NCBI GenBank assembly: GCA_009268125.1
Contig: WBOU01000004.1
Span: 282,136-346,135, forward strand
Origin: Chloroflexia bacterium SDU3-3
GTDB taxonomy: Bacteria > Chloroflexota > Chloroflexia > Chloroflexales > Roseiflexaceae
DNA: 64,000 bases
Direction of reading: 5' to 3'
Numbering within the stretch: position 1 is the stretch's first letter; every line of letters starts with the position of its first letter. The notes under the pieces were generated by a model. That model saw only the letters and a list, made by a program, of their open reading frames with translations. It ran no database searches and was not told the DNA's origin. The position numbers and the translations under genes were made by a program. Of this stretch, positions 1-64,000 are shown one piece after another.

Positions 1-14
1 GCCGCACCCCCCCG

Positions 15-33
15 CCCCCCCACCTGGGGGGGG
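15..33. other. Poly-C / poly-G hairpin at the window edge
   Basis: Seven C residues (15-21) face eight G residues (26-33) across a 4-nt loop, about 40 nt before dnaJ. It could fold as a very strong hairpin or a G-quadruplex. It may belong to the terminator or leader of an upstream gene outside the window. Homopolymer runs of this kind are also prone to sequencing error. Confidence 0.3.
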
Positions 34-71
34 CCCGCGCCACGGCCCACGGCTGCATACCGAGGTATACA

Positions 72-1205
72 ATGGCGGCAAAGCGCGATTACTACGAAGT
101 GCTTGGCGTCGAGCGAAACGCGACACCAGACGACATCAAGCGGGCCTACCGCAAGCTGGCGCGACAGTACCACCCCGATGTCAACAAGGACCCGGAGGCC
201 GAGGCCAAGTTCAAGGAGATCAACGAGGCCAACGACGTGCTCTCCGACCCTGAGAAGCGCTCAATGTATGATCGCTTCGGCCACAACAGCCCGGGGGCGG
301 GCGCGGGCGCGGGCTACGATCCGTTCGGCGGCATGGGCGGCGACCCGTTCGGCACGATCTTCGAGACCTTCTTCGGCGGCGGCATGGCCGGCGGGCGGGC
401 CAGCCGGGGGCCGCAGCGCGGGGCCGACCTGCGCTACATGCTCTCGATCACCTTCGAGGAGGCCGTGTTCGGCGTGGAGAAGGATATCGAGTTCCGGCGG
501 CTAGAGGCCTGCGGCACCTGCGGCGGCAACGGCGCAGAGCCAGGCACCGAGCCGACCCGCTGCCCCAAGTGCAACGGCGTGGGCGAGGTGCGCCAGCGCG
601 CCCCGCTGTTCAACATGGTCACCGTCACCACCTGCGACATGTGCGGCGGCACCGGCTCGGTGGTCGCCATCCCATGCCGCGACTGTAAGGGCGAGGGGCG
701 GCTGCGCAAGCCGCGCAAGCTCACCGTCAAGATCCCGGCGGGCGTGGATGGGGCCTCGCAGATCCGCATCAGCGGCGAGGGCGAGGCAGGCCCCCACGGC
801 GGCCCCCACGGCAACCTGTACGTTGCCCTGGATGTGCAGCCGCACGAGTTCTTCCAGCGCGACGGCAACGACATCATCCTGGAGCTGCCGCTCAGCATCG
901 CCAGCGCCGCGCTGGGCACCGAGCTAGAGGTGCCCACGCTCGACGGCATGGAGAAGCTGAAGGTGCCCGGCGGCACCCAGCACGGCGCAACCTTCAAGAT
1001 CCGCAGCAAGGGCGTGCCCTTCCTGCGCGGCGGCGGGCGCGGCGACCAGATTGTGGTGACACGGGTGGTGGTGCCCACCAAGCTCAACGACAACCAGCGG
1101 CGGCTGCTCCAGGAGCTGGAGCAGGCCCTGCGCAGCGACCCGGCCAACAACGGCCAGGACGAAGGCGGGTTCAAAGGCTGGCTGAAGAGCACCTTTGGGC
1201 TCTAG
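72..1205 (+). CDS. dnaJ: Molecular chaperone DnaJ (Hsp40)
   Basis: Cytoplasmic co-chaperone that stimulates the DnaK ATPase and delivers unfolded clients. All type I DnaJ parts are present in 377 aa: a J domain (about residues 5-70) with the HPD motif in YHPDV; a Gly/Phe-rich linker (about 75-115); four CxxCxGxG-type zinc motifs ([32 protein letters not shown]; about 145-215); then the two C-terminal beta-barrel client-binding domains. The length is normal. No strong Shine-Dalgarno is visible before the ATG at 72. The usual partners grpE and dnaK are not in the window and may lie upstream. Confidence 0.97.
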
Positions 1206-1343
1206 CAACCGATCGCATCCCTTTCAGGCGGGAAGCGGGGGCGCGGGCCTCCGCTTCTCGCCTTGCGCCGTCTCTGCTCGGCACTCCGGCGCACCAAGCT
1301 CACGGCATCGTATTCGAACACACTACCAGAAGGATTGCTAGGC

Positions 1344-2087
1344 ATGGCAGACATATTGTACGGGCGCAACGCGGTGCGCGAGGCCCTGCGGGCGAAGCGG
1401 CGCAGCTTCAAGCGCGTGCTCATCTCCAGCGGCGCGCAGGAGACCGGCGCGCTGGCCGAGATCATCAAGCTGGCCGAGGCGGCGGGCATCCCCGCCCAGC
1501 GCATCGACCGCCGCGACCTCGATAAGCAGCTGCGCGAGGTGAATCACCAGGGCGTGGCCCTGGAGTGCGGCCCCTACCCCTATGTGGAGGTGGAGGACTG
1601 CCTGCGCCTGGCCGAGGAGCGCGGCGAGCCTGCCCTACTGCTCATGCTCGACCACCTGCAAGACCCGCAGAACGTCGGCACGCTCATCCGCACGGCGGAG
1701 GTGGTGGGCGCGCACGGCGTGATCATGCCGGGCCGCCGCGCCGCCGAGGTGACTGCGGCGGTGGCCAACGCCTCGGCGGGCGCGACCGAGCACCTGAACA
1801 TCGTGGTGGTGACCAACCTGGCCCAGACCATCGCCGAGGTGCAGAAAGAGGGCATCTGGGTGGTGGGTGCCGACGAGGATGAGAGCTCGAAGGTGTTCGA
1901 CGAGGTCGACCTGAACATGCCGCTGGCCCTGGTGATCGGGGCCGAGGGCAGCGGCCTGGCCCGGCTCACCCGCGAGAAGTGCGACTTCTTGGTGAAGCTG
2001 CCCATGGCGGGCAAGATCGAGTCGCTGAACGCGGCGGTGGCCGGATCGCTGCTGCTGTACAGCGCGTGGCGCGCGCGGGCCGAGTAG
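1344..2087 (+). CDS. rlmB: TrmH/SpoU-family 23S rRNA (guanosine-2'-O-)-methyltransferase RlmB
   Basis: SAM-dependent 2'-O-ribose methyltransferase of the SPOUT class; RlmB methylates G2251 in the peptidyl-transferase loop. The 247-aa product starts MADILYGRNAVREAL, the typical RlmB N-terminal substrate-binding domain. The knot motifs follow in order: NVGTLIRTAEVVGAHG, then LVIGAEGSGL, then LPMAGKIESLNAAVAG. The frame is open from an ATG at 1263, but the extra 27 residues resemble no family member, so the ATG at 1344 is chosen. The exact target nucleotide is inferred from family membership. Confidence 0.9.
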   Translation: MADILYGRNAVREALRAKRRSFKRVLISSGAQETGALAEIIKLAEAAGIPAQRIDRRDLDKQLREVNHQGVALECGPYPYVEVEDCLRLAEERGEPALLLMLDHLQDPQNVGTLIRTAEVVGAHGVIMPGRRAAEVTAAVANASAGATEHLNIVVVTNLAQTIAEVQKEGIWVVGADEDESSKVFDEVDLNMPLALVIGAEGSGLARLTREKCDFLVKLPMAGKIESLNAAVAGSLLLYSAWRARAE

Positions 2088-2136
2088 CCGCACGTTCGCC
2101 AGACGGTATTCTTCTCGGTGCGCAGTTTGGGAGGCA

Positions 2137-2727
2137 ATGATGAGCTATCTTGATCAGGCCCAGGTGCTTCTGGAGGAGTGGGTGCAGTCCGAGAGCCTGC
2201 GCAAGCACTGCTACGCGGTCTCGGACGCCATGCGCTACCTGGCCAGCCAGCAGGGCGCGGACGAGGATCTGTGGGCCGCCGTCGGGCTACTGCACGACAT
2301 GGACTACGAGCGCTACCCCACGCTGGGCACCGATGAGACATCCAACCACCCCTACGTGGGCGTGGCCTACCTGCGCGAGCACGGCTGGAGCGAGGAGATA
2401 ACCCGCGCCATCCTCTCGCACGCCGACTACAGCGGCGTCGAGCCGATCAGCCCCATGGAGAAGAGCCTGCGCGCGGTGGATGAGCTGTCGGGCTTCGTCA
2501 CCGCCGTGGCGCTGGTGAAGCCATCCAAGCGCATCGCCGATGTGGATGTGGCCTCGGTGAAGAAGAAGATGAAGGACAAAGCCTTCGCCCGCGCCGTCAG
2601 CCGCGACGACATCCGCAATGGGGCCGAGCTGCTGGGCGTGCCGCTGGAAGACCTGATCCAGAGCGTGATCGAGGCGCTGCGGGCCGACGCCAAACGGCTG
2701 GGCCTTGAGGGCGTCTCCCCGGCCTAG
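2137..2727 (+). CDS. HD-domain metal-dependent phosphohydrolase
   Basis: HD-superfamily protein of 196 aa. The metal-binding pattern is visible: H in LRKHCYAV (about residue 27), HD in GLLHDMDYERYP (about 53), H in ILSHADYSG (about 94) and a late D in RAVDELSGF. This subgroup is widespread and annotated as HDIG-type hydrolase; the substrate is unknown, possibly a nucleotide or phosphorylated metabolite. ATGATG stands at the start. The GGGAGG Shine-Dalgarno fits the second ATG (2140) slightly better. The gene converges on doxX with a shared hairpin terminator between them. Confidence 0.8.
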   Translation: MMSYLDQAQVLLEEWVQSESLRKHCYAVSDAMRYLASQQGADEDLWAAVGLLHDMDYERYPTLGTDETSNHPYVGVAYLREHGWSEEITRAILSHADYSGVEPISPMEKSLRAVDELSGFVTAVALVKPSKRIADVDVASVKKKMKDKAFARAVSRDDIRNGAELLGVPLEDLIQSVIEALRADAKRLGLEGVSPA

Positions 2728-2745
2728 CACCAGCGACGGCACACA

Positions 2746-2787
2746 CAAAAACGGCACCTGCCCGACAGCAGGTGCCGTTTTCTTTTT
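2746..2787. terminator. Bidirectional intrinsic terminator
   Basis: A perfect 11-bp stem (2750-2760 with 2769-2779) has A-rich sequence on the left and a T-rich tract on the right. It can end transcription of the HD gene (+) and of doxX (-). Confidence 0.85.
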
Positions 2788-2811
2788 CCCACCGCTAGCG
2801 CCACATAGGGG

Positions 2812-3267
2812 CTAGGCCGCCTGCCGCGCGGAGGCGCTGCTGGCCGACAGATCGCGTGAGCCGAACAGGTTCTCCAGCGCCAGCGCGCCGCTGCCGCTGA
2901 ACGCGAGCGCCAGCGACGCGCCCATGAGCAGGAACACGAACTCGTAGCCGCCGTCGCCAGCGAAGAAGCCCTTGGAGAGGTGGACAGTGAGCAGCGCCAC
3001 CAGCATGTTGAAGGCGCTGAGCAGCCCGATGTAGCGTGTGCCAAGGCCCAGGATGAGCGCCAGGCCGCCCAGCAGCTCCAGCGCGATCACGATCACGGCG
3101 GCCACCGCCGGAAGCGGGATGCCCAGGCTGCCGAAGAAGCCAGCCGTGCCCTCAATGCCCATCATGGTCAGCTTCTGCCAGCCGTGCATGAAAAAGACGA
3201 TGCCGGTGAAGATGCGAAGGACGGTCAGGCCGTAGGGCTGCGTGCGCGCCCAGACATTTGCAAACAT
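2812..3267 (-). CDS. DoxX family membrane protein
   Basis: Small integral membrane protein (151 aa, four predicted helices) of the DoxX/DoxD-like family, often linked to quinone or thiosulfate metabolism, though the role of most members is undefined. Family features seen: LRIFTGIVFFMHGWQKL near the N-terminus and GLALILGLGTRYIG in the middle. The frame extends to an ATG at 3318, but the ATG at 3267 follows an AAAGGGA-like ribosome site and gives the standard DoxX N-terminus. It is divergent from the large regulator at 3490. Confidence 0.85.
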   Translation of the reverse strand: MFANVWARTQPYGLTVLRIFTGIVFFMHGWQKLTMMGIEGTAGFFGSLGIPLPAVAAVIVIALELLGGLALILGLGTRYIGLLSAFNMLVALLTVHLSKGFFAGDGGYEFVFLLMGASLALAFSGSGALALENLFGSRDLSASSASARQAA

Positions 3268-3489
3268 GGGGTTCCCTTTCTCTCTCTCTATACCGATACT
3301 ATTGCGTTCGCTGAACATATTCGATGGCAGCAGTGTAGCTGCCGCATGTCATCTGCTCTGTCCCTTACGGCGTCCTTCTCAAGCTCTCATTTTTCTGCGC
3401 TAGAATGCCCTATTCTACCGCTGGTTGTATTACCCATGTTCCGCTATACTTGCAGAGAACAGGCCACCACCACCAAAAAGGACACGCCC

Positions 3490-6400
3490 ATGGCATCCCG
3501 ACGGCTCCCCACCGTGCGCAACACCACGCTCTCGCTCGGCCCCGGCGAGCGCGACATCCCGCTGGACACGGCGGAGTGGTTCGCGTGGCTCGGCGGGGCC
3601 ACCTCGTTCTCGTACCAGGGCGCGGGCGGCGCGCTCACGGTGCGGCGCGAGCAGAAGGGCCGCCAGTGGTACTGGTACGCCTACCGCACCCAGGGGCGGC
3701 AGCTGCAGAAGCACTACCTGGGGCGCGACGCGGCGGTGACATCCGAGCGGCTGCGCGCCCTGGCCGCGCAGATGTCTGGGGCTGGCCAGCCTGCGGCAGC
3801 GCGCGCCGCCCTGTTCGGCACGGCGGCGATCTCGCTGGCGGGCCAGCCGGTGGCGCTGGGCGCGGCCAAGGCGCTGGGGCTGCTGGCCTACCTGGCCGCC
3901 CACGAGCAGCCCCAGCCGCGCGAGCAGCTGCTGGCCCTGCTGTGGCCCGACAGCGCGGGCGAGGCGGCCCGCAAGAACCTGCGCAACCTGCTGTGGAAGG
4001 TGCGCGCCGCGCTGGGCGAGGACACGGTGCAGGGCACCACCCACCTGTCGCTGCACGAGCGGGTCTGGACCGATGTGCGCGCCTTCCAGCAGGCCGCCCA
4101 CGCCGCCAGCGCGGCCCAGGCGGCGGGGCGCGCCCTGGCCAGCCCGCACCAGATCATCCGTCGGCTCTACCGTGGCCCGCTGCTCGACGGCCTGTCGTTC
4201 GGCGACGCCGCCGACTTCGAGCTGTGGCTGGTGGGCGCGCGCGAGTTCTACTTCGAGCGCTACCAGCAGGCCCTGGCCGCCCTGGTAGAATCCGCCCGCG
4301 CCGCCCAGCGCTGGGCCGAGGTGGCGCGGATCGCCCGCGAGGCGCTGGCCAGCGACCCGCTGCAGGAGCCAGCCCACCGCGCCCTGATCGAGGCCCACGC
4401 CCACATGGGCGACCGCGCCGCCGCCCTGCGCCAGTACGACGCCCTACGCGATGTGCTCCAGCGCGAGCTGGGCGTCGCGCCCCTGCCCGAGACCGAGCAG
4501 CTCCGCCTGGACATCCTGAGCGGCGACATGCCCCAGGCCGCGCCGCCCGCCCAGCCGCCCCAGGCCAGCCCCGCGCCGCTGATCGGGCGCGGGGCCGAGC
4601 TGGCGGCCATGCGCGAGGCCTGGCAGGCCACCGCCGGGCGCGCGCAGGTGGTGGCGCTCCAGGGCGAGGCGGGCATTGGCAAATCGCGCCTGTGGCAGGC
4701 CTGGCTGGCCGGGCTGGATGCCCGCCCCGCCTTGCTCGCGGCCCGCTGCCTGCCCATGACGCAGCACATGCCGCTGGCCCCCGCCATCGGCCTGCTGCGC
4801 GCCGAGCCATCCCGCGAGCGGCTGCTGGCTATGGCCAGCTTCACCCCGCCCAGCTGGCTGGCCGATCTGGCGCGGATCATGCCCGAGCTGCACGCACCCG
4901 CCCACCCGCTGCCCACGCCCCCCGCGCTGCCCCCCGCCGAGGAGCAGCTGCGCCTGTTCGAGGCGCTGGTGCTGGGCCTGGGGCTCGCGCCCGGCCAGCC
5001 CGCCGTGCTGGTGGTGGAGGATGTGCACTGGGCCGACAAGGCCACGCTCGACTGGCTGGGCTACCTGACCCACCGCGCCCAGGCCATGCCGCTGCTGGTG
5101 GTGATCACCTACCGCCCCGAGGAGCTGCCGCCCGCGCTGCTGGGGCTGGTGGCCGCCTGGTCGCAGGCCGGGCTGCTGCGCAAGATCGCGCTGGGCAGGC
5201 TCAGCCGCGACGAGACGGCGGCGCTGGTGGCCTCGCTGGTGGGCGACCTCAGCCAGGTCGAGCAGATCTACGCCCAGAGCGACGGCAACCCCTACTTCAT
5301 CAGCGAGCTGGCCCAGGCCGCCCCCGGCGACATCCCGGTGGCGCTCACCGACCTGATCGCCTCGCGGCTGGCCGCCCTCTCCGACGAGGCGCTGCAGGTC
5401 ATCCAGGCCGCCGCCGTGCTCCAGCCCGAGACCGACTTCTTCATGATCCAGCAGACCAGCGGCTGCGACGACGCGACCCTGCTGCGGGCGCTCGACCTGC
5501 TGCAGGCCGCCGGGCTGCTGCGCGACGACGGCGAGCGCTATGTGTTCGGCCACCCCCTGATCGCGGCGGTGGTGGAGCGCGGCCTGGGCAGCGCCCGCCG
5601 CGTGCTGCTGCACCGCCGCGCCGCCGCCGCCTGGGAGCGGCTGGAGCCAGCCCAGCTGCGGCTGGCCGCTGGCCGCATGGCCTGGCACTACCGCGAGGCG
5701 GGCGAGGGCAGCCGCGCCGCCCGCTACGCCGAGCAGGCGGGCGACCAGGCCCTGGCGCTCAACGCCAACGCCGAGGCCGCCCACTTCTACCAGATGGCGC
5801 ACGAGCTGGACCCGCACCCCGCCCGCATCTTCGGGCTGGGACTGGCCCGCTACCGCCTGAGCGAGCTAGACGCGGCGCGCGCCTGCTTCGAGGCCGCCGT
5901 GCAGGGCTACGAGGCGCAGGATGATACCAGAGGTGCGGCGATGGCCTGCCTAGAGCTGGCCCGCTCGTTCCTGGGCACGGGCGATGTGGGGAAGGTGCAG
6001 CTATGGGTGCAGCGCGGGCGGCAGCACCTGGCCGACGAGCAAGACCCCGTGGAGCAGGCCCGCGCGGCCTACCTGCTGGGCGCGAGCATGCGGGTCAGCG
6101 GTGGCTCGCTGGCCGAGGCCGCCAGCCTGCTGCGCAGAGCCTATGTGCTGGCCCAGCTGGGCAAGGCCCCCCAGCTGCTGCTCGACATCCTGCTGGAGCA
6201 GGGCAACGTGGCCGCGCAGCAGGGCGATCTGCCGCTGGCCATCCAGTTCTACCGCACCCTGGTGGCCAAGGGCGAGGCGGCAGATGAGGTGCTGGTGCGC
6301 GTGATCGGCCATAACAACCTGGCCTACCACGCCATGCTGCTGGGCGACATGGCCACCGCCCACGCCGATATCGACGCCGCCTTCGCCCTGGTCGAGCGCC

Positions 6401-6795
6401 ACAACCTGATGCTCACCCGCCAGTGGCTCTACAGCACGCGCGGCGAGATCGCCCTGGCCGAGGGCGACTGGGACGCCGCCGAGGCCTGGCTGCGGCGCGG
6501 CATGGTGCTGGCCGAGCGCTACGGCAACCGCGAGCACGTGGCTACCTACCACGCCAACCTAGCCATGGTGGCGCGCGGTCGTGGCGACGTGGCCCGCGCC
6601 GCCACCATGCTGGAGGAGGTGCGCGCCGAGGCCGAGGCAGGCTTCTTCCTGGCCCAGGTCGAGCTGCGCCTAGCCGAGACCCACCAGCTGCTGGGCGATG
6701 CGCCCGCCACACAGGCCGCGCTCGCCCGCGCCGCCGCCCTGCTGGCTGGCTCGGAGTACGGCTGGCTCAAAGCCTGGCTGGCCCGCCTGCGCTGA
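3490..6795 (+). CDS. SARP/BTAD-type transcriptional regulator with AAA ATPase and TPR domains
   Basis: A 1101-aa multidomain regulator. Residues 1-95 hold a WFAWL..ATSFSY segment followed by WYWYAYRTQGRQLQKHYLG, similar to the arm-like N-terminus of Chloroflexota LuxR/MalT-type proteins. Residues about 100-190 resemble an OmpR-type winged helix. About 190-350 is a bacterial transcriptional activation (BTAD) domain. From LIGRG at about 364 there is an AAA/NACHT-like NTPase with Walker A GEAGIGKS (about 395) and Walker B VLVVEDVHWAD (about 510). TPR repeats fill the rest to about 1100. It probably acts as an ATP-gated activator; the target genes are unknown. The ATG at 3490 is preferred over upstream in-frame ATGs because the conserved region begins there. 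Confidence 0.88.
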   Translation: MASRRLPTVRNTTLSLGPGERDIPLDTAEWFAWLGGATSFSYQGAGGALTVRREQKGRQWYWYAYRTQGRQLQKHYLGRDAAVTSERLRALAAQMSGAGQPAAARAALFGTAAISLAGQPVALGAAKALGLLAYLAAHEQPQPREQLLALLWPDSAGEAARKNLRNLLWKVRAALGEDTVQGTTHLSLHERVWTDVRAFQQAAHAASAAQAAGRALASPHQIIRRLYRGPLLDGLSFGDAADFELWLVGAREFYFERYQQALAALVESARAAQRWAEVARIAREALASDPLQEPAHRALIEAHAHMGDRAAALRQYDALRDVLQRELGVAPLPETEQLRLDILSGDMPQAAPPAQPPQASPAPLIGRGAELAAMREAWQATAGRAQVVALQGEAGIGKSRLWQAWLAGLDARPALLAARCLPMTQHMPLAPAIGLLRAEPSRERLLAMASFTPPSWLADLARIMPELHAPAHPLPTPPALPPAEEQLRLFEALVLGLGLAPGQPAVLVVEDVHWADKATLDWLGYLTHRAQAMPLLVVITYRPEELPPALLGLVAAWSQAGLLRKIALGRLSRDETAALVASLVGDLSQVEQIYAQSDGNPYFISELAQAAPGDIPVALTDLIASRLAALSDEALQVIQAAAVLQPETDFFMIQQTSGCDDATLLRALDLLQAAGLLRDDGERYVFGHPLIAAVVERGLGSARRVLLHRRAAAAWERLEPAQLRLAAGRMAWHYREAGEGSRAARYAEQAGDQALALNANAEAAHFYQMAHELDPHPARIFGLGLARYRLSELDAARACFEAAVQGYEAQDDTRGAAMACLELARSFLGTGDVGKVQLWVQRGRQHLADEQDPVEQARAAYLLGASMRVSGGSLAEAASLLRRAYVLAQLGKAPQLLLDILLEQGNVAAQQGDLPLAIQFYRTLVAKGEAADEVLVRVIGHNNLAYHAMLLGDMATAHADIDAAFALVERHNLMLTRQWLYSTRGEIALAEGDWDAAEAWLRRGMVLAERYGNREHVATYHANLAMVARGRGDVARAATMLEEVRAEAEAGFFLAQVELRLAETHQLLGDAPATQAALARAAALLAGSEYGWLKAWLARLR

Positions 6796-6804
6796 CGCTG
6801 AAGA

Positions 6805-7350
6805 CCGTTTTACTACCAAGGGCGCGAAGGGGACGAATACCACGAAGACGCGAAGGCGCTAAGGAGAACCGTTTACCACCAAGACTCCAAGGCTCCAAGA
6901 AAAATGAGCCTGCCAGCGCTGGGCGCAGCCTTCCCGCTGCGGTGAAGATTATGGCCAGCAGGCCGATAGTCGCACCTTCGCTGGATGGGCGAGGCCGCTG
7001 GCCTGCCCGCGCGGGCCGCTGGCTCGCACGCCCCTCGATAGAACCAACCCCATGCGGCGAAGCTGCTGCTCGTGCACACTGGCCATATGCACGAACACCC
7101 CTGCAATGCATGCGATGCAACCCAGCGCGGGCGGGCACCAGACCCGACCCTACGTCGATGAAAATCAACGCGACCCCATCCCGCCCGGCCCATGCGGCGA
7201 AGGTGCCGCTAGTGTTTTGCTGGCCATATGCACGAATACCAGCCGCCAGCATTCGGCATTGGAATGCTTCAAATTGGGGGTTCGAAGGGGGCGTCGCCCC
7301 TCGCAGGGGTTCTGGGCCCTAGCCCCCAGAACCCGCCCGCGCAGGGCATC
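6805..7350 (+). repeat. Composite intergenic repeat island A-B-C-C-D (forward copy)
   Basis: A noncoding stretch built from dispersed repeat units. A (6805-6900) consists of CCACGAAGAC / CCACCAAGAC-type blocks. B (6911-6995) contains ATGGCCAGCA and CTTCGCTGGATGGGC. C occurs twice (7051-7098 and 7191-7240), with CATGCGGCGAAG and GGCCATATGCACGAA. D (7270-7350) is a GGGGTTCGAAGGGGGCG / CCCCCAGAACCC palindromic block. The same units in the same order occur on the opposite strand at 13202-13610. Overlapping open frames here have no family resemblance and look like chance. Confidence 0.8.
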
Positions 7351-7577
7351 CACCCACCAAACAAACGGAACTACTCTCTTGCAGCAGCATGGTCGGCCCC
7401 TTGCTGCAGAACAATCGGCCGCATACATGGGTGGCAGTCGTGATACATGTAAAAATCTGCAGTAAACGAAAAACATGTAAGCGCCTTAAGGCTTCCCCAT
7501 GCGAAATGCTCGCACCACCTCCTTCAGTTTTGCAGTCAAAAATCGCCAGCTTGTCCACTGTGGCGCTGACATGGTTA

Positions 7578-7603
7578 GGCCCCATGTCCAAGAACATGGG
7601 GCC
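7578..7603. other. Perfect 10-bp hairpin in a gene-poor stretch
   Basis: Arms 7578-7587 and 7594-7603 (GGCCCCATGT / ACATGGGGCC) with a 6-nt loop. No T-tract follows on either strand, so this is probably not a terminator. It lies in the 7351-8018 gap, which otherwise holds only the doubtful transposase remnant. Confidence 0.4.
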
Positions 7604-7635
7604 GCTACGTCCGCATACTTGCCTGCAGAGGGCGT

Positions 7636-7824
7636 TCAGGGATTGATGTTCGGCAAGGCCCAGCTCAGCACCGCCGCGAAGGGGGCGGTGGCTCCGATGA
7701 GCGCTGGTAGGCACCAAAGGTAGACATTGTGTAGGATCACCGCGTCGGCCAGCACATCGACATAGTTGCCCCCCTTCTCCGCCTCTGTCGGAGTCGCCAT
7801 CAGGAATACGTCCCTTACGGCCAA
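7636..7824 (-). pseudogene. Possible remnant of a Tn3-family transposase C-terminus
   Basis: A 62-codon minus-strand frame reads NYVDVLADAVILHNVYL and, later, VLSWALPNINP. The spacing resembles the end of Tn3-type TnpA (a Leu/Asn-rich LvnAvvLWNTvYL helix, then LSPLgWeHINL). No catalytic DDE region, full-length frame or terminal inverted repeats are visible, so if real it is a scar. It could equally be a chance frame. Confidence 0.28.
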
Positions 7825-8018
7825 AGGTCAGCCACTATTGGAAGCTGTTGAAGGCAACGACTTTATTCGTCGTTGCCGTGATCTCAACCTGCAGCGACTG
7901 GGGCTGATGAGCTCAACCGTGGCGAAGGCCGCCACAGCCTGGCGAGTGCGGTGTGCCACTATCGTAAGCGTTTATCACCCGACCTCCGCCACCCGGTGCG
8001 AACGTCGGAGGGATGACC

Positions 8019-8807
8019 TCAGACGGTCGGAACGGTGCCACCGTCGATAACGAACTCAGCGCCATGAATTGCAGCGGCGCGATCCGAGGCTAGGTAGGCG
8101 ATAAGGTCAGCGACCTCATAGGGTTCGGCCGCACGCCCAATCGGGATGCCGCCTAAACTGTCGAGCACGACTTGGCGCGCCTCCTCGATCGTGCCGCCAT
8201 TGGCGGCCTGCAGGCGCTTCAGCAGGTCAACGGACGACTCGGTCATGATCCAGCCGGGGGAGACAACGTTCACCCGCACACCCTTCGGCCCCAGCTCCTT
8301 GGAAAGGGACTTGCTGTAGGTCTTGAGTGCGGCCTTGGCGGCTGCATAGGCAGTGGTCGCCTCGGGAAGAGGCAGGACCGACTGGATAGAAGTCACGTGC
8401 ACCACCGCGCCGCTGCCGCGTTCGATCATCTGCGGAATGAGGAGGCGATCAAGGCGAACGGTCGCCAAAAGATTCAGGTTCAGTTCGGCCAGCCAGTGAT
8501 CGTCCGTCAAGGCGACAAAACCCCCACCCGGCGTGGCCGAACCGCCGAGCACGTGGGCGAGGATATCGACGCCACCCATGCGTTCGAGTGCCGCCTTAGC
8601 CAGGATTTCCCCACCCTCGGCCGTCGTCAGGTCCGCTTGGACGAACTCGACGCCGTCGATGGGATCCGGGGTTCCGCGTGCGGCAGTGATCACCTGGGCG
8701 CCGCCTGCCACGAAGCGGTCGACGGTGGCGCGGCCCGCACCCTTGGTGCCGCCGCTGACGAGAACACGCTTGCCTGCAAACTCGGTCGAATGAACATGGA
8801 AGGTCAT
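8019..8807 (-). CDS. SDR-family NAD(P)-dependent oxidoreductase
   Basis: Classical short-chain dehydrogenase/reductase, 262 aa. It has the cofactor motif VSGGTKGAGRAT (TGxxxGxG type, about residue 14-24), catalytic Ser in VTSIQSVL, YxxxK as YAAAK, and the PGWIMT segment. The substrate is unknown. The longer frame reaching 9149 is an artefact: the real start at 8807 overlaps the stop of the NTF2-like gene by 4 nt (ATGA), implying translational coupling. With the divergent HxlR regulator this forms a compact, mobile-looking cassette. Confidence 0.9.
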   Translation of the reverse strand: MTFHVHSTEFAGKRVLVSGGTKGAGRATVDRFVAGGAQVITAARGTPDPIDGVEFVQADLTTAEGGEILAKAALERMGGVDILAHVLGGSATPGGGFVALTDDHWLAELNLNLLATVRLDRLLIPQMIERGSGAVVHVTSIQSVLPLPEATTAYAAAKAALKTYSKSLSKELGPKGVRVNVVSPGWIMTESSVDLLKRLQAANGGTIEEARQVVLDSLGGIPIGRAAEPYEVADLIAYLASDRAAAIHGAEFVIDGGTVPTV

Positions 8808-9133
8808 ACCGTGATCTCCAGGGCTTTGATGGCGTCGTTGTCGAGCGTGAAGCGGTAGGTGAAACGGATCGGGCTGCCCGGGAAATCGCCGTAGGCGGGG
8901 CCTTCGACGACGATCTGAGCGTCCTCGTACCGGACGGTGTCTGGCGTGAAGATCGCTTTTGCGCCGACCACCGCCTCTTCGAGCAAGGTCCGCAGTTCGG
9001 CGTGGCCATCGTAACGGCGTCCGTTGTCCAAGACAACCACGTCGGCGGCAAAGGGCTTCAACATGCCGTCCACATCGAGTTGTGCGTTTGCCTCGACATA
9101 GTCGGCTATAGGCTTGGGTAATGCTGCTGTCAT
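8804..9133 (-). CDS. NTF2/SnoaL-like domain protein
   Basis: A 109-aa protein beginning MTAALPKPIADYVEANAQLD, with the alpha+beta barrel pattern of the NTF2/SnoaL-like superfamily (DVDGMLKPFAADVVVLDNG, then RFTYRFTLDNDAIKALEI). Such proteins are small-molecule isomerases, cyclases or binding partners. It is first in a two-gene operon with the SDR gene (4-nt overlap). The frame is open to 9223, but the ATG at 9133 starts the conserved domain. Function is probably auxiliary to the SDR; the exact activity is unknown. Confidence 0.82.
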   Translation of the reverse strand: MTAALPKPIADYVEANAQLDVDGMLKPFAADVVVLDNGRRYDGHAELRTLLEEAVVGAKAIFTPDTVRYEDAQIVVEGPAYGDFPGSPIRFTYRFTLDNDAIKALEITV

Positions 9134-9234
9134 TTGGCATCCTCTCCATTGTTGCGTTTCAGAAATGATAGTGATATGCTGAAGGAATGTCAAGAACAGA
9201 CAAAGAAGTTGGGTACATACCAAAAGGTAAGTGT

Positions 9235-9624
9235 ATGAGCTACTCGCCTCAGAATGCCGCGCAGAATGCGCAAAACGTGATTCGTGTGCTTGAAGGTCGG
9301 TGGAAGCTCGTGATCTTGTTTCAGCTGTTTGACTCCAACATCCGCCGGTTCTCGGAGCTGGAACGAGCCATCCCAGGCATTTCCCAGAAGATGCTGATCC
9401 AGCAGCTGCGGCAGCTGGAAGCCGACGGCGTTGTCACCCGCATTGTCCATGCCGAGGTGCCGCCTCGGGTGGAGTACCATCTCACTGCCTGGGGGCAAAC
9501 CCTCTGCCCGGTGCTCGATAAGCTGCTCACTTGGGCAGAGTCGGCGCCAGACGAGGTTCGGGCACGCCTCATCAATACCGGCACGATGGTGGATGACCTC
9601 GCCGCCGGAAATGACACGTTCTAG
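9235..9624 (+). CDS. HxlR-family winged-helix transcriptional regulator
   Basis: A MarR-like regulator of 129 aa with the HxlR domain: VLEGRWKLVILFQL, the recognition region GISQKMLIQQLRQLEADGVV, then the wing with VEYHLTAWGQTL. It is divergent from the NTF2-SDR operon and very likely its regulator, possibly redox- or ligand-responsive as in other HxlR systems. Two starts are possible: ATG 9187, whose GAAGGA sits directly against it, and ATG 9235, with AAAGG about 6 nt upstream; the latter is preferred. The lone Cys in MSRTDKEVG...KGKC is kept only with the longer start. Confidence 0.88.
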   Translation: MSYSPQNAAQNAQNVIRVLEGRWKLVILFQLFDSNIRRFSELERAIPGISQKMLIQQLRQLEADGVVTRIVHAEVPPRVEYHLTAWGQTLCPVLDKLLTWAESAPDEVRARLINTGTMVDDLAAGNDTF

Positions 9625-10129
9625 CCACCCCTTGAGACGTTTGTCGATGTTGTTGGCCTGTAAGTAGTACCAGGGGTTCTGGGAGCAATGGAACGGAAAG
9701 CCCGGTTAAGCGGATTCGTGTACATTGCTTCCTCATATGGTTTTTTTGCATAATCCCTCAAAACGGTCAAATACACCAGAACAGATGCGCGTGCAGAGAG
9801 CTACAACCCACTCACGGGGGCAAAAGAGCACCTTTTTGCGTCCGAAATCACTAGAGATAATTAGAAACGCATTGCGTATGTTCTGCATGGGGATGCTTCA
9901 AAGCGCTTACATGTTTTCGTTTATTGCAGGTTTTCGCCCGTATTACGGCTACCCTCCTACATCACAAGAAACGCGTAGAGTAATAGGATGGCGCGTAGAT
10001 TGACCCAAAATCGAGGGAATTAAAGCAGCCCCATGGTTCACCCCATCGCCACTCATCCAACAACGTAGTGCCTTGGAGTCTTGATGGTAGAAAACGTCGC
10101 ATCTTCGTGGCAAGCGGTGTAACCTACAT
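9625..10129. other. Intergenic stretch without recognisable genes
   Basis: About 500 nt of lower-GC sequence between the HxlR gene and the rmlD promoter. A 92-codon frame at 9725-10003 has no family resemblance, no ribosome site and biased composition, so it is not called. No strong hairpin or repeat unit was seen. Confidence 0.5.
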
Positions 10130-10158
10130 TTGACGCGCTCCCCGCGATCTTCTATGAT
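10130..10158 (+). promoter_or_regulatory. Sigma-70-type promoter for rmlD
   Basis: TTGACG (10130-10135), a 17-bp spacer and TATGAT (10153-10158). The expected start site lies about 28 nt before the rmlD ATG. Confidence 0.6.
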
Positions 10159-10192
10159 AGGCACATTATCGCCGTAGATACCAAGGGTACAT

Positions 10193-11020
10193 ATGCGCAT
10201 CGCAATCACAGGCGCGAGCGGGCAGCTCGGGCAGGCGCTGGGCCAGGTGCTCGGCCAGCAGCACGAGATCATCGCCCTCAGCCGCGCCGAGCTCGATATC
10301 GAGCAGCCCGCCGCTGTCGAGCAGCTGGCCGCCACCGGGGCCGAGCTGGTCATCCACCCCGCCGCCTACACCAACGTGGATGGCTGCGCCCGCGAGCCGG
10401 GCCGGGCCTACCGCGCCAACGCCCTGGGCACCAAGCATGTGGCGCTCGGCTGCCGCGCGCTGGGCGCGCCGCTGGTCTACATCAGCACCAACGAGGTCTT
10501 CTCGGGCCACGGCAGCCGCCCCTACTACGAGTACGACCAGGCCGCGCCCATCAACCCCTACGGCTGGTCGAAGTGGTGCGGCGAGCAGATCGTGCGCGAG
10601 CTGCTGGATGAGTTCTACATCGCCCGCGTGGCCTGGCTGTACGGCGGCGAGCGCAACTTCGTGCGCACCGTGCTGCGGCTAGCCGCCGAGCGCCCCGAGC
10701 TGGCCATGGTGGATGACGAGATCGGCTCGCCCACCTACACCTACGACGTGGCCGAGGCCGTGGGCCAGCTGGCCCAGACCCGCCACTTCGGCACGTACCA
10801 CGTGGTGAACGAGGGCAGCTGCTCGCGCTACGACTTCGCCGCCGAGATCCTGCGCCAGGCTGGCAGGGCCGACTTCCCGCTCAAGCGCATACCGCTGGCC
10901 GCATTCAAGCGCGACAGCGTGGTGCCGCCCTACACCCCGCTGGCCAACGCCGCCGGGGCCGCGCTGGGCATCACGCTGCGCCCGTGGCAGGAGGCCGTGG
11001 CCGCCTTCCTGGCGCGCTAG
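10193..11020 (+). CDS. rmlD: dTDP-4-dehydrorhamnose reductase (RmlD)
   Basis: Last step of dTDP-L-rhamnose synthesis: NADPH-dependent reduction of dTDP-4-dehydro-L-rhamnose. The 275-aa sequence has the Rossmann motif ITGASGQLGQAL at the N-terminus, HPAAYTNVDGCA (the RmlD NAAAYTxVDxAE region), STNEVFSG, and the YxxxK active-site element YGWSK. AAGGG lies about 7 nt upstream of the ATG. The next gene is a glycosyltransferase, consistent with surface rhamnose glycan synthesis. The paralogous rmlA, B and C genes are not in the window. Confidence 0.92.
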   Translation: MRIAITGASGQLGQALGQVLGQQHEIIALSRAELDIEQPAAVEQLAATGAELVIHPAAYTNVDGCAREPGRAYRANALGTKHVALGCRALGAPLVYISTNEVFSGHGSRPYYEYDQAAPINPYGWSKWCGEQIVRELLDEFYIARVAWLYGGERNFVRTVLRLAAERPELAMVDDEIGSPTYTYDVAEAVGQLAQTRHFGTYHVVNEGSCSRYDFAAEILRQAGRADFPLKRIPLAAFKRDSVVPPYTPLANAAGAALGITLRPWQEAVAAFLAR

Positions 11021-11092
11021 CGGGCACACTGGGGCGGGCCAAGGCAGGCCCGCCATTTGCTGGGAGCATGGCGCGCCAGCGCCGCTATCACC

Positions 11093-12832
11093 ATGATCGA
11101 CATCATCATCCCAAACTACAACGGCGTCGCCCACCTGCCCACCTGCCTCGACTCGCTGCGCCGCCAGACGCGCGGCGATTTTCGTATCACGGTGGTGGAT
11201 GACGGCTCCGCCGACGGCTCGCTCGACCTGCTGGGCCGGGAGTACCCCGAGGTGCAGGTGCTGGCCATGGCGCAGAACGGCGGCTTCGTGCGCGCCGCCA
11301 ACGCGGGCATCGCCGCCACCAGCGGCGAGTACGTGGTGCTGCTGAACAACGACACCGAGGCCACGCCCGGCTGGCTAGCCGCCCTGGTGGGCGCGCTAGA
11401 GCAGCACCCCGAGTACAGCTTCGCCGCCAGCAAGCTTATGCTCTTCACCCAGCGCGATACCTTCCACTCGGCGGGCGACGGCTACCGCAGCGACGGCGTG
11501 CCCTTCAGCCGGGGCGTGTGGCAGCGCGACACCGGCCAGTACAATACCCCCGAGCCAGTGTTCGGGCCATGCGCCGGGGCCGCCGCCTACCGCCGCGCCG
11601 ACCTGCTGGCCCTGGCCGAGGGCGGCAGCGTGCTCGACCCCGACCTGAAGATGTACTGCGAGGATGTCGACCTGAACCTGCGGGCCTGGCGGCGCGGCCT
11701 GCGCACCATCTACGTGCCCGAGGCCGTGGTCTACCACCGGCTCAGCGCATCCGGCGGCGGCGTGCTGGCCAGCTACTACTGCGGGCGCAACTTCATGCTG
11801 GTGTGGGCCAAGAACATGCCCGCCCACCTGGCCCGCCGCGCCTGGCCCGGCCTGGTGCTCTCCGAGCTGGGCTTCGCGCTCCACTCGCTGCGCCACATCC
11901 GCGAGAAGGCCGCCCGCATGCGCCTGCGCGGCCAGCTGGATGGCCTGCGCGCCCTGCCCCAGTTCATCGCCAAGCGCTCCCAGCGCGCCGCCCCCAGCAT
12001 CCCGCCCGACAACAACGGACAAGGCTCTATGGAAACTGTGACTCTCTCGGTCGTTATACCGGCCTACAATGAGGAGCGCCGCCTGCCCGAGACGCTGCGG
12101 CGCGTGCTGGCCTACCTAGATGCCCAGCCCTACAGCAGCGAGGTGATCGTGGCCGACGACGGCAGCGCCGACACCACCGCCGCCATCGTCGATCAGCTGG
12201 CCGCCGCCCACCCCACGCTGCGCCTGCTGCGCCTGCCCCACCGCGGCAAGGGCGCGACGGTGCGCTCCGGCGCGCTCGATGCGCGGGGCCGCTTTGTGCT
12301 GCTGTGCGACGCCGACCTGGCCACCCCGATCGAGGAGTGGGAGAAGCTCGCGCCCTTCTTCGAGCAGGGCTACCAGGTGGTCATTGGCTCGCGCGAGGGG
12401 ATGGGGGCCAAGCGCCTAGGCGAGCCGTGGCACCGCCACGTGATGGGCCGCGTGTTCAACACCGTGGTGCAGCTGGTGGCCTTCCAGGGCATCCAGGACA
12501 CCCAGTGCGGCTTCAAGGCCTTCACCCGCCCGGTGGCCCGCGACCTATTTGGCCGCACCCAGCTCTACGGCGAGGACGCCAAGCCGGTGGTGGGCGCTGC
12601 CGTCACCGCCTTCGATGTCGAGATCCTGTTCCTGGCCCGCAGGCGCGGCTACCAGATCCGCGAGGTGCCGGTGGTGTGGTACTACGGCGAGGATACCAAG
12701 GTCGACCCGCTGCGCGACTCGTACCGCAACTTCCGCGATGTGCTGGCGGTGCGCTGGAAGGCCATGCTCGGCCTCTACCCCGACCTCCACGCGCCCCACC
12801 CCGAGCCGGTCGATCAGCCCGGCAAGCTCTAG
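11093..12832 (+). CDS. Fused bifunctional glycosyltransferase family 2 protein (two GT2 domains)
   Basis: A 579-aa protein carrying two complete GT2 domains. The first (residues 1-300) starts MIDIIIPNYNGVAHLP, has VVDDGSADGS and LLNNDTEA (DxD-like), and resembles rhamnosyl- and other surface-glycan transferases. The second (from about 313) starts METVTLSVVIPAYNEERRLPE, has VADDGSADTT and LCDADLATP, and resembles dolichyl/polyprenyl-phosphate glucosyltransferases, including a QCGFKAF motif. The join falls at an in-frame ATG (12029) preceded by GGACAAGG, so the halves may descend from two genes. The frame is open to an ATG at 11057; 11093 begins the domain. No membrane helix is evident. Confidence 0.88.
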   Translation: MIDIIIPNYNGVAHLPTCLDSLRRQTRGDFRITVVDDGSADGSLDLLGREYPEVQVLAMAQNGGFVRAANAGIAATSGEYVVLLNNDTEATPGWLAALVGALEQHPEYSFAASKLMLFTQRDTFHSAGDGYRSDGVPFSRGVWQRDTGQYNTPEPVFGPCAGAAAYRRADLLALAEGGSVLDPDLKMYCEDVDLNLRAWRRGLRTIYVPEAVVYHRLSASGGGVLASYYCGRNFMLVWAKNMPAHLARRAWPGLVLSELGFALHSLRHIREKAARMRLRGQLDGLRALPQFIAKRSQRAAPSIPPDNNGQGSMETVTLSVVIPAYNEERRLPETLRRVLAYLDAQPYSSEVIVADDGSADTTAAIVDQLAAAHPTLRLLRLPHRGKGATVRSGALDARGRFVLLCDADLATPIEEWEKLAPFFEQGYQVVIGSREGMGAKRLGEPWHRHVMGRVFNTVVQLVAFQGIQDTQCGFKAFTRPVARDLFGRTQLYGEDAKPVVGAAVTAFDVEILFLARRRGYQIREVPVVWYYGEDTKVDPLRDSYRNFRDVLAVRWKAMLGLYPDLHAPHPEPVDQPGKL

Positions 12833-12843
12833 CGCACGGCGCA

Positions 12844-12887
12844 GAAGCGGCCAGCAGAGGTGCACTCTGCTGGCCGCTTCTTTTTTG
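12844..12887 (+). terminator. Intrinsic terminator after the double GT2 gene
   Basis: A perfect 16-bp stem (12844-12859 with 12865-12880), 5-nt loop, followed by six T residues. Confidence 0.92.
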
Positions 12888-12918
12888 AAAAACATGCGCC
12901 GCCGCGTGCGCAGCCGCC

Positions 12919-13065
12919 GTACCGCTGCGGGCTGGATCATGGCCAGCAGCCCCTACGCAGCACCTTCGCCGGATGGGCCAGGCCGGGGAGCAAAAGCACC
13001 GCTTCACTACAAAAGCAAAGAACCAATTCACCACGAAGACACAAAGGCGCGAAGGGGGCAAAAGG
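12919..13065 (+). repeat. Dispersed repeats B and A (forward)
   Basis: A B-unit (12919-12988: GGATCATGGCCAGCA, then CACCTTCGCCGGATGGGC) is followed by an A-type block (13018-13065: CACCACGAAGACACAAAGG). These are related to units in the islands at 6805-7350 and 13202-13610. The rest of 12890-13200 holds nothing recognisable. Confidence 0.7.
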
Positions 13066-13201
13066 GTTCAACAGGTATCACTACTTTCTGGGTTGTTTCC
13101 GCGTCGTTTTGGGCCGACCGGCGGCAATGCTTGCAGCGTTGCGCGGTCGGGCCGACCGGGTGCGGCTTCGATCATGATGGTAGTTCTTGATTGCTGGGTG
13201 T

Positions 13202-13610
13202 GTGCCCTACGCGGGCAGCGTCTGGGGGCCAGCCCCCAGAACCCCCGCGAGGGGGCATCGCCCCCTTCGAACCCCCAATTTTGGGCGTTCCCGTGCTCTT
13301 CCCTGGCTGCTGGGGTTCATGCATATGGCCATCCAGACTTTAGCAGCACCTTCGCCGCATGGGCCGAGTAGGTAGGGCTGGGCGGGAACTTGCGAGCCAG
13401 CAGCCTAGCCCATCCAGCGAAGGCGCACCTATAGGCATGCTGGCCATGATCGGCACGTAGCGGGAAGGCTGTGCCCAGCGCTGGCAAGCTGATTTCCCCT
13501 TGGAGCCTTGGTGGTTAATCGCTTCCCTCGCGCCTTCGCGTCTTCGTGGTTTTCGTTCCCTTGGTGTCTTGGAGTCTTGGTGGTTAATCGTTCCCCTTTG
13601 CGGCTTCGTG
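13202..13610 (-). repeat. Composite intergenic repeat island A-B-C-D (inverted copy)
   Basis: Read on the minus strand from 13610 downwards, the units are A (13610-13500), B (about 13500-13400), C (about 13372-13318) and D (13285-13202). The order matches the island at 6805-7350 on the plus strand. The B and D units match closely, including the CCAGCGCTGGGC segment of B and the GGGGTTCGAAGGGGGCG palindromic core of D. Confidence 0.8.
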
Positions 13611-13611
13611 G

Positions 13612-16065
13612 TTATTCGCTCGGCCAGCGGTAGGGCGTGCCCTCGGGCAGGCGCAGCACATCCACCCCCACCGCCCCGAATGAGGCCGCGCCGCCAGCCG
13701 CCGGGCGCTCCAGCCGCGCGAACTCGGTGTACTGCACCACGCGGTCGCCGCTGCGGAACTCGTTCGTCACCGGCGCGCCCAGGTCGGCCTGGCCGCCGTG
13801 CTGCTGGTAGAACGCCGCGAAGCCCGCCCCCACCGTGGGCTGCTCCATCGCCCCATTGGCCCCGATATCGCCAGCCGCCAGCCACACCCCCACAGGGGCC
13901 TGCGCCGCTAGGCCGCCAAGCGGCAGGCGCAGGCAGCCGCGCAGGAAGCACTGCTGGGTGTAGCCCACGAAGGGCGCGGCAGGGCCGAGCGGCAGGCCCA
14001 GGCGCGGCTCGCCGCCCAGGCGCTGCCACTCGGCGTAGAGCGCCGGGGGCACATACTCGCTGCGCCCCGCGATCCAGCCGCTCGCCATCATCGCGCCGCC
14101 CGCCGCCACCGCCACGCTGGCCACGCGCTGCGGCTGGCCGCCATCCACCTGGGCGAAGAGCGTGTAGGTGCCGGGCGGCAGGTCGGCGGGCAGCGCCAGC
14201 GGCTGGATGTGCTGCACCCCGGCGGGCGGGATCTCGGCGGGGGCAACCGCGCCGTAGGCCAGCGGCTGCCGCGCCTGGGCCAGCGTGGCCCCCGCCGCGT
14301 CGGCCAGCGTGACAGCGATCTCGGGCTGGGCGGTGCTGGGCGCTTCGGCCTTGATCACCAGCGTCACGGGCAGGATCTCGCCGGGGTGCAGCGGCTGGGG
14401 CGGCAGGCCGTAGCTGCCCAGGCGCAGCCCCGCGCCCAGCGGCGTGTCGGCCAGGTGCAGCTCGCCGGTATCAAGCGGGCGGTAGAGGTCGATAGTGCCG
14501 CGCGAGCCATCCTGGGCGTAGCGGTGGGTGATCAGGGCGATCACCTCGGGCATGAGCCAGTTGCCCAGGTAGTCGAGCGCCACCAGCGGCACCGCGCCGT
14601 TGGCCAGATCCACCCGCAGCGAGCGCATGTCCCACAGCGCCAGGGTCTGGCTGTGCTCGAAGGCCTGCAGGCGCGAGGTGTGGCGGGCCTGCGCGGCCAC
14701 GCCCGGTATGTCGGTGAGGATGGGCGCGGGCGCGACCGCCACCTCGCGCACTAGCGCGGCGTTGCTGCGGGCCATCACCGCCAGGATCTGGCGCTCGCGC
14801 CGCAGATCCTGCCAGACCCCGCGCCGCCCCACGATCAGGCGCGGCGGGTTGCTGCCCTCGATGATCCCCGCGCCCTTCACAAAGTGCTCGCTCCAGCTTG
14901 GGTAGTAGCGCACCAGCGCCCCCGCCAGCAGCAGCAGCGCCAAGTGCGGCAGCAGGTCGGCCCAGCGAAACCGCGTGTCGCCCGCATCCGCGCGGCGCAG
15001 CGCTAGCGCGGCCAGCCAGATCAGGCCGACGTACAGCTCAAGAAAGTAGTTTAGGTACGCGCCCACCTTGCCCACGCCCAGCGCCGTGGCCGTGCCCAGC
15101 GCGGCGTAGACCAGCGGCGGCGCGGCCACGGCCAGCGCGGCCCGCCAGCCCGCGCGCTGGCGCAGCGGCAGCAGCGCCACCAGCGTGCCCAGCGCCCCCG
15201 CCGCGAACAGCGTGGCGTGGATGGCCAGCTGCTGCTGCCAGAAGCCCAGCGCCAGATCGGCCTGCCACGTATTGGCGTTGGCCAGCACCACGTGGTCGAA
15301 GAACCGGCTGCGCGACGCCAGCGCGGCGCAGGCCAGCCCGCCTAGCGCCAGCACCAGGCCCGCCAGCGCCAGCCCGCGCGGCCAGCGCCGCAGCAGCAGC
15401 GCGGCCATGGCGGCGGCGGGCGCGGCCAGCAGCGAAGGCTTGGTGAGCAGCGAGAGCGCCAGCAATAGCGCGGCCAGCGCCACCCAGCGGCGGCCCGCCC
15501 GCTCGTCGCCCGCGCGCAGCGCCGCTAGCAGGCCCCACACGCCCAGCGCCACACCCAGCATGTCCACCCGCATCACCACCGCCCACTCGCGCACGATCGG
15601 CAGGCACAGGAAGGCCAGCCCCAGCAGCACGCGCGCCAGCAGCGGCGGTCGCTGCGGGGCGCGGCCCGCCAGCGCGGCCACGCCCCAGGCGCAGGCCAGC
15701 GTGGCCAGCAGCGACACCAGCCGACCGGCCAGCAGGGTATTGCCTATGATCGAGGAGAGCGCAAAGGTGACGAGCAGGAAAACCGGCGGGTAGTTCACCA
15801 CCATGAAGGGCGGCTGATCGAGCGGGCCGTAGAGCTGCCAGAGCGAGGTGCCCGAGCGCATCAGGTCCACCTGGCTGATCAGCGGCCCCTCGCCATAGTC
15901 CAGAGGGTAGGGGTAGCGCAGCACCTGGGCCACGTGCAGCGCGAAGAAGCCCAGGTTCAGCGCCACCAGCCCAGCCAGCAGGGCCAGCAGGGCGTAGGCC
16001 GCCAGCCGCGCCGCCGGGGCGGCTGGCCGAGCCAGCGCCACCCCGGCAGGTGAGAGTTTTGTCAT
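13612..16065 (-). CDS. Polytopic GT-C-type glycosyltransferase with C-terminal LGFP-like repeats
   Basis: An 817-aa membrane protein. Residues 15-480 are a multi-helix GT-C/GT39-like core; the first extracytoplasmic loop has the acidic DYGEGPLISQVDLMRSG. Residues about 520-650 form an Ig-like beta region. Residues about 660-817 carry two LGFP-like units (LYAEWQRLGGEPRLGLPLG; FYQQHGGQADLGAPVTNEF...VVQYTEFARLE), a repeat common on secreted Chloroflexota proteins and thought to bind the cell wall. It probably transfers sugars from a lipid-linked donor at the cell surface. It starts 7 nt after the exporter gene, so they form an operon. The exact donor and acceptor are unknown. Confidence 0.78.
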   Translation of the reverse strand: MTKLSPAGVALARPAAPAARLAAYALLALLAGLVALNLGFFALHVAQVLRYPYPLDYGEGPLISQVDLMRSGTSLWQLYGPLDQPPFMVVNYPPVFLLVTFALSSIIGNTLLAGRLVSLLATLACAWGVAALAGRAPQRPPLLARVLLGLAFLCLPIVREWAVVMRVDMLGVALGVWGLLAALRAGDERAGRRWVALAALLLALSLLTKPSLLAAPAAAMAALLLRRWPRGLALAGLVLALGGLACAALASRSRFFDHVVLANANTWQADLALGFWQQQLAIHATLFAAGALGTLVALLPLRQRAGWRAALAVAAPPLVYAALGTATALGVGKVGAYLNYFLELYVGLIWLAALALRRADAGDTRFRWADLLPHLALLLLAGALVRYYPSWSEHFVKGAGIIEGSNPPRLIVGRRGVWQDLRRERQILAVMARSNAALVREVAVAPAPILTDIPGVAAQARHTSRLQAFEHSQTLALWDMRSLRVDLANGAVPLVALDYLGNWLMPEVIALITHRYAQDGSRGTIDLYRPLDTGELHLADTPLGAGLRLGSYGLPPQPLHPGEILPVTLVIKAEAPSTAQPEIAVTLADAAGATLAQARQPLAYGAVAPAEIPPAGVQHIQPLALPADLPPGTYTLFAQVDGGQPQRVASVAVAAGGAMMASGWIAGRSEYVPPALYAEWQRLGGEPRLGLPLGPAAPFVGYTQQCFLRGCLRLPLGGLAAQAPVGVWLAAGDIGANGAMEQPTVGAGFAAFYQQHGGQADLGAPVTNEFRSGDRVVQYTEFARLERPAAGGAASFGAVGVDVLRLPEGTPYRWPSE

Positions 16066-16072
16066 AGGGCGA

Positions 16073-17899
16073 TCAGTTAATCAGGGCCGCCTCGCCAAGA
16101 TCCTGCAGCCTGCGCAGCCGTGCGTACATCCCGTTGCACGCCACCAGCTCCGCATGCGATCCGACCTCGACGATCCGGCCTTTGTCGAGCACAATGATCC
16201 TATCGGCGTTGCGGATGGTCGAGAGCCGGTGCGCCACCACGAAGGTGGTGCGGCCCTGCATCAGCCGGCCCAACGCCTGTTGGATAAGCCGCTCCGAGCG
16301 CGTGTCCAGCGCCGAGGTCGCCTCATCCAGAATGAGCACGCGCGGGTTGCGGATGAGCGCCCGCGCGATCGCGATGCGCTGCTTCTGCCCGCCCGAGAGC
16401 CGTGCGCCGCGCTCGCCGATCAGCGTCTCCAGCCCATCGGGCAGCTGGCTCACGAACTCCAGCACGTTGGCATCTTCCAGCGCCTGCTGCAGCTGCTCGT
16501 CGCTCACATTATGCACGCCGTAGAGGATATTCTCGCGGATTGTACCATCGAACAGCACCGTCTCCTGCGGCACCACCGAGAGCGAGCGGCGGTAGGTGCG
16601 CAGGTCGAGCTGGTCCATGTCCACGCCATCCAGCAAAATATGCCCGCTGGACGGGCGGATGAAGCCGATCAGCAGGTTCAGCAGCGTGCTCTTGCCCGCG
16701 CCCGACGGCCCGACCACCGCAATCGTCTCGCCGGGCTGCACCTCCAGCGAGAAATCGCTGAGCGAGTGGGTGTCGCTGCCCTTGTAGCGGAAGCTGATGT
16801 GGTCGAACACGAAGTGGCCGCCCACCGTCGAGACCTCATCCTTGCCCTCGTTCTGCTCCAGGTCGGGGCTTTCCAGCACCTCGCCGATCGAGCGCACCGA
16901 CTCAAGCCCCTTGGTGATCTGCGGGGCCAGGTTGATCAGGGTCATCACCGTGCCAGTGAGCGTGTTGAAGTAGCCGGTGAGCAGCACCACCGTGCCCACG
17001 CTGATCGGCAGGATCTGGGTGTAGCAGATATAGCCCGCCACCAGCAGGCATAACACGTTAAATAAGTTAATCGTCACCCACGAGAGCGCCTCGAACCAGG
17101 CGTTGATGCTGTCGAGCCGTAGGCCCGCGTCATTCACCTGCGAGAGCTTGGTATCCACGCGGGCGATAGCGTCGCGCTCGATGCCGTGGGCGCGGGTCAC
17201 GGGGATGAGCTGGATCATCTCGATCACCCGCGAGGACATCTGCTCAATCTCGGCGCGGAAGGCGTTGTTGCGGTTCTGGATGGGCGTGCGCATGGCCCGC
17301 ACCAGGCCAACCGAGGCGGGCACTGTCACCGCAAAGAAGATCAGAAACCACGGCGCGCGCATGGCCGTGATCACGATCGCCGCGCCCATGGTAAACAGCG
17401 CCGCAGGCACCAAGTTGAACACCTGGCGCGTCAGCTGCTCCAGGATCTCCACGTCGCGCAGCGCCTTGGTCTGCAGCGTGCCGGTGCTGGCGCGGCTGTA
17501 GTAGCCGATCGAGAGCTGCTGCATCTGGCGGCAGATCGTCGAGCGCAGGATCTTCTCCACACGGCGGATGGCCATGCTGGTGTAGCGGCTATAGAAAAAG
17601 TGCATCGGGATGTTCTGCACCAGCAGCACCAGCATCACCACCGCGTTCACCCACAGGTCGGCAATGCCATGGCTGTGCGGGTTCGAGAGGATGTCGACGA
17701 TGTTGGCCGTGATCAGGGGAATCATCCACGATGGACTATGCTTCACAAAGTAGCAGAGCATCGCCACCGCGATGCGCAGCTTGTCACCACTGTAGAGGTA
17801 GAGCAGAGTCTGAAGTGGGTGCTCGGCGGAGTAGGTGTGTTCGAGGGGGAGCTGGGGGCCAGCGAGGCGGGGGGAGAGGGTGGAGGGATCTGCGTTCAT
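16073..17899 (-). CDS. MsbA/multidrug-type ABC exporter (fused permease-ATPase half transporter)
   Basis: Type IV ABC exporter, 608 aa: six N-terminal helices (residues about 50-340), then the nucleotide-binding domain with Walker A GPSGAGKST, Q-loop VPQE, signature LSGGQKQR, Walker B VLILDEATSALD and H-loop VAHRLS. It works as a homodimer or with another half transporter. Substrate may be a lipid, glycolipid or drug; the downstream GT-C gene favours a lipid or glycan role. The frame extends to 18052, but the ATG at 17899 has GAGGAAG at good spacing and is chosen. Confidence 0.92.
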   Translation of the reverse strand: MNADPSTLSPRLAGPQLPLEHTYSAEHPLQTLLYLYSGDKLRIAVAMLCYFVKHSPSWMIPLITANIVDILSNPHSHGIADLWVNAVVMLVLLVQNIPMHFFYSRYTSMAIRRVEKILRSTICRQMQQLSIGYYSRASTGTLQTKALRDVEILEQLTRQVFNLVPAALFTMGAAIVITAMRAPWFLIFFAVTVPASVGLVRAMRTPIQNRNNAFRAEIEQMSSRVIEMIQLIPVTRAHGIERDAIARVDTKLSQVNDAGLRLDSINAWFEALSWVTINLFNVLCLLVAGYICYTQILPISVGTVVLLTGYFNTLTGTVMTLINLAPQITKGLESVRSIGEVLESPDLEQNEGKDEVSTVGGHFVFDHISFRYKGSDTHSLSDFSLEVQPGETIAVVGPSGAGKSTLLNLLIGFIRPSSGHILLDGVDMDQLDLRTYRRSLSVVPQETVLFDGTIRENILYGVHNVSDEQLQQALEDANVLEFVSQLPDGLETLIGERGARLSGGQKQRIAIARALIRNPRVLILDEATSALDTRSERLIQQALGRLMQGRTTFVVAHRLSTIRNADRIIVLDKGRIVEVGSHAELVACNGMYARLRRLQDLGEAALIN

Positions 17900-18207
17900 G
17901 GCTTCCTCAATGGTAGTATGGATACATATCAGATACCAGATTCCCCCCTCCATCGTCAACCATCCTATGGCCGATCTGGCAGGAGGGACGGCGAGCGTAA
18001 CAAAGCCGCAGGCTTGCGCACCTTGCGCCCCTGCGGCTCTGCGTGGAAGCACTCTCTTCAGATCATCGCCGCGCCCCTGTGGCTAGGCCGCGCGGCGGCA
18101 AAAAAGACTAGCTCCTATAGTACCACTTTCATCCGATCATAACTACTACAATATCGGTATATTGCGATATGTTCACAGCTCGATCAACCTAGCGATGCCA
18201 AAGAGAA
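17900..18207. other. Intergenic region with operator-like palindrome
   Basis: Region upstream of the exporter gene. It contains CAATAT (18149-18154) and ATATTG (18159-18164) around a 4-nt centre, within an AT-rich patch about 250 nt from the exporter start; this could be an operator. A GC-rich inverted pair near 18005-18045 may be structural. No gene is evident. Confidence 0.4.
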
Positions 18208-18242
18208 ATATGCGGGTACGGCATCTCGCCGCACCCGCATAT
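18208..18242 (-). terminator. Intrinsic terminator of the malEFG-type operon
   Basis: A 10-bp outer stem (18208-18217 with 18233-18242) with further inner pairing. On the minus strand it runs into a TTTCTCTTT tract just after malG. Confidence 0.75.
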
Positions 18243-18261
18243 CGTCAAAACAAAAGATAGC

Positions 18262-19113
18262 CTAACCCTTCACGCCACCAGCGCTCAGACCCGAGACCAG
18301 ATTGCGCTGCAGGTAGAGGAACAGCACCGTAACCGGCAGCGAGATGATCAGCGCGCAGGCCGCGAACAGGCCCCACGGGTTACGGTAGCCATCCTGCAGG
18401 GCGAACACGCCCACCGTGGCGGTGTACTTGTTCGGGTCGAACAGCACTGTCTGCGCCACGATGAAGTCGCCAAAGCCCGAGAGGAAGCCGAACAGCGCCG
18501 TCACCGCGATCGCCGGGCGGGCCAGGGGCAGCATCACCATCAGGAAGGCCTGGGTGGGCGTCGCGCCGTCGATCATGGCGGCCTCCTCCAGGTCGATCGG
18601 GATGGTGTCGAAGTAGCCCTTCAGGTTCCACACGTTGAACACGATCGCGCCCGAGGCATAGACCAGGATGAGGCCCCAGTGGCTGTCGAGCAGGCCCAGC
18701 CAGTTCAGCAGCAGGTAGTAGGCGGGCAGCGCCAGCGAGGCCGGGAAGGCCTGCAGCGCCAGCATGCCGGTGAGCACGCCGCCGCGCCCACGAAACTTGA
18801 AGCGCGAGAGCGCGTAGCCCGCCGCCACCGTCATGATCAGCGTGACCACGGTGGTGACGCCAGCGATCTTGATGCTGTTCCACAGCCACAGCGGCAGGTT
18901 CAGCGAGGCATCGTGCCGGGTCAGCACATCGCGGAAGTTGTCGAAGGTCGGGTTGGTGGGCAGCAGCTGCAGCTCGGTCGAGTAGAGCTGATTGCCGGGC
19001 CGCAGCGCCGCCTGGATCACAAAGTAGATCGGGAAGACCGAGAAGATCAGGCCCAGCGCGAGGATGGCATACTGAAGCGCCAGAGCGGCGGCAGAGGGTC
19101 GTCGTAGGTTCAT
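18262..19113 (-). CDS. malG: Sugar ABC transporter permease, MalG type
   Basis: Inner-membrane permease (283 aa, six helices) of the CUT1 family. The cytoplasmic EAA loop that docks on the ATPase is clear: EEAAMIDGATPTQAFLMVMLPLARP. The gene overlaps malF by 4 nt (ATGA), which fixes the start at 19113; the longer frame to 19320 is spurious. It ends at an intrinsic terminator. Malto-oligosaccharides are the default substrate, but the linked endoglucanase and ROK gene suggest other gluco-oligosaccharides are possible. Confidence 0.92.
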   Translation of the reverse strand: MNLRRPSAAALALQYAILALGLIFSVFPIYFVIQAALRPGNQLYSTELQLLPTNPTFDNFRDVLTRHDASLNLPLWLWNSIKIAGVTTVVTLIMTVAAGYALSRFKFRGRGGVLTGMLALQAFPASLALPAYYLLLNWLGLLDSHWGLILVYASGAIVFNVWNLKGYFDTIPIDLEEAAMIDGATPTQAFLMVMLPLARPAIAVTALFGFLSGFGDFIVAQTVLFDPNKYTATVGVFALQDGYRNPWGLFAACALIISLPVTVLFLYLQRNLVSGLSAGGVKG

Positions 19114-20108
19114 TCGTACACCGCCTTCGTGGCATTCGTGATGCGGGTGTAGGCCAGCGTCAGCACCAGCAGCAGCACAAAGACCACAATCGAGAACGCG
19201 CCCACCAGGCCGAAGCGGAACTGGCCCTGGAAGCCCTGGTTGTAGGCCCACACGATCAGCAGCTCGGTCGCGCCGGGCTTGCCAGGCAGGCCGTAGGGGC
19301 CGCCCTTGGTCATCAGCCACACCGTCTCGAAGATCTTCAGCGTGGTGATCACGCTCAAGATGATCGCGGGCAGGGCCACAGGCTGCAGCAGCGGCAGCGT
19401 TAGGCTGCGCAGCTTGGTCCAGTAGCTCGCGCCATCGATGTCGGCAGCCTCGTAGATATCATCCGGGATGGACTGCAGGCCACCCAGCAGGATCAGCATA
19501 AAGAAGGGGTAGCTGAGCCAGATATTCACCACCGTGATCGCCACAAACGACCAGTTGGCATCCAGCAGCCACGCGGGCGGGTTGGCCACGCCCACGGCGC
19601 GCAGGATCTGGTTGATCGGGCCGAACTGCTCGTGGAACAGGAACTTCCAGATCAGCGCAGTGATCCAGTAGGGCACCGCCCATGGCAGGATCATCAGGGT
19701 GCGGAAGATCGCGCGGCCCTTGATATAGGGGTTATTCAGGATGAGCGCAAACAGAAGACCCACAGCAAAGAAGAAAAACACACAGACTGCCGCGTAGAGC
19801 AGCGATTTTCCAAACACCGTGTAGAAATTACTCGTCCCAAGCAGCCGCGTATAGTTGGCAAAATCCGGCAGCCACGGAATGGAGTCAAGCGTCGTGATCT
19901 GGTATTTTCCCTCGGGGAAACGCGCCTGGCTGTTTCGGTTGGTCAGCGACGTGTAAAACGTATAGAGAATAGGGAAGATGTTGATCAGCACAATGCCGAT
20001 CAACGCGGGGGCAAGGTAGGCCAGCGCCGTCAGGTTGCGCTTGCGCTGGGCGCTCTTGCCACGGCCTGCGGCGGGCGAGGAGGCCCGCGCTGCTGCCTGC
20101 TGTGCCAT
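19110..20108 (-). CDS. malF: Sugar ABC transporter permease, MalF type
   Basis: CUT1-family permease of 332 aa with a cytoplasmic N-terminus (about 30 residues), a first helix (LAYLAPALIGIVLINIFPILY) and the EAA loop EAADIDGASYWTKLRSLTLP. It partners MalG in one importer. The start at 20108 is supported by GAGGAG about 8 nt upstream; the frame open to 20183 lacks signals. It lies 76 nt after malE and overlaps malG. No MalK-type ATPase is encoded nearby, so the importer probably uses a shared ATPase elsewhere, as in other CUT1 systems. Confidence 0.92.
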   Translation of the reverse strand: MAQQAAARASSPAAGRGKSAQRKRNLTALAYLAPALIGIVLINIFPILYTFYTSLTNRNSQARFPEGKYQITTLDSIPWLPDFANYTRLLGTSNFYTVFGKSLLYAAVCVFFFFAVGLLFALILNNPYIKGRAIFRTLMILPWAVPYWITALIWKFLFHEQFGPINQILRAVGVANPPAWLLDANWSFVAITVVNIWLSYPFFMLILLGGLQSIPDDIYEAADIDGASYWTKLRSLTLPLLQPVALPAIILSVITTLKIFETVWLMTKGGPYGLPGKPGATELLIVWAYNQGFQGQFRFGLVGAFSIVVFVLLLVLTLAYTRITNATKAVYE

Positions 20109-20184
20109 GGCATGTCTCCTCAAACACACGGGTGCGGCGGAAGGGGGCGCGGGGGCGGCAGCGCCACCCCCGCGCGCGGGCAAG

Positions 20185-21558
20185 CTACTTCAGGTCGGCA
20201 GCCTTCTCATCGTAGAGGGCAGCGCCAGCCTCGACAGCGGCCTTCGGGTCGGCGGTGCCGTTCCAGATCGACTCGATGGTCTTGGCCAGCGGGTCCCACA
20301 TCGCGCCCATGAAGGGCGAGTTGGGCTGGGGGATGCCGTTAGCGGCCTGGGCGATGAATGCGCCGATCACCGGGTCGCTCTTCATCTCGTCCTGGGCGGC
20401 CTTGTTGGCGGGCACCTGCTTGTTGGCCTTGGCCAGCTCCAGCTGCACTTCCTTCGAGCCCCAGTACTTCATCACCTCGGCGGCGGCCTCAGGCTGCTTG
20501 GCCTTGTTGGCAAGCATCAGCACCTTCACACCCACCATCGGCGCGCCCGGCTTGCCCGAGCTGGTCACCACGGGGATGGTGGCCAGGCCGAAGTCGATCT
20601 TGGCCTGCTCGTAGTCGGCGATCGACCACGGGCCGTTCATGATGATCGCGGCCTTGCCCTCCTTGAAGAGCGAGTCGGCCACGTTGTAGTCAAGCTCCTT
20701 GGGCATCAGCTTGCTGAACTGCTGGATGAGCGTACCGGCGGCCACGCCAGCCTCGCTGTTCAGCGTGGTCGAGCCATCGGGCTTCACCAGCTCCACGCCA
20801 GCGCCCTGCCACCACGGGGCCGAGAAGTAGCCGTCGTTGCGGGCGTTGTAGATGAAGAAGTACTTGCCGCTGTTGGCCGCGTTCCACTCGGTGGTCTTGG
20901 CGATCAGCGCGTCGGTGTCCTTGGGGATGTCGGTCTCGCTGATCAGGGCCTTGTTGTAGATGAAGGTCAGCGCCTCCATCGACTCGGGCACGGCCCAGGT
21001 CTTGCCCTCGTAGGTGACGGCGTTAGCGGCCACGTCGGTGAAGTTCTGCTTCAGGTAGTCGGCGTTGATGCCGTAGTCGTCGACCGGCACGATGATCTCG
21101 GCCAGCGCCTGCGAGCCGATCTGGTCGTTCACCCAGGCCACCAGGTCGGGGCCCTGGCCCGAGGGCACGGCCACCTGGGCCTTGGCGCTCACGTCGGGCA
21201 CGCGCACCAAGTCGATGGTGACGTTGTTCTTGGTGGCGTAGTCGGCGAAGAGCTTCTGGATGGCATCGTAGTATGCGCCCTGCCAGTTGTGCCAGATCAC
21301 CACCTTGGTGCTGCCGCTGCCCACGGTCGAGGTCTCGGGGGTCGGCTCAGCGGTGGCATCGGTGGTCGCGGGGGCCTCGGTGGCCGCAGCGGCGGGGGCG
21401 GCTGCGGTCGGCTCGGCTGCCGCAGGCGCGGCGGTAGCCTCGCCGCCAGCGGCGGGGGCGGTGGTGGCGCTCGGCGCGGCGGTGCCGCCGCCGCACGCCG
21501 CGAGCAGCAGCGTGAACAGCGACAGCATGGCGAGCAGTTGGACTTTGACCTGCTTCAT
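20185..21558 (-). CDS. malE: Sugar ABC transporter substrate-binding lipoprotein, MalE type
   Basis: Extracellular solute-binding protein, family 1, 457 aa. It has a lipoprotein signal peptide ending LLLAAC (Cys at about residue 21), an Ala/Thr/Pro-rich linker (about 25-80), then the binding fold starting VVIWHNWQGAYYDAI and the conserved GPDLVAWVND region. AAGGAG stands before the ATG. It binds oligosaccharides and hands them to MalFG. First gene of the operon, downstream of the ROK repressor gene on the same strand. Maltodextrin is the closest family assignment; specificity cannot be read from sequence alone. Confidence 0.9.
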   Translation of the reverse strand: MKQVKVQLLAMLSLFTLLLAACGGGTAAPSATTAPAAGGEATAAPAAAEPTAAAPAAAATEAPATTDATAEPTPETSTVGSGSTKVVIWHNWQGAYYDAIQKLFADYATKNNVTIDLVRVPDVSAKAQVAVPSGQGPDLVAWVNDQIGSQALAEIIVPVDDYGINADYLKQNFTDVAANAVTYEGKTWAVPESMEALTFIYNKALISETDIPKDTDALIAKTTEWNAANSGKYFFIYNARNDGYFSAPWWQGAGVELVKPDGSTTLNSEAGVAAGTLIQQFSKLMPKELDYNVADSLFKEGKAAIIMNGPWSIADYEQAKIDFGLATIPVVTSSGKPGAPMVGVKVLMLANKAKQPEAAAEVMKYWGSKEVQLELAKANKQVPANKAAQDEMKSDPVIGAFIAQAANGIPQPNSPFMGAMWDPLAKTIESIWNGTADPKAAVEAGAALYDEKAADLK

Positions 21559-21786
21559 GTCGGTGTGCTCCTTAGCTTATAGGTGCCAACAGTGGCGGGA
21601 GAATCTGCAGAAAGCCGTTGCGGGGTGGCGAGCCCCAGCCAGTTCGTACGCTGCGCCGCTCAGCCTCCTTCTCACGAAGCTGCCCGGCGTCGCGTCTGGC
21701 CGCTGGCCCGCCGCGAGTGGCCCTGGCAGATCGTCCTGCCCTCGGATATATTCTGCGCGTGCTCGGCGTGTGGCGGTGCGCCCGCC

Positions 21787-23022
21787 CTACGCCGACGCTG
21801 GCTGGCCTACGCGCTCCCCATCGGGGGCGTGGCGCGGGCCGCCAGCAGCGTTCGGTGTGCGAAAAAGGTGGCGGATGGCCAGCGCCGCCGCGCCGATGGC
21901 GATCACGTCGGGGCCGAGCGCGGCGGGCTTCAGCTCGACCTGCTGCGAGGCCACGGCTAGGCCGCGCCGCGCCAGCGTGGCCCGCAGCGGCCCCAGCACC
22001 AGCTCGCCCGCCTGGGCCAGCTGCCCGCCCAGCACCACCCCGCTGGGGTTCAGCAGGTTGAGCAGGCTGGCGATCGCCACGCCCAGCTGCTCGCCCGCCT
22101 GGGCCAGCAGCGCCTGGGCCTGCGGGCTACCGGCCTGGGCCAGGCTCACCAGCTGGCCGATGCTGCCCACCGCGATGCCCTGGGCCTGGGCACGGGCCAG
22201 CAGCGCTGGCGTGCCCACCGCAGCCTCCAGGCAGCCGCGCGAGCCGCAGCGGCAGGGCGGGCCATCCTCATCGATGGTGAGGTGGCCGATCTCGCCTGCC
22301 GAGCCGATGTGGCCGCGGTAGAGCGCGCCGCCCAGGATGATGCCGCCGCCAATGCCCTCGGAGCCGAAGTAGATGTAGGCCACATCGGCCAGGCCGCGCG
22401 CCGCGCCCCATGTCTGCTCGGCCAGCGCGCCCAGGTTGGCGTCGTTCTCCAGCAGCACCCGCCGCCCCAGCGCCTGCTCCAGCCTGCGCAGCAGCGGCAC
22501 GCCGCCCCAGCCCGGCATCACCGGCGGCGCAATCGTGCTGCCCGTCTCGGTGTGGATGGGGCCGGGGATACCGATGCCCACCCCGCCGATACGCGCCGGG
22601 TCGATCTGCGCGGCCTGCACGAGGGCGCGGAACTGCTCGGCGATCTGCGGGATGCATGTGTCGGGTCCAGAGGAAAGGAGGAAGGGCGCGCTGGCGCGCT
22701 GGATGACCTGGGCCTGAAGGTCGGTGAGCAGAAGGGTGAGGCTGCTGGTGGCGACATCGATGCCGACCACGTAGCTCGACTGGTAGTTGAAGTCGAGCAT
22801 GATCGGGCGGCGGCCACCCTGCGATTCGCCGATGCCTATCTCGTAGACATCGTGCGAGCTGAGCAGCGCGGCGATGATCGTCGAGATCGTCGATCGGCTG
22901 AGGCGGCTGCGCCGCGCCAGCTCGGCGCGCGAGATCGGGCCTTCATCTCGGATGAGATTCAGCACCATCTGCTCGTTGCGCTCTCGCAGCTGCGGGAGAT
23001 CGACTGTCGGCGCATCGGACAC
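21787..23022 (-). CDS. ROK-family (XylR/NagC-like) transcriptional repressor
   Basis: A 411-aa ROK protein with an N-terminal winged HTH (residues about 15-75, PISRAELARRSRLSRSTIS) and a sugar-kinase-like domain. Present: ENDANLGALAE with the catalytic-type Asp, GIGGGIILGG, and the zinc site around CRCGSRGCLE. The phosphate-binding motif, normally DxGGT, reads DVATS, which fits a sugar-sensing repressor rather than an active kinase. It likely controls the malEFG-type operon behind it and the divergent GH44 gene, through a palindrome in the shared upstream region. Confidence 0.9.
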   Translation of the reverse strand: MSDAPTVDLPQLRERNEQMVLNLIRDEGPISRAELARRSRLSRSTISTIIAALLSSHDVYEIGIGESQGGRRPIMLDFNYQSSYVVGIDVATSSLTLLLTDLQAQVIQRASAPFLLSSGPDTCIPQIAEQFRALVQAAQIDPARIGGVGIGIPGPIHTETGSTIAPPVMPGWGGVPLLRRLEQALGRRVLLENDANLGALAEQTWGAARGLADVAYIYFGSEGIGGGIILGGALYRGHIGSAGEIGHLTIDEDGPPCRCGSRGCLEAAVGTPALLARAQAQGIAVGSIGQLVSLAQAGSPQAQALLAQAGEQLGVAIASLLNLLNPSGVVLGGQLAQAGELVLGPLRATLARRGLAVASQQVELKPAALGPDVIAIGAAALAIRHLFRTPNAAGGPRHAPDGERVGQPASA

Positions 23023-23095
23023 GGCAACATCCTCGCGACATCGCGGCTTCTAGACGCTTCAAAGCGCTAGTTAAATCGGTTTAGGAATTGCCCTG

Positions 23096-23124
23096 ACTAT
23101 AGCACGGGGGTATGGGTTTGTCAA
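23096..23124 (-). promoter_or_regulatory. Sigma-70-type promoter for the ROK gene
   Basis: On the minus strand: TTGACA (23124-23119), a 17-bp spacer, TATAGT (23101-23096). Confidence 0.75.
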
Positions 23125-23130
23125 GTAGCC

Positions 23131-23147
23131 GAACAAAGCGTTTGTTC
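23131..23147. promoter_or_regulatory. Operator-like palindrome in the ROK / GH44 divergent region
   Basis: GAACAAAGCGTTTGTTC has perfect 7-bp arms around a 3-bp centre. It lies 6 bp upstream of the ROK -35 box and faces the GH44 gene. A second, shorter dyad (CGCTT CA AAGCG, 23055-23066) lies in the ROK leader. AACAAA-type dyads are typical of ROK repressor sites; autoregulation is inferred. Confidence 0.65.
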
Positions 23148-23367
23148 AAAAAAGCTGGGTAGGTCGTCTTTGATTATGACATTTTCGTTATTTTCACCCC
23201 GCCGCAAGTCAGCGTTTGCACATCGCCACAGGGTACAACTACCACTGTGGGCAGATCACGCCGCAGCGCCGCCCTTCTTCCACTACAATGCACATAGCTT
23301 CGCAGACGCGCTGCCAACCTCATATGGGCCGAGGTGTACCCCACACGCGGCCCCACGGGAGCAACCC

Positions 23368-25725
23368 ATGCTAGAATCGCCGAAAGCTCTACGGGCTATC
23401 GTGCTTATCCTCGCGCTCGCGCTGATAGCGGCCATCGCCCTGCCGATCTTCACACGCAGCGGCGGCGTGGCCACGGTGCTCGGCCCCAGCAGCCAGCTGA
23501 CGGTCAGCTGCCCGAACGACCTGTCGGTGGCGCTGCAGGGCGGCAAGCAGGCCACCATCACCTGCCCAGGCGGGGGCTTGGCCGCCCAGACCACGGCCAG
23601 CCAGCCCACCGCAGCGGCCCAGCCGAGCGACGGTGTGGCCAGCCAGCCCACCGCAGCGGCCCAGCCCGCCACCGATGCCGCCGCCACCCTCGCCGTGATC
23701 TACGACGACGCGCTGGCCGCCGGATGGGACAACTGGTCGTGGGGCAGCACCATCGACATGGCCAGCACCACGGCCCGCGCGGGCAAGGCCATCGGCCTCA
23801 CCTACACCGAGGGCTGGGCTGGCCTCTACATCCACCACGAGCCGATCAGCACAAGCGGTGCCACCGCCGTGCGCTTCTGGGCCAACGGCGGCAGCGCGGG
23901 CGGGCAGAAGATCCGCCTCTGCGGCGACGCCAAGTGCAACCAGTCCAGCGACGAGATCACCCTGGCCGCCAACACCTGGCAGCAGGTGGATGTGCCGCTG
24001 GCCAAGCTCGGCGTGACATCCACGCTCAGCGACCTGATCTGGCAGAACCTGACCAGCGGCACCCAGACCCAGCTGTTCCTCGACGACATCGCCCTGGTGG
24101 GCGCGGGCGCAGCGGGCGCGGCCAAGGATGCCCCGGCCACAGCGGCAGAGGGAAGCGCCACGCCAGCGGGCGAAGGCCCCACGCTGCTGGTGGATGCCAA
24201 CATCCAGCGCCACCCGATCAGCGATCTGATCTACGGCATCAACTTCCCCAATGACCAGCTGGCCAAGAACATCCAGCCCACCATCCAGCGCTGGGGCGGC
24301 AACGCCACCACCCGCTACAACTGGAAGCTCGATGTCTCGAACCGCGCGTCCGACTGGTTTTTCGAGAACATCCCCAACGATGTGGCCGACGTGGCCGCCC
24401 TGCCCAAAGGGTCATCGTCAGACAGCTTCGTCAGCAAGGCCAAGGATAACGGCGCGCAGGTGATCATGACGGTGCCGATGATGGGCTGGACACCCAAGAG
24501 CCGCGATGTGCTGTGCGGCTTCGCAGTGGCCAAGTATGGCGCGCAGCAGCAGGCCGACGACCAGCGCGGCTGCGGCAACGGCCTAAAGGCCGACGGCACG
24601 CCGATCACCGGCAACGATCCGGCGGACACCAGCGAGAAGATCGGGGCCGACTTTGTGAAGGAGTGGATCGCCCACCTGAAGGGCCAGTTTGGCGCTGCCG
24701 ACCAGGGCGGCGTGGCCTTCTACAACCTCGACAACGAGCCGTTTCTGTGGCACAAGACCCACCGCGACATCCACCCCGAGCCGGTGACCTACGACGAGCT
24801 GCGCGACCTGACCTACACCTACGGCGCGGCGGTGAAGCAGGCCGACCCGGCGGCCAAGACCCTCGGCCCCGCCGAGTGGGGCTGGACCGGCTACTTCTAC
24901 TCGGCCAAGGATGCGGCGGGCGAGGGCAGCTGGTGGAACAGCAAGCCCGACCGCAGCGCCCACGGCGACACACCCTTCGTGGCCTGGTACCTCCAGCAGA
25001 TGAAGGACTACGAGGCCCAGCATGGCACCCGCATCCTCGACTACCTCGACCTGCACTTCTACCCCCAGGCCGAGGGCGTGGCCCTGCAGGGCGCGGGCAG
25101 CGAGGCCACCCAGGCCCTGCGGCTGCGCTCGACCCGCGCGCTGTGGGACGCCAACTATAAGGATGAGAGCTGGATCGCCGAGCCGGTCAACCTCATCCCG
25201 CGCATGCGCGCGTGGGTGGATGAGAACTACCCGGGCACCAAGCTGGCGATCTCGGAGTACAACTGGGGCGCGCTCGACACCATGAACGGCGCGCTGGCCC
25301 AGGCCGACATCCTGGGCATCTTCGGGCGCGAGGCGCTGGATCTGGCCACGCTCTGGGGGCCGCCCGACCCCGGCGAGCCGGGCGAGTTCGCCTTCCGCAT
25401 CTACCGCAACTACGACGGCGGCGGCGCGACGTTCGGCGACACCAGCATCTTCGCCTCTAGCGATGATCCGGACAAGCTGGCGGTCTACGCCGCCGAGCGC
25501 GCATCTGACAAGGTGGTGACTCTAGTGGTGATCAACAAGACTGGCGGCGACCTGAGCACCACCCTGAAGCTGCAGAACGTGGACGCCAAGCAGGCCAAGG
25601 TCTACCGCTATAGCCAGGCCGACTTGACCAAGATCGTGGCGGGCGAGGCGCTGCCGATCAGCGCGGGCGCGATCAGCGCGAGCTTCCCAGCCAGCTCGAT
25701 CACCTTGTTGGAGCTAGGCCGCTAG
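23368..25725 (+). CDS. Glycoside hydrolase family 44 endoglucanase, membrane-anchored
   Basis: Secreted beta-1,4-glucanase (cellulose/xyloglucan class), 785 aa. An N-terminal anchor (residues about 10-30) is followed by a linker with two direct QPTAAAQP units (about 80-115) and a CBM-like beta-sandwich (about 115-250: FDDI-type ending LFLDDIALVG). From about residue 275 the GH44 TIM barrel follows, with acid/base Glu in NLDNEPFLWHKTHRD and nucleophile Glu in ISEYNWG, then a C-terminal beta domain. Start 23368 is chosen because the anchor follows directly; the frame is open from 23170. It is divergent from the ROK gene, which supports sugar-controlled expression. Confidence 0.9.
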   Translation: MLESPKALRAIVLILALALIAAIALPIFTRSGGVATVLGPSSQLTVSCPNDLSVALQGGKQATITCPGGGLAAQTTASQPTAAAQPSDGVASQPTAAAQPATDAAATLAVIYDDALAAGWDNWSWGSTIDMASTTARAGKAIGLTYTEGWAGLYIHHEPISTSGATAVRFWANGGSAGGQKIRLCGDAKCNQSSDEITLAANTWQQVDVPLAKLGVTSTLSDLIWQNLTSGTQTQLFLDDIALVGAGAAGAAKDAPATAAEGSATPAGEGPTLLVDANIQRHPISDLIYGINFPNDQLAKNIQPTIQRWGGNATTRYNWKLDVSNRASDWFFENIPNDVADVAALPKGSSSDSFVSKAKDNGAQVIMTVPMMGWTPKSRDVLCGFAVAKYGAQQQADDQRGCGNGLKADGTPITGNDPADTSEKIGADFVKEWIAHLKGQFGAADQGGVAFYNLDNEPFLWHKTHRDIHPEPVTYDELRDLTYTYGAAVKQADPAAKTLGPAEWGWTGYFYSAKDAAGEGSWWNSKPDRSAHGDTPFVAWYLQQMKDYEAQHGTRILDYLDLHFYPQAEGVALQGAGSEATQALRLRSTRALWDANYKDESWIAEPVNLIPRMRAWVDENYPGTKLAISEYNWGALDTMNGALAQADILGIFGREALDLATLWGPPDPGEPGEFAFRIYRNYDGGGATFGDTSIFASSDDPDKLAVYAAERASDKVVTLVVINKTGGDLSTTLKLQNVDAKQAKVYRYSQADLTKIVAGEALPISAGAISASFPASSITLLELGR

Positions 25726-25736
25726 GCATCTACCGC

Positions 25737-25773
25737 AAAAAGCGTACGGGGCGCTGCTCCCGTACGCTTTTTT
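25737..25773 (+). terminator. Intrinsic terminator of the GH44 gene
   Basis: A 14-bp stem (25737-25750 with 25759-25773) around an 8-nt loop, with a run of Ts on the right and As on the left. Confidence 0.9.
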
Positions 25774-25861
25774 ATGTCGCCTCGCAGTGCCCTCATGAAA
25801 CCGCTCCCGCGATCCTGTGCTACGATGGCGGCGGCACCAATAGCCCTGAGGAGAGAACGTC

Positions 25862-26725
25862 ATGCGACTAGTGACCTACAGCGATGTGAGCGGAACCCAT
25901 GTTGGCGCGCTCAGCGAAGGTGGCGTGGTGGCGCTGGATGCGGTGGCAGCCAGCATGCTCGACCTGATCGACGGCGGGCCAGAGGCCCTGGCCAAGGCCC
26001 GCGCCCTGGCCGCCAGCGGCCCCGCCCAGCCCGTGGAGGGCGTGCGGCTGCTCGCGCCCATCCCGCGCCCGCGCCAGAACGTGGTGTGCCTGGGCATGAA
26101 CTATGTCGACCACGCCTACGAGTCCCAGCGCGCCCGTGGCCGCGACCCCAAGCTGCCCGGCAGCCCGATCTTCTTCACCAAGGCCGTCACCGCCGTGTGC
26201 GCCCACGAGGACGAGATCCCGCTCGACCCCGACGTGACCACCCAGCTCGACTACGAGGCCGAGCTTGCCTTCGTGGTGGGCCGGGGCGGCAAGAACATCG
26301 CGCCCGAGCAGGCCCTGGGCCACATCTTCGGCTACACCATCGTCAACGACATCTCGGCGCGCGACCTGCAGAACTGGCACGTGCAGTTCTTCAAGGGCAA
26401 GAGCCTCGACCGCAGCTGCCCGATCGGCCCGTGGATCGTCACCGCCGACGAGATCCCCGATCCCGCCGCGCTGGGCCTGCGCCTGCGCCTGAACGGCGAG
26501 CAGCGCCAGAGCGCCACCGTGAGCCAGCTCATCTTCGACATCCCCACGATCATCGCCTCGCTCTCGCTGGGCCAGACCCTTGAGCCGGGCACGATCGTCT
26601 CCACCGGCACGCCCAGCGGCGTGGCCATGGGCCGCGACCCGCAGGAGTTCCTGAAGCCTGGGGATGTGGTGGAGATCGAGATCGACCAGATCGGCGTGCT
26701 GCGCAACACCATCGTGGCGGGGTAG
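25862..26725 (+). CDS. Fumarylacetoacetate hydrolase (FAH) family protein
   Basis: A metal-dependent C-C bond hydrolase, isomerase or decarboxylase of the FAH fold, 287 aa. An N-terminal capping region is followed by the core from NVVCLGMNYVDHAYE. Metal ligands are visible: the E-x-E of YEAELAFVV and the Asp of IVNDISARDLQ; GTIVSTGTPSGVAMG is the family's GTP/SG motif. GAGGAGAG precedes the ATG. Annotated relatives include 2-hydroxyhepta-2,4-diene-1,7-dioate isomerase and ureidoglycolate lyase; the substrate cannot be chosen here. It is monocistronic as far as seen. Confidence 0.9.
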   Translation: MRLVTYSDVSGTHVGALSEGGVVALDAVAASMLDLIDGGPEALAKARALAASGPAQPVEGVRLLAPIPRPRQNVVCLGMNYVDHAYESQRARGRDPKLPGSPIFFTKAVTAVCAHEDEIPLDPDVTTQLDYEAELAFVVGRGGKNIAPEQALGHIFGYTIVNDISARDLQNWHVQFFKGKSLDRSCPIGPWIVTADEIPDPAALGLRLRLNGEQRQSATVSQLIFDIPTIIASLSLGQTLEPGTIVSTGTPSGVAMGRDPQEFLKPGDVVEIEIDQIGVLRNTIVAG

Positions 26726-26866
26726 CCCAGCCACGCGGCGCGGCGGGGCCGGGGGCCTGCGCCGCGCCGCGTGGCTTCGCAGCGCGCACGAGCACCTGCA
26801 CGTTGGGCAGAAGACAAGGAAACGACAGCGCATAAGAAAGCGCCCAGCGGCCTGCGCAGAAGCGGG

Positions 26867-26872
26867 TATAAT
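26867..26872 (+). promoter_or_regulatory. -10 element upstream of the XPB-type helicase
   Basis: TATAAT preceded by GCGGG, about 50 nt before the chosen start. No good -35 box is seen at the right spacing. Confidence 0.35.
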
Positions 26873-26923
26873 AGAACCCAAGTTCTTCTTTTGGATGAGT
26901 CTTTTACCGCACTTATTTCAGCG

Positions 26924-28591
26924 ATGCAGGCATACATACCCACAAACCCCTTGATCATCCAGAGCGACCGCACCCTGCTGCTTGAGGTGCAAAACCCGCT
27001 GTTCGAGGTTGCGCGTGATGCCATCGCACCCTTCGCCGAGCTTGAGAAAAGCCCCGAGTACATCCACACCTACCGCATCACGCCGCTCGCGCTCTGGAGC
27101 GCCGCCTCGGCTGGCCTGCCCGCCGCCGAGATGGTCGAACGCCTTGTCCGCTTTGCCAAGTTCCCGCTGCCCCAGAATGTGGCCGCCGACATCCGCGAGC
27201 TGGCCGGGCGCTGGGGCCGCCTGCGGCTGGTGCAGGCCGAGGACGAGCTGCACCTGCTGGCCGACGACCGCGCGCTGCTGATCGAGCTGGCCCGCCGCCC
27301 AGAGATCGGGCGGCTGCTCAGCGGGCCGCGTGGCCAGGCTGCCTTCGCCCTGCCCGTGGAGCATCGCGGCCTGCTCAAGCAGGCCCTGGTGGCCGCCGGG
27401 TGGCCCGCCGAGGATCTGGCGGGATACATCGAGGGCGAGCCGCTGCCGATCGGCCTGCGCGAGGACCAGTTCGAGGTGCGCGACTACCAGTTCGAGGCCG
27501 CCGAGGCCTTCTACGCGGGCGGCGACGCCAGCGGCGGCTCGGGCGTGGTGGTGCTGCCGCCCGGCGCAGGCAAGACCGTGGTGGGACTCACCGCCATGGC
27601 CATGGTCGGCCAGGCCACGCTCATCCTCACCACCAACAACACCTCGGTGAGCCAGTGGCACCGCGAGCTGTTGGCCAAGACCGACCTAGCCCCCGAGCAG
27701 GTGGCCGAGTACACCGGGGCCAGCAAGGCCGTCGCGCCGGTGACGATCTCGACCTACCAGATGCTGATCGCCCGCAGCGGGCAGGATGAGGGCTTCCCGC
27801 ACATGCGGCTGCTGGGCGAGCGCCCCTGGGGCCTGATCGTCTACGACGAGGTGCACATGCTGCCCGCCCCGGTCTTCCGCGCCACCGTCGAGATCCAGGC
27901 CCGCCGCAGGCTGGGCCTCACCGCCACACTGGTGCGCGAGGATGGCCGCGAGAGCGATGTGTTCGCCCTGATCGGCCCGCAGAAGTACAACGTGCCCTGG
28001 CGCGACCTAGAGCGGCGCGGCTGGATCGCCGAGGCGCTGTGCACCGAGGTGCGCCTGAGCCTGCCCGACGACGAGCGCATGGCCTACGCCGTGGCCGAGC
28101 CGCGCGACGCCTACCGCATCGCCGCCGAGAACCCGCGCAAGCTGCCGCTGCTGCACAAGATCATGCAGGCCCACGCAGGCGTGCCCACCCTGATCATCGG
28201 CCAGTACATCGACCAGCTCACCTATATCGCCGACAACCTGGCCGTGCCGCTGGTGAGCGGCAAAACGCCACAGCGCGAGCGCGAGCGCCTGTTCGACGCG
28301 TTCCGGCGCGGCGAGGAGCGCGTGCTGGTGATCTCAAAGGTCGGCAACTTTGCGCTGGATCTGCCCGACGCCGAGCTGCTGATCCAGGTCTCGGGCACCT
28401 TCGGATCGCGACAGGAGGAGGCCCAGCGCCTTGGCCGCGTGCTGCGCCCCAAGCCCGATGGCCGCAGCGCCCACTTCTACACCCTGGTGACGCGCGATAC
28501 CCGCGAGCTGGAGTTCGCCCACAACCGCCAGCTGTTCCTGGCCGAGCAGGGCTACAGCTTCCAGGTGCTCGACGCCGCCGATTTCCTCTAG
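26924..28591 (+). CDS. XPB/Ssl2-like superfamily 2 DNA helicase
   Basis: ATP-dependent 3'-5' DNA helicase related to eukaryotic and archaeal XPB, 555 aa. An N-terminal helicase-C-like/wing region (1-180) precedes motif I PPGAGKTVVGL (about 212), a DEAH-type box YDEVHML (about 306), motif III LTATLVREDGRES, which includes the XPB RED element, and motif VI QEEAQRLGRVLRPK near the C-terminus. Bacterial XPB proteins are sporadic; roles in repair are suspected, not settled. The start at ATG 26924 is preferred to the frame opening at 26771. It ends at a strong terminator; no repair partner such as Bax1 is adjacent. Confidence 0.9.
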   Translation: MQAYIPTNPLIIQSDRTLLLEVQNPLFEVARDAIAPFAELEKSPEYIHTYRITPLALWSAASAGLPAAEMVERLVRFAKFPLPQNVAADIRELAGRWGRLRLVQAEDELHLLADDRALLIELARRPEIGRLLSGPRGQAAFALPVEHRGLLKQALVAAGWPAEDLAGYIEGEPLPIGLREDQFEVRDYQFEAAEAFYAGGDASGGSGVVVLPPGAGKTVVGLTAMAMVGQATLILTTNNTSVSQWHRELLAKTDLAPEQVAEYTGASKAVAPVTISTYQMLIARSGQDEGFPHMRLLGERPWGLIVYDEVHMLPAPVFRATVEIQARRRLGLTATLVREDGRESDVFALIGPQKYNVPWRDLERRGWIAEALCTEVRLSLPDDERMAYAVAEPRDAYRIAAENPRKLPLLHKIMQAHAGVPTLIIGQYIDQLTYIADNLAVPLVSGKTPQRERERLFDAFRRGEERVLVISKVGNFALDLPDAELLIQVSGTFGSRQEEAQRLGRVLRPKPDGRSAHFYTLVTRDTRELEFAHNRQLFLAEQGYSFQVLDAADFL

Positions 28592-28608
28592 CACCACTGT
28601 GATAGCGC

Positions 28609-28648
28609 GCAAGAAAAAAAGCTGGGGTATACCCAGCTTTTTTCTTGC
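28609..28648. terminator. Intrinsic terminator of the helicase gene
   Basis: A long stem (28609-28626 with 28632-28648, one bulge) around GTATA, with A7 on the left and T6 inside the right arm. It could act on both strands. Confidence 0.85.
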
Positions 28649-28821
28649 ACTTTGTGCATATGCTCCATCAAAGCGCTTATTCTCTCGGCTAGTATGCCTA
28701 AAGTCGCCAGCTGCGCTCAGAATATTCTCACGTTTCAACCTAACATGATCCCAAAAAAGTAACGTATAATACCTATATACTTCGTATGGCGAAGCATTCC
28801 ACTTCCCCGCATAGGTGCTGC

Positions 28822-29829
28822 ATGAGATTGACCCTGCCCTGCCTGGCACTGCTGCTCACCCTTAGCTCGTGCGGCCCCGCGCCCTTGGCCCAGAACATCG
28901 ACGCCCCTCCAGCCCTGGCCAACGAAAAGGCACCCCCCACGCCTACGCCCGCCCCCACGCCCAGCCCGCCGCCCACCCCCACGCCTATCCCCACACCGCA
29001 TGTGGGAATCCAGGTGGGGCACTGGCAGAACGAAGAGCTTCCCGACGAGCAGGCCAAGCTGCGCACATCGACTGGCAACTACTACCGCGGCTATAACGAG
29101 TGGGAAGTAAACCTGGCCATCGCGCAGTTTGTCGAGCAGCAGCTAGAGGAGCAGGGCGTGGCGGTCGATCTGCTACCCGCCACCATCCCGGTGAGCTACA
29201 CCGCCGACGCGGTCGTGGCCATCCACGCCGACGGCACTTCCACCCGCCCGGCATCACGGCGCGGCTGGAAGGTGACCGAGCCATGGCGCTCGCCCGCCGC
29301 CGCGCAGGCGCTGGCCCAGACCCTGGCCGCCAGCTACGCCGAGGTGACGGGCATGCCGCGCGACCCCCAGGAGCCATCGGTGAACATGCAGGCCTACTAT
29401 GCCTTCGCGCCCTACCGCTACCACCACGCCGTCGCGCCCACCACGCCCGCCGCGATTATCGAGGTGGGCTTTATGACCAACGCCGCCGACCGCGAGATCA
29501 TCTTCCGCCAGCCCGAGCTGACGGCCAGGGGCATCAGCCAGGGCATCCTGCACTACCTGGCCCAGCGCGATCCCGCCGACACTACCGCCCGCCAGCCCAG
29601 CGGCCTGCCCATGCTGCGCCCCGCCGCCGAGGGCGTGCCCATGCGCCACAGCCCCAGGCCCGAGAGCGGCGTGATCATCACGGTGGGGCTGGCCACGCCG
29701 CTGGTGGCGCTTGAGCACCGCGAGGGCTGGTATCTGGTCTTCACCCACGGTGGCCCATGGGAGATCGGCTGGGTGGCCGAGGCCGATGTGCTGGTCTCCA
29801 CCGATCTGCCCGTGCCGCCAGAGGGCTAG
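28822..29829 (+). CDS. N-acetylmuramoyl-L-alanine amidase (Amidase_3) lipoprotein with C-terminal SH3-like domain
   Basis: Peptidoglycan-cleaving zinc amidase exported as a lipoprotein, 335 aa. The signal peptide ends LLTLSSC, followed by a Thr/Pro-rich linker (TPTPAPTPSPPPTPT). The catalytic domain shows zinc ligands H in QVGHW, E in WEVNLAI, H in VAIHADG, and the late catalytic Glu in AIIEVGFMTN. The C-terminal about 70 residues (MRHSPRPESGVIITV..GWYLVFTH) look like an SH3-type wall-binding domain. The in-frame ATG at 28786 would add 12 residues before the signal peptide; 28822 is favoured. TATAAT at 28765-28770 may be its -10 box. Confidence 0.87.
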   Translation: MRLTLPCLALLLTLSSCGPAPLAQNIDAPPALANEKAPPTPTPAPTPSPPPTPTPIPTPHVGIQVGHWQNEELPDEQAKLRTSTGNYYRGYNEWEVNLAIAQFVEQQLEEQGVAVDLLPATIPVSYTADAVVAIHADGTSTRPASRRGWKVTEPWRSPAAAQALAQTLAASYAEVTGMPRDPQEPSVNMQAYYAFAPYRYHHAVAPTTPAAIIEVGFMTNAADREIIFRQPELTARGISQGILHYLAQRDPADTTARQPSGLPMLRPAAEGVPMRHSPRPESGVIITVGLATPLVALEHREGWYLVFTHGGPWEIGWVAEADVLVSTDLPVPPEG

Positions 29830-29926
29830 GCCAGCGGCGCTAGCCGGTCTCAAAGCGGTATCGCACCAATCAAAAGGCCCGCCGCCTGCCATCACGCAGA
29901 CGACGGGCCTGTTCACCCCATCGGCG

Positions 29927-31150
29927 CTACACGAAGCTAGCGAACACCTGATTGCCCAGCATGCGCCCGCGCTCGGTCAGGCGCACGCCGTAGGATGTGC
30001 GCTCCAGCAGGCCGCGCCCGATCAGGTCGTCGAGGGTGGGGCCGAAGGCCTCCCACAGCGCCAGGCCGCAGCGGTCGCGGAAGTGGGCCTCGCTGACGCC
30101 GGTGTTCAGGCGCAGTCCCATAAACATCGTCTCCACCCGCAGGTCGCGCTCGGTCAGCTCGTTGACCTCGGCGGTGGGCAGCTGGCCTGCGCGCAATGTC
30201 TGGATATAGTCGTCGATCTTCAGCATGTCGTAGTAGCGGCGCGGGAAGCTATGGCCGTGCGCGCCCGCGCCCGCCGCCAAGTAGTCGGCGTTGAGCCAGT
30301 AGGCCAGATTGTGGTGGCAGGCCTGGGCCGGGATGCCGCCTGCAATTGGCGCAGCGGCGCTGCCCCTGGCCCAGTTCGAGATCTCGTACTGGGCATAGCC
30401 CGCCGCCGCAAATCGCTCCATGGCCAGCTCGTACATCTCGCCCGAGGCGTCGTCGTCGGGCACGCTGATCCGCCCGCCCGTCACCTGGGCGTGCAGCGGC
30501 GTGCCCTCCTCCAAGATCAGCGAGTAGAGCGAGAAGTGGTCGGCCCCCCAGGTCACGATCTCATCCAGCGTGCGCCGCCACTGCCCCAGCGACTGGCCGG
30601 GCAGGCCGAAGATAAAATCCAGGTTGATGCGCTCGAACCCGGCGCGGCGGGCATCCTCGAAGCTCTGGCGGGCCTCGGCGGCGGTGTGGATGCGGCCTAG
30701 CACGCGCAGCGTCGGATCGTCTAGGCTCTGCACGCCCATGCTGATCCGGTTCACGCCCAGCGCGCGCAGGCCGCGCAGGTAGTCGCCGCCCAGCACGGTG
30801 CCGGGGTTGGCCTCTACCGTCACCTCGGCCTGGGCCAGCGGCACAATAGCGTCGGCAGCGCGCAGCACCCGCTCGAACTGGGCCAGGCTGAGCATGGTGG
30901 GTGTGCCCCCGCCAAAGAAGATCGTGGGGCGCAGGCCAGCGCGGGTGATGGTGGGCGCGAGATCGGCCAGCGGCGCGGGCGGGCCAGCGGCGCGGGCGGG
31001 GGCGGGCAGGCCAGCCCCGCGCAGGGCCAGCTCGGAGCAGAGCGCATCGACATAGGCCTCGATGCGGTCATCCATGTTGGCGTAGGTGTTGAAATCGCAG
31101 TACGAGCAGCGCCGGTGGCAGAAGGGAATATGGATATACAGGTGTTTCAT
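29927..31150 (-). CDS. hemW: Radical SAM protein HemW (coproporphyrinogen III oxidase-like)
   Basis: A 407-aa radical SAM enzyme starting MKHLYIHIPFCHRRCSYCDF; the CxxxCxxC triad binds the [4Fe-4S] cluster. FFGGGTPTML and the conserved EANPGT and GVQSLDD segments follow, and the HemW C-terminal domain is intact. HemW-type proteins act in heme handling and are often misannotated as HemN; the extra HemN N-terminal region is absent. It starts 11 nt after corA and so belongs to the rodA-corA-hemW run. An in-frame ATG at 31171 overlaps corA and is less likely. Confidence 0.88.
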   Translation of the reverse strand: MKHLYIHIPFCHRRCSYCDFNTYANMDDRIEAYVDALCSELALRGAGLPAPARAAGPPAPLADLAPTITRAGLRPTIFFGGGTPTMLSLAQFERVLRAADAIVPLAQAEVTVEANPGTVLGGDYLRGLRALGVNRISMGVQSLDDPTLRVLGRIHTAAEARQSFEDARRAGFERINLDFIFGLPGQSLGQWRRTLDEIVTWGADHFSLYSLILEEGTPLHAQVTGGRISVPDDDASGEMYELAMERFAAAGYAQYEISNWARGSAAAPIAGGIPAQACHHNLAYWLNADYLAAGAGAHGHSFPRRYYDMLKIDDYIQTLRAGQLPTAEVNELTERDLRVETMFMGLRLNTGVSEAHFRDRCGLALWEAFGPTLDDLIGRGLLERTSYGVRLTERGRMLGNQVFASFV

Positions 31151-31161
31151 GGGGTTCCGGG

Positions 31162-32130
31162 TTAGATCCACCGCAGGCGGCGGAAGACAAGGATCAGGCC
31201 GACGCTGATGGCCGCCATCAGGCCCAAGGCCCAGGCGTAGCCGAAGCGCCAGTGCAGCTCGGGCATAAACTCGAAGTTCATGCCGTAGATCCCGGCGATC
31301 AGGGCGTTGATCATCAGGATGATCGAGGCGATGGTCAGCACCTTGAGGATCTGGTTCTGGCGGCTGGCCTCAACCGAGAGGTAGCTGTCCAGCGCGCTGG
31401 AGAGCAGCTCGCGGTAGTTGTCGATGCCGTCGGTTAGGCGCAGAGTGTGGTCGTAGACATCCTGCAGGTAGGCGATGTCGCTCTCGCGGAAGATGCCCAG
31501 CTCGCGGCGCATCAGCACATTCAGCACGTCGCGCTCGGGGGCCAGCACGCGGCGCAGCCCCAGCAGCTCGCGCTTGAGCTGGAAGATCGACTGGATAGAG
31601 CTCTGCTCGAAGTTCTCGAAGATCTGGTCTTCCAGCTCCTCGGTCTCATCGGAGATCGCATCGAGCACGGGCATGTAGTCGTCCACGATCGTGTCCAGCA
31701 GGGCGTAGACCAGCGCGCCGATGTGGTCGCCCGGCGGGATGTTAGGATCCTGCCAGCGATGCATGGTCTCTTCGATCTGCGAGAGCGGCTGGTGGTGCAC
31801 GCTCACCAGGTAGTTTGGCCCAACAAACAGGTAGAGCGGCTGGCGCTCGAAGCGCTGCTCGCCGCCACTCACGCGCAGGGCGTAGAACACGATGAAGTAG
31901 TGGCTCTCGTGCACCTCGATCTTCGCGCGGTTGTTGTTGTGGCGGATGTCCTCGATCGACAGCGGGTGGACGCCGAAGGTGCTGCGGATCAGCTCCAGAT
32001 CCTGGTCGGTCGGGTCGGCGACATCGTACCAGATCATGCACTCGGGCCGCGCCAGCAGCTGGCCGATATGCTGCGGGCTATGGTCTTTCTCATAGGTGCC
32101 ATCGGCTGCGCAGATAAGCAGTTCTGCCAT
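31162..32130 (-). CDS. corA: CorA-family magnesium/cobalt transporter
   Basis: Homopentameric divalent-cation channel, 322 aa. A large N-terminal cytoplasmic domain is followed by two C-terminal helices; the selectivity-filter motif YGMNF is at about residue 285 and the usual acidic periplasmic loop follows (MPELHW). The gene lies 6 nt after the end of rodA, indicating co-transcription. No Mg2+ riboswitch is visible because the gene sits inside the operon. Length is typical. Confidence 0.94.
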   Translation of the reverse strand: MAELLICAADGTYEKDHSPQHIGQLLARPECMIWYDVADPTDQDLELIRSTFGVHPLSIEDIRHNNNRAKIEVHESHYFIVFYALRVSGGEQRFERQPLYLFVGPNYLVSVHHQPLSQIEETMHRWQDPNIPPGDHIGALVYALLDTIVDDYMPVLDAISDETEELEDQIFENFEQSSIQSIFQLKRELLGLRRVLAPERDVLNVLMRRELGIFRESDIAYLQDVYDHTLRLTDGIDNYRELLSSALDSYLSVEASRQNQILKVLTIASIILMINALIAGIYGMNFEFMPELHWRFGYAWALGLMAAISVGLILVFRRLRWI

Positions 32131-32136
32131 ATGCTC

Positions 32137-33261
32137 CTATCCAAAGGTGATCTTTCTGCGCCGCAGCGCCACGCTCTGCAGCAGGCCCACGGCGGCGAAG
32201 GTGATCAGCGTAAAGCTGCCCCCGTAGGAGATAAACGGCAGCGGGATGCCAGTGACGGGCATGATCGTCATATTCATGCCGATATTGACCATGATGTGGC
32301 AGAAGAAGATCGCGGTGATGCCCACGGCCAGCAGGCGGCCAAAGGTATCGCGGGCGCTCTGGGCGATGTTGACGCCCTGCCAGAGCATGATGCAGTGGAA
32401 CAGGATCATCAGCGTGCTGCCCACGAAGCCGAGCTCCTCGCCGGATGCGGCGAAGATGAAGTCGGTGTAGGCCACCGGCAGGATGCCGGTCTGGGTCAGC
32501 GGGCCTTTGAGCCAGCCCTGGCCCGCGATCCCGCCGGTGCCAATCGCCTCCAGCGCCTTGCGGATGTTCCACGAATCGCCTAGACCGGTCGGGTCGTACT
32601 TGTCGGGGTCGGTGAAGATCAGCAGGCGAGACCGCTGCTCATCATCGAGCACATGGGTCCAGCCAAGATAGGCCACGGGAATGAAGATCAGCAGCAGCAG
32701 CACGATCTGCCAGGGGCGCATGCCCGCCGACCAGGCCATAGCCGCCCACAGCGTCATCACCACAAAGGCCGTGCCAAAATCGGGCTGGATGAAAATCATC
32801 CCCAGGGGTACGCCCGCCAGGATGAGGCTGCCGAACTGCACCATCCAGGTGTCGCCCCGGCTCTCGTTGCGCGCCCAGAAGGCTGCCAGCGCCATCACGA
32901 TCAGCAGCTTGGCGATCTCGGATGGCTGGAGCGAGCGCACGCCAAAGTCGAGCCAGCTCTGCGCACCGCCGCGCACGGTGCCCTTCAGCAGCACGATCGC
33001 CAGCAGCACGATCGCGGCCAGGTAGAGCGGCCACGCCCAGGACTGGAAGGCGTGGTAGTCGATAAAGGTGAACACCAGCATCGCGGCGATGCCCACCGCA
33101 ATATTGCCCACGTGGCGCACAAAGTAGCCGGTGGCGTAGGTGCCGTTGCCCACGTAGACGCCATGTTTGGTTGCGCTATAGACCAATGCCAAGCTGAAGC
33201 CGGTGAGCACCAGCACGCAGCCCAGCATAAAAAAGTTGTAGTCGCGCCAGTTTCGTGTCAT
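32137..33261 (-). CDS. rodA: Rod shape-determining SEDS protein RodA (FtsW/RodA/SpoVE family)
   Basis: Polytopic peptidoglycan glycosyltransferase of the elongation machinery, 374 aa with about ten helices. SEDS hallmarks include the catalytic-site Asp region of HVGNIAVGIAAMLVFTFIDYH, LQPSEIAKL, the loop RKALEAIGTGGIAGQGWLKG and the C-terminal PLPFISYGGS. AAGGTAAC lies just before the ATG at 33261; the frame open to 33315 is not used. RodA is favoured over FtsW from length and sequence style. First gene of rodA-corA-hemW. Confidence 0.9.
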   Translation of the reverse strand: MTRNWRDYNFFMLGCVLVLTGFSLALVYSATKHGVYVGNGTYATGYFVRHVGNIAVGIAAMLVFTFIDYHAFQSWAWPLYLAAIVLLAIVLLKGTVRGGAQSWLDFGVRSLQPSEIAKLLIVMALAAFWARNESRGDTWMVQFGSLILAGVPLGMIFIQPDFGTAFVVMTLWAAMAWSAGMRPWQIVLLLLIFIPVAYLGWTHVLDDEQRSRLLIFTDPDKYDPTGLGDSWNIRKALEAIGTGGIAGQGWLKGPLTQTGILPVAYTDFIFAASGEELGFVGSTLMILFHCIMLWQGVNIAQSARDTFGRLLAVGITAIFFCHIMVNIGMNMTIMPVTGIPLPFISYGGSFTLITFAAVGLLQSVALRRRKITFG

Positions 33262-33345
33262 GTTACCTTGCCTCCGATGATTCAGGATTATACCATCGGC
33301 GCTGTGGGTCGGCATGGTACCCGATTTATTAACTAAATCTCAACC

Positions 33346-33360
33346 ATGTTTAGTAAACAT
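33346..33360. promoter_or_regulatory. LacI-type operator
   Basis: ATGTTTAGTAAACAT has perfect 7-bp arms around a central G. It abuts the -35 box of the regulator's own promoter, sharing its last T. This size and symmetry suit a LacI-family dimer, so autorepression is inferred. Confidence 0.7.
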
Positions 33361-33388
33361 TGACATACCAGCCCATGGTGCATACAAT
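33360..33388 (+). promoter_or_regulatory. Sigma-70 promoter for the LacI-family gene
   Basis: TTGACA (33360-33365), a 17-bp spacer and TACAAT (33383-33388), close to consensus. Confidence 0.8.
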
Positions 33389-33418
33389 AAACGGACGACA
33401 CAACGCCGAGATAACACG

Positions 33419-34465
33419 ATGAGGTCTGCCATGGCGGCTGATGAACCTGAGCGGTCAAAACCCACGATCCGCATGATCGCACATTTGGCCCAGGTCTCAC
33501 CTACCACCGTCTCGCTCGCGCTCCGCGGCATGCCCGGCATCCCCGCCGAGACCCGCGAGCGCGTACTCGCGGCAGCGCAGCGTCTCAACTACATCTACAC
33601 CCCGCGCGGCCAGCCCACCCCCACCGACATCCAGCAGGTGGCCTTTGTGATGCCCGACTTTGGCGACCGGCCCGTGACGGCCAACCCCTTCTACGGCCAG
33701 GTGCTGAGCGGGGCCAACCAGGCCTGCGCCGACATGGGCGTGGGGATCACCTTCACGCTGATGCCCGTCGACTGCGACGCCATCCCAGCACTGCTCAGCA
33801 GCCAGCCGATCGCCGGGGTGCTGCTGGTGGGGCCGTACCAGCGCCGCGCTATCGAGTGTATGGCCCGGCTCGAACGCCCGCTGGTGCTGATCGACAACCT
33901 GTCTATGGGCATGCCCTACGACAGCGCCATGGCCGACGACGTGGGCGGCGGCTTCCTGGCCACGCGCTACCTGATCGATCATGGCCACCAGAGCATCGCC
34001 GTGATCGGCAGCTACTTCGACCGCGTCACCTTTCGCGAGCGCTACCGTGGCTACGCCATGGCATGCGCCGAGTTCGAGATCAGCCCGATCAGCCCGATCA
34101 GCTGCGTGTGGGATCGCGCATCCATCCGCGCCGAGCTGCTCGACCTGCTCGACCGCCACCCCGACCTGACAGCGATCTTCTGCGTGAATGATGAGTTTGC
34201 GGTTTTTGTGATGGAGGTGCTGCGTAACCTGGGCCGCCAGGTGCCCGACGACATCTCGGTGATCGGGTTCGACAACGGCGCGATCGCCCACATGGCCCAC
34301 CCGCCGCTCACCACCGTGAACAACCACCCGCGCGAGCTGGGCCGGATCGGCATCCAGCAGCTGCTCGCCCGCATCCGTGGCGACACCAGCCCGCACCAGC
34401 ATATCGCGGTCGGCACCGACCTAATCATCCGCGAGTCGACCCGCTCGCTCTACGCCCTGCCCTAG
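33419..34465 (+). CDS. LacI-family transcriptional regulator
   Basis: A sugar-responsive repressor of 348 aa. The HTH is at residues about 17-60 (TIRMIAHLAQVSPTTVSLALRGMPGI) and the periplasmic-binding-protein-like effector domain runs from about 70 (VAFVMPDFGDR), with AIFCVNDEFAVFVM and DISVIGFDN typical of the family. ATG 33431 has GAGG 6 nt upstream and is a good alternative start (344 aa); ATG 33419 is listed. The promoter and palindrome upstream suggest autoregulation. No transporter gene lies beside it; rodA is divergent, ndh follows. Confidence 0.9.
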   Translation: MRSAMAADEPERSKPTIRMIAHLAQVSPTTVSLALRGMPGIPAETRERVLAAAQRLNYIYTPRGQPTPTDIQQVAFVMPDFGDRPVTANPFYGQVLSGANQACADMGVGITFTLMPVDCDAIPALLSSQPIAGVLLVGPYQRRAIECMARLERPLVLIDNLSMGMPYDSAMADDVGGGFLATRYLIDHGHQSIAVIGSYFDRVTFRERYRGYAMACAEFEISPISPISCVWDRASIRAELLDLLDRHPDLTAIFCVNDEFAVFVMEVLRNLGRQVPDDISVIGFDNGAIAHMAHPPLTTVNNHPRELGRIGIQQLLARIRGDTSPHQHIAVGTDLIIRESTRSLYALP

Positions 34466-34538
34466 CGCCACCTGTGGCACACAAAATGATACAGCGGCAC
34501 CGGCCCAGGCTCACGAGGAAGGGATGGGAGAAGCACCT

Positions 34539-35945
34539 ATGAAGCAGATCGTTGTGCTGGGGAGCGGCTTTGCGGGCACCACGGTGGTGCGCGAGCTTGA
34601 GCGGATCTTCCGCCGAGAGACCGATGTGGCGATCACCATGATCAGCCGCCACAACTACATGGTGTTCTCGCCGCTGCTGCCCGAGATCGCGGGCAATATC
34701 GTCGAGCCGCGCCACGCTGCGCCGCCGGTGCGCATCTTCATGCGCAAGGCCCGCTTCCAGCAGGCCGAGGTGCTGGCGGTGGATGTGGCCGCACGGCAGG
34801 TGCAGGTGCTCTACCCCGACCAGCGCACCGCCCAGATCAGCTTCGACTACCTGGTGATCGGGCTTGGCTCGGTGACCAACTACGCCCACGCCCCCGGCGC
34901 CGACGTGAACAGCTTCGACCTCAAGAGCCTTGAGGACGCCATCCGCCTGCGCAACCACGTGCTGCTGATGCTGGAGCTGGCCGACCACACCGCCGACCCC
35001 GCCGTGCGGCAAGAGCTGCTCACCTTCGTGGCGGCGGGCGGGGGCTACGCCGGGCTGGAGGGCCTGGGCCAGCTGATCGACTTTGTGTCCAAGGCGCTGC
35101 GCTACTACCCCAGCCTGCGCCGCGACGAGCTGCGCTTTCTGCTGGCCTCGCACAGCCGCGAGCTGCTGAAGGATGTGGACACCAAGTTGGGCGGCTATGT
35201 GGCCCAGAAGCTGGGCGAGCGCGGCGTGGATGTGCGGCTGGGCGTGAGCGTGACGGCGGTGAGCGAGCGCGCCGTGGTGCTAGAGCCGGGCGGCAGCATC
35301 CCCACCCGCACCGTGCTGTGGGCTGCGGGCATCGCCGTCAGCCCCGTAGTCGAGTCGATCGACCTGCCCAAAGACCGCCACGGCGCGATCAAGGTCTCCA
35401 GCGCGCTGCAGGTGGAGGGCCACCCCCAGATCTTCGCGCTAGGCGACTGCGCGGCGGTGCCCAGCGCCACTGGCACCTACGCCCCCACCGCCCAGAACGC
35501 CATCCGCGAGGCCGCGACCGTGGCCCAGAACATCGCGGCGCATATGCGCGGCGGCGGGCTGCGGGCCTTCCACTTCGTGCCCATGGGCAGCCTAGCCAGC
35601 ATCGGCCACTACCAGGCGGTGGCACGTATCTTCGGCGTGTCGTTCTCGGGGTTCCCGGCATGGCTGGCGTGGCGCGCGGTCTACCTGGCCAAGCTGCCCT
35701 CGCTGGCGCAGCGAGTGCGCGTGCTGCTCGACTGGGCGCTGGAGATGGTGCTGCACGCCGACATCGTGCAGCTGCCCGTAATGTCATCCGACGACATGCG
35801 CTTCATGGCCATGCGCGACGCCCACACCAAGATGATCGAGCAGGATTCGGCACACGCCGAGGCCCAGGCCGACAGCCGCCGCCAGGCCCAGCAGGCCAGC
35901 GAGGCCGCCCCAGCCGCCACGCCCGTGGCCCCGCTGGAGGGGTGA
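34539..35945 (+). CDS. ndh: Type II NADH:quinone oxidoreductase (NDH-2)
   Basis: Monotopic membrane flavoprotein that passes electrons from NADH to quinone without proton pumping, 468 aa. First dinucleotide motif at the N-terminus (VLGSGFAGTTVV), second GxGxxG in VAAGGGYAGLEGLG (about residue 165), and the FAD-binding ALGDCAAVP (about 300). The C-terminal about 100 residues contain the hydrophobic membrane-binding region, then a Gln/Ala-rich tail. ATG 34539 has GGAGAAG upstream; ATG 34524 is possible. It could also be a sulfide:quinone-like relative, but lacks the usual cysteines. Confidence 0.88.
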   Translation: MKQIVVLGSGFAGTTVVRELERIFRRETDVAITMISRHNYMVFSPLLPEIAGNIVEPRHAAPPVRIFMRKARFQQAEVLAVDVAARQVQVLYPDQRTAQISFDYLVIGLGSVTNYAHAPGADVNSFDLKSLEDAIRLRNHVLLMLELADHTADPAVRQELLTFVAAGGGYAGLEGLGQLIDFVSKALRYYPSLRRDELRFLLASHSRELLKDVDTKLGGYVAQKLGERGVDVRLGVSVTAVSERAVVLEPGGSIPTRTVLWAAGIAVSPVVESIDLPKDRHGAIKVSSALQVEGHPQIFALGDCAAVPSATGTYAPTAQNAIREAATVAQNIAAHMRGGGLRAFHFVPMGSLASIGHYQAVARIFGVSFSGFPAWLAWRAVYLAKLPSLAQRVRVLLDWALEMVLHADIVQLPVMSSDDMRFMAMRDAHTKMIEQDSAHAEAQADSRRQAQQASEAAPAATPVAPLEG

Positions 35946-36528
35946 TGACGCCCAACAGGTATCACGTTGTCGGGTGGGCATTGGGATGCGACACACGATT
36001 TTGCTCCGCGTGCCAGGGCATGATCAGTGGTTATCACGGGTAGCGTTTAGGCATGAACGCGATAGAATCATCGCCGTAGGGGCGGGCACGAGGCCCGCCC
36101 GCGCAGGGCGAAAAAAAGTAGAAGAAACCGTTCAAACGTGACCCCCCATGTAAAGATGACGCCCATAGCGCAGCACATGCGCGAGTCATCGCTGGCCTCC
36201 TGCCATAGATCGAATACCTGTACCCACAAGAGCGAACCGTTAGGGCCTTCTTTCACCCTGCTATTAAAGAACCACCCGCATCAGGCGTCCCTTGCCGACC
36301 CTCACGCCCTCGCGCCTTCGTGGTATTCGGACCCTTTTGTCCCCTTGGTGTCTTGGTGGGAAAAGTATCGGCGCTCTATCGAGAACGCATAGGCCCCACA
36401 GCCATTTGCAGGCGCGCAGAATTATGCTATCGTAGTCGCACTAAACAAGTGGGCGCACCACAGGGCCCACACTGGCACCGCGCCGCTGCGCTGCTGGGCT
36501 TCGACGCGGTGCGCAGAAAGCAGCAACC
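35946..36528. other. Intergenic region with repeat fragments
   Basis: About 580 nt without a supported gene. It includes a TAGGGGCGGGCACGAGGCCC half-unit (36077-36100), related to the inverted repeats of the 57967-58102 element, and an inverted A-type repeat (about 36308-36366: CCTTCGTGGTATTC, then CCCTTGGTGTCTTGGTGGG). The 84-codon frame at 36138 has no supporting signals. Confidence 0.55.
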
Positions 36529-36945
36529 ATGGAAAAGCACCCTATAGATTCGGAGTGGCAGCAGCTGGTGGGGGCGGACACCGGCGACGCCACCGTCTTC
36601 ACGCCCGCGCTGCACGCCTTTATCTTTCACCCCAGCCTCGACCGCGTGGGCATCATCCGCCGCGCGATCCGGCGCAGGCACGGCATCGCCACCGTGCTCG
36701 CAACCATCGGCTTCCTCGAAGAGGCCGAGCAGCAGGCACTGGCCCCCGATATGGTGTGGCTGGTGGCCTGGGTGCCGCAGGCTGGCGCGGCGCGGCTGGC
36801 GCTGCAGGCGCTGCCGCAGCAGTGGGCGCAGCAGCACCTCGGCCCCCACATCGCCGCCATGCTGGCCGACAGCCCGCCCGCCGAGGTCACCGAGCGCATC
36901 CGCCAGCTTGCCGCCGCGCTGGGCATGCCATCCGCCCCGCGCTAG
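36529..36945 (+). CDS. Hypothetical protein
   Basis: A 138-aa protein I do not recognise. It is soluble, mostly helical in character, with a basic RRAIRRRHGI segment and an Ala/Gln-rich C-terminal half (LALQALPQQWAQQ, VTERIRQLAAALG). The start ATG 36529 follows GCAGAAAGCAGCA with only a weak ribosome site. Codon use is like the neighbours, which favours a real gene. It ends just before the DUF507 promoter. Confidence 0.6.
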   Translation: MEKHPIDSEWQQLVGADTGDATVFTPALHAFIFHPSLDRVGIIRRAIRRRHGIATVLATIGFLEEAEQQALAPDMVWLVAWVPQAGAARLALQALPQQWAQQHLGPHIAAMLADSPPAEVTERIRQLAAALGMPSAPR

Positions 36946-36949
36946 CGCC

Positions 36950-36978
36950 TTGACAAGGGCGGGGCGGCTTCCTACAAT
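36950..36978 (+). promoter_or_regulatory. Sigma-70 promoter for the DUF507 gene
   Basis: TTGACA (36950-36955), a 17-bp spacer and TACAAT (36973-36978). The start codon at 37005 has AAGGAGG upstream, so this short gene is probably well expressed. Confidence 0.75.
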
Positions 36979-37004
36979 GCACCCGCCAGACACAAGGAGG
37001 CGCG

Positions 37005-37286
37005 ATGAAACTCTCACCTGCCAAGATCGAGGATATCTCGGAAAGGCTGATCGACCAGCTGGCCGAGATCGATGGGGTGCTGTTCCAGGCCGAGGATGGG
37101 GCCATCCGCATCGCCATGCGCGATATCATCACCGACGAGCTGATGATCGAGGAGAAGCTCGACGCCGAGGTGCACAAGATGCTCCAGGCCTACAAATACG
37201 AGATCACCATGGGCCGCATGAGCTACGACGACCTGTTCAAGAAAATCCGATCTCGCCTGATCCTAGAGCGCAAGATCGTGCTCTAG
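37005..37286 (+). CDS. DUF507 family protein
   Basis: A 93-aa, highly charged helical protein (MKLSPAKIEDISERLIDQL..DELMIEEKLDAEVHKML..YDDLFKKIRSRLILERKIVL) that matches the DUF507 pattern in length and sequence. Function is unknown for the family. It has a clear AAGGAGG Shine-Dalgarno and its own consensus-like promoter. It is single-gene and converges on the glycosidase gene with a strong hairpin between them. Confidence 0.9.
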   Translation: MKLSPAKIEDISERLIDQLAEIDGVLFQAEDGAIRIAMRDIITDELMIEEKLDAEVHKMLQAYKYEITMGRMSYDDLFKKIRSRLILERKIVL

Positions 37287-37307
37287 CCAGCACGACCCAT
37301 CCGAACA

Positions 37308-37343
37308 CAAGGCGCACCGTGGGCAAGCCCACGGTGCGCCTTG
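37308..37343. terminator. Hairpin between convergent genes
   Basis: A perfect 16-bp stem (37308-37323 with 37328-37343) and 4-nt loop lies between the ends of the DUF507 gene and the glycosidase gene. No T-tract follows, so it may be factor-dependent or only protect 3' ends. Confidence 0.6.
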
Positions 37344-37360
37344 CGTGTGGCCTGGCCGCC

Positions 37361-38674
37361 CTAGCGACCGCTGGCCCGCAGCTGCGCGATATACTGCTGG
37401 ATGGCGGTGTAGGATGGCCTCGGCGAGTAGTCGCCGTTCACGATCGAGAATGAGGCCTGCTCGTGGGTCGGCTCGCCCTGCTGGGCCTTGATCGGCGCGA
37501 AGTTCAGGTTCCAGAGGAACATCGCACCCACCCATGGGTACTGCTCGGCGGTGCGGCGCATGGCCCCCACGATATACTCGGCCTGCTGATCGTACGAGAC
37601 CTGGTTGCCGAACTCGAAGCCCGGCGAGCTGTTGGCCGTAGCCCAGCCGAACTCGGTGATCCAGATCGGCGTGCGCTCCATCCCGTACTCCACCATCAGC
37701 GCGCGCACATCCTCCACCCGCCGGAAATAGAACGTGCGGTCGGTCGTCCAGCCATCTGCCGCGCTGGGGCTGTCGGGCCAGAGGGTGTCGGGCGGGTTGG
37801 CCGAGCCGCCGGGGTGCACGGCCTGCGCATCCATGTAGTTGCGGATGATCCCGTTCTGGTAGGCGTACATGGCCTTGAAGTAGCTCAGGTCGTCCACCGC
37901 CACGCCGGGCGCGTTCACCGCAGTGGATGCGGGCGGCCCGGCGATCACATACACATTAGGGTCCACCGCCTTGATCCGCGTGTAGGCGGCCTTCAGCAGC
38001 TCCACATAGTGCCCGGCATCCTTCACCGACACCTGTCCGCCGTTCTCGTAGGCCAGATTCTGCTCGTTCCAGATCTCGATCGCGCCGATCTTGCCCTTGT
38101 AGCGCTCGGTCAGCGCCGCCACGAAGTTGCCTAGCGTCTCGGGGTTGGCGGGCATGCCGCTGCCGCCGTTCAGCGTGTAGAAGTCGGGCGACTGCACGAT
38201 CGAGATCAGCAGCTTCAGGCCCTGGGCATCCACATCGTTGATGATCGACTCCAGCTCGCCCCACACATAGTTGCCCGCAGGCCCCTCCTGATCCTTCCAG
38301 TGGATCTGCTGGCGCACCCAGGTGAACCCGGCCTCGCGCGCCATGGTCAGCGGCGTGTAGCGCTCGGTGTAGAACAGGTGCGAGGCCGCGCCGAACTCTA
38401 GCCGCTGGGTGCGCAGCGGGAAGGCGAGGCCGCCCGGCCCGACCGGCTGGATGGTAGGCGTGGGTGCCGGGGCCGAGGTGGGCTGGTAGGGCTGGATGGT
38501 GAGCGTGGGCATCAGCGAGGGCACTACCACCGGCGGCGCGCCCTGGGCCACCGGGGTGGGCAGCCCAGCCAGCTGGGCCTGGGTCAGGCTGGTATGCGAG
38601 CAGGCGATCAGGGCAGTGCTGGCGAGCACCAGCGCCGCCACCAGCGCCAGGATGATGCGGGTCTGTCGATTCAA
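37361..38674 (-). CDS. Clan-A glycoside hydrolase lipoprotein (GH39/GH5-like)
   Basis: Extracytoplasmic glycosidase, 437 aa, starting at TTG 38674 with AGGAG 8 nt upstream; no usable ATG lies nearby and the frame open to 38767 lacks signals. The signal peptide ends STALIAC (lipobox). A Pro/Thr linker precedes the TIM barrel, with acid/base Glu in EIWNEQN and nucleophile Glu in WITEFGW, the paired clan-A arrangement. FTWVRQQIHWKDQEGPAGNY at the barrel entrance resembles GH39 and other beta-glycosidases. The substrate is unknown. It probably helps break down external polysaccharide with the GH44 enzyme. Confidence 0.82.
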   Translation of the reverse strand: MNRQTRIILALVAALVLASTALIACSHTSLTQAQLAGLPTPVAQGAPPVVVPSLMPTLTIQPYQPTSAPAPTPTIQPVGPGGLAFPLRTQRLEFGAASHLFYTERYTPLTMAREAGFTWVRQQIHWKDQEGPAGNYVWGELESIINDVDAQGLKLLISIVQSPDFYTLNGGSGMPANPETLGNFVAALTERYKGKIGAIEIWNEQNLAYENGGQVSVKDAGHYVELLKAAYTRIKAVDPNVYVIAGPPASTAVNAPGVAVDDLSYFKAMYAYQNGIIRNYMDAQAVHPGGSANPPDTLWPDSPSAADGWTTDRTFYFRRVEDVRALMVEYGMERTPIWITEFGWATANSSPGFEFGNQVSYDQQAEYIVGAMRRTAEQYPWVGAMFLWNLNFAPIKAQQGEPTHEQASFSIVNGDYSPRPSYTAIQQYIAQLRASGR

Positions 38675-38908
38675 GGTTGTGCTCCTGCTGCGGACGTAGC
38701 TGCTGGGCAGCGTGCGTAGCCGTGTCGTACTGCGTACAACTGTAGCAGGCGCGGGCGCGCGGAACAATGCACGTTGTTAACAGTGCGATTACGGCAAGAT
38801 GCACCCATCCTGACGCCGATCTGATAGCCGCGTGATGTGCGCCGCCGAGCGCATAGCAAAGCGGCGGCGCATGCGCGCCGCCGCCAGCGGAGTCACCCGG
38901 GATGAATC

Positions 38909-39910
38909 CTAGCCGTGCAGCACCGGCTCGGCGGGGGCATCGGCAGGCGCATCGGGCTCGGCAGGCTGCCTGCGCGCGCGGATGAACGAGGCCAGCACCG
39001 CCAGCGCCAGCGCGCCCAGGATGACGCTCAGCGACAGGCCGATCGAGATATGGTGGGCCTCGCCGGTGAGCAGCACCGTGATCTCGGGCCACAGCATCTT
39101 GATGCCCACAAACGTGAGGATGACCGACAGGGCGTGGCGCAGGTAGTAGAACTTGCCCACCACATTGGCCAGCAGGAAGTACAGCGAGCGCAGGCCCAGG
39201 ATGGCGAACACGTTCGACGTGAACACTAGGAAGGGGTCGCGCGTCACCGCGAAGATCGCCGGGATCGAGTCCACCGCGAAGATCAGGTCGGTGCTCTCCA
39301 CGATCAGCAGCACGATCAGCAGCGGCGTGATCATCAGCTTGCCGCCCTGGCGCACCAGGAAGCGCTCGCCGTGGTAGTCCTGCGCCACTGGCAGGAACCG
39401 CCGCACGATCCGCACCAGCAGGTTGCCCTCGGGGTGGACCTCCTCCTCCTCGTCGCCCTGAAAGATCAGCTTGAGGCCGCTGTAGACCAGGAATGCGCCA
39501 AACACGTAGATGATCCACTCGAAGCGCTCCAGCAGGGCCGCGCCGAGGATGATCATAGCGCCGCGCATGATCAGCGCGCCCAGGATGCCCCAGAACAGCA
39601 CGCGGTGCTGGTAGGCCGGTGGCACGCGGAAGGCGCCGAACAGCAGAACAAAGACAAATATGTTGTCAACGCTGAGCGAATATTCGATCAGGTAGCCGGT
39701 AACAAACTGCATCCCCGCGTCGTGGCCCTCCCACAGGAAGATCACCCCGGCGAAGATAGCGGCGAGCGTCACCCACACCACCGTCCACATTCCTGCTTCG
39801 CGCATTGATGGGGCGTGGGCCTTGCGATTAAACACGCCAAGATCGATCGCAAGCATGGCAAGAACAAATGCAATAAACCCAACCCAGATCCACACACTGA
39901 CATCCATCAT
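38909..39910 (-). CDS. TerC/Alx-family integral membrane metal exporter
   Basis: A 333-aa membrane protein with about nine helices. TerC hallmarks: EYSLSVDNIFVFVLLF with the conserved Asp-Asn, VESTDLIFAVDSIPAIFAVT with metal-site acidic residues, and SNVFAILGLRSLYF. Related proteins (Alx, YceF) export Mn2+ or metallate exported enzymes. Two ATGs stand at the start. A yybP-ykoY-type riboswitch with promoter and terminator lies 200-370 nt upstream, supporting a Mn2+ role. The C-terminal tail is Pro/Ala-rich. Confidence 0.92.
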   Translation of the reverse strand: MMDVSVWIWVGFIAFVLAMLAIDLGVFNRKAHAPSMREAGMWTVVWVTLAAIFAGVIFLWEGHDAGMQFVTGYLIEYSLSVDNIFVFVLLFGAFRVPPAYQHRVLFWGILGALIMRGAMIILGAALLERFEWIIYVFGAFLVYSGLKLIFQGDEEEEVHPEGNLLVRIVRRFLPVAQDYHGERFLVRQGGKLMITPLLIVLLIVESTDLIFAVDSIPAIFAVTRDPFLVFTSNVFAILGLRSLYFLLANVVGKFYYLRHALSVILTFVGIKMLWPEITVLLTGEAHHISIGLSLSVILGALALAVLASFIRARRQPAEPDAPADAPAEPVLHG

Positions 39911-40112
39911 CTGCCGCCTCTCGTTATTCGACGCATCAACACCGCAACGCTGGTTTTATACACAAGCAGAGAAACGCGTCGGCCCTTGTGGTGAAGCCGT
40001 AATGGGTAGGAGGAAGCAACCTTCCCGATATCCCACAGCACGCCCGAAAAACCGAGATCCCGCGGTATAAAGCCCGCCCAGCCAACAAAAAGCCTGCCAG
40101 CGAATACAAAAA

Positions 40113-40154
40113 GGCGAGACCATCACGGCATAGCTATGCCGTGATGGTCTCGCC
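40113..40154 (-). terminator. Terminator hairpin of the terC riboswitch
   Basis: A 42-bp perfect palindrome; on the minus strand it is followed by T5 (40112-40108). Its 5' arm contains the conserved GGCGAGACC end of the aptamer, so aptamer and terminator folding compete. Confidence 0.85.
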
Positions 40155-40247
40155 AACAGTGTCTATCCACTGGTGGACAGCCGAGGGCATTCCTGCCCTG
40201 TCCTGACGACTGCCCAGCCTACCATGCGTAGGTGGCTACTCCCCAAC
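40146..40247 (-). ncRNA. yybP-ykoY (Mn2+) riboswitch upstream of terC
   Basis: Minus-strand RNA with the conserved elements in order: TTGGGGAGTAGCC (from 40246), a CCTAC...GTAGG hairpin, GTCGTCAGGACA, a GGGCA..TGCCC hairpin and GGCGAGACC (to 40146). These match the yybP-ykoY family as known from E. coli mntP and B. subtilis yybP. Metal binding should free terC expression by blocking the overlapping terminator. The outer P1 stem looks weak, only about three or four pairs. Confidence 0.8.
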
Positions 40248-40253
40248 TACTGA

Positions 40254-40282
40254 ATTGTAGCCACGCATGCTTGATTTGTCAA
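40254..40282 (-). promoter_or_regulatory. Sigma-70 promoter of the riboswitch-terC unit
   Basis: Minus strand TTGACA (40282-40277), a 17-bp spacer, TACAAT (40259-40254). The predicted start lies at about 40247, exactly where the aptamer begins. Confidence 0.8.
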
Positions 40283-40403
40283 GAATCCATTAATAGATTT
40301 TCGACCCAATCTGATGCGGTTTTCCCTACCCGATGTAGGGAAAACCGCCCCCGGCTCACGATCGCGCAGGCCCAGCCAAACGGCCTACGCAGCACCGACC
40401 CAG

Positions 40404-40433
40404 TTGCATAGATTTAGCGGGCTATGCTATAAT
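40404..40433 (+). promoter_or_regulatory. Promoter of the tRNA-Gln gene
   Basis: TTGCAT (40404-40409), an 18-bp spacer and a perfect TATAAT (40428-40433), about 20 nt before the tRNA. Confidence 0.7.
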
Positions 40434-40453
40434 GGCGCGTGTTCTACCAGCAC

Positions 40454-40527
40454 TGCCGGGTTGTGTAACGGTAGCACTACGGACTTTGGATCCGTCTGTC
40501 CAGGTTCGAATCCTGGCCCGGCAACCA
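40454..40527 (+). tRNA. tRNA-Gln (anticodon TTG)
   Basis: The acceptor stem TGCCGGG pairs with CCCGGCA; the anticodon stem ACGGA/TCCGT encloses loop CTTTGGA, anticodon TTG at positions 34-36. The T arm carries GGTTCGAATCC. The 3' CCA is encoded (40525-40527) after discriminator A. Confidence 0.96.
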
Positions 40528-40606
40528 AGTACACCACGAGCGATGTTCCAATCGGTTGAAGAACTCACCAGGACGCGCTCAACCGCATCGGGCGGTGTCG
40601 TATGTG

Positions 40607-40640
40607 GCACAGTGAAGCAGCCGCTTGACTGTGCTTTTTT
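40607..40640 (+). terminator. Intrinsic terminator of the tRNA unit
   Basis: Stem GCACAGT/ACTGTGC (40607-40613 with 40628-40634), with an inner AAGC/GCTT pairing and T6 behind it. Confidence 0.88.
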
Positions 40641-40677
40641 GTTGCCCACGACGAAAGGCTAGAGGCCTGGCCTCGCT

Positions 40678-41703
40678 ATGAGCACTCAACTCTCCATCGT
40701 TGTGATCGCGGCGGGCGAAGGCTCGCGCATGCGGTCATCGCTGCCCAAAGTGCTGCACCCGCTGGCCGGGCGCACCATGCTCGGTCACGTGCTGGCCACC
40801 GCCGAGTCGCTTGGATCGAAACACACCGTTGTGGTGCTGGCCGAACATACCATCGAGCAGGTGCGAGCCACGTTTGGCCCGCATTTTTCATATGTGGTGC
40901 AGGCGCAGCGGCTGGGCACCGGCCACGCCGTGCTGCAGGCCCAGCCACTGCTATCCCAGGCCCAGGGCGACGTGCTGGTACTCTACGGCGACTCGCCGCT
41001 GATCCAGCCCGACACCGTGCGGCTGCTGGTGGAGCAGCGCCGCGCCAGCGGGGCCGCGCTGGCCCTGCTCAGCTTCCAGGCCGAGCTGCCGCACAGCTAC
41101 GGGCGCGTGGTGCGCGACGCCAGCGGCGCGGTGTCCGCCCTTGTCGAGGAGCGCAACGCCACCCCCGAGCAGCGCGTGATCACCGAGGCCAACAGCGGCT
41201 TCATGGCCTTCGACGCGCAGTGGCTGTGGCGCAGGCTGCCCCAGGTGCCGCTCAACCCGGCCAAGGGCGAGTACTACCTGACCGACCTGGTGGGCATGGC
41301 CGTGGCCGAATTCGGGCCAGGCGGCGCGATCGCCGTGCCCGCGCCCGACCCGCGCGACGCCTGGGGCTGCAACGACCAGCAGCAGCTGGCCGACGCCGCC
41401 AGGGTGCTCTACCAGCGCCACCTGGCCGCGCTCATGGGCGCGGGCGTGCGCGTGGTGGACCCGGCCACCACCTATGTGGATGCGGGCGTGACCGTGGGCC
41501 GCGACAGCGTGCTGCTGCCAGGCACCATGCTGTGCGGCAGCACCAGCGTGGGCCAGGGCTGCCGCATCGGCCCGCACACCACGCTCACCGACGCCGCCGT
41601 GGGCGACGGCGCGCACATCACCTACGCCGTGGTCGATGGAGCCGCCATCGCGCCAGGGGCGCAGGTGGGGCCGTTCGCCCATGTGCGAGGCGCAGAATCC
41701 TAA
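40678..41703 (+). CDS. glmU: GlmU-like UDP-GlcNAc pyrophosphorylase with shortened left-handed beta-helix
   Basis: The N-terminal uridyltransferase is complete: AAGEGSRMRSSLPKVLHPL (nucleotide loop), QRLGTGHAVL, VLYGDSPLI, TEANSGFMAF and GEYYLTDLVG. From about residue 235 a left-handed beta-helix begins, then the protein stops after VGPFAHVRGAES at 341 aa. Canonical GlmU has about 450 aa, with the acetyltransferase site in the missing part. The downstream sequence in other frames shows no continuation. Thus it makes UDP-GlcNAc from GlcNAc-1-P at most; a separate acetyltransferase, or another sugar substrate, is implied. The gene is followed by prs. Confidence 0.85.
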   Translation: MSTQLSIVVIAAGEGSRMRSSLPKVLHPLAGRTMLGHVLATAESLGSKHTVVVLAEHTIEQVRATFGPHFSYVVQAQRLGTGHAVLQAQPLLSQAQGDVLVLYGDSPLIQPDTVRLLVEQRRASGAALALLSFQAELPHSYGRVVRDASGAVSALVEERNATPEQRVITEANSGFMAFDAQWLWRRLPQVPLNPAKGEYYLTDLVGMAVAEFGPGGAIAVPAPDPRDAWGCNDQQQLADAARVLYQRHLAALMGAGVRVVDPATTYVDAGVTVGRDSVLLPGTMLCGSTSVGQGCRIGPHTTLTDAAVGDGAHITYAVVDGAAIAPGAQVGPFAHVRGAES

Positions 41704-41776
41704 CATCGCAGCCATCCGCCGCCGTGGCACGTGCCATGCGTAGCTTTCGATAGGAACCATACAAAGGAACAGGACT

Positions 41777-42715
41777 GTGGAAGGACGATTACAGATATTC
41801 AGCGGCAATGCGAACCGTGGCCTGGCCCAGGAGATCTGCGGCCATCTGAATGTCAGCCTTGGCCGCGCGATCGTCGGCTCGTTCAAGAACGGCGAGACCC
41901 GAATCAAGATCGAGGAGAACGTGCGCGGCTCCGATGTGTTTGTCATCCAGTCGACCTGCACGCCCGTGAACCACCACCTGATGGAGCTGCTGCTGCTGGT
42001 GGACGCGCTGCGCCGCGCATCCGCCGCCCGCGTGACCGTGGTGGTGCCCTACTACGGCTACGCCAAGCAGGAGAAGAAGACCACCGGGCGCGAGCCGATC
42101 TCGGCCAAGCTGGTGGCCAACATGATCCACACCGCCGGCGCCGACCGCGTGCTGACCATGGATCTGCACGCCCCAGCCATCGAGGGCTTCTTCGATATCC
42201 CGGTCGATCACCTGCAGGCCGGGCCGATCCTGGCCGAGTACATCCACAGCCTCAACCTGCCCGACCCGGTGGTGGTCTCGCCCGATGTGGGCGGCGTGGG
42301 CCGCGCCAACGCCTTCCGCGAGCAGATCGGCGCAGGGCTGGCGATCATCGCCAAGCAGCGGCCCCAGCCCGACGCGGTGGAGATGCTGGAGATGGTGGGC
42401 GAGGTCGAGGGCAAGACCGCGATCATCGTGGATGACCTGATCTCCACCGGCGGCACCATCGCCCAGGCCGCCCAGGCCCTGAAGGAGCGCGGCGCGCGCG
42501 CGGTCTACTGCTGCGCCAGCCACGGCGTGTTTGCCGACAACGCCCTGCAGATCATGGCCAACTCGATGCTGCTGGAGACCATCGTCACCAACACCATCCC
42601 GCTGCCCGCCGACCACAAGAAGGCCCGCGTCAAGGTGATCAGCGTCGCGCCGCTGTTCGCCGAGGCCATCCTGCGCATCCATAAAGACCTATCGCTGAGC
42701 GCGCTGTTCTCGTAG
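41777..42715 (+). CDS. prs: Ribose-phosphate pyrophosphokinase (PRPP synthase)
   Basis: Makes PRPP from ribose-5-phosphate and ATP for purine, pyrimidine, His, Trp and NAD synthesis; 312 aa, normal length. The start is GTG 41777 with AAAGGA upstream. Motifs: FKNGETRIKI, VVVPYYGYAKQEKK (the catalytic flexible-loop area, KQEKK where RQDRK is usual), DLHAPAIEGFFDIPVDHL and the PRPP loop DDLISTGGTI. Placement after glmU repeats a common bacterial order. Confidence 0.95.
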   Translation: MEGRLQIFSGNANRGLAQEICGHLNVSLGRAIVGSFKNGETRIKIEENVRGSDVFVIQSTCTPVNHHLMELLLLVDALRRASAARVTVVVPYYGYAKQEKKTTGREPISAKLVANMIHTAGADRVLTMDLHAPAIEGFFDIPVDHLQAGPILAEYIHSLNLPDPVVVSPDVGGVGRANAFREQIGAGLAIIAKQRPQPDAVEMLEMVGEVEGKTAIIVDDLISTGGTIAQAAQALKERGARAVYCCASHGVFADNALQIMANSMLLETIVTNTIPLPADHKKARVKVISVAPLFAEAILRIHKDLSLSALFS

Positions 42716-42788
42716 GCGGTCCGGCATCCGGCGGCGGGCAACTGTGCCCGCCGCCCGCCCCACCGCCCAACACAAGGAGTGTGTCCCT

Positions 42789-44099
42789 TTGGACCCTGAC
42801 CCTAGTTCGTACATTTTTGGTGTTGTCGCCTGCCTCTTCATCCTCGCATGTACCTCGGCGGTCGATGCGGCCTTTAGCGCGGTCAGCAGGCACCGCCTGA
42901 GCGAGCTGCAGCACGAGCAGTCGCCACGCTCGCGGTTCGTCACGCGCCTGATCGACGAGCCATACCAGTTCAAGGCCACCATCCTCTGCCTCAACGCCGG
43001 GGCGATCATCGCCGCAACCGCCTTTACGCTCTACCTGAGCCGCGAGCTCACGCCGCTCTGGCGGATCGGCACCATGTTCGCGCTGCTGGTGCTCATCCTG
43101 ATCTTCACCGAGGCGCTGCCCAAGGCCGCCGCCATCCGCAACCCGGTGGGCACGGCCAGCCTGTTCGCCCGCCCGATGGTGCTGATCACCATGCTGCTCA
43201 GCCCGTTCATCCGGCTGGTGGGCTGGGTCGTCGGCCCGTTCGTGCGGATCATCGCCGGGCCAGCCGAGGCCAAGGCCCCGCTGGTGACCGAGGAGGAGCT
43301 GCTGCTGCTGGTCAACGTGGGCGAGGAGGAGGGCCTGATCGACTCGGGCGAGCGCGAGATGATCGAGGGCATCTTCTCGTTTGGCGACACGCTGGTGCGC
43401 GAGGTGATGCTGCCGCGCATGGACATCGTGGCGCTTGAGGCCAACGCATCGCTCGATGAGGCGCTGGACTGCATGATCGAGCACGGGCACTCGCGCGTGC
43501 CAGTGTACGAGGAGAGCATCGACCAGATCGTGGGCATCCTCTACATCAAAGATCTGCTGCCGGTGCTGCGCGAGGGTCGACGCGATGAGGCGATCGGCGG
43601 GCTGCTGCGCGCCGCCTACTTTGTGCCCGAGACGATGAAGGTCGACCAGCTGCTCAAAGAGCTGCGCACCCGCAAGAGCCACCTGGCGATCATGGTGGAT
43701 GAGTACGGCGGCACCGCCGGGCTGGCCACTATCGAGGATCTGTTGGAGGAGATCGTCGGCGACATCCAGGATGAGTCCGACGCCGAAGATCTGGCGATCG
43801 AGCACATTGGCGAGGGCGAGGTGATCGCCGACGCCCGCATCTCGCTCGACGATCTGAACGACGCCACCGACCTGCGCCTGGAGTCGAGCGACTCGGATCG
43901 GCTGGGCGGCCTGATCTACGAGCAGCTCGGGCGCGTGCCGCAGGTGGGCGACACAGTCGAGCTAGAGCGCGATGTGGTGATCACGGTGCTCTCGGTCGAG
44001 GGGCTGGGGCCGAAACGGCTGAAGATCACCTTCCCGCAGGAGCAGGAGATAGCCGCCAATGGCGGTGGACGAGGAGCGCAGAGCGATGATAACAGCTGA
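42789..44099 (+). CDS. CNNM/CorC hemolysin-family membrane protein (DUF21-CBS-CorC_HlyC)
   Basis: A 436-aa Mg2+/cation-transport-related protein. DUF21 has about four helices (residues 5-150); two CBS domains follow (about 180-310; REVMLPRMDIVALEA, HSRVPVYEESIDQIVGILYIKD), then the acidic linker TIEDLLEEIVGDIQDE and a C-terminal CorC_HlyC domain ending near VITVLSVEGLGPKRLKI. TTG 42789 is chosen: AAGGAG lies 9 nt upstream. The ATG at 42744 lies before that ribosome site. The 3' end overlaps cdd by 14 nt. Confidence 0.9.
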   Translation: MDPDPSSYIFGVVACLFILACTSAVDAAFSAVSRHRLSELQHEQSPRSRFVTRLIDEPYQFKATILCLNAGAIIAATAFTLYLSRELTPLWRIGTMFALLVLILIFTEALPKAAAIRNPVGTASLFARPMVLITMLLSPFIRLVGWVVGPFVRIIAGPAEAKAPLVTEEELLLLVNVGEEEGLIDSGEREMIEGIFSFGDTLVREVMLPRMDIVALEANASLDEALDCMIEHGHSRVPVYEESIDQIVGILYIKDLLPVLREGRRDEAIGGLLRAAYFVPETMKVDQLLKELRTRKSHLAIMVDEYGGTAGLATIEDLLEEIVGDIQDESDAEDLAIEHIGEGEVIADARISLDDLNDATDLRLESSDSDRLGGLIYEQLGRVPQVGDTVELERDVVITVLSVEGLGPKRLKITFPQEQEIAANGGGRGAQSDDNS

Positions 44100-44499
44100 T
44101 GACGCCGCGCTGATCGAAGCGGCGCGCGAAGGGCGGGCGCGAGCCTACGCCAGCTACTCGCAGTTTGCGGTGGGCGCGGCGGTGCGAACAGCCAGCGGGC
44201 AGATCTTCCACGGCTGCAATATCGAAAATGCGGCCTACCCGGCCACATGCTGCGCCGAGCGGGTGGCGATCTTCAGCGCCTACGCCGCAGGCCAGCGCGA
44301 TATTGTGGCGCTGGCGGTAGTGGCCGACACGCCAGGGCCGGTCAGCCCCTGCGGCAGCTGCCGCCAGGTCATCTTCGAGCTGGCCCACGACGCGCGTATC
44401 ATCCTGGCCAACATGGGCGATGCGGCGGTGGCGACCACGCCCGAGGCGCTGCTGCCCGGCGGGTTCACCCCCCAGGATCTGCACGAGGGCCGAGGCTAG
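44086..44499 (+). CDS. cdd: Cytidine deaminase
   Basis: Deaminates cytidine and deoxycytidine in pyrimidine salvage; 137 aa. Zinc-site motifs are complete: CNIENAAYPATCCAE (Cys and catalytic Glu) and PCGSCRQ (two Cys). The active-site YSQFAVGAAV is present near the N-terminus. The start ATG 44086 lies inside the preceding gene (14-nt overlap) with GAGGAG 9 nt upstream; the in-frame ATG at 44059 is less likely. Confidence 0.94.
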   Translation: MITADDAALIEAAREGRARAYASYSQFAVGAAVRTASGQIFHGCNIENAAYPATCCAERVAIFSAYAAGQRDIVALAVVADTPGPVSPCGSCRQVIFELAHDARIILANMGDAAVATTPEALLPGGFTPQDLHEGRG

Positions 44500-44512
44500 C
44501 GCCCAGAACCCA

Positions 44513-44556
44513 GCAAAAAGCGCCCGGCGGACATATACCCGCCGGGCGCTTTTTGC
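44513..44556. terminator. Bidirectional intrinsic terminator
   Basis: A perfect 18-bp stem (44513-44530 with 44539-44556) whose arms carry A5 and T5. It serves both cdd (+) and the 988-aa gene (-), which converge here. Confidence 0.92.
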
Positions 44557-44563
44557 GTGGGCG

Positions 44564-47530
44564 CTACCCCCACCAGCTATCCACCTCATCCAGGGCGTGG
44601 GCCGCGCTCAGCAGCAGCTCGGTGCCGCCCAGCATCACCAGCAGGTCGGCGGCGGCGGTGACCACGGCGACGATCTCGCTGCGGCCCAGCGCCGCCGCGT
44701 GCAGCAGCGCCGCGCCTAGCAATCGCGCCGCCCGCGCCGCATCGGGCTGGGCCGAGGCGCGGGCGCAGGCCACCAGGGCGCGCGCCCGATCGAGCGGGCG
44801 GTCGGCCAGCCGCGCCATGCGCTCGGCAGCGTCGATCTGGCCCGCCCCGGCCAGCGCAACCGTAAGCGCCAGGGTGTAGCGGCTGCGCGCGGCGATGTCG
44901 GCGATCATCTCGCGCGCGGTCTCGGCGCGGGCCTCAAAGCCGCGCGTCACCATCGACTCGGCCATGCCGCTGAGCGCGCGCGCCCGCTCGGCGCTCGGGC
45001 CGATCTGCCCGATGGCGGTGATCGCACCGGCGATCCGCCCGCCGCGCGCCCTGGCGATGCACAAGTCGGCCATAGCCCGCGCCCGCTGGGCGTCGTCGGC
45101 GATCTTTTCCAGCAGCTCGGCGGCGCGCTCAACCTTGCCCGCGTTGCCGTAGGCCACCACCAGCTCGTGCAGCGTCCAGTCGCGCTCGTCGGCGTCGGGG
45201 ATGGAGAGCGCGATGCGCACGCCGGTGTCTAGCTCGCCCGCGCGGGCCAGCGCCGCCGCCACGCGCGAGTAGCCGCGGTCGCGCTCCTCGCCCTCATCCA
45301 GCATCTCCACCGTGTGCATGGCCGCGGCCAGATCGCCGATGGTGGCGTAGGCGGTGGCCAGCAGCACGGTGAGCGGCATATGCTCGTCGTCGCCGATCAG
45401 GCGCACATCGTCGTAGGCCAGGCCCAGGGCCACCGGCGCGTTGGGAGCCTTCAGCAGCGCCAGATCGATCAGCGTGCGCACCCGCACCTCGCGCTGGGTG
45501 ATCATGCGAGCGGCCATCAGCGCGCTGGGCGGCTGGCCGCCCACCACCAGCGCCTGCGCCACCAGCCCCAGCGCCTGGTGGCGCAGGCGCTCGTTGGTGA
45601 TCAGGGCAACCTGCTCGACCGCCGCCGTATCGCCGCGCCGCGCCGCATCGCAGGCCAGCTCCGATCTGGCCCAGGCGCTGGCCGTGTCGGTCTTCAGGGT
45701 GCCCAGCACCTCGCGGAAGCGGCGGGTCTGGCCCGCGCGGGCGTGGCCTGCCGCCACCTCGGCCATGGCCCACTCGTGGGTATGCTCGTGGCCAATGGCG
45801 TGGGCCACCTCTTCGGCGCGCGTCAGGTTGCCGCTGGCGATCAGGTGGCGCACCACCTCGGTCTCGATCATGCCGCGCCGCTCGGGGTGGGCGATCCGCA
45901 CCGTGATGCCCAGCGCGCGGTCGTAGGCGTTGGCTGTCAGCGCGGCGCGAGCCAGCGTCACCTGGGCCTCCTCGCGCTCGTCGCGCCAGGTGCGCGGCAG
46001 GCCCGGCACCTCCAGGTCCAGGGCCTCGGCCAGCAGCCGCATGGCCTGGGTGCGAAAGCCGCGCTCGAAGCAGATCTCGCCAAGCCTGCGCAGCACCAGC
46101 GCCTTCTCGCGGCCATCGGGCAGCTGGTCCAGCAGGGCGCGCATGCGGCGCAGCGCCACCTCGCGTGGCTCGCCGCGGTCGAGCGCAGCCACGAAGGCGT
46201 CGCCGCCCACATCCGGCAGCATGCGGCGGCTCAGTGTGGTGAGCGTGCCGCCCGTGATCGCCGCGCGGATCATCATGTCCAGATCTTGGCCCGCCGTGGC
46301 GCGCGCCACCCAGGCTGCATCCTGGGCGGCCTGCCGCAGGTCGCCAGCGCGCCGCTCCTGGGCCAGCACCCACGATCGCTGGATCAGCGGGGCGCTGGCC
46401 TCGCCATCGTAGGGCTGCGACAGCGCGATATGGCGTGAGAGGTGGTGGGTCAGGTAGCGCTCGGCCTGGGGCAGCAGATCGAGATCCTGGCCAAATCGAG
46501 CGCGGCCCAGCGCGATCAGGGCTGCGTGGGCAGGCTGCAGGTCGCCCTGCTGCGCCACAAATGCCCGCGTCACATGGTGGTACAGCGCGGCGTGGCCATC
46601 GTGCAGCTCGGCCAGCGCACCCCAGCCGCGCAGCATCTTCGCCAGCGCAGGGGCGGTGGTGCCGCTGGCCTCGGCCAGCAGCGGCAGCGGCAGCGGCTCG
46701 GCGGCCACCGCCAGCAGCCGCGCCACATCCTGCCCGCGCTGGCCGATCTGGCCCCACCAGATGCTGTGCAGGGCGGCCAACCCCTCGGGCAGCGCGCGCC
46801 GCTGGATGATGCCCTGCTCGATCAGGCTGCAGGCCAGCGCCACATACAGAAACGAGCGCCCGCTGTGCGCCGCCACGTGGGCCGCCGTCTGCTTGGCTAG
46901 GCCATGCGCCATGGCCGCCTCCACCAGCGAGCGGATGAGCACCGGCCCGGCGGTGGGCAGGCGCAGGCGCGCGGCAGGCTCCACTGGCGGGGGCGCGCTC
47001 GGATCGCTGGTGGTGTAGACCAGCACCGCGCCTGGGGGCATATGGATGGGCAGCGGCGGCGGGTGGGCGGCGTAGAGTGGCGGGGGCGCATCCACCAGGA
47101 TGATCAGCGGATCGTTGGCGGGCCTGCGCGCCGCCGCCTCGGCGATCAGCAGCTCGGTGGCCGAAGAGTCGCGACCGGCGGCAGGCGGCACCACGGCTAT
47201 GGGCAGATCGTGTGCGGCGATGATCTGGGCGCAGAGCGCGGCCAGGCCCTCGCCTAGGTCGTCGTCGGGAAGCCACAGCGGGTAGCCGCGCTGCTGCGCC
47301 AGCTGGCACAGCAGGGTGGTGGCCCCAGCTCCCGCCGGGCCTTCCACCAGCAGCAGGCCGCTGCCGATCTCGCCGACCAGGGTGTCAAACTCAGCGAACA
47401 GCTCGGTGCGCTGGACAATATGGCGTAGGCGTTCATCAACCCGACGCTGCTGTGCGGCGACCGAGGGCATATACTGGCGCAGCGTGGGGTATCGCCCGAG
47501 TACGTCGAGAATGCGCGAGACAGATTGCAT
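44564..47530 (-). CDS. Large STAND/NACHT-like NTPase-fold protein with helical repeats, degenerate P-loop
   Basis: A 988-aa protein without a clear family name. Residues 1-70 are a helical head. The NTPase-like fold begins at LLLVEGPAGAGATTLL (about 57-72), where the Walker A Lys is replaced by Ala; LIILVDAPPP (about 145) is a Walker B-like strand lacking the following Glu. Residues about 330-980 are tandem helical repeats (TPR-like, with recurring A..LA..G...RA). No membrane helix. The design resembles signalling scaffolds or STAND regulators; the lost Lys argues against normal ATP hydrolysis. The neighbouring Flp pilin gene on the same strand is separated by a palindrome. Confidence 0.72.
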   Translation of the reverse strand: MQSVSRILDVLGRYPTLRQYMPSVAAQQRRVDERLRHIVQRTELFAEFDTLVGEIGSGLLLVEGPAGAGATTLLCQLAQQRGYPLWLPDDDLGEGLAALCAQIIAAHDLPIAVVPPAAGRDSSATELLIAEAAARRPANDPLIILVDAPPPLYAAHPPPLPIHMPPGAVLVYTTSDPSAPPPVEPAARLRLPTAGPVLIRSLVEAAMAHGLAKQTAAHVAAHSGRSFLYVALACSLIEQGIIQRRALPEGLAALHSIWWGQIGQRGQDVARLLAVAAEPLPLPLLAEASGTTAPALAKMLRGWGALAELHDGHAALYHHVTRAFVAQQGDLQPAHAALIALGRARFGQDLDLLPQAERYLTHHLSRHIALSQPYDGEASAPLIQRSWVLAQERRAGDLRQAAQDAAWVARATAGQDLDMMIRAAITGGTLTTLSRRMLPDVGGDAFVAALDRGEPREVALRRMRALLDQLPDGREKALVLRRLGEICFERGFRTQAMRLLAEALDLEVPGLPRTWRDEREEAQVTLARAALTANAYDRALGITVRIAHPERRGMIETEVVRHLIASGNLTRAEEVAHAIGHEHTHEWAMAEVAAGHARAGQTRRFREVLGTLKTDTASAWARSELACDAARRGDTAAVEQVALITNERLRHQALGLVAQALVVGGQPPSALMAARMITQREVRVRTLIDLALLKAPNAPVALGLAYDDVRLIGDDEHMPLTVLLATAYATIGDLAAAMHTVEMLDEGEERDRGYSRVAAALARAGELDTGVRIALSIPDADERDWTLHELVVAYGNAGKVERAAELLEKIADDAQRARAMADLCIARARGGRIAGAITAIGQIGPSAERARALSGMAESMVTRGFEARAETAREMIADIAARSRYTLALTVALAGAGQIDAAERMARLADRPLDRARALVACARASAQPDAARAARLLGAALLHAAALGRSEIVAVVTAAADLLVMLGGTELLLSAAHALDEVDSWWG

Positions 47531-47630
47531 AGCACAGGCGTCCTATCCTACGTTCACATCCTGCCGGTACTCTACCGCAGGGCGTAGGTATGGTCAAACA
47601 CCGCTCAGGTGTCTTTCCCAGGCATGACAA

Positions 47631-47656
47631 CACCTCTGGCAGTACTGCCAGAGGTG
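47631..47656. other. 26-bp perfect palindrome
   Basis: Two 13-bp arms meet without a loop between the Flp pilin gene and the 988-aa gene. No T-tract follows on either strand. It may be a protein-binding site or an RNA hairpin separating expression of the two genes. Confidence 0.6.
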
Positions 47657-47683
47657 CTGCAGAAACGACAAAAGGGTTAAGAA

Positions 47684-47908
47684 CTAGTGCGAGTCAAACG
47701 CGCCGATGATCTGCTCGTACCATACCCTGCTAAGATTTGTGCCCATAGCAGACATGATCGCAATGCAGGTGACAGCAATCAGAACAAGAACAAGAGAATA
47801 CTCGACCAAACCTTGGCCTGGAAGTGGCGCAGCAGCACGGCGAAGCCGTAGCTGAGCCTGAAGGAACCGCAGATGCACTGCGGCAAACAATGTGAAAAGG
47901 TACCTCAC
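47684..47908 (-). CDS. Flp/type IVb-like pilin
   Basis: A 74-aa prepilin. The GQGLVEYSLVLVLIAV core has a Gly before the class III cleavage point, then a Glu at +5 and a single hydrophobic helix, as in Flp/Fap pilins. The conserved short hydrophilic tail follows. GTG 47908 is chosen: a near-perfect AAGGGGGTGA lies 7 nt upstream. An in-frame ATG at 47929 would precede that site. No tad machinery genes are in the window. Confidence 0.82.
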   Translation of the reverse strand: MRYLFTLFAAVHLRFLQAQLRLRRAAAPLPGQGLVEYSLVLVLIAVTCIAIMSAMGTNLSRVWYEQIIGAFDSH

Positions 47909-47929
47909 TCGCCATTCACCCCCTTTCAT

Positions 47930-48370
47930 GGTAAGAATCTAGTGCCATTGAAAGAGTTATGCGTTGAGACACCTTGCAGCCCGCCCCATAACTTTCAATA
48001 CGCACTAGTATATGTGTTCAAGAAAGTTAACATATCATGAGAAAGTATACCAGTTGCTGCAATAGCCCACAAGTCACCCTTACTTATAGCCCATGAATAA
48101 AATAGTACTTATGTCCAGTTTTTCTCGGCGCGACATACCATTCGATCCTGCTTTTCTATGCCTTTATTCCCAGGGTGGCGCAAAACAGATTTCTACTACG
48201 AACCATCGTATAGCAGCGCCTAGCGCAAATACCCCTCCTACTCCCCACATCTGAGCGCAGCTGCCGCCGACGCCGCCATGCCCCAGCCGAGTGGTTGACT
48301 GCCCTTTTCACGTGAAGTACAATCTTCTGCTGATGGTGCAGAAAGCACCTATGCACAAAGAGGGCCGCAC
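47930..48370. other. AT-rich intergenic stretch
   Basis: About 440 nt of lower-GC sequence upstream of the pilin gene. It likely contains the pilin promoter on the minus strand, but no convincing -35/-10 pair could be picked. No gene was recognised. Confidence 0.5.
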
Positions 48371-48613
48371 ATGAGCATGCGTTCACTCATTCGCCAGGGC
48401 CTACCAGCGCTGGCCGAGGTCGAGCAGGTATCACTCCTTCAGCAGGTGTGGCAATCCCCCCTTCTCGCACCGGCACGGCTATTTGTCCAGGTGTTTTTGG
48501 ATTTCCGTCCATGGTGGCCGGTGCTCATCCCGCTGTTGGTCTTCGAGGCGCTGCGCTCCTACCGGCGCGAGCGCCAGCGTTACCAGGCGGAGCGCGCCTC
48601 GCGCGGCTTCTAG
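48371..48613 (+). CDS. Small single-helix membrane protein
   Basis: An 80-aa hypothetical protein with one hydrophobic helix (about 48-62, WWPVLIPLLVFEAL) and a basic tail (RSYRRERQRYQAERASRG). GAGGG lies about 9 nt before the ATG. It is 36 nt upstream of dedA and may be co-transcribed. No family recognised. Confidence 0.55.
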   Translation: MSMRSLIRQGLPALAEVEQVSLLQQVWQSPLLAPARLFVQVFLDFRPWWPVLIPLLVFEALRSYRRERQRYQAERASRGF

Positions 48614-48649
48614 CTGGCTTTGCCCACTACACAAAAGGATGTACACACG

Positions 48650-49324
48650 ATGTCATGGATCCAGCAGTTTATCGAGTTCTTCCTCCATGTTGACAAGCAT
48701 CTTAATGCCTTTGCCAGTGAACATGGGGCGCTCACCTACGCGCTGCTTTTTCTGATCATTTTCTGTGAGACCGGTCTGGTCGTCACTCCTTTTCTGCCGG
48801 GCGACTCACTGCTGTTTGCTGTCGGCGCGCTCTCGGCCAGCGACAATAGCCCGATCAATGTGTTCTTTATCTTCTTGCTGCTGGCCATCGCGGCGATCGC
48901 CGGCGACACGGTCAACTATCTCATCGGTGCGTTTCTGGGCGAGAAGCTGCTGCAGAAAAATATCCCGTTCATGAAGCAGGAATATATTGATAAGACCAAC
49001 GCCTTCTACGAGAAGCATGGCGGAAAAACCATCATCCTGGCCCGCTTTGTGCCGATCGTGCGCACCTTTGCGCCCTTTGTGGCAGGCGTGGGCAAAATGG
49101 ACTACTCAAAATTCATCCTCTTCAATGTGATCGGCGGCATCGCCTGGGTGGCGATCTTTATTTTTGCAGGCCACACGTTTGGCAACATCCCCTTCGTGAA
49201 AGAGAACTTCGAGTGGGTGGCCATCGCGATCGTGCTGATCTCGGTGCTGCCTATGGGCGTCGAGTGGCTGAAGTCGCGCTCCGAGGCCAAGCCGGTGGCC
49301 AAGGCCTCCAAAGACGTAGCCTAA
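48650..49324 (+). CDS. DedA-family (SNARE-associated/VTT) membrane protein
   Basis: A 224-aa polytopic protein of the DedA family, now known to include undecaprenyl-phosphate and phospholipid translocases. Hallmarks: FCETGLVVTPFLPGDSLLFAVG, GDTVNYLIGAFLGE and FARFVPIVRTFAPFVAGVG-like GKTIILARFVPIVRTFA. AAAGGA precedes the ATG at 48650; the frame open to 48620 is not used. A Lys-rich tail ends the protein. Confidence 0.92.
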   Translation: MSWIQQFIEFFLHVDKHLNAFASEHGALTYALLFLIIFCETGLVVTPFLPGDSLLFAVGALSASDNSPINVFFIFLLLAIAAIAGDTVNYLIGAFLGEKLLQKNIPFMKQEYIDKTNAFYEKHGGKTIILARFVPIVRTFAPFVAGVGKMDYSKFILFNVIGGIAWVAIFIFAGHTFGNIPFVKENFEWVAIAIVLISVLPMGVEWLKSRSEAKPVAKASKDVA

Positions 49325-49348
49325 AAACCTACCCCTCTCCCATTGTCC

Positions 49349-49376
49349 GAGCGCAGGTTCTGGCCTGCGCTCTTTT
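49349..49376 (+). terminator. Intrinsic terminator after dedA
   Basis: Stem GAGCGCAGG/CCTGCGCTC (49349-49357 with 49364-49372), 6-nt loop, T4. Confidence 0.8.
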
Positions 49377-49400
49377 CATTGCAAAAACAGGAGGCGCGCT

Positions 49401-50285
49401 ATGCAGCTCGAGATCGCCGGTTCGACGCTGCGCTGGGGCAGCAAGACCTTTGTGATGGGCATTATCAACATCACCCCCGACTCGTTTAGCGCCGATGGGC
49501 TGGCCCAGCGCGCCGAGGGGGCGATCGCGGCAGCCTGCGCCCAGGCCCAGCGCTTCGCCGCCGAGGGTGCCGACATCCTCGATGTGGGCGGCGAGTCCAC
49601 GCGCCCTGGCGCTGCGCCGGTAGGCCTCGACGAGGAGCGCGAGCGCGTGGTGCCAGTGGTGGCGGCGCTGGCCCGCGAGGTGGGGCTACCGATCTCGGTG
49701 GACACCTACCACGCCGAGGTAGCGGCGGCGGCGCTTGACGCCGGGGCGCACATCATCAACGACATCTGGGGGCTGCGCACGCCCGAGGGCGGCTGGAACG
49801 AGCCGCTGGCCCACGCGGTGGCCCAGCGCGGCGCACCCCTGGTGCTGATGCACAACCGCCGCGCCCAGGCCCAGCAGAGCCACCTGGGCGGGCACTACGC
49901 CCAGGTGGCCTACGCCGACCTAATTGGCGAGATCCTGGCGGGGCTGGCCGAGTCGGTGGCCTACGCGGTGGCACGCGGCATCCCCCGCGAGCGCCTGATC
50001 ATCGACCCCGGCATCGGCTTCGGCAAGACCCCCGAGCAGAACCTAGAGGTGGTGCGCCGCCTAGCCGAGTTCCGCGCGCTGGGGCTGCCCATGCTGGTGG
50101 GGGCCTCGCGCAAGTCGTTCATCGGGCTGCCGCTGGGCCTGCCGCCACAGGAGCGCGACGAGGGCACCGCCGCCGTCACCGCGCTGGCCGTGGCCGCCGG
50201 GGCCGATGTGGTGCGCGTGCATAACGTGCAGATGAACCTGCGCGCCGCGCGGATCGCCGACGCAATCTATCGCCACACGCCATAG
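49401..50285 (+). CDS. folP: Dihydropteroate synthase
   Basis: Joins p-aminobenzoate and dihydropterin pyrophosphate in folate synthesis; the sulfonamide target. The 294-aa sequence has GIINITPDSFSADG, the ESTRPGA motif, SVDTYHAEVA, IINDIWG, DPGIGFGKT and GASRKSFIG, all family hallmarks in order. AGGAGG lies before the ATG. It is monocistronic as seen; a short hairpin (GATGCCG/CGGCATC) follows the stop. Confidence 0.95.
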   Translation: MQLEIAGSTLRWGSKTFVMGIINITPDSFSADGLAQRAEGAIAAACAQAQRFAAEGADILDVGGESTRPGAAPVGLDEERERVVPVVAALAREVGLPISVDTYHAEVAAAALDAGAHIINDIWGLRTPEGGWNEPLAHAVAQRGAPLVLMHNRRAQAQQSHLGGHYAQVAYADLIGEILAGLAESVAYAVARGIPRERLIIDPGIGFGKTPEQNLEVVRRLAEFRALGLPMLVGASRKSFIGLPLGLPPQERDEGTAAVTALAVAAGADVVRVHNVQMNLRAARIADAIYRHTP

Positions 50286-50321
50286 ATGCCGACTGCGGCA
50301 TCCAGAAGCCCGAGCGCCCAC

Positions 50322-50350
50322 TTGCGCCACAGCGCACAATATGGTAACAT
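50322..50350 (+). promoter_or_regulatory. Possible promoter for rplY
   Basis: TTGCGC (50322-50327), a 17-bp spacer and TAACAT (50345-50350). A CCCG/CGGG leader hairpin follows at 50353-50373. Confidence 0.4.
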
Positions 50351-50425
50351 TGCCCGCTTGGAGCTAACGGGCGAATCCCCATAGCTTTTGGCGAAGGAAT
50401 TTGCAGCTCAAGGAGCAAAGCAACC

Positions 50426-51061
50426 ATGGCAGAAACATTCAAGCTCGAGTTTGAGACCCGCACCCTGTTTGGCAAGAAGGTCAACCGGCTGCGCCGCGAG
50501 GGCATCCTGCCCGCAACCGTGTACGGCAAGAACATCGGCCCGTTCGCCGTGCAGATCAACGGCCGCACCTTCAGCGATCTGGTGCGCAAGTCGGGCAAGA
50601 CCGGCCTGATCGAGGTTTCCATCCCCGGCCAGCCGGTGCGCACGGCGCTGGTGCACGCGGTCCAGCGGCACCCGGTCTCGCGCGAGTTCATCCACGCCGA
50701 CCTGCTGATCGTCGACCTGAAGACGGCGATCACGGTGGATGTGCCGGTGCACCTGATCGGCGAGTCGCCGGTGGTGAAGAACGAGGGCGCGGTGCTGAAC
50801 CACACGCTGTCCACGGTCTCGGTGCACGCGCTGCCCACCGAAATCCCCTCGCACATCGAGGTGGATGTGAGCGTGCTGGATAGCCTGGACAAGAACATCC
50901 TGGTCAGCGACATCAAGCTGCCCGGCGAGGCCACGATCGTGACCGCCGCCGACGAGGTGGTGGCCAGCGTGACCCCGGCCACCGTCGAGACTGCTCCCTC
51001 CGACGAGGCCCCGGCTGAGCCGGAGCTGGTGCGCGAGGATCGCGGCGCGGACGCCGAGTAG
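50426..51061 (+). CDS. rplY: Ribosomal protein bL25 (general stress protein Ctc type)
   Basis: 5S-rRNA-binding protein of 211 aa in the long Ctc/TL5 form: an N-terminal beta-barrel L25 domain (residues 1-95: GKKVNRLRREGILPATVYG, RTALVHAVQRHPVSREFIHADLL) and a C-terminal beta domain (about 96-185), ending in an acidic tail. AAGGAGC is about 10 nt upstream of the ATG. It has its own terminator. Confidence 0.95.
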   Translation: MAETFKLEFETRTLFGKKVNRLRREGILPATVYGKNIGPFAVQINGRTFSDLVRKSGKTGLIEVSIPGQPVRTALVHAVQRHPVSREFIHADLLIVDLKTAITVDVPVHLIGESPVVKNEGAVLNHTLSTVSVHALPTEIPSHIEVDVSVLDSLDKNILVSDIKLPGEATIVTAADEVVASVTPATVETAPSDEAPAEPELVREDRGADAE

Positions 51062-51074
51062 GGCTAGCTTCTGG

Positions 51075-51106
51075 CGGGCGCGGGGTTTTCCCGCGCCCGT
51101 TTTTTT
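51075..51106 (+). terminator. Intrinsic terminator of rplY
   Basis: A perfect 10-bp stem (51075-51084 with 51090-51099) and T7. Confidence 0.92.
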
Positions 51107-51118
51107 GTGCCCTGCGCT

Positions 51119-51160
51119 GGGACAAAAAAAGACCCTCGCCGTGGTGGCGAGGGTCTAGAC
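51119..51160 (-). terminator. Minus-strand intrinsic terminator of the 15-codon gene
   Basis: AGACCCTCGCC pairs with GGCGAGGGTCT; on the minus strand a T7 tract follows at once. It faces the rplY terminator and belongs to the micro-gene transcript starting near 51284. Confidence 0.88.
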
Positions 51161-51185
51161 ACAGGTCGGGCACTACCGGGGCAAC

Positions 51186-51233
51186 TTAGCGGGAAGCGCT
51201 CCCGGCAATGCCCATACGCATACTATCACTCAT
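51186..51233 (-). CDS. Predicted 15-residue micropeptide (own promoter, SD and terminator)
   Basis: ATG at 51233 encodes MSDSMRMGIAGSASR, then TAA. A perfect AAGGAGGTG ribosome site lies 8 nt upstream (51248-51240), and the transcript is bounded by a consensus-like promoter and a strong terminator. An in-frame ATG at 51239 would overlap the ribosome site. Alternatively the whole RNA is an sRNA and the reading frame incidental. No family recognised. Confidence 0.6.
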   Translation of the reverse strand: MSDSMRMGIAGSASR

Positions 51234-51290
51234 GGGCATCACCTCCTTTACGCCTGATCGGCATATCTCCAAATGATGCTGACAGGTGTT

Positions 51291-51319
51291 AGTATATATG
51301 CCGCATGACCAAATGTCAA
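51291..51319 (-). promoter_or_regulatory. Strong sigma-70 promoter of the micropeptide unit
   Basis: Minus strand TTGACA (51319-51314), a 17-bp spacer and TATACT (51296-51291). The predicted RNA is about 165 nt. Confidence 0.82.
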
Positions 51320-51359
51320 GCACTTTTTTTCACAGCTGCGAAAAGAGCTTTTTTGGCAA

Positions 51360-51827
51360 TCAGGGCGAGGTGAAGGTGGGCGTGGGCGTGAGGGTCTGCG
51401 CTGGGGTTGCTGGGGCGGCGGGCGCAGCCTCGGCGGTGGCATCGGCCACGGGCGTGCCCAGCACCAGGGTCTGGCTGATCAGCGAGGGGATGAGCAAAGC
51501 CTGGCCAACCTGCAGCGCGTCGGCGTCGGTCAGGCCATTGGCGGCCAGCAACTCCTCGACGGTGGAGCCGAACTCCCCGGCGATGCCACCGAGCGTGTCG
51601 TTCTGCTGCACGATGTAGAGACCAGCGGGCGTGGGCGTGGGGATGAGCTTGCTGGCGTACATGGTGGCGGTGGCGTCGATGTTCTGGGTGGGCGCTGGCG
51701 TGATCTCAAGGATGGTAGCTGCGGTCGGGCGGTTGAGGCTCGACTCGGGCGGGGCGCAGGCGCTCAGCGCGGGCAGCGCCAGGGCGGCGCTGGCCAGCAG
51801 CGCGCCGAGAGCGGGGGTGTATCGCAT
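51360..51827 (-). CDS. LysM-domain lipoprotein
   Basis: A 155-aa wall-associated protein. The signal peptide ends LSAC (about residue 24). One LysM domain follows at about residues 68-115 (GLYIVQQNDTLGGIAGEFGSTVEELLAANGL..LQVGQALLIPS), flanked by Thr/Pro/Ala-rich linkers. LysM binds peptidoglycan N-acetylglucosamine. No catalytic domain is attached, so it may be an anchor or adaptor. Confidence 0.85.
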   Translation of the reverse strand: MRYTPALGALLASAALALPALSACAPPESSLNRPTAATILEITPAPTQNIDATATMYASKLIPTPTPAGLYIVQQNDTLGGIAGEFGSTVEELLAANGLTDADALQVGQALLIPSLISQTLVLGTPVADATAEAAPAAPATPAQTLTPTPTFTSP

Positions 51828-52005
51828 ATGGGCATTTCTGTGTATGTGGCGGCGGGTTCGTCGTTTCCTGGGGCGGGATTGTAGCAGCGGCGCTGGTGGA
51901 TGTCAACGCGACTTGACCGGATCTTACGGGGTGTGGTATGCTCACGCCTGCGGGAAAGGAGCGGGGGCCAACTGATGTCAGCCCCCAAGAGAGACCGTAG
52001 CAGAA

Positions 52006-52080
52006 CTAAATCTTCGGCGTCTTCTTGCTGATCTTCTGCTTATCCTGCTTCTGCTTGTTCTTCGGATTTTTGTCGCCCAT
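52006..52080 (-). CDS. Small Lys-rich protein (24 aa)
   Basis: A 24-aa, very basic peptide starting MGDKNPKNKQKQDKQK, with AAAGGAGC 7 nt before the ATG. Start and composition resemble a widespread but uncharacterised family of tiny MGDKSPK-type proteins. TATAAT at 52154-52149 with TAGGCA 17 bp further up (52177-52172) could be its promoter. A GGGGGC/GCCCCC hairpin follows near 51961-51986. Function unknown. Confidence 0.7.
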   Translation of the reverse strand: MGDKNPKNKQKQDKQKISKKTPKI

Positions 52081-52208
52081 TGGTCCGCTCCTTTCGATTG
52101 GACAGGCGCACCACGTTCAGGCAAGGCCTGTCGCTGGTCGTTCTGGTGATTATAGCACCCACACCAGCACTTGCCTAGCCCCTCCGCAGAAGGATATCTC
52201 TGAGCACT

Positions 52209-53285
52209 ATGCCGATCCAGAACAGCCGACGAACGTTCCTGCGGGGTGGGTTTTTGCTGTCTGTAGCCGCCTGGGCCTCGGCATGCCGCGCCGCCACGCC
52301 GGCCACACCCACCATCCCGCCCACTATCACACCCACCATCCCGCCCACTATCACACCCACCATCCCGCCCACTATCACGCCCACCACCCTGCTTTCGCCT
52401 GCCGCCACCACCCTGCCTTCGCCTGCCGCCACCGCCATGCCCAGCGCCGCCCAGTTCAGCGGCGAGCGCGCGCTGGCCCATGCCGCGGCCCAGATGCAGT
52501 GGCAGCCGCGCGACACCGGCAGCGAGGGCTGGAAGCAGTGCGGCGACTATATCGCCGACCAGCTCCAGCAGGCCGGGTGGCAGGTGGAAAACCAGCGCTT
52601 CCCCTACCACGATGTGGAGTGCCGCAACATAATTGGCAGGCGCGGCAGCGGCCCACGCGTGATCATCGGGGCGCACTACGACGCGCGGCGGCGCTCGGAC
52701 CAGGACAAAGACCCGGCCAAGCAGAATGAGGTGGTGCCCTCCGCCAACGATGGGGCAAGTGGCATCGCCGTGCTGCTGGAGCTGGCCAGCGTGTTGCGGC
52801 CCGAGGAGCTGGGCTTCGAGGTGTGGCTAGCTGCCTTCGACGCCGAGGATAACGGCGACATCGACGGCTGGGAGTGGGTGGTCGGCTCGCGCTACATGGC
52901 CAACTCGCTGACCGAGGCCCCTGCGGCGGTGATCGTGATCGACATGATCGGCGACGCCGACCAGCAGATCTACTACGAGGGCAGCTCCGACCCGGCGCTG
53001 CGCGAGGCGATCTGGGGTGTGGCGGGCGACCTGGCCCTGGCCAGCTTTGTGCCGCAGGTGCGCTACTCGATGCTGGATGACCACACGCCCTTCCTCCAGC
53101 GCGGCTACCGCGCCATCGACATCATCGATTTCGACTACCCCTACTGGCACACCACCCAGGACACGCTCGACAAGGTGAGCGCCCCAAGCCTCGCGGCGGT
53201 GGGCAAAACGCTGGAAGAGTGGCTCCTGCGCGGCGGCCAGGGCATACAGACGGCGGATAGCATGCGGCCAGCGTATCAAGCATAG
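52209..53285 (+). CDS. Tat-exported M28-family metallopeptidase / glutaminyl cyclase-like lipoprotein
   Basis: A 358-aa secreted protein. A twin-arginine signal (SRRTFLRGG) leads to a lipobox-like WASAC. A 24-nt unit repeated three times (about 52308-52383) encodes a PTIPPTIT linker. The zinc aminopeptidase fold follows: GAHYDAR, NDGASGIAVLLELA, FDAEDNGDIDGWEWVVGSRYMA and late DYPYWHTTQDTLDKV. These also match bacterial glutaminyl-peptide cyclotransferases, which share the M28 fold. Substrate unknown. Confidence 0.86.
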   Translation: MPIQNSRRTFLRGGFLLSVAAWASACRAATPATPTIPPTITPTIPPTITPTIPPTITPTTLLSPAATTLPSPAATAMPSAAQFSGERALAHAAAQMQWQPRDTGSEGWKQCGDYIADQLQQAGWQVENQRFPYHDVECRNIIGRRGSGPRVIIGAHYDARRRSDQDKDPAKQNEVVPSANDGASGIAVLLELASVLRPEELGFEVWLAAFDAEDNGDIDGWEWVVGSRYMANSLTEAPAAVIVIDMIGDADQQIYYEGSSDPALREAIWGVAGDLALASFVPQVRYSMLDDHTPFLQRGYRAIDIIDFDYPYWHTTQDTLDKVSAPSLAAVGKTLEEWLLRGGQGIQTADSMRPAYQA

Positions 53286-53294
53286 AGGTTCTCC

Positions 53295-53537
53295 ATGAAA
53301 CTACTGATGTTCATCACCGAGGCCCATGTGGCCGACCCGACCGTGGATGCGCTGGTTGAGCAGGGCTTCCGTGTGACGCGGCTGGCCTCGACGGGCGGCT
53401 TTTTACGCAAGGGCAACACCACGCTGCTGGTGGGCCTTGAGGAGAGCGCCATCGACAGCGCGGTGGCGATCGTGAAGCGCACCGCCCCCGGCGCGCTGGT
53501 GATCGCGCTGGATCTGGATCGCTACGAGCGACTGTGA
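53295..53537 (+). CDS. Cyclic-di-AMP receptor-like protein (DarA/PstA, DUF970)
   Basis: An 80-aa PII-like protein. The conserved core MKLLMFITEAHVADPTVDALVEQGFRVTRLASTGGFLRKGNTTLLVG matches the DarA/PstA family; the GGFLxxGNTT loop is the c-di-AMP-contact region. Family proteins have about 109 aa, so the C-terminal part is shorter here and part of the trimer or B-loop may be missing. The gene overlaps the downstream GT4 gene by 4 nt (GTGA), suggesting coupled translation. Confidence 0.85.
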   Translation: MKLLMFITEAHVADPTVDALVEQGFRVTRLASTGGFLRKGNTTLLVGLEESAIDSAVAIVKRTAPGALVIALDLDRYERL

Positions 53538-54721
53538 AGTTCCTCTACATCGCCAGCGGCATCCCTGTGCCGGGCACCCTGGGCGGCTCGACCCACACTA
53601 TCGAGGTGGCGCGGGGTCTGGCCGCGCGCGGCCACGAGCTGCACGTGGTGGCCTGCACCCAGATGGGCTGGCGGGGCATCGCCCCGCTGCTCCGCCCCGA
53701 GTCCACGCGGCTGGATGGCATCACCCTGCACTATGTCGACATCCCCAAGGCTGCGTCGCTGCTGGGCGCGCCGGTCATCCGGCGGCTGGCCGAGGCCCTA
53801 GGCCCCGATGTGGTGATGGAGCGCTACTACAACTTCGCGGGCGGCGGGCTGCTGGCCGCCAGGGCCATGGGTCTGCCCAGCATCCTGGAGGTGAACGCGC
53901 TGATCGTCGACCCGCCGCAGGTGCGCAAGCGCCAGATCGACGATGCGCTGGGCGGGCCGATGCGCCGCTGGGCGGTGGCGCAGTGCCGCATGGCGGGCCG
54001 GATCGTGACGCCGCTGCACACCACGGTGCCCGAGGAGATCGACCGCGCCAAGATCGAGGAGCTGCCCTGGGGCGCGAATGTCGAGCGGCTAGCCCACATC
54101 GAGCCGCCCGCGCCCGCGGATGGCCCGCCCACCGTGCTGTTCCTCGGCTCGTTCCGCGCGTGGCACGGCGTGCTGGATGGGGTGCGGGCGGGGGCGGCGC
54201 TGCTGGAGCAGGGCCGCGACCTGCGCTTCCTGTTCGTGGGCGACGGCCCCGACCGCGCGGCGGCGGAGCAGGCCGCCAGCGCGTGGCCAGGCCGCTTCAC
54301 CTTCACCGGCGCGGTGCCGTACGAGCAGGTGCCAGGCCTGATCGCCAGCGCCAGCGTGGGTATCGCCCCCTTCAACACCGCCCGGCACCCGGCGCTGCGC
54401 CACGCGGGCTTCTTCTGGTCGCCCCTGAAGATCTACGAGTACATGGCGGCAGGTTTGCCCGTGGTCACCGCCGACATCCCGCCGCTCAACCAGATCATCC
54501 GCGACGGCAAGGAGGGGCGGCTCTACCCCGAGGGCGACGTGGCCGCTCTGGCCCAGGCGATCGGCGGGCTGCTGGATGCGCCCGAGCAGGCCAGGGCCAT
54601 GGGCCAGCAGGCCCGGCAGCGCGTGACCGACCACTACAGCTGGGCCAGGCACTGCGCCGAGCTTGAGCGGATCGCCCACGAGCTGTGCGATGCGGCACCG
54701 GCCAGCGCCCAGCTGCGCTAG
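53534..54721 (+). CDS. Glycosyltransferase family 4 protein
   Basis: A GT-B-fold glycosyltransferase of 395 aa, starting at GTG inside the stop of the c-di-AMP receptor gene. The N-terminal acceptor domain begins MKFLYIASGIPVPGTLGGST; the donor domain has LFLGSFRAWHGVLDG, FVGDGPDR and the E-x7-E element YEYMAAGLPVVTADIPPLNQI. Adds sugars to a lipid or polysaccharide acceptor. Overlap with a nucleotide sensor is unusual and may couple wall glycan synthesis to c-di-AMP. Confidence 0.88.
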   Translation: MKFLYIASGIPVPGTLGGSTHTIEVARGLAARGHELHVVACTQMGWRGIAPLLRPESTRLDGITLHYVDIPKAASLLGAPVIRRLAEALGPDVVMERYYNFAGGGLLAARAMGLPSILEVNALIVDPPQVRKRQIDDALGGPMRRWAVAQCRMAGRIVTPLHTTVPEEIDRAKIEELPWGANVERLAHIEPPAPADGPPTVLFLGSFRAWHGVLDGVRAGAALLEQGRDLRFLFVGDGPDRAAAEQAASAWPGRFTFTGAVPYEQVPGLIASASVGIAPFNTARHPALRHAGFFWSPLKIYEYMAAGLPVVTADIPPLNQIIRDGKEGRLYPEGDVAALAQAIGGLLDAPEQARAMGQQARQRVTDHYSWARHCAELERIAHELCDAAPASAQLR

Positions 54722-54902
54722 GCTACGAAATTGTCACGTGGCTAGGTTGCAGGCTTCCTCATCCTGCGGTAGCATGGATATGAGCGAACGCTATGCGCTA
54801 GAGACAACGCGACGATTCCGGCGACTGTGCAGCTCCTTCGCTCCCCTGGCACGAGATAGCAGACGGTAGCCAGATCTCGCCTACAATCAACCTAGGAACG
54901 TT

Positions 54903-55724
54903 ATGCCAAGCGCACTTGCACAGCTCATCCGCGAGCACAAGGCGGCCATCGCCGAGCGAATCGCAGCCCCGACCGGCCAGACACCCCAGAATGCCGACGA
55001 GCGCACCGCGATCGCGCTCGCCCAGATCGATAGCATGATCGGCATGTCCGACCAGTCCGACCAGATTCTCGAACAGACGCTCCAGGAGCTGACCCGCAGC
55101 CAGCTGGCCTACTCCGACGATATCGACCCGGCCATGCAGACCATCCTTCACGAGCATGATGCGGTGCGCGCGGCCATCCTAGAGAAGTATCCCGAGAGCG
55201 CCGAGGCGCTGAACCTGGTCTTCGAGCTTGAGCGCCTGACGGTCCGCCGCAATCGCGCTGTCACCAAACGCATGAGCGACCAGCTGCAGCAGCAGCTGCA
55301 GGAAAGCAGCGCCGACAAGATGGCCCTGCGCGCCGCCGTGCAGGAGCTCTCGACGCCGATCATCCCGCTCTACAGCGGCATCCTGGGCGTGCCGCTGGTG
55401 GGCCGGATCGACGACGCCCGCGCCCAGAACATCACCGAGCAACTGCTGGACGCGATCGCCCGCGAGCAGGCCGACATCGTGCTGATGGATGTGACCGGCA
55501 TCTCGACGATGGACACCAGCGTGGCCAACCACCTGATGCAGACAGCCAGCGCGGCCTCGCTGCTGGGGTCACAGGTGGTGCTGGTGGGCATCAGCGCCGA
55601 GATCGCGCAGACCCTGGTGATGATGAATGTGGAGCTTGGCTCGCTGGTGACGCTGAGCGACCTGCAGAGCGGCGTGGAGTACGCGCTAGAGAAGCTGGGC
55701 ATGGAGATCCGCCCGATCGAGTAG
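54903..55724 (+). CDS. RsbR-like STAS-domain stress/signal protein
   Basis: A 273-aa protein with a variable N-terminal helical sensor (residues 1-150) and a C-terminal STAS domain (about 155-265): LSTPIIPLYSGILGVPLVGRIDDARAQ and VLMDVTGISTMDTSVANHL, the RsbR signature including the phosphorylatable Thr positions. RsbR proteins form stressosomes that control RsbT. No rsbS/rsbT partner is adjacent. TACAAT at 54881-54886 may be part of its promoter. Confidence 0.88.
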   Translation: MPSALAQLIREHKAAIAERIAAPTGQTPQNADERTAIALAQIDSMIGMSDQSDQILEQTLQELTRSQLAYSDDIDPAMQTILHEHDAVRAAILEKYPESAEALNLVFELERLTVRRNRAVTKRMSDQLQQQLQESSADKMALRAAVQELSTPIIPLYSGILGVPLVGRIDDARAQNITEQLLDAIAREQADIVLMDVTGISTMDTSVANHLMQTASAASLLGSQVVLVGISAEIAQTLVMMNVELGSLVTLSDLQSGVEYALEKLGMEIRPIE

Positions 55725-55743
55725 CATAATCGCAGAGACTCAG

Positions 55744-55782
55744 GGCGAAGGCTGGATCACGATCTGGCTTTCGCCTTTTTTT
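55744..55782 (+). terminator. Intrinsic terminator of the STAS gene
   Basis: Stem GGCGAA..GGC/GCC..TTCGCC (55744-55752 with 55767-55775, one bulge) and T7. Confidence 0.75.
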
Positions 55783-55805
55783 ATGAAAAGTGAGCGGACA
55801 CCGAT

Positions 55806-57056
55806 ATGCATATCATCATCCCGAGCGATGTCTTCCCCCCGCGCTGCGGCGGCGCGGGCTGGAGCAGCCACGCCCTGGCCACGGCCCTGATCGCGCGCGG
55901 GCACACAGTGGCGGCGGTGGTGCCCGGCCCCGGCGCGCCGCACGCCGATGTGCTGGGGGTGCCGACCGCCCGCGTGCCCTACCGCGCCCCCGGCATCCCG
56001 TTTGTCAAGAATATGTTCCGCCACGAGCTGCTGTGGCCGCGCCTGGCCCGCGCGATTGTGGCCGAGGCGGGCGGCACGCCGAGGCCACTGGTGATCCACG
56101 CCCAGCACGTGCAGGTGGCCCCGGCGGCGGTGATGGCCGGGCGCGCGCTGGGGGCGCGCGTGGTGGTGACGGTGCGCGACCACTGGCCGTGGGACTACTT
56201 CGCCACCGGGCTGCACGGCAACAGGATCCCCTACCAGGGACAGACCTGGGCCTCGCTGGCCACCGACCTAGCGGCCCGCGAGGGGCCGCTGCGCGGCGCG
56301 CTAGCGCTGCCCGCCATCCCCTACATGCTGGGCCACCTGCGGCGGCGGCAGGCCTACCTGCGCCAGGCCGACGCGGTGATCGCGGTGAGCGGCTACATCG
56401 CCCAGAGGCTGCGCGGGATCGTGCCGGATGAGAAGATCCACGTCATCCCCAATATGGTCGACACCGAGGCGATCGCGCATGTGGCCGCCGAGCTGCCGCG
56501 CTCGATCACGGGCGAGTACCTGCTGTTCGTGGGCAAGCTGGACATGAACAAGGGCGCGCAGCTGCTGGCCCCGATCTTCGCGGCGCTGCGCGAGCGGGGC
56601 TACACCGGCGCGGCGCTGCCGCCGTTGGTGGTGGCGGGCAGCGGGCCGCTGCGCCCGCAGCTAGAGCGCGACCTGGCCGCGCTGGGGGTGGATGTGCGCT
56701 TCCTCGACTGGGCCGAGCACGACGAGGTGCTGCGGCTGATGGCGCACTGCACCGCGCTGCTGTTCCCCAGCGCCTGGGGCGAGCCGCTGAGCCGCGTGTG
56801 GCTGGAGGCGGCGGCGTGCGGCGCGCCCATCGTGGCCATGCCCACCGGCGGCATCCACGATGTGATCGCCGATGGCACACAGGGGCTGCTGGCGGCGACC
56901 CCGGCGGGCTTCGCGGGGCACCTGGCCGCGCTGCTGGCCGACGCGCCGCTGCGGGCGCGGCTGGGCGCGGCAGCGCAGGCCGCCGCACGCGAGCGCTTCA
57001 GCGCGCAGCGCGTGGTGGCCCAGGTGGAGCGGGTCTACGCGGGGGAGAGCGTCTAA
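55806..57056 (+). CDS. Glycosyltransferase family 4 protein
   Basis: A second GT-B enzyme, 416 aa. It starts MHIIIPSDVFPPRCGGAGWSS (glycine-rich N-terminal loop), has VSGYIAQRLR and IPNMVDTEAI, LLFVGKLDMNKGAQLL and the donor-binding LFPSAWGEPLSRVWLEAAACGAPIVAM. It probably acts on the same surface glycan as the GT4 at 53.5 kb, though similarity between the two is low by eye. Followed by a repeat-rich gap. Confidence 0.88.
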   Translation: MHIIIPSDVFPPRCGGAGWSSHALATALIARGHTVAAVVPGPGAPHADVLGVPTARVPYRAPGIPFVKNMFRHELLWPRLARAIVAEAGGTPRPLVIHAQHVQVAPAAVMAGRALGARVVVTVRDHWPWDYFATGLHGNRIPYQGQTWASLATDLAAREGPLRGALALPAIPYMLGHLRRRQAYLRQADAVIAVSGYIAQRLRGIVPDEKIHVIPNMVDTEAIAHVAAELPRSITGEYLLFVGKLDMNKGAQLLAPIFAALRERGYTGAALPPLVVAGSGPLRPQLERDLAALGVDVRFLDWAEHDEVLRLMAHCTALLFPSAWGEPLSRVWLEAAACGAPIVAMPTGGIHDVIADGTQGLLAATPAGFAGHLAALLADAPLRARLGAAAQAAARERFSAQRVVAQVERVYAGESV

Positions 57057-57067
57057 ACGCGAAGAAT

Positions 57068-57130
57068 AAACGAATACCACGAAGACACGAAAAAAAGACC
57101 GTTTACCACCAAGACTCCAAGGCTCCAAGA
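57068..57130 (+). repeat. Dispersed A-type repeat
   Basis: An ATACCACGAAGACAC block followed by a 30-bp stretch (57101-57130) identical to 6871-6900. The rest of the gap to 57323 holds no gene. Confidence 0.75.
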
Positions 57131-57323
57131 TGCTTTTTTGGGGCGGGGGCAAATAATTGCGTGGTGCAAAACCATTTCACTAGAAAGTGGCTGTTCGGTC
57201 GTTTTCGCTGTTTTTCATACGCTGCGATACGGCATCGGCGCAAAATCTATTGATTGTATCGTAGCGTATGAAATTGGGGCGTACGTTATCCATAAGGTCG
57301 ATACGTGATCAATTTAGCCACTG

Positions 57324-57779
57324 CTACTCCGCCGGGAGGACGCGGAACACGGGGTACTTGGGCGCGATCTCCTCGAAGGCGGCGAGAGGCGCATCTTTCT
57401 CCACCGGGATGTGCGGGCGCGCGCCGGGGGCATGGGCCAGAAACGCCTTGATGATCGGGGCGCGCTGCTCGACGGGAACCTCCTCCAGCAGCACGCGCTC
57501 GGTCGCGCCGTGGTGGAGCGTGGCGCGGTTGCCATCGGCCTTGGCGTTGCGCACCCAGTTGGCCTCGCCCAGCATGGAGACGAGGTAGCGCTCGCCGTCG
57601 ATCACCGTCATCACCAGCGGGAAGCTCACCGGCTTACCCGAGCTGCGCCCGAGCACCTCCAGCGTCACCAGGTAGCTGGGCGCGACGCCGCGCGAGTGGA
57701 TGAATGCCGAGATGCCGTTCAGGAACTTGGCCACGCCGTTGGGGCGTCCGCCACGATACATCCAGCGATAGAGTGACAT
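57324..57779 (-). CDS. Deazaflavin (F420)-dependent nitroreductase-family protein (Ddn-like)
   Basis: A 151-aa split-barrel flavin/deazaflavin protein. Core motifs: VTLEVLGRSSGKPVSFPLVM, GERYLVSMLGEANWVRNAKAD and RATLHHGATE, as in the Ddn/F420H2-dependent quinone reductase family. It needs coenzyme F420 or possibly another flavin; F420 synthesis genes are not seen here. AGGAGG-type sequence lies just before the ATG. Confidence 0.85.
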   Translation of the reverse strand: MSLYRWMYRGGRPNGVAKFLNGISAFIHSRGVAPSYLVTLEVLGRSSGKPVSFPLVMTVIDGERYLVSMLGEANWVRNAKADGNRATLHHGATERVLLEEVPVEQRAPIIKAFLAHAPGARPHIPVEKDAPLAAFEEIAPKYPVFRVLPAE

Positions 57780-57966
57780 TGGTCTTCCTCCTAACGTGAA
57801 CTCTGCTATGGTTCCATGTACGTAGTATCTGGCGTTTGGTGTCGCGCTATGAACGATCTAGGCAAGCTGGGCAAGCTGCGTACCAGCGGATATGCCCATG
57901 TGGCCATCAGCGAACCGCATTGTGGCACATCAGAAGACACACGATGCCCGCAATGCGGTTCGCTGC

Positions 57967-58102
57967 GGGCGGACACGAGATACGCCCCTACGGCGGTGAA
58001 TGAACATCGCCCGCGCGATGATCTGGCATTGCATCCATCGCATTCCCATACGATGCGTACAATCAGCGACCATGGGTGTAGGGGCAGATTTTATGTCTGC
58101 CC
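57967..58102. repeat. Possible miniature inverted-repeat element
   Basis: Two 24-nt outer segments (57967-57990 and 58079-58102) are imperfect inverted repeats, matching at about 17 of 24 positions. Both carry GGGGC...GCCC termini and face each other around 88 nt rich in GCATCC / ATGCG motifs. A similar half-unit lies at 36077-36100. No transposase is present, so if mobile it would be a MITE. Confidence 0.45.
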
Positions 58103-58194
58103 ACATTGATATCATCGAACACATCGCAAACATCGATCCACACGCGATGCGAGCGATGAGCGCGATACAGCGCAATGGGAACATATGCGCGGAG

Positions 58195-58265
58195 GCTGGC
58201 ACGACCAGCGAGGGTGTGGAAGAAAAGACGCCGCCTAGCCCATCCGGCGAAGGTGGCACGTGAGG
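58195..58265 (-). repeat. Dispersed B-type repeat (inverted)
   Basis: On the minus strand: GGATTATGGCCAGC, then CACCTTCGCCGGATGGGCT, as in the B units at 6911, 12919 and 13400-13500. The surrounding 57780-58334 gap has no supported gene apart from the MITE-like element. Confidence 0.7.
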
Positions 58266-58334
58266 AGGCTGGCCATAATCCAGACCGCAGCGACGAGGCG
58301 CGGGCCGTGAGGCGGGCTAATTTTCCCCAGACGA

Positions 58335-59924
58335 TCAGCCGATGCGGGGGTGGGGGATCTCGACCTGAAGCAGCAGGCCGCCCTCGGGCTGGTTCTGCAC
58401 GCTCAGGCGTCCCTGCAGCAGGGCCACGCGCTCGGTGATGCCCAGCAGGCCATAGTGGCCCTCGGCGGCCAGCGCGGCCAGGTCGAAGCCCTCGGGCAGG
58501 CCGCGCCCGTCGTCGGACAGCGAGACCAGCAGGGTGCGCGGCGAGGTGTGGCGCAGCGCGATGCGCACGGCGTGGGCCTGGGCATGCTTGCGCACGTTGC
58601 TGAGGCCCTCCTGCACGATGCGGAAGATCGACAGCTCGATGGCCTCGGGCAGGCGGCCAAGCTCGGTGCCCAGGTCAAGCTCGGCGCGGATACCGGTGCG
58701 CGCGGCCCAGTCGCGGGCGTAGGACTTGATGGCGGCCCCCAGGCCCAGGCTGTCGATGGTGGGCGGGCGCAGGTTGCCGCAGATCCGGCGCACATCATCC
58801 ACCAGGCCACGGATGCTGCCGCGCACATCGGCCAGCTCGGCGCTCAGATCGGCCTCGCTATCCTCGCTGCCTAGGTCTTCGAGCTGGTAGTTGATGCTGA
58901 GCAGATCTTGGATGATCTGGTCGTGCAGCTCGCGGGCCAGGGCCTTGCGCTCCTGCTCGCGCTCGGTGAGCAGGCGGCGGTGGGCATCCTGAAGGGCGAT
59001 GTTGGCGCGGTCGAGGGCCGAGACCTGCTCGCCCAGCTGGTCGATCAGCTGGCGGTTGAGCGAGTCCTTGGCGGCGAGGTTCTGCTCCAGCAGGGCCTGC
59101 TGGTGGCTGAGCCGCTCGGACTGGTCGCGGGTCTGGTAGTAGCTGTCGAGCGCCCACATGATCGGGGTGAGCTGCTGGCGGTCGCTAGAGCCGACGATGG
59201 CGGAGACCAGATCCTCGCGGCTGGTGGTGTCGGCGCAGAAGTCGGCGGTGAGGCGGCCATCGTGCAGCACCAGGATGCGGTCGGACACCGCGAACAGGTG
59301 GTCGAGGTTGTTGCTGGCGAAGATCACCGCGACGCCCTGCTGCTGCCAGGAGCGGATGAGGGCCAGCAGCTTCTGCTGGTGGGCGTAGTTGAGCGGCATG
59401 GTCGGCTCATCCACCACCACCAGGCGGGCGGGGCGCACCAGGGCGCGGGCGATCGAGATCATCTGGCGCTGCTCGCTGGTGAGGTTCTCCACGGTCTCGC
59501 GCAGCGAGGGCACGGATGCATCGAGCTGGCCCAGGATCTCGGCGGCGCGCTGGTCCATGCGGCGGCGGTCGGGCACCTTCAGCCAGCTGCCCAGCGCGGG
59601 CCAGCCGATCTCGTCGCCCAGGAAGATGTTGGAGGTCACGTCGAGGCGGTCGGCCAGGGCGGGGTGCTGGGGGATGACGGCGATGCCCTCGTGGCGGGCG
59701 CGGATGGGCCAGGGCAGGCGTCTGCCGCCCAGGTAGATGTCGCCCTCGTTGGGCACGGCCAGCCCGCCCAGCAGCATGGCCAGCACCGACTTGCCCGCGC
59801 CGCTGCGGCCCGCCAGCCCCACCACCGCGCCCTGCGCCACGTCGAAGCTGATCTGGCGCAGCACCGGCAGCTCGCCAAAGGTCTTGGAGAGGTTGATGCA
59901 GCGGAGGAGGGGCTGTGGTTCCAT
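58335..59924 (-). CDS. Sugar-ABC ATPase fused to a NarL-type histidine kinase
   Basis: A 529-aa soluble protein with an unusual design. Residues 1-240 are an RbsA/XylG-like ABC domain: Walker A GRSGAGKS, Q-loop IPQHP, Walker B VVVDEPTMPL. The signature reads LTSEQRQ where LSxGQ/E is expected, and the H-loop His is Asn (ASNNLDH). A coiled coil (about 255-325) links to HisKA_3 with the phospho-acceptor in ARELHDQIIQDL, then HATPase_c with the N-box EGLSNVRKHAQ, DDGRGLPEG and GHYGLLGITERV. RbsA-type proteins normally have a second ABC domain here. The gene is separated by a phosphatase gene from an ATPase-less permease and binding protein. Partner regulator unknown. Confidence 0.9.
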   Translation of the reverse strand: MEPQPLLRCINLSKTFGELPVLRQISFDVAQGAVVGLAGRSGAGKSVLAMLLGGLAVPNEGDIYLGGRRLPWPIRARHEGIAVIPQHPALADRLDVTSNIFLGDEIGWPALGSWLKVPDRRRMDQRAAEILGQLDASVPSLRETVENLTSEQRQMISIARALVRPARLVVVDEPTMPLNYAHQQKLLALIRSWQQQGVAVIFASNNLDHLFAVSDRILVLHDGRLTADFCADTTSREDLVSAIVGSSDRQQLTPIMWALDSYYQTRDQSERLSHQQALLEQNLAAKDSLNRQLIDQLGEQVSALDRANIALQDAHRRLLTEREQERKALARELHDQIIQDLLSINYQLEDLGSEDSEADLSAELADVRGSIRGLVDDVRRICGNLRPPTIDSLGLGAAIKSYARDWAARTGIRAELDLGTELGRLPEAIELSIFRIVQEGLSNVRKHAQAHAVRIALRHTSPRTLLVSLSDDGRGLPEGFDLAALAAEGHYGLLGITERVALLQGRLSVQNQPEGGLLLQVEIPHPRIG

Positions 59925-59939
59925 AGCGGTCTCGCCTTA

Positions 59940-59968
59940 TCTACCACCAAGACGCCAAGGCTCCAAGC
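59940..59968 (+). repeat. Dispersed A-type repeat (short)
   Basis: TACCACCAAGACGCCAAGG plus CTCCAAG, a variant of the 57101-57130 unit, between the ABC-kinase gene and the phosphatase gene. Confidence 0.7.
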
Positions 59969-60047
59969 TGGGCGCGGCTGGCACATTCTGAAGAAATGCC
60001 GGTACAATCATGCCACTGGTCATCGCATCTATCGAGGAGCGACTTGT

Positions 60048-60557
60048 ATGAGACCGACCATCTACCGCATCCCGCTGGCCGCGCCGGGGCTGCTGGCCAC
60101 CATGCCGCACCCGCGCGGCGGCGACTGGCTGGCCGATGAGCTGCGCGAGATCGCCGCGCTGGGCTTCACCGACCTGGTCTCGCTGCTGACGCCCGGCGAG
60201 GAGCTAGAGCTAGAGCTAGAGCGCGAGGCCGAGCTGTGCGGCGCGACCCCGCTGGCCTTCCACCGCCTGCCCGTGGCCGACATGCAGGTGCCCGAGTCGA
60301 TGGGCGCGGCGCTGGAGCTGGCGGGCGCGCTGGCCGAGCGCATCCGGGGCGGGGCGGGAGTGGCCATCCACTGCCGACAGGGTATAGGCCGGTCATCGCT
60401 GCTGGCGGCGCTGGCCATGGCCGCGCTGGGCGACACCACCGAGCAGGCGTTCACCACCATCGCCCTGGCGCGCGGACGCCCTGTGCCCGATACACCCGCC
60501 CAGCGCGAGTGGGCGGCGCGCTGCGCAGCGTGGGCGGCGCTGGGCAACCAGCCCTAG
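60048..60557 (+). CDS. Cysteine-based protein-tyrosine/dual-specificity phosphatase
   Basis: A 169-aa phosphatase. The P-loop HCRQGIGRSS (CxxxxxR(S/T)) is at about residues 107-116; the general-acid Asp is likely in PVADMQVPESM (about 79). GAGGAGC lies 7 nt before the ATG. It sits divergent from the ABC-kinase gene and converges on the binding-protein gene; the two stop codons overlap. It may dephosphorylate a protein or sugar phosphate in this signalling/uptake locus, by position only. Confidence 0.88.
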   Translation: MRPTIYRIPLAAPGLLATMPHPRGGDWLADELREIAALGFTDLVSLLTPGEELELELEREAELCGATPLAFHRLPVADMQVPESMGAALELAGALAERIRGGAGVAIHCRQGIGRSSLLAALAMAALGDTTEQAFTTIALARGRPVPDTPAQREWAARCAAWAALGNQP

Positions 60558-61549
60558 CGCGGCGTGCCGGTGGCCTGGGCCTGCACGAAGGCATCCAGGG
60601 TGTCGCGGGTCACAATGTCGGCCCCCATGTCGATGAAGGGCGGGTAGCGCGTGCCGAGGGCGATGTAATCGTACACCATCTGCACCGACTGATAGCCCCA
60701 GCTGCGGTACTTCTGGCCGATCAGGGCCTCCACATAGCCCTCGCGCATCAGCGCGATCTCCACCGGCAGGGTGTCGAAGGCCACCGTCTTCAGGCCGCGC
60801 TCGCGGGTGGCGCGCTCCCACAGCGGCATGGAGCCACGGTCGGCGAACAGCGGCCAGAGGCCCGCGAAGAACCAGCCGCGCAGGTCGGGGTGGGCCTGCA
60901 TGGTCTCCTCCACGCCCTGCACGCCCAGGTTGATATCCTCGTTGCTGGCGATGGTGGCCACCACCTGGATGCCCGGGTAGGATGCGGCCACCGCGTCCTT
61001 GAACCCCGCCACGCGCTGGTCGAGGTTGAGCGCCCCCGGCACCCCGCTGATGATCGCCACCTTGCCCTGCCCGCCGATCGAGTCGGCCAGGATGCGCGCC
61101 GACTCCTGGCCCATCTTGTAGTTGTCGATGCTCAGGAAGCTGAAGCGCCTGCTGTCGGGCGAGTCCGAGTCCCAGGTCATCACGGGGATGCCCGCAGCCA
61201 CCGCGCGGTCGATCGGCGCGACGCAGGCGGCGGGGTCGTTGCACGAGATGGCGATGCCATCCACGCGGCGGGCGATCAGGTCGTCCATCATGCGGGCCTG
61301 CTCGATGGCATCGGCAGAGACCGGCCCGACCACCAGCACCTCCACATCGTACGGCCCGGCCTCGGTCAGCTCGCGGCCCTTCTGCAGCGCGCCGGCCTTG
61401 CCGGGGTCGAACACTGGGTTGCCCAGCGACTTGGTGACCCAGGCGATGGTGAGCTTGGGGCGGCCCGAGGCTGGCGCGGGCTGGCATGCGGCCAGCGCCA
61501 GCAGCGCGGCGGCCAGCAGCCAGATGCGGCGGGTGTGCGGCGCGCGCAT
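60554..61549 (-). CDS. Sugar ABC transporter substrate-binding lipoprotein (RbsB/type 1 PBP)
   Basis: Lipoprotein of 331 aa; the signal peptide ends LALAAC (about residue 22). The periplasmic-binding type I fold includes LTIAWVTKSLGNPVFDPGK at the start and VDGIAISCNDP, TWDSDSP, NLDQRVAGF in order, as in RbsB/XylF-like proteins. It follows the permease gene by 3 nt. Pentose or other monosaccharide specificity is likely but not defined. Confidence 0.88.
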   Translation of the reverse strand: MRAPHTRRIWLLAAALLALAACQPAPASGRPKLTIAWVTKSLGNPVFDPGKAGALQKGRELTEAGPYDVEVLVVGPVSADAIEQARMMDDLIARRVDGIAISCNDPAACVAPIDRAVAAGIPVMTWDSDSPDSRRFSFLSIDNYKMGQESARILADSIGGQGKVAIISGVPGALNLDQRVAGFKDAVAASYPGIQVVATIASNEDINLGVQGVEETMQAHPDLRGWFFAGLWPLFADRGSMPLWERATRERGLKTVAFDTLPVEIALMREGYVEALIGQKYRSWGYQSVQMVYDYIALGTRYPPFIDMGADIVTRDTLDAFVQAQATGTPR

Positions 61550-61552
61550 CGG

Positions 61553-62572
61553 CTAGGCCCGCCGCCGCCGCCAGAAGTCCAGCAGCAGCACCAGCAGCAC
61601 CATCCCGCCGATCGACACAAACTGCCACTGGTTCTGGTTGGGCAGCCCCAGCAGCACCACGCCGTTGCGCATGATCTGGATGAGCGCCGCGCCCAAGATC
61701 ACGCCTGTGACCGAGCCCTCGCCGCCGAACAGGCTGGCCCCGCCGATCACCGCCGCCGCGATGATGTCTAGCTCGTAGCCGTAGGCGGCCATGGGCGCGG
61801 CCACCCCCAGGCGGGCGACCATCACCAGCCCGGCCAGCGCGGCCAGCATGCCGCTGATGGTGTAGGCCACCGTCTTCAGGTGCGCGGGCGAGATGCCCGC
61901 CGCCAGCATGGCCCGCTCGTCGCGCCCGATGGTGAAGATGTAGCGCCCCAGCACGGTCTGGTGGAACAGCACGCTCACGGCCACCGCCACCAGCAGCATC
62001 CAGACAATCGGCAGCGGCACCGCCAGCCAGCCCAGCGTCAGCTCGCCTTGGCCTAGGAACAGGAACGGCGCGGGCAGGCGGCTCACTGGCGCGCCGCCCG
62101 TGAGGCTCAGCACTAGGCCGCGCGTGATGCCCATGGTGCCCAGCGTAACCATGAACGGCGGCAGCCGCGTGTGGCCCACCAGCAGCCCGTTGGCCAGGCC
62201 GATGGCCGCGCCGCTGAGCAGGCCCAGCAGCAGGGCGGCGGGCACGCCCAGCCCCTGCTGCAGCGCCATCGCGCAGACCATGCCCGACAGCGCGATGGTC
62301 GAGCCGACCGAGAGGTCGATGCCGCCCACAATGATCACGATCGCCGCGCCGAAGGCCGCGATCACATACCACGAGAGGCCGAGCGCCACATTCAGCAGGT
62401 TGGCGTTGGTGAAGAAGGTGCTGGTGCTCAGGCTCAGCGCGACGCCGATGCCCAGCAGCACCAGCGCGACAAACAGCTCCTGGCGCTGGAGCAGCCGGCC
62501 CCAGCCGTAGCGCATCGCCCGCTGGATGCGCGAGCGCGGCTCCTTGGGCGAGAAAACGGCGATGTTTTCCAT
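61553..62572 (-). CDS. Sugar ABC transporter permease (RbsC type)
   Basis: CUT2-family permease, 339 aa, eight to ten helices. Family motifs: IVGGIDLSVGS, LPPFMVTLGTMGITRGLVL, and AAYGYELDIIAAAVIGGASLFGGEGSV with the typical G-rich segment. It forms one transporter with the downstream binding protein (3-nt gap). No standalone ATPase belongs to this pair; the nearest candidates are the partial XylG-type gene at the window end and the ABC-kinase fusion at 58.3-59.9 kb. Confidence 0.9.
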   Translation of the reverse strand: MENIAVFSPKEPRSRIQRAMRYGWGRLLQRQELFVALVLLGIGVALSLSTSTFFTNANLLNVALGLSWYVIAAFGAAIVIIVGGIDLSVGSTIALSGMVCAMALQQGLGVPAALLLGLLSGAAIGLANGLLVGHTRLPPFMVTLGTMGITRGLVLSLTGGAPVSRLPAPFLFLGQGELTLGWLAVPLPIVWMLLVAVAVSVLFHQTVLGRYIFTIGRDERAMLAAGISPAHLKTVAYTISGMLAALAGLVMVARLGVAAPMAAYGYELDIIAAAVIGGASLFGGEGSVTGVILGAALIQIMRNGVVLLGLPNQNQWQFVSIGGMVLLVLLLDFWRRRRA

Positions 62573-62665
62573 CCTGCTCCCCTGTGTGGCGTGTGCGTTA
62601 CGGTGTGCAGCCGCGCTGGCCGATCTGGCAGATCAGATCGACCAGCAGCGTATCTTCAGCAAAAC

Positions 62666-63865
62666 CTAGCGGCTCTTCTTGAAGTATACATCGGCGTACA
62701 CCGCCGCGACAAGCACCGCGCCCTTCAGCAGGTACTGCCAGGCGGGCTGCACGTTCATCATCTGCAAGCCGTTGGTGAGGCTGCTCATGATCAGCGAGCC
62801 GATGATCGCGCCCAGGATGGTGCCCGAACCGCCCAGCGTGGATGTGCCGCCCAGCACGCAGCTGGCAATCGCATCCAGCTCGTAGCCCTGGCCTGCGGCG
62901 ATGGTGCCATAGCCCACGTACGAGGCCAGCACCGTGCCCGAGATGCCGCACAGGAAGCCCATCAGCACGTAGATCAGGAAGATGTTCTTGCGGATGTTCA
63001 CGCCCGAGAGCCGCGCGGCCTCGCGGTTGCCGCCGATGGCGTAGGCGTAGCGCCCGAAGCGCGTGTTGTCCGACACGTAGCTCATCACCACGGCGGCGAT
63101 GGCCAGCAGCAGCACCGGGGTCTGCACGCCGTTGTACTGGTTCACGATGCCCACGTACAGCAGCACCAGGGCCGCCACCAGGCCGGTCTTCAGCGCGTCC
63201 ATATACATCGGCTCAAGCGTCAGGCCGTAGCGCTGCTTGCGCTGCCTGCCCATCACCATCAGCACGAACAGCACCGCAGCCACTACCACGCCCAGCACCC
63301 AGCCAGCGGCGGGCGGCAGGTAGCCCTGCGCGATCTCGGAGAACAGCGGCTGGTTGGCCGGGATGGTCTTGCCCTCTGTCACCAGCAGCAGCGCGCCGTT
63401 GAGGATCCACATGCCGCCCAGGGTGACGATGAACGACGGCACCTTCAGGTAGGCGATGATCGAGCCCTGCAGCATGCCGAACAGCAGGCCCACGCCGATG
63501 CCTGCCACGATCGAGAGCACGGTGGTCAGCACCTCCTGGTTGGGGAAGACCTGCGGCCAGATACGCGCCTGGAAGAAGGCCACCACCACCGAGACAAAGC
63601 CCGCCAGCTTGCCCACCGACAGGTCGATGTTGCCGGTGACGATGATCAGCACCATGCCCACCGCTAGGAAGCTGGTGACGGTCATCTGGCGGAACAGGTT
63701 CGAGATGTTCTGCGGCGTGGTGTAGTTGCCATTGGTGGCGCTGAAGAAGATGCCCCAGATCGCCACCAGGGCCACCAGCAGCGCATAGGTCTGGACATTT
63801 GCGCGGAACCCCTTGGTGATGCGCTGCACCGGGGTCTGCGGAACGCTTGAAGCAGCAGTGCTCAT
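62666..63865 (-). CDS. Sugar ABC transporter permease (XylH type)
   Basis: CUT2-family permease of 399 aa, longer than RbsC and matching XylH. Motifs: IVTGNIDLSVGKLAG, VPSFIVTLGGMWILNGALLL and AAGQGYELDAIASCVLGGTSTLGGSGT. AAAGG precedes ATG 63865; the frame is open to 63892. It begins 13 nt after the ATP-binding gene, so they form one operon. The 93-nt gap (62573-62665) to the next permease has no clear signal. Confidence 0.9.
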   Translation of the reverse strand: MSTAASSVPQTPVQRITKGFRANVQTYALLVALVAIWGIFFSATNGNYTTPQNISNLFRQMTVTSFLAVGMVLIIVTGNIDLSVGKLAGFVSVVVAFFQARIWPQVFPNQEVLTTVLSIVAGIGVGLLFGMLQGSIIAYLKVPSFIVTLGGMWILNGALLLVTEGKTIPANQPLFSEIAQGYLPPAAGWVLGVVVAAVLFVLMVMGRQRKQRYGLTLEPMYMDALKTGLVAALVLLYVGIVNQYNGVQTPVLLLAIAAVVMSYVSDNTRFGRYAYAIGGNREAARLSGVNIRKNIFLIYVLMGFLCGISGTVLASYVGYGTIAAGQGYELDAIASCVLGGTSTLGGSGTILGAIIGSLIMSSLTNGLQMMNVQPAWQYLLKGAVLVAAVYADVYFKKSR

Positions 63866-63878
63866 AATCGTATACCTT

Positions 63879-64000
63879 TCATCTCTCCACAATCGGGGCG
63901 GTCTCTAGGCCGGTCGCCAGGGCCATAATCTTCTCCTGCGTGGCCTCGGCCACCGGAAGGATGCCCGCCGAGCGCCCCTCGCACATCACCATGATGCGAT
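63879..64000 (-). CDS. Sugar ABC transporter ATP-binding protein (XylG/RbsA type), C-terminal end only
   Basis: The last 39 codons are inside the window and continue past its end: RIMVMCEGRSAGILP..ATQEKIMALATG, the standard C-terminus of CUT2 ATPases (the EKIMxxATG tail). It likely carries both canonical ABC domains outside the window and energises the XylH-type permease directly downstream. Confidence 0.85.
   Translation of the reverse strand, partial: RIMVMCEGRSAGILPVAEATQEKIMALATGLETAPIVER

Follow-up and report, generated by a model that had tools for sequence, protein, structure and literature searches.

A unit of roughly 170 nt on the minus strand of contig WBOU01000004.1 of Chloroflexia bacterium SDU3-3, lying within the 64,000-nt stretch of DNA that was analysed (here called the window), can be regarded with high confidence, on comparative sequence evidence, as a real, conserved and structured RNA gene that is probably translated. 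It represents an RNA gene family that is absent from Rfam 15. At the level of sequence, comparison of its members establishes the unit itself, a Shine-Dalgarno (SD) sequence complementary to 16S rRNA, a micro-ORF, covariation in one helix (B:A'), retained pairing in another (A:B), and near-equal predicted energies of the two folds. The parts of the unit and the genes that flank it are listed in Table 1.

Table 1. Parts of the unit and flanking genes, in positions of the window
Feature	Position	Strand	Remark
Promoter: TTGACA 51319-51314, spacer of 17 nt, TATACT 51296-51291	51291-51319	-	Scan match 11/12
P0: small hairpin GCC-GATCA-GGC, just 5' of the SD	51252-51262	-	Conserved among members
Extended SD AAAGGAGGTGAT, 12 nt	51238-51249	-	Complements the 16S 3' end AUCACCUCCUUU
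Segment A GGTGATGCCC: part of the SD and the bases preceding the start codon	51234-51243	-	Used for the A:B pair counts
Micro-ORF MSDSMRMGIAGSASR: 15 codons, ATG to TAA	51186-51233	-	Stop codon included
Segment B GGGCATTGCC, within the micro-ORF	51204-51213	-	Pairs with A or A'
Segment A' GGTAGTGCCC, 3' of the stop codon	51168-51177	-	B:A' hairpin encloses the stop codon
Intrinsic terminator: stem 51156-51130 (11 pairs, 8 of them G-C), then T7	51124-51156	-	
rplY, flanking gene	50426-51061	+	Pfam L25 and TL5_C
LysM gene, flanking gene	51360-51827	-	Pfam LysM

When the coordinates were re-read in the window, the promoter, SD, ORF and terminator were found as the original prediction had described them, all on the minus strand, and its claim that the unit has boundaries of its own between rplY and the LysM gene agrees with the Pfam assignments of both flanks. 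It overlooked how widely the unit is conserved and that a second complementary segment lies past the stop codon. The GGAGG core is separated from the ATG by 8 nt. A promoter scan of 16 kb returned 8 sites against 2.1 expected, with the promoter of the unit tying for the best, and the predicted fold of the RNA in the window lies about 6 standard deviations below shuffled sequences in energy (z = -5.97). The unit may be highly expressed, as was suggested, judging solely by the consensus of promoter and SD. In the 6.76-Mb assembly, the 12-mer AAAGGAGGTGAT has just two occurrences, each within a copy of the unit; the second copy (G000:C7:19652-19764; L021, approximately 1501-1613) encodes the peptide MSSQRQGIAGVAAR and keeps the fold. 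Another micro-ORF, of 24 lysine-rich codons (MGDKNPKNKQKQDKQKISKKTPKI), is located on the minus strand at 52006-52080 and is accompanied by an SD-like site and, at 52177-52149, a promoter-like one; a search of 39 other genomes recovered relatives in G003 and G013 alone.

A covariance model derived from 30 members (alignment A4), from which the A:B pairing was left out, identified the unit in 135 of the 158 genomes of the class Chloroflexia; for the 93 good genomes the figure is 88 (about 95%). The unit is nearly always in single copy, and scattered copies were found in other classes of Chloroflexota. A DNA search found it in 45 of 60 relatives. A pattern scan (SD, start codon and B) of 84,980 GTDB species yielded 76 stretches, all of them from Chloroflexota by title with one exception; many of the loci were gathered by a pattern that demands B-like letters. 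The exception (L133, JAAUTF010000045.1) is a MAG contig titled Candidatus Gracilibacteria with a copy and neighbours of the Chloroflexales type, and it is probably misbinned, because its upstream ORF groups with the LysM genes and its downstream ORF with other loci of the set. In a Thermomicrobiales MAG (L104, approximately 5810-5940), two convergent copies are found within about 120 bases, which represent either a real duplication or an assembly artefact. Viral contigs contained no match to the pattern, and a mobile or viral origin was rejected on this ground together with the presence of about one copy per genome and the shared flanks (LysM upstream, rplY downstream). Rfam 15 reported a single tRNA in the whole window, a permissive scan of the unit gave no score near a gathering threshold, and at 12 related loci no family match covered the unit. 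The model of the Chloroflexi-1 RNA (RF01698) matched only elsewhere in G054 and gave no match in G045 or G000. Identity with a known RNA family was discarded on the basis of the Rfam searches at gathering and permissive thresholds and of this direct test. In open-licence papers, neither a description of the unit nor a small-RNA map of Chloroflexus was found.

The transcription signals recur among the members. Of 81 members, 63 carry a promoter with a score of 9/12 or higher, compared with 4% of shuffled upstream sequences; this promoter mostly ends about 50-60 nt 5' of the start codon. A terminator-like hairpin is present in 72 of 81 members, compared with 22 of 81 shuffled sequences. The hallmarks of a dual-function small RNA, that is, a promoter and a terminator of its own and a short transcript, can be read from the sequence. 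The neighbouring genes were searched by tblastn over 84 loci, with representatives confirmed by Pfam: 39 loci have a LysM gene upstream on the same strand, 19 have rplY (L25) downstream in convergent orientation, and 16, Thermomicrobiales among them, have both. With ORFs chosen in a GC3-aware manner, 44 of 78 loci have their nearest downstream ORF on the opposite strand, and the identity of the downstream ORF varies among loci without any constant family. The LysM/rplY neighbourhood looks ancestral, and the unit appears tied to no gene.

Among 84 distinct members, 83 have an ORF of 13-18 codons, and ORF length differs mostly by multiples of three; the non-ORF frames are open in 7 and 4 of the 84. 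The phases (modulo 3) of the ATG-to-B and B-to-stop distances are (2,1) in 80 members and (1,2) in 4, with the ORF always intact. The latter four are of the Ardenticatenia type and read B in another frame, with an unrelated peptide and an intact ORF; a fifth member with B in an alternative frame is L202. The peptide is entirely different with B in an alternative frame (MDASTRCLSPWASPEGRR) and in other distant members as well, for example MDVSCKSRAASVRSR. Frame-breaking substitutions in close relatives, which the original prediction had named as evidence that would count against it, were searched for and none was found; two relatives (L007 and L140) have merely lost the usual stop, and their ORFs extend to 21 and 24 codons without an early break. 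At the C-terminal codons, where the position entropies are 0.97/1.38/1.61, the mean BLOSUM score is 1.08 in frame versus -0.39 and -0.17, a result reached by 3 of 200 column permutations, and a peptide motif, G[IV][TA]x(G)E[VA], recurs. The N-terminal codons AGT and CGT display hardly any synonymous-site variation, and the N-terminal codons show no variation of the coding type. The proposed check of peptide against RNA conservation has a two-sided outcome: the ORF is kept with a moderate amino-acid signal at the C-terminus, and a fold maintained by compensatory changes involves the SD and the ORF as well as the 3' untranslated part. Selection appears to act on ORF and fold alike, and the exact peptide seems to be secondary, at least between classes. 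The initial choice between a micropeptide and a small RNA finds comparative support for each of its terms, although not for the either/or, since both hold at once.

The SD is complementary to 12 bases of the 16S 3' end, which was taken from relatives because Rfam identified no 16S gene in the assembly of the strain itself. Across 82 members, 38 of the 41 substitutions in the SD 12-mer are A to G, with the 16S pairing retained, and the last two bases of A are variable. In genome G042, all six RAAGGAGGTGAT sites belong to the unit or are antisense to 16S 3' ends. In four loci of one family (L063, L070, L091 and L105), CCTCCTT or a similar sequence is found directly 3' of A'; this direct complement of the SD would be another way to hide it. 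The energies predicted for the window are -22.5 kcal/mol for the A:16S duplex, -21.7 for the A:B hairpin and -30.5 for the B:A' hairpin.

Helices A:B and B:A' exclude each other because B is common to both. In B:A', 97.3% of cells are paired, with 22 double-change cells, and none of 500 shuffles was as good; in the 82 divergent members, double changes are present at 9 of the 10 pairs. The P0 hairpin, with 88% of cells paired, has double changes at each of its three pairs. The A:B helix is 99% paired in the main set and changes there by G-U only, because A is nearly fixed. In the 82 members, 96% of its cells are paired versus 21-66% for slid structures, and 10 double-change cells are observed versus 0.8 in shuffled alignments, the same count being 11 in a control slid by -2 as against these 10 in the true register. 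In divergent genomes, the A/B pair GATGCCC/GGGCATC is replaced by GATGCTA/TAGCATC and GATGCGA/TCGCATC. Such compensatory changes, from C-G to A-U, U-A or G-C, are confined to a few divergent groups, and the A:B covariation comes from a few lineages because A hardly varies in the main orders. The constrained fold energies of the 82 members average -42.5 kcal/mol with A:B and -43.9 kcal/mol with B:A', a similarity that arises partly by construction because A and A' are near-copies. When successive prefixes of the window RNA are folded, the prediction is A:B at a length of 82 nt and B:A' once 118 nt is reached. For a leader segment at approximately 51272-51279, which resembles one in L002, pairing with A is predicted after B moves to A', making the segment a possible third competitor for A; this pairing looks lineage-specific and complicates the picture of a switch.

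The reading adopted here, for which the chances appear about even, takes the unit for a bistable micro-mRNA that stands alone, is translated and has helices gating its own SD, which would be opened by the transcribed A' and closed by B once a ribosome terminates. In the nascent RNA, B would pair first with A and hide half of the SD and the start codon; after transcription of A', B would shift to A' and leave the SD free for a 30S subunit to bind over 12 base pairs. A ribosome translating the 13-18 codons would then unwind B:A', because the stop codon sits within this hairpin, and B could re-pair with A behind it and close the SD, so that the switch would be reset in every round of translation. 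We infer the cellular use of the alternation, its order and its reset by translation. A free-standing switch without a regulated downstream gene is unusual, which speaks against this reading. A broader proposal, tentative and on balance doubtful, is that the unit serves across the class as a free-standing sensor of the capacity for translation initiation, in which free 30S subunits and B would compete for a near-maximal SD, and the outcome would set the fold, the translation and the fate of the RNA with no downstream gene involved.

The evidence for the micro-ORF can also be explained if the unit is a small mRNA for a functional micropeptide and the folds merely set its expression level, a possibility to be taken seriously despite being rather unlikely. 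It would account for the intact ORF throughout, the coding-type variation at the C-terminal codons and the recurring motif, and Spot 42 provides a precedent in which a 15-residue peptide can act (PMC10339803), but the peptide is wholly changed in alternative-frame and distant members, and the near-invariance of AGT and CGT at synonymous sites implies that conservation concerns the nucleotide sequence to a large extent. Alternatively, the near-maximal SD might capture free 30S subunits, with the state of A:B and B:A' reporting their amount, so that the unit would act as a sensor or sponge. The near-invariance of the 12 bases matching 16S, next to bases of A that vary with B, the nearly equal energies of A:16S and A:B, and the six sites of G042 are all consistent with such a role; titration, however, would require thousands of copies per cell, and a sponge has no need for an ORF with a stop codon; this explanation is considered improbable.

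A trans-acting small RNA that regulates mRNAs through pairing of A, B or A' would agree with the size, the strong promoter, the terminator and the presence of short conserved segments (A/A' and B), but the three segments co-vary within lineages, as expected for an internal fold, and an ORF across B would be an odd constraint; this role is considered very unlikely. Even more remote is a leader-peptide attenuator that controls the next gene by terminator readthrough. The SD, start codon, stop-containing hairpin and terminator do resemble those of the fthC and ilvB motif uORF attenuators (PMC11109978), but the downstream ORF is frequently on the opposite strand and inconstant in identity, and in the window A' and the terminator stem are 11 nt apart, without overlap, and rplY converges on the unit. 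Attenuation of a downstream gene is largely refuted by neighbourhoods that lack a constant same-strand gene.

That an RNA gene is near-universal and usually single-copy in an entire class, yet missing from the catalogue searched, suggests that it has a housekeeping function. An attenuator-like switch, a micro-ORF and an SD with nearly complete complementarity to 16S come together in a transcript that has no gene to regulate. If the bistable micro-mRNA reading is true, the unit would offer a compact natural system for the interplay of ribosome availability and RNA refolding, and it would illustrate how readily annotation overlooks conserved ORFs of very short length. In hok-type mRNAs of type I toxin-antitoxin systems, mutually exclusive helices govern access to the translation start, and the encoded peptides are membrane toxins. 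The unit similarly has exclusive helices at the translation start, but its peptides, for example MSDSMRMGIAGSASR and MSSHGTEGITVEAARR, are short and, by inspection, hydrophilic, unlike the hydrophobic hok-type membrane toxins, and a cursory look revealed no antisense RNA. Spot 42, a dual-function RNA of E. coli with the 15-residue peptide SpfP (PMC10339803), shares with the unit a short free-standing transcript and a 15-codon ORF; it is, however, an enterobacterial base-pairing small RNA, whereas for the unit no target, chaperone or homology is known and the ORF lies inside switching helices behind a near-maximal SD. The fthC and ilvB uORF attenuators comprise an SD, a start codon, a stem able to carry the stop codon and a terminator (PMC11109978), and the unit likewise has a short ORF with an SD, a stop codon in a stem and a terminator, but these attenuators precede a constant regulated gene and the unit stands alone. 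The Chloroflexi-1 RNA (RF01698) is comparable as another structured RNA of Chloroflexus and differs in place, being located at 822-881 kb in G054, where the unit is at 2.337 Mb. While fully a member of none of these classes, the unit works like attenuator leaders and dual-function RNAs.
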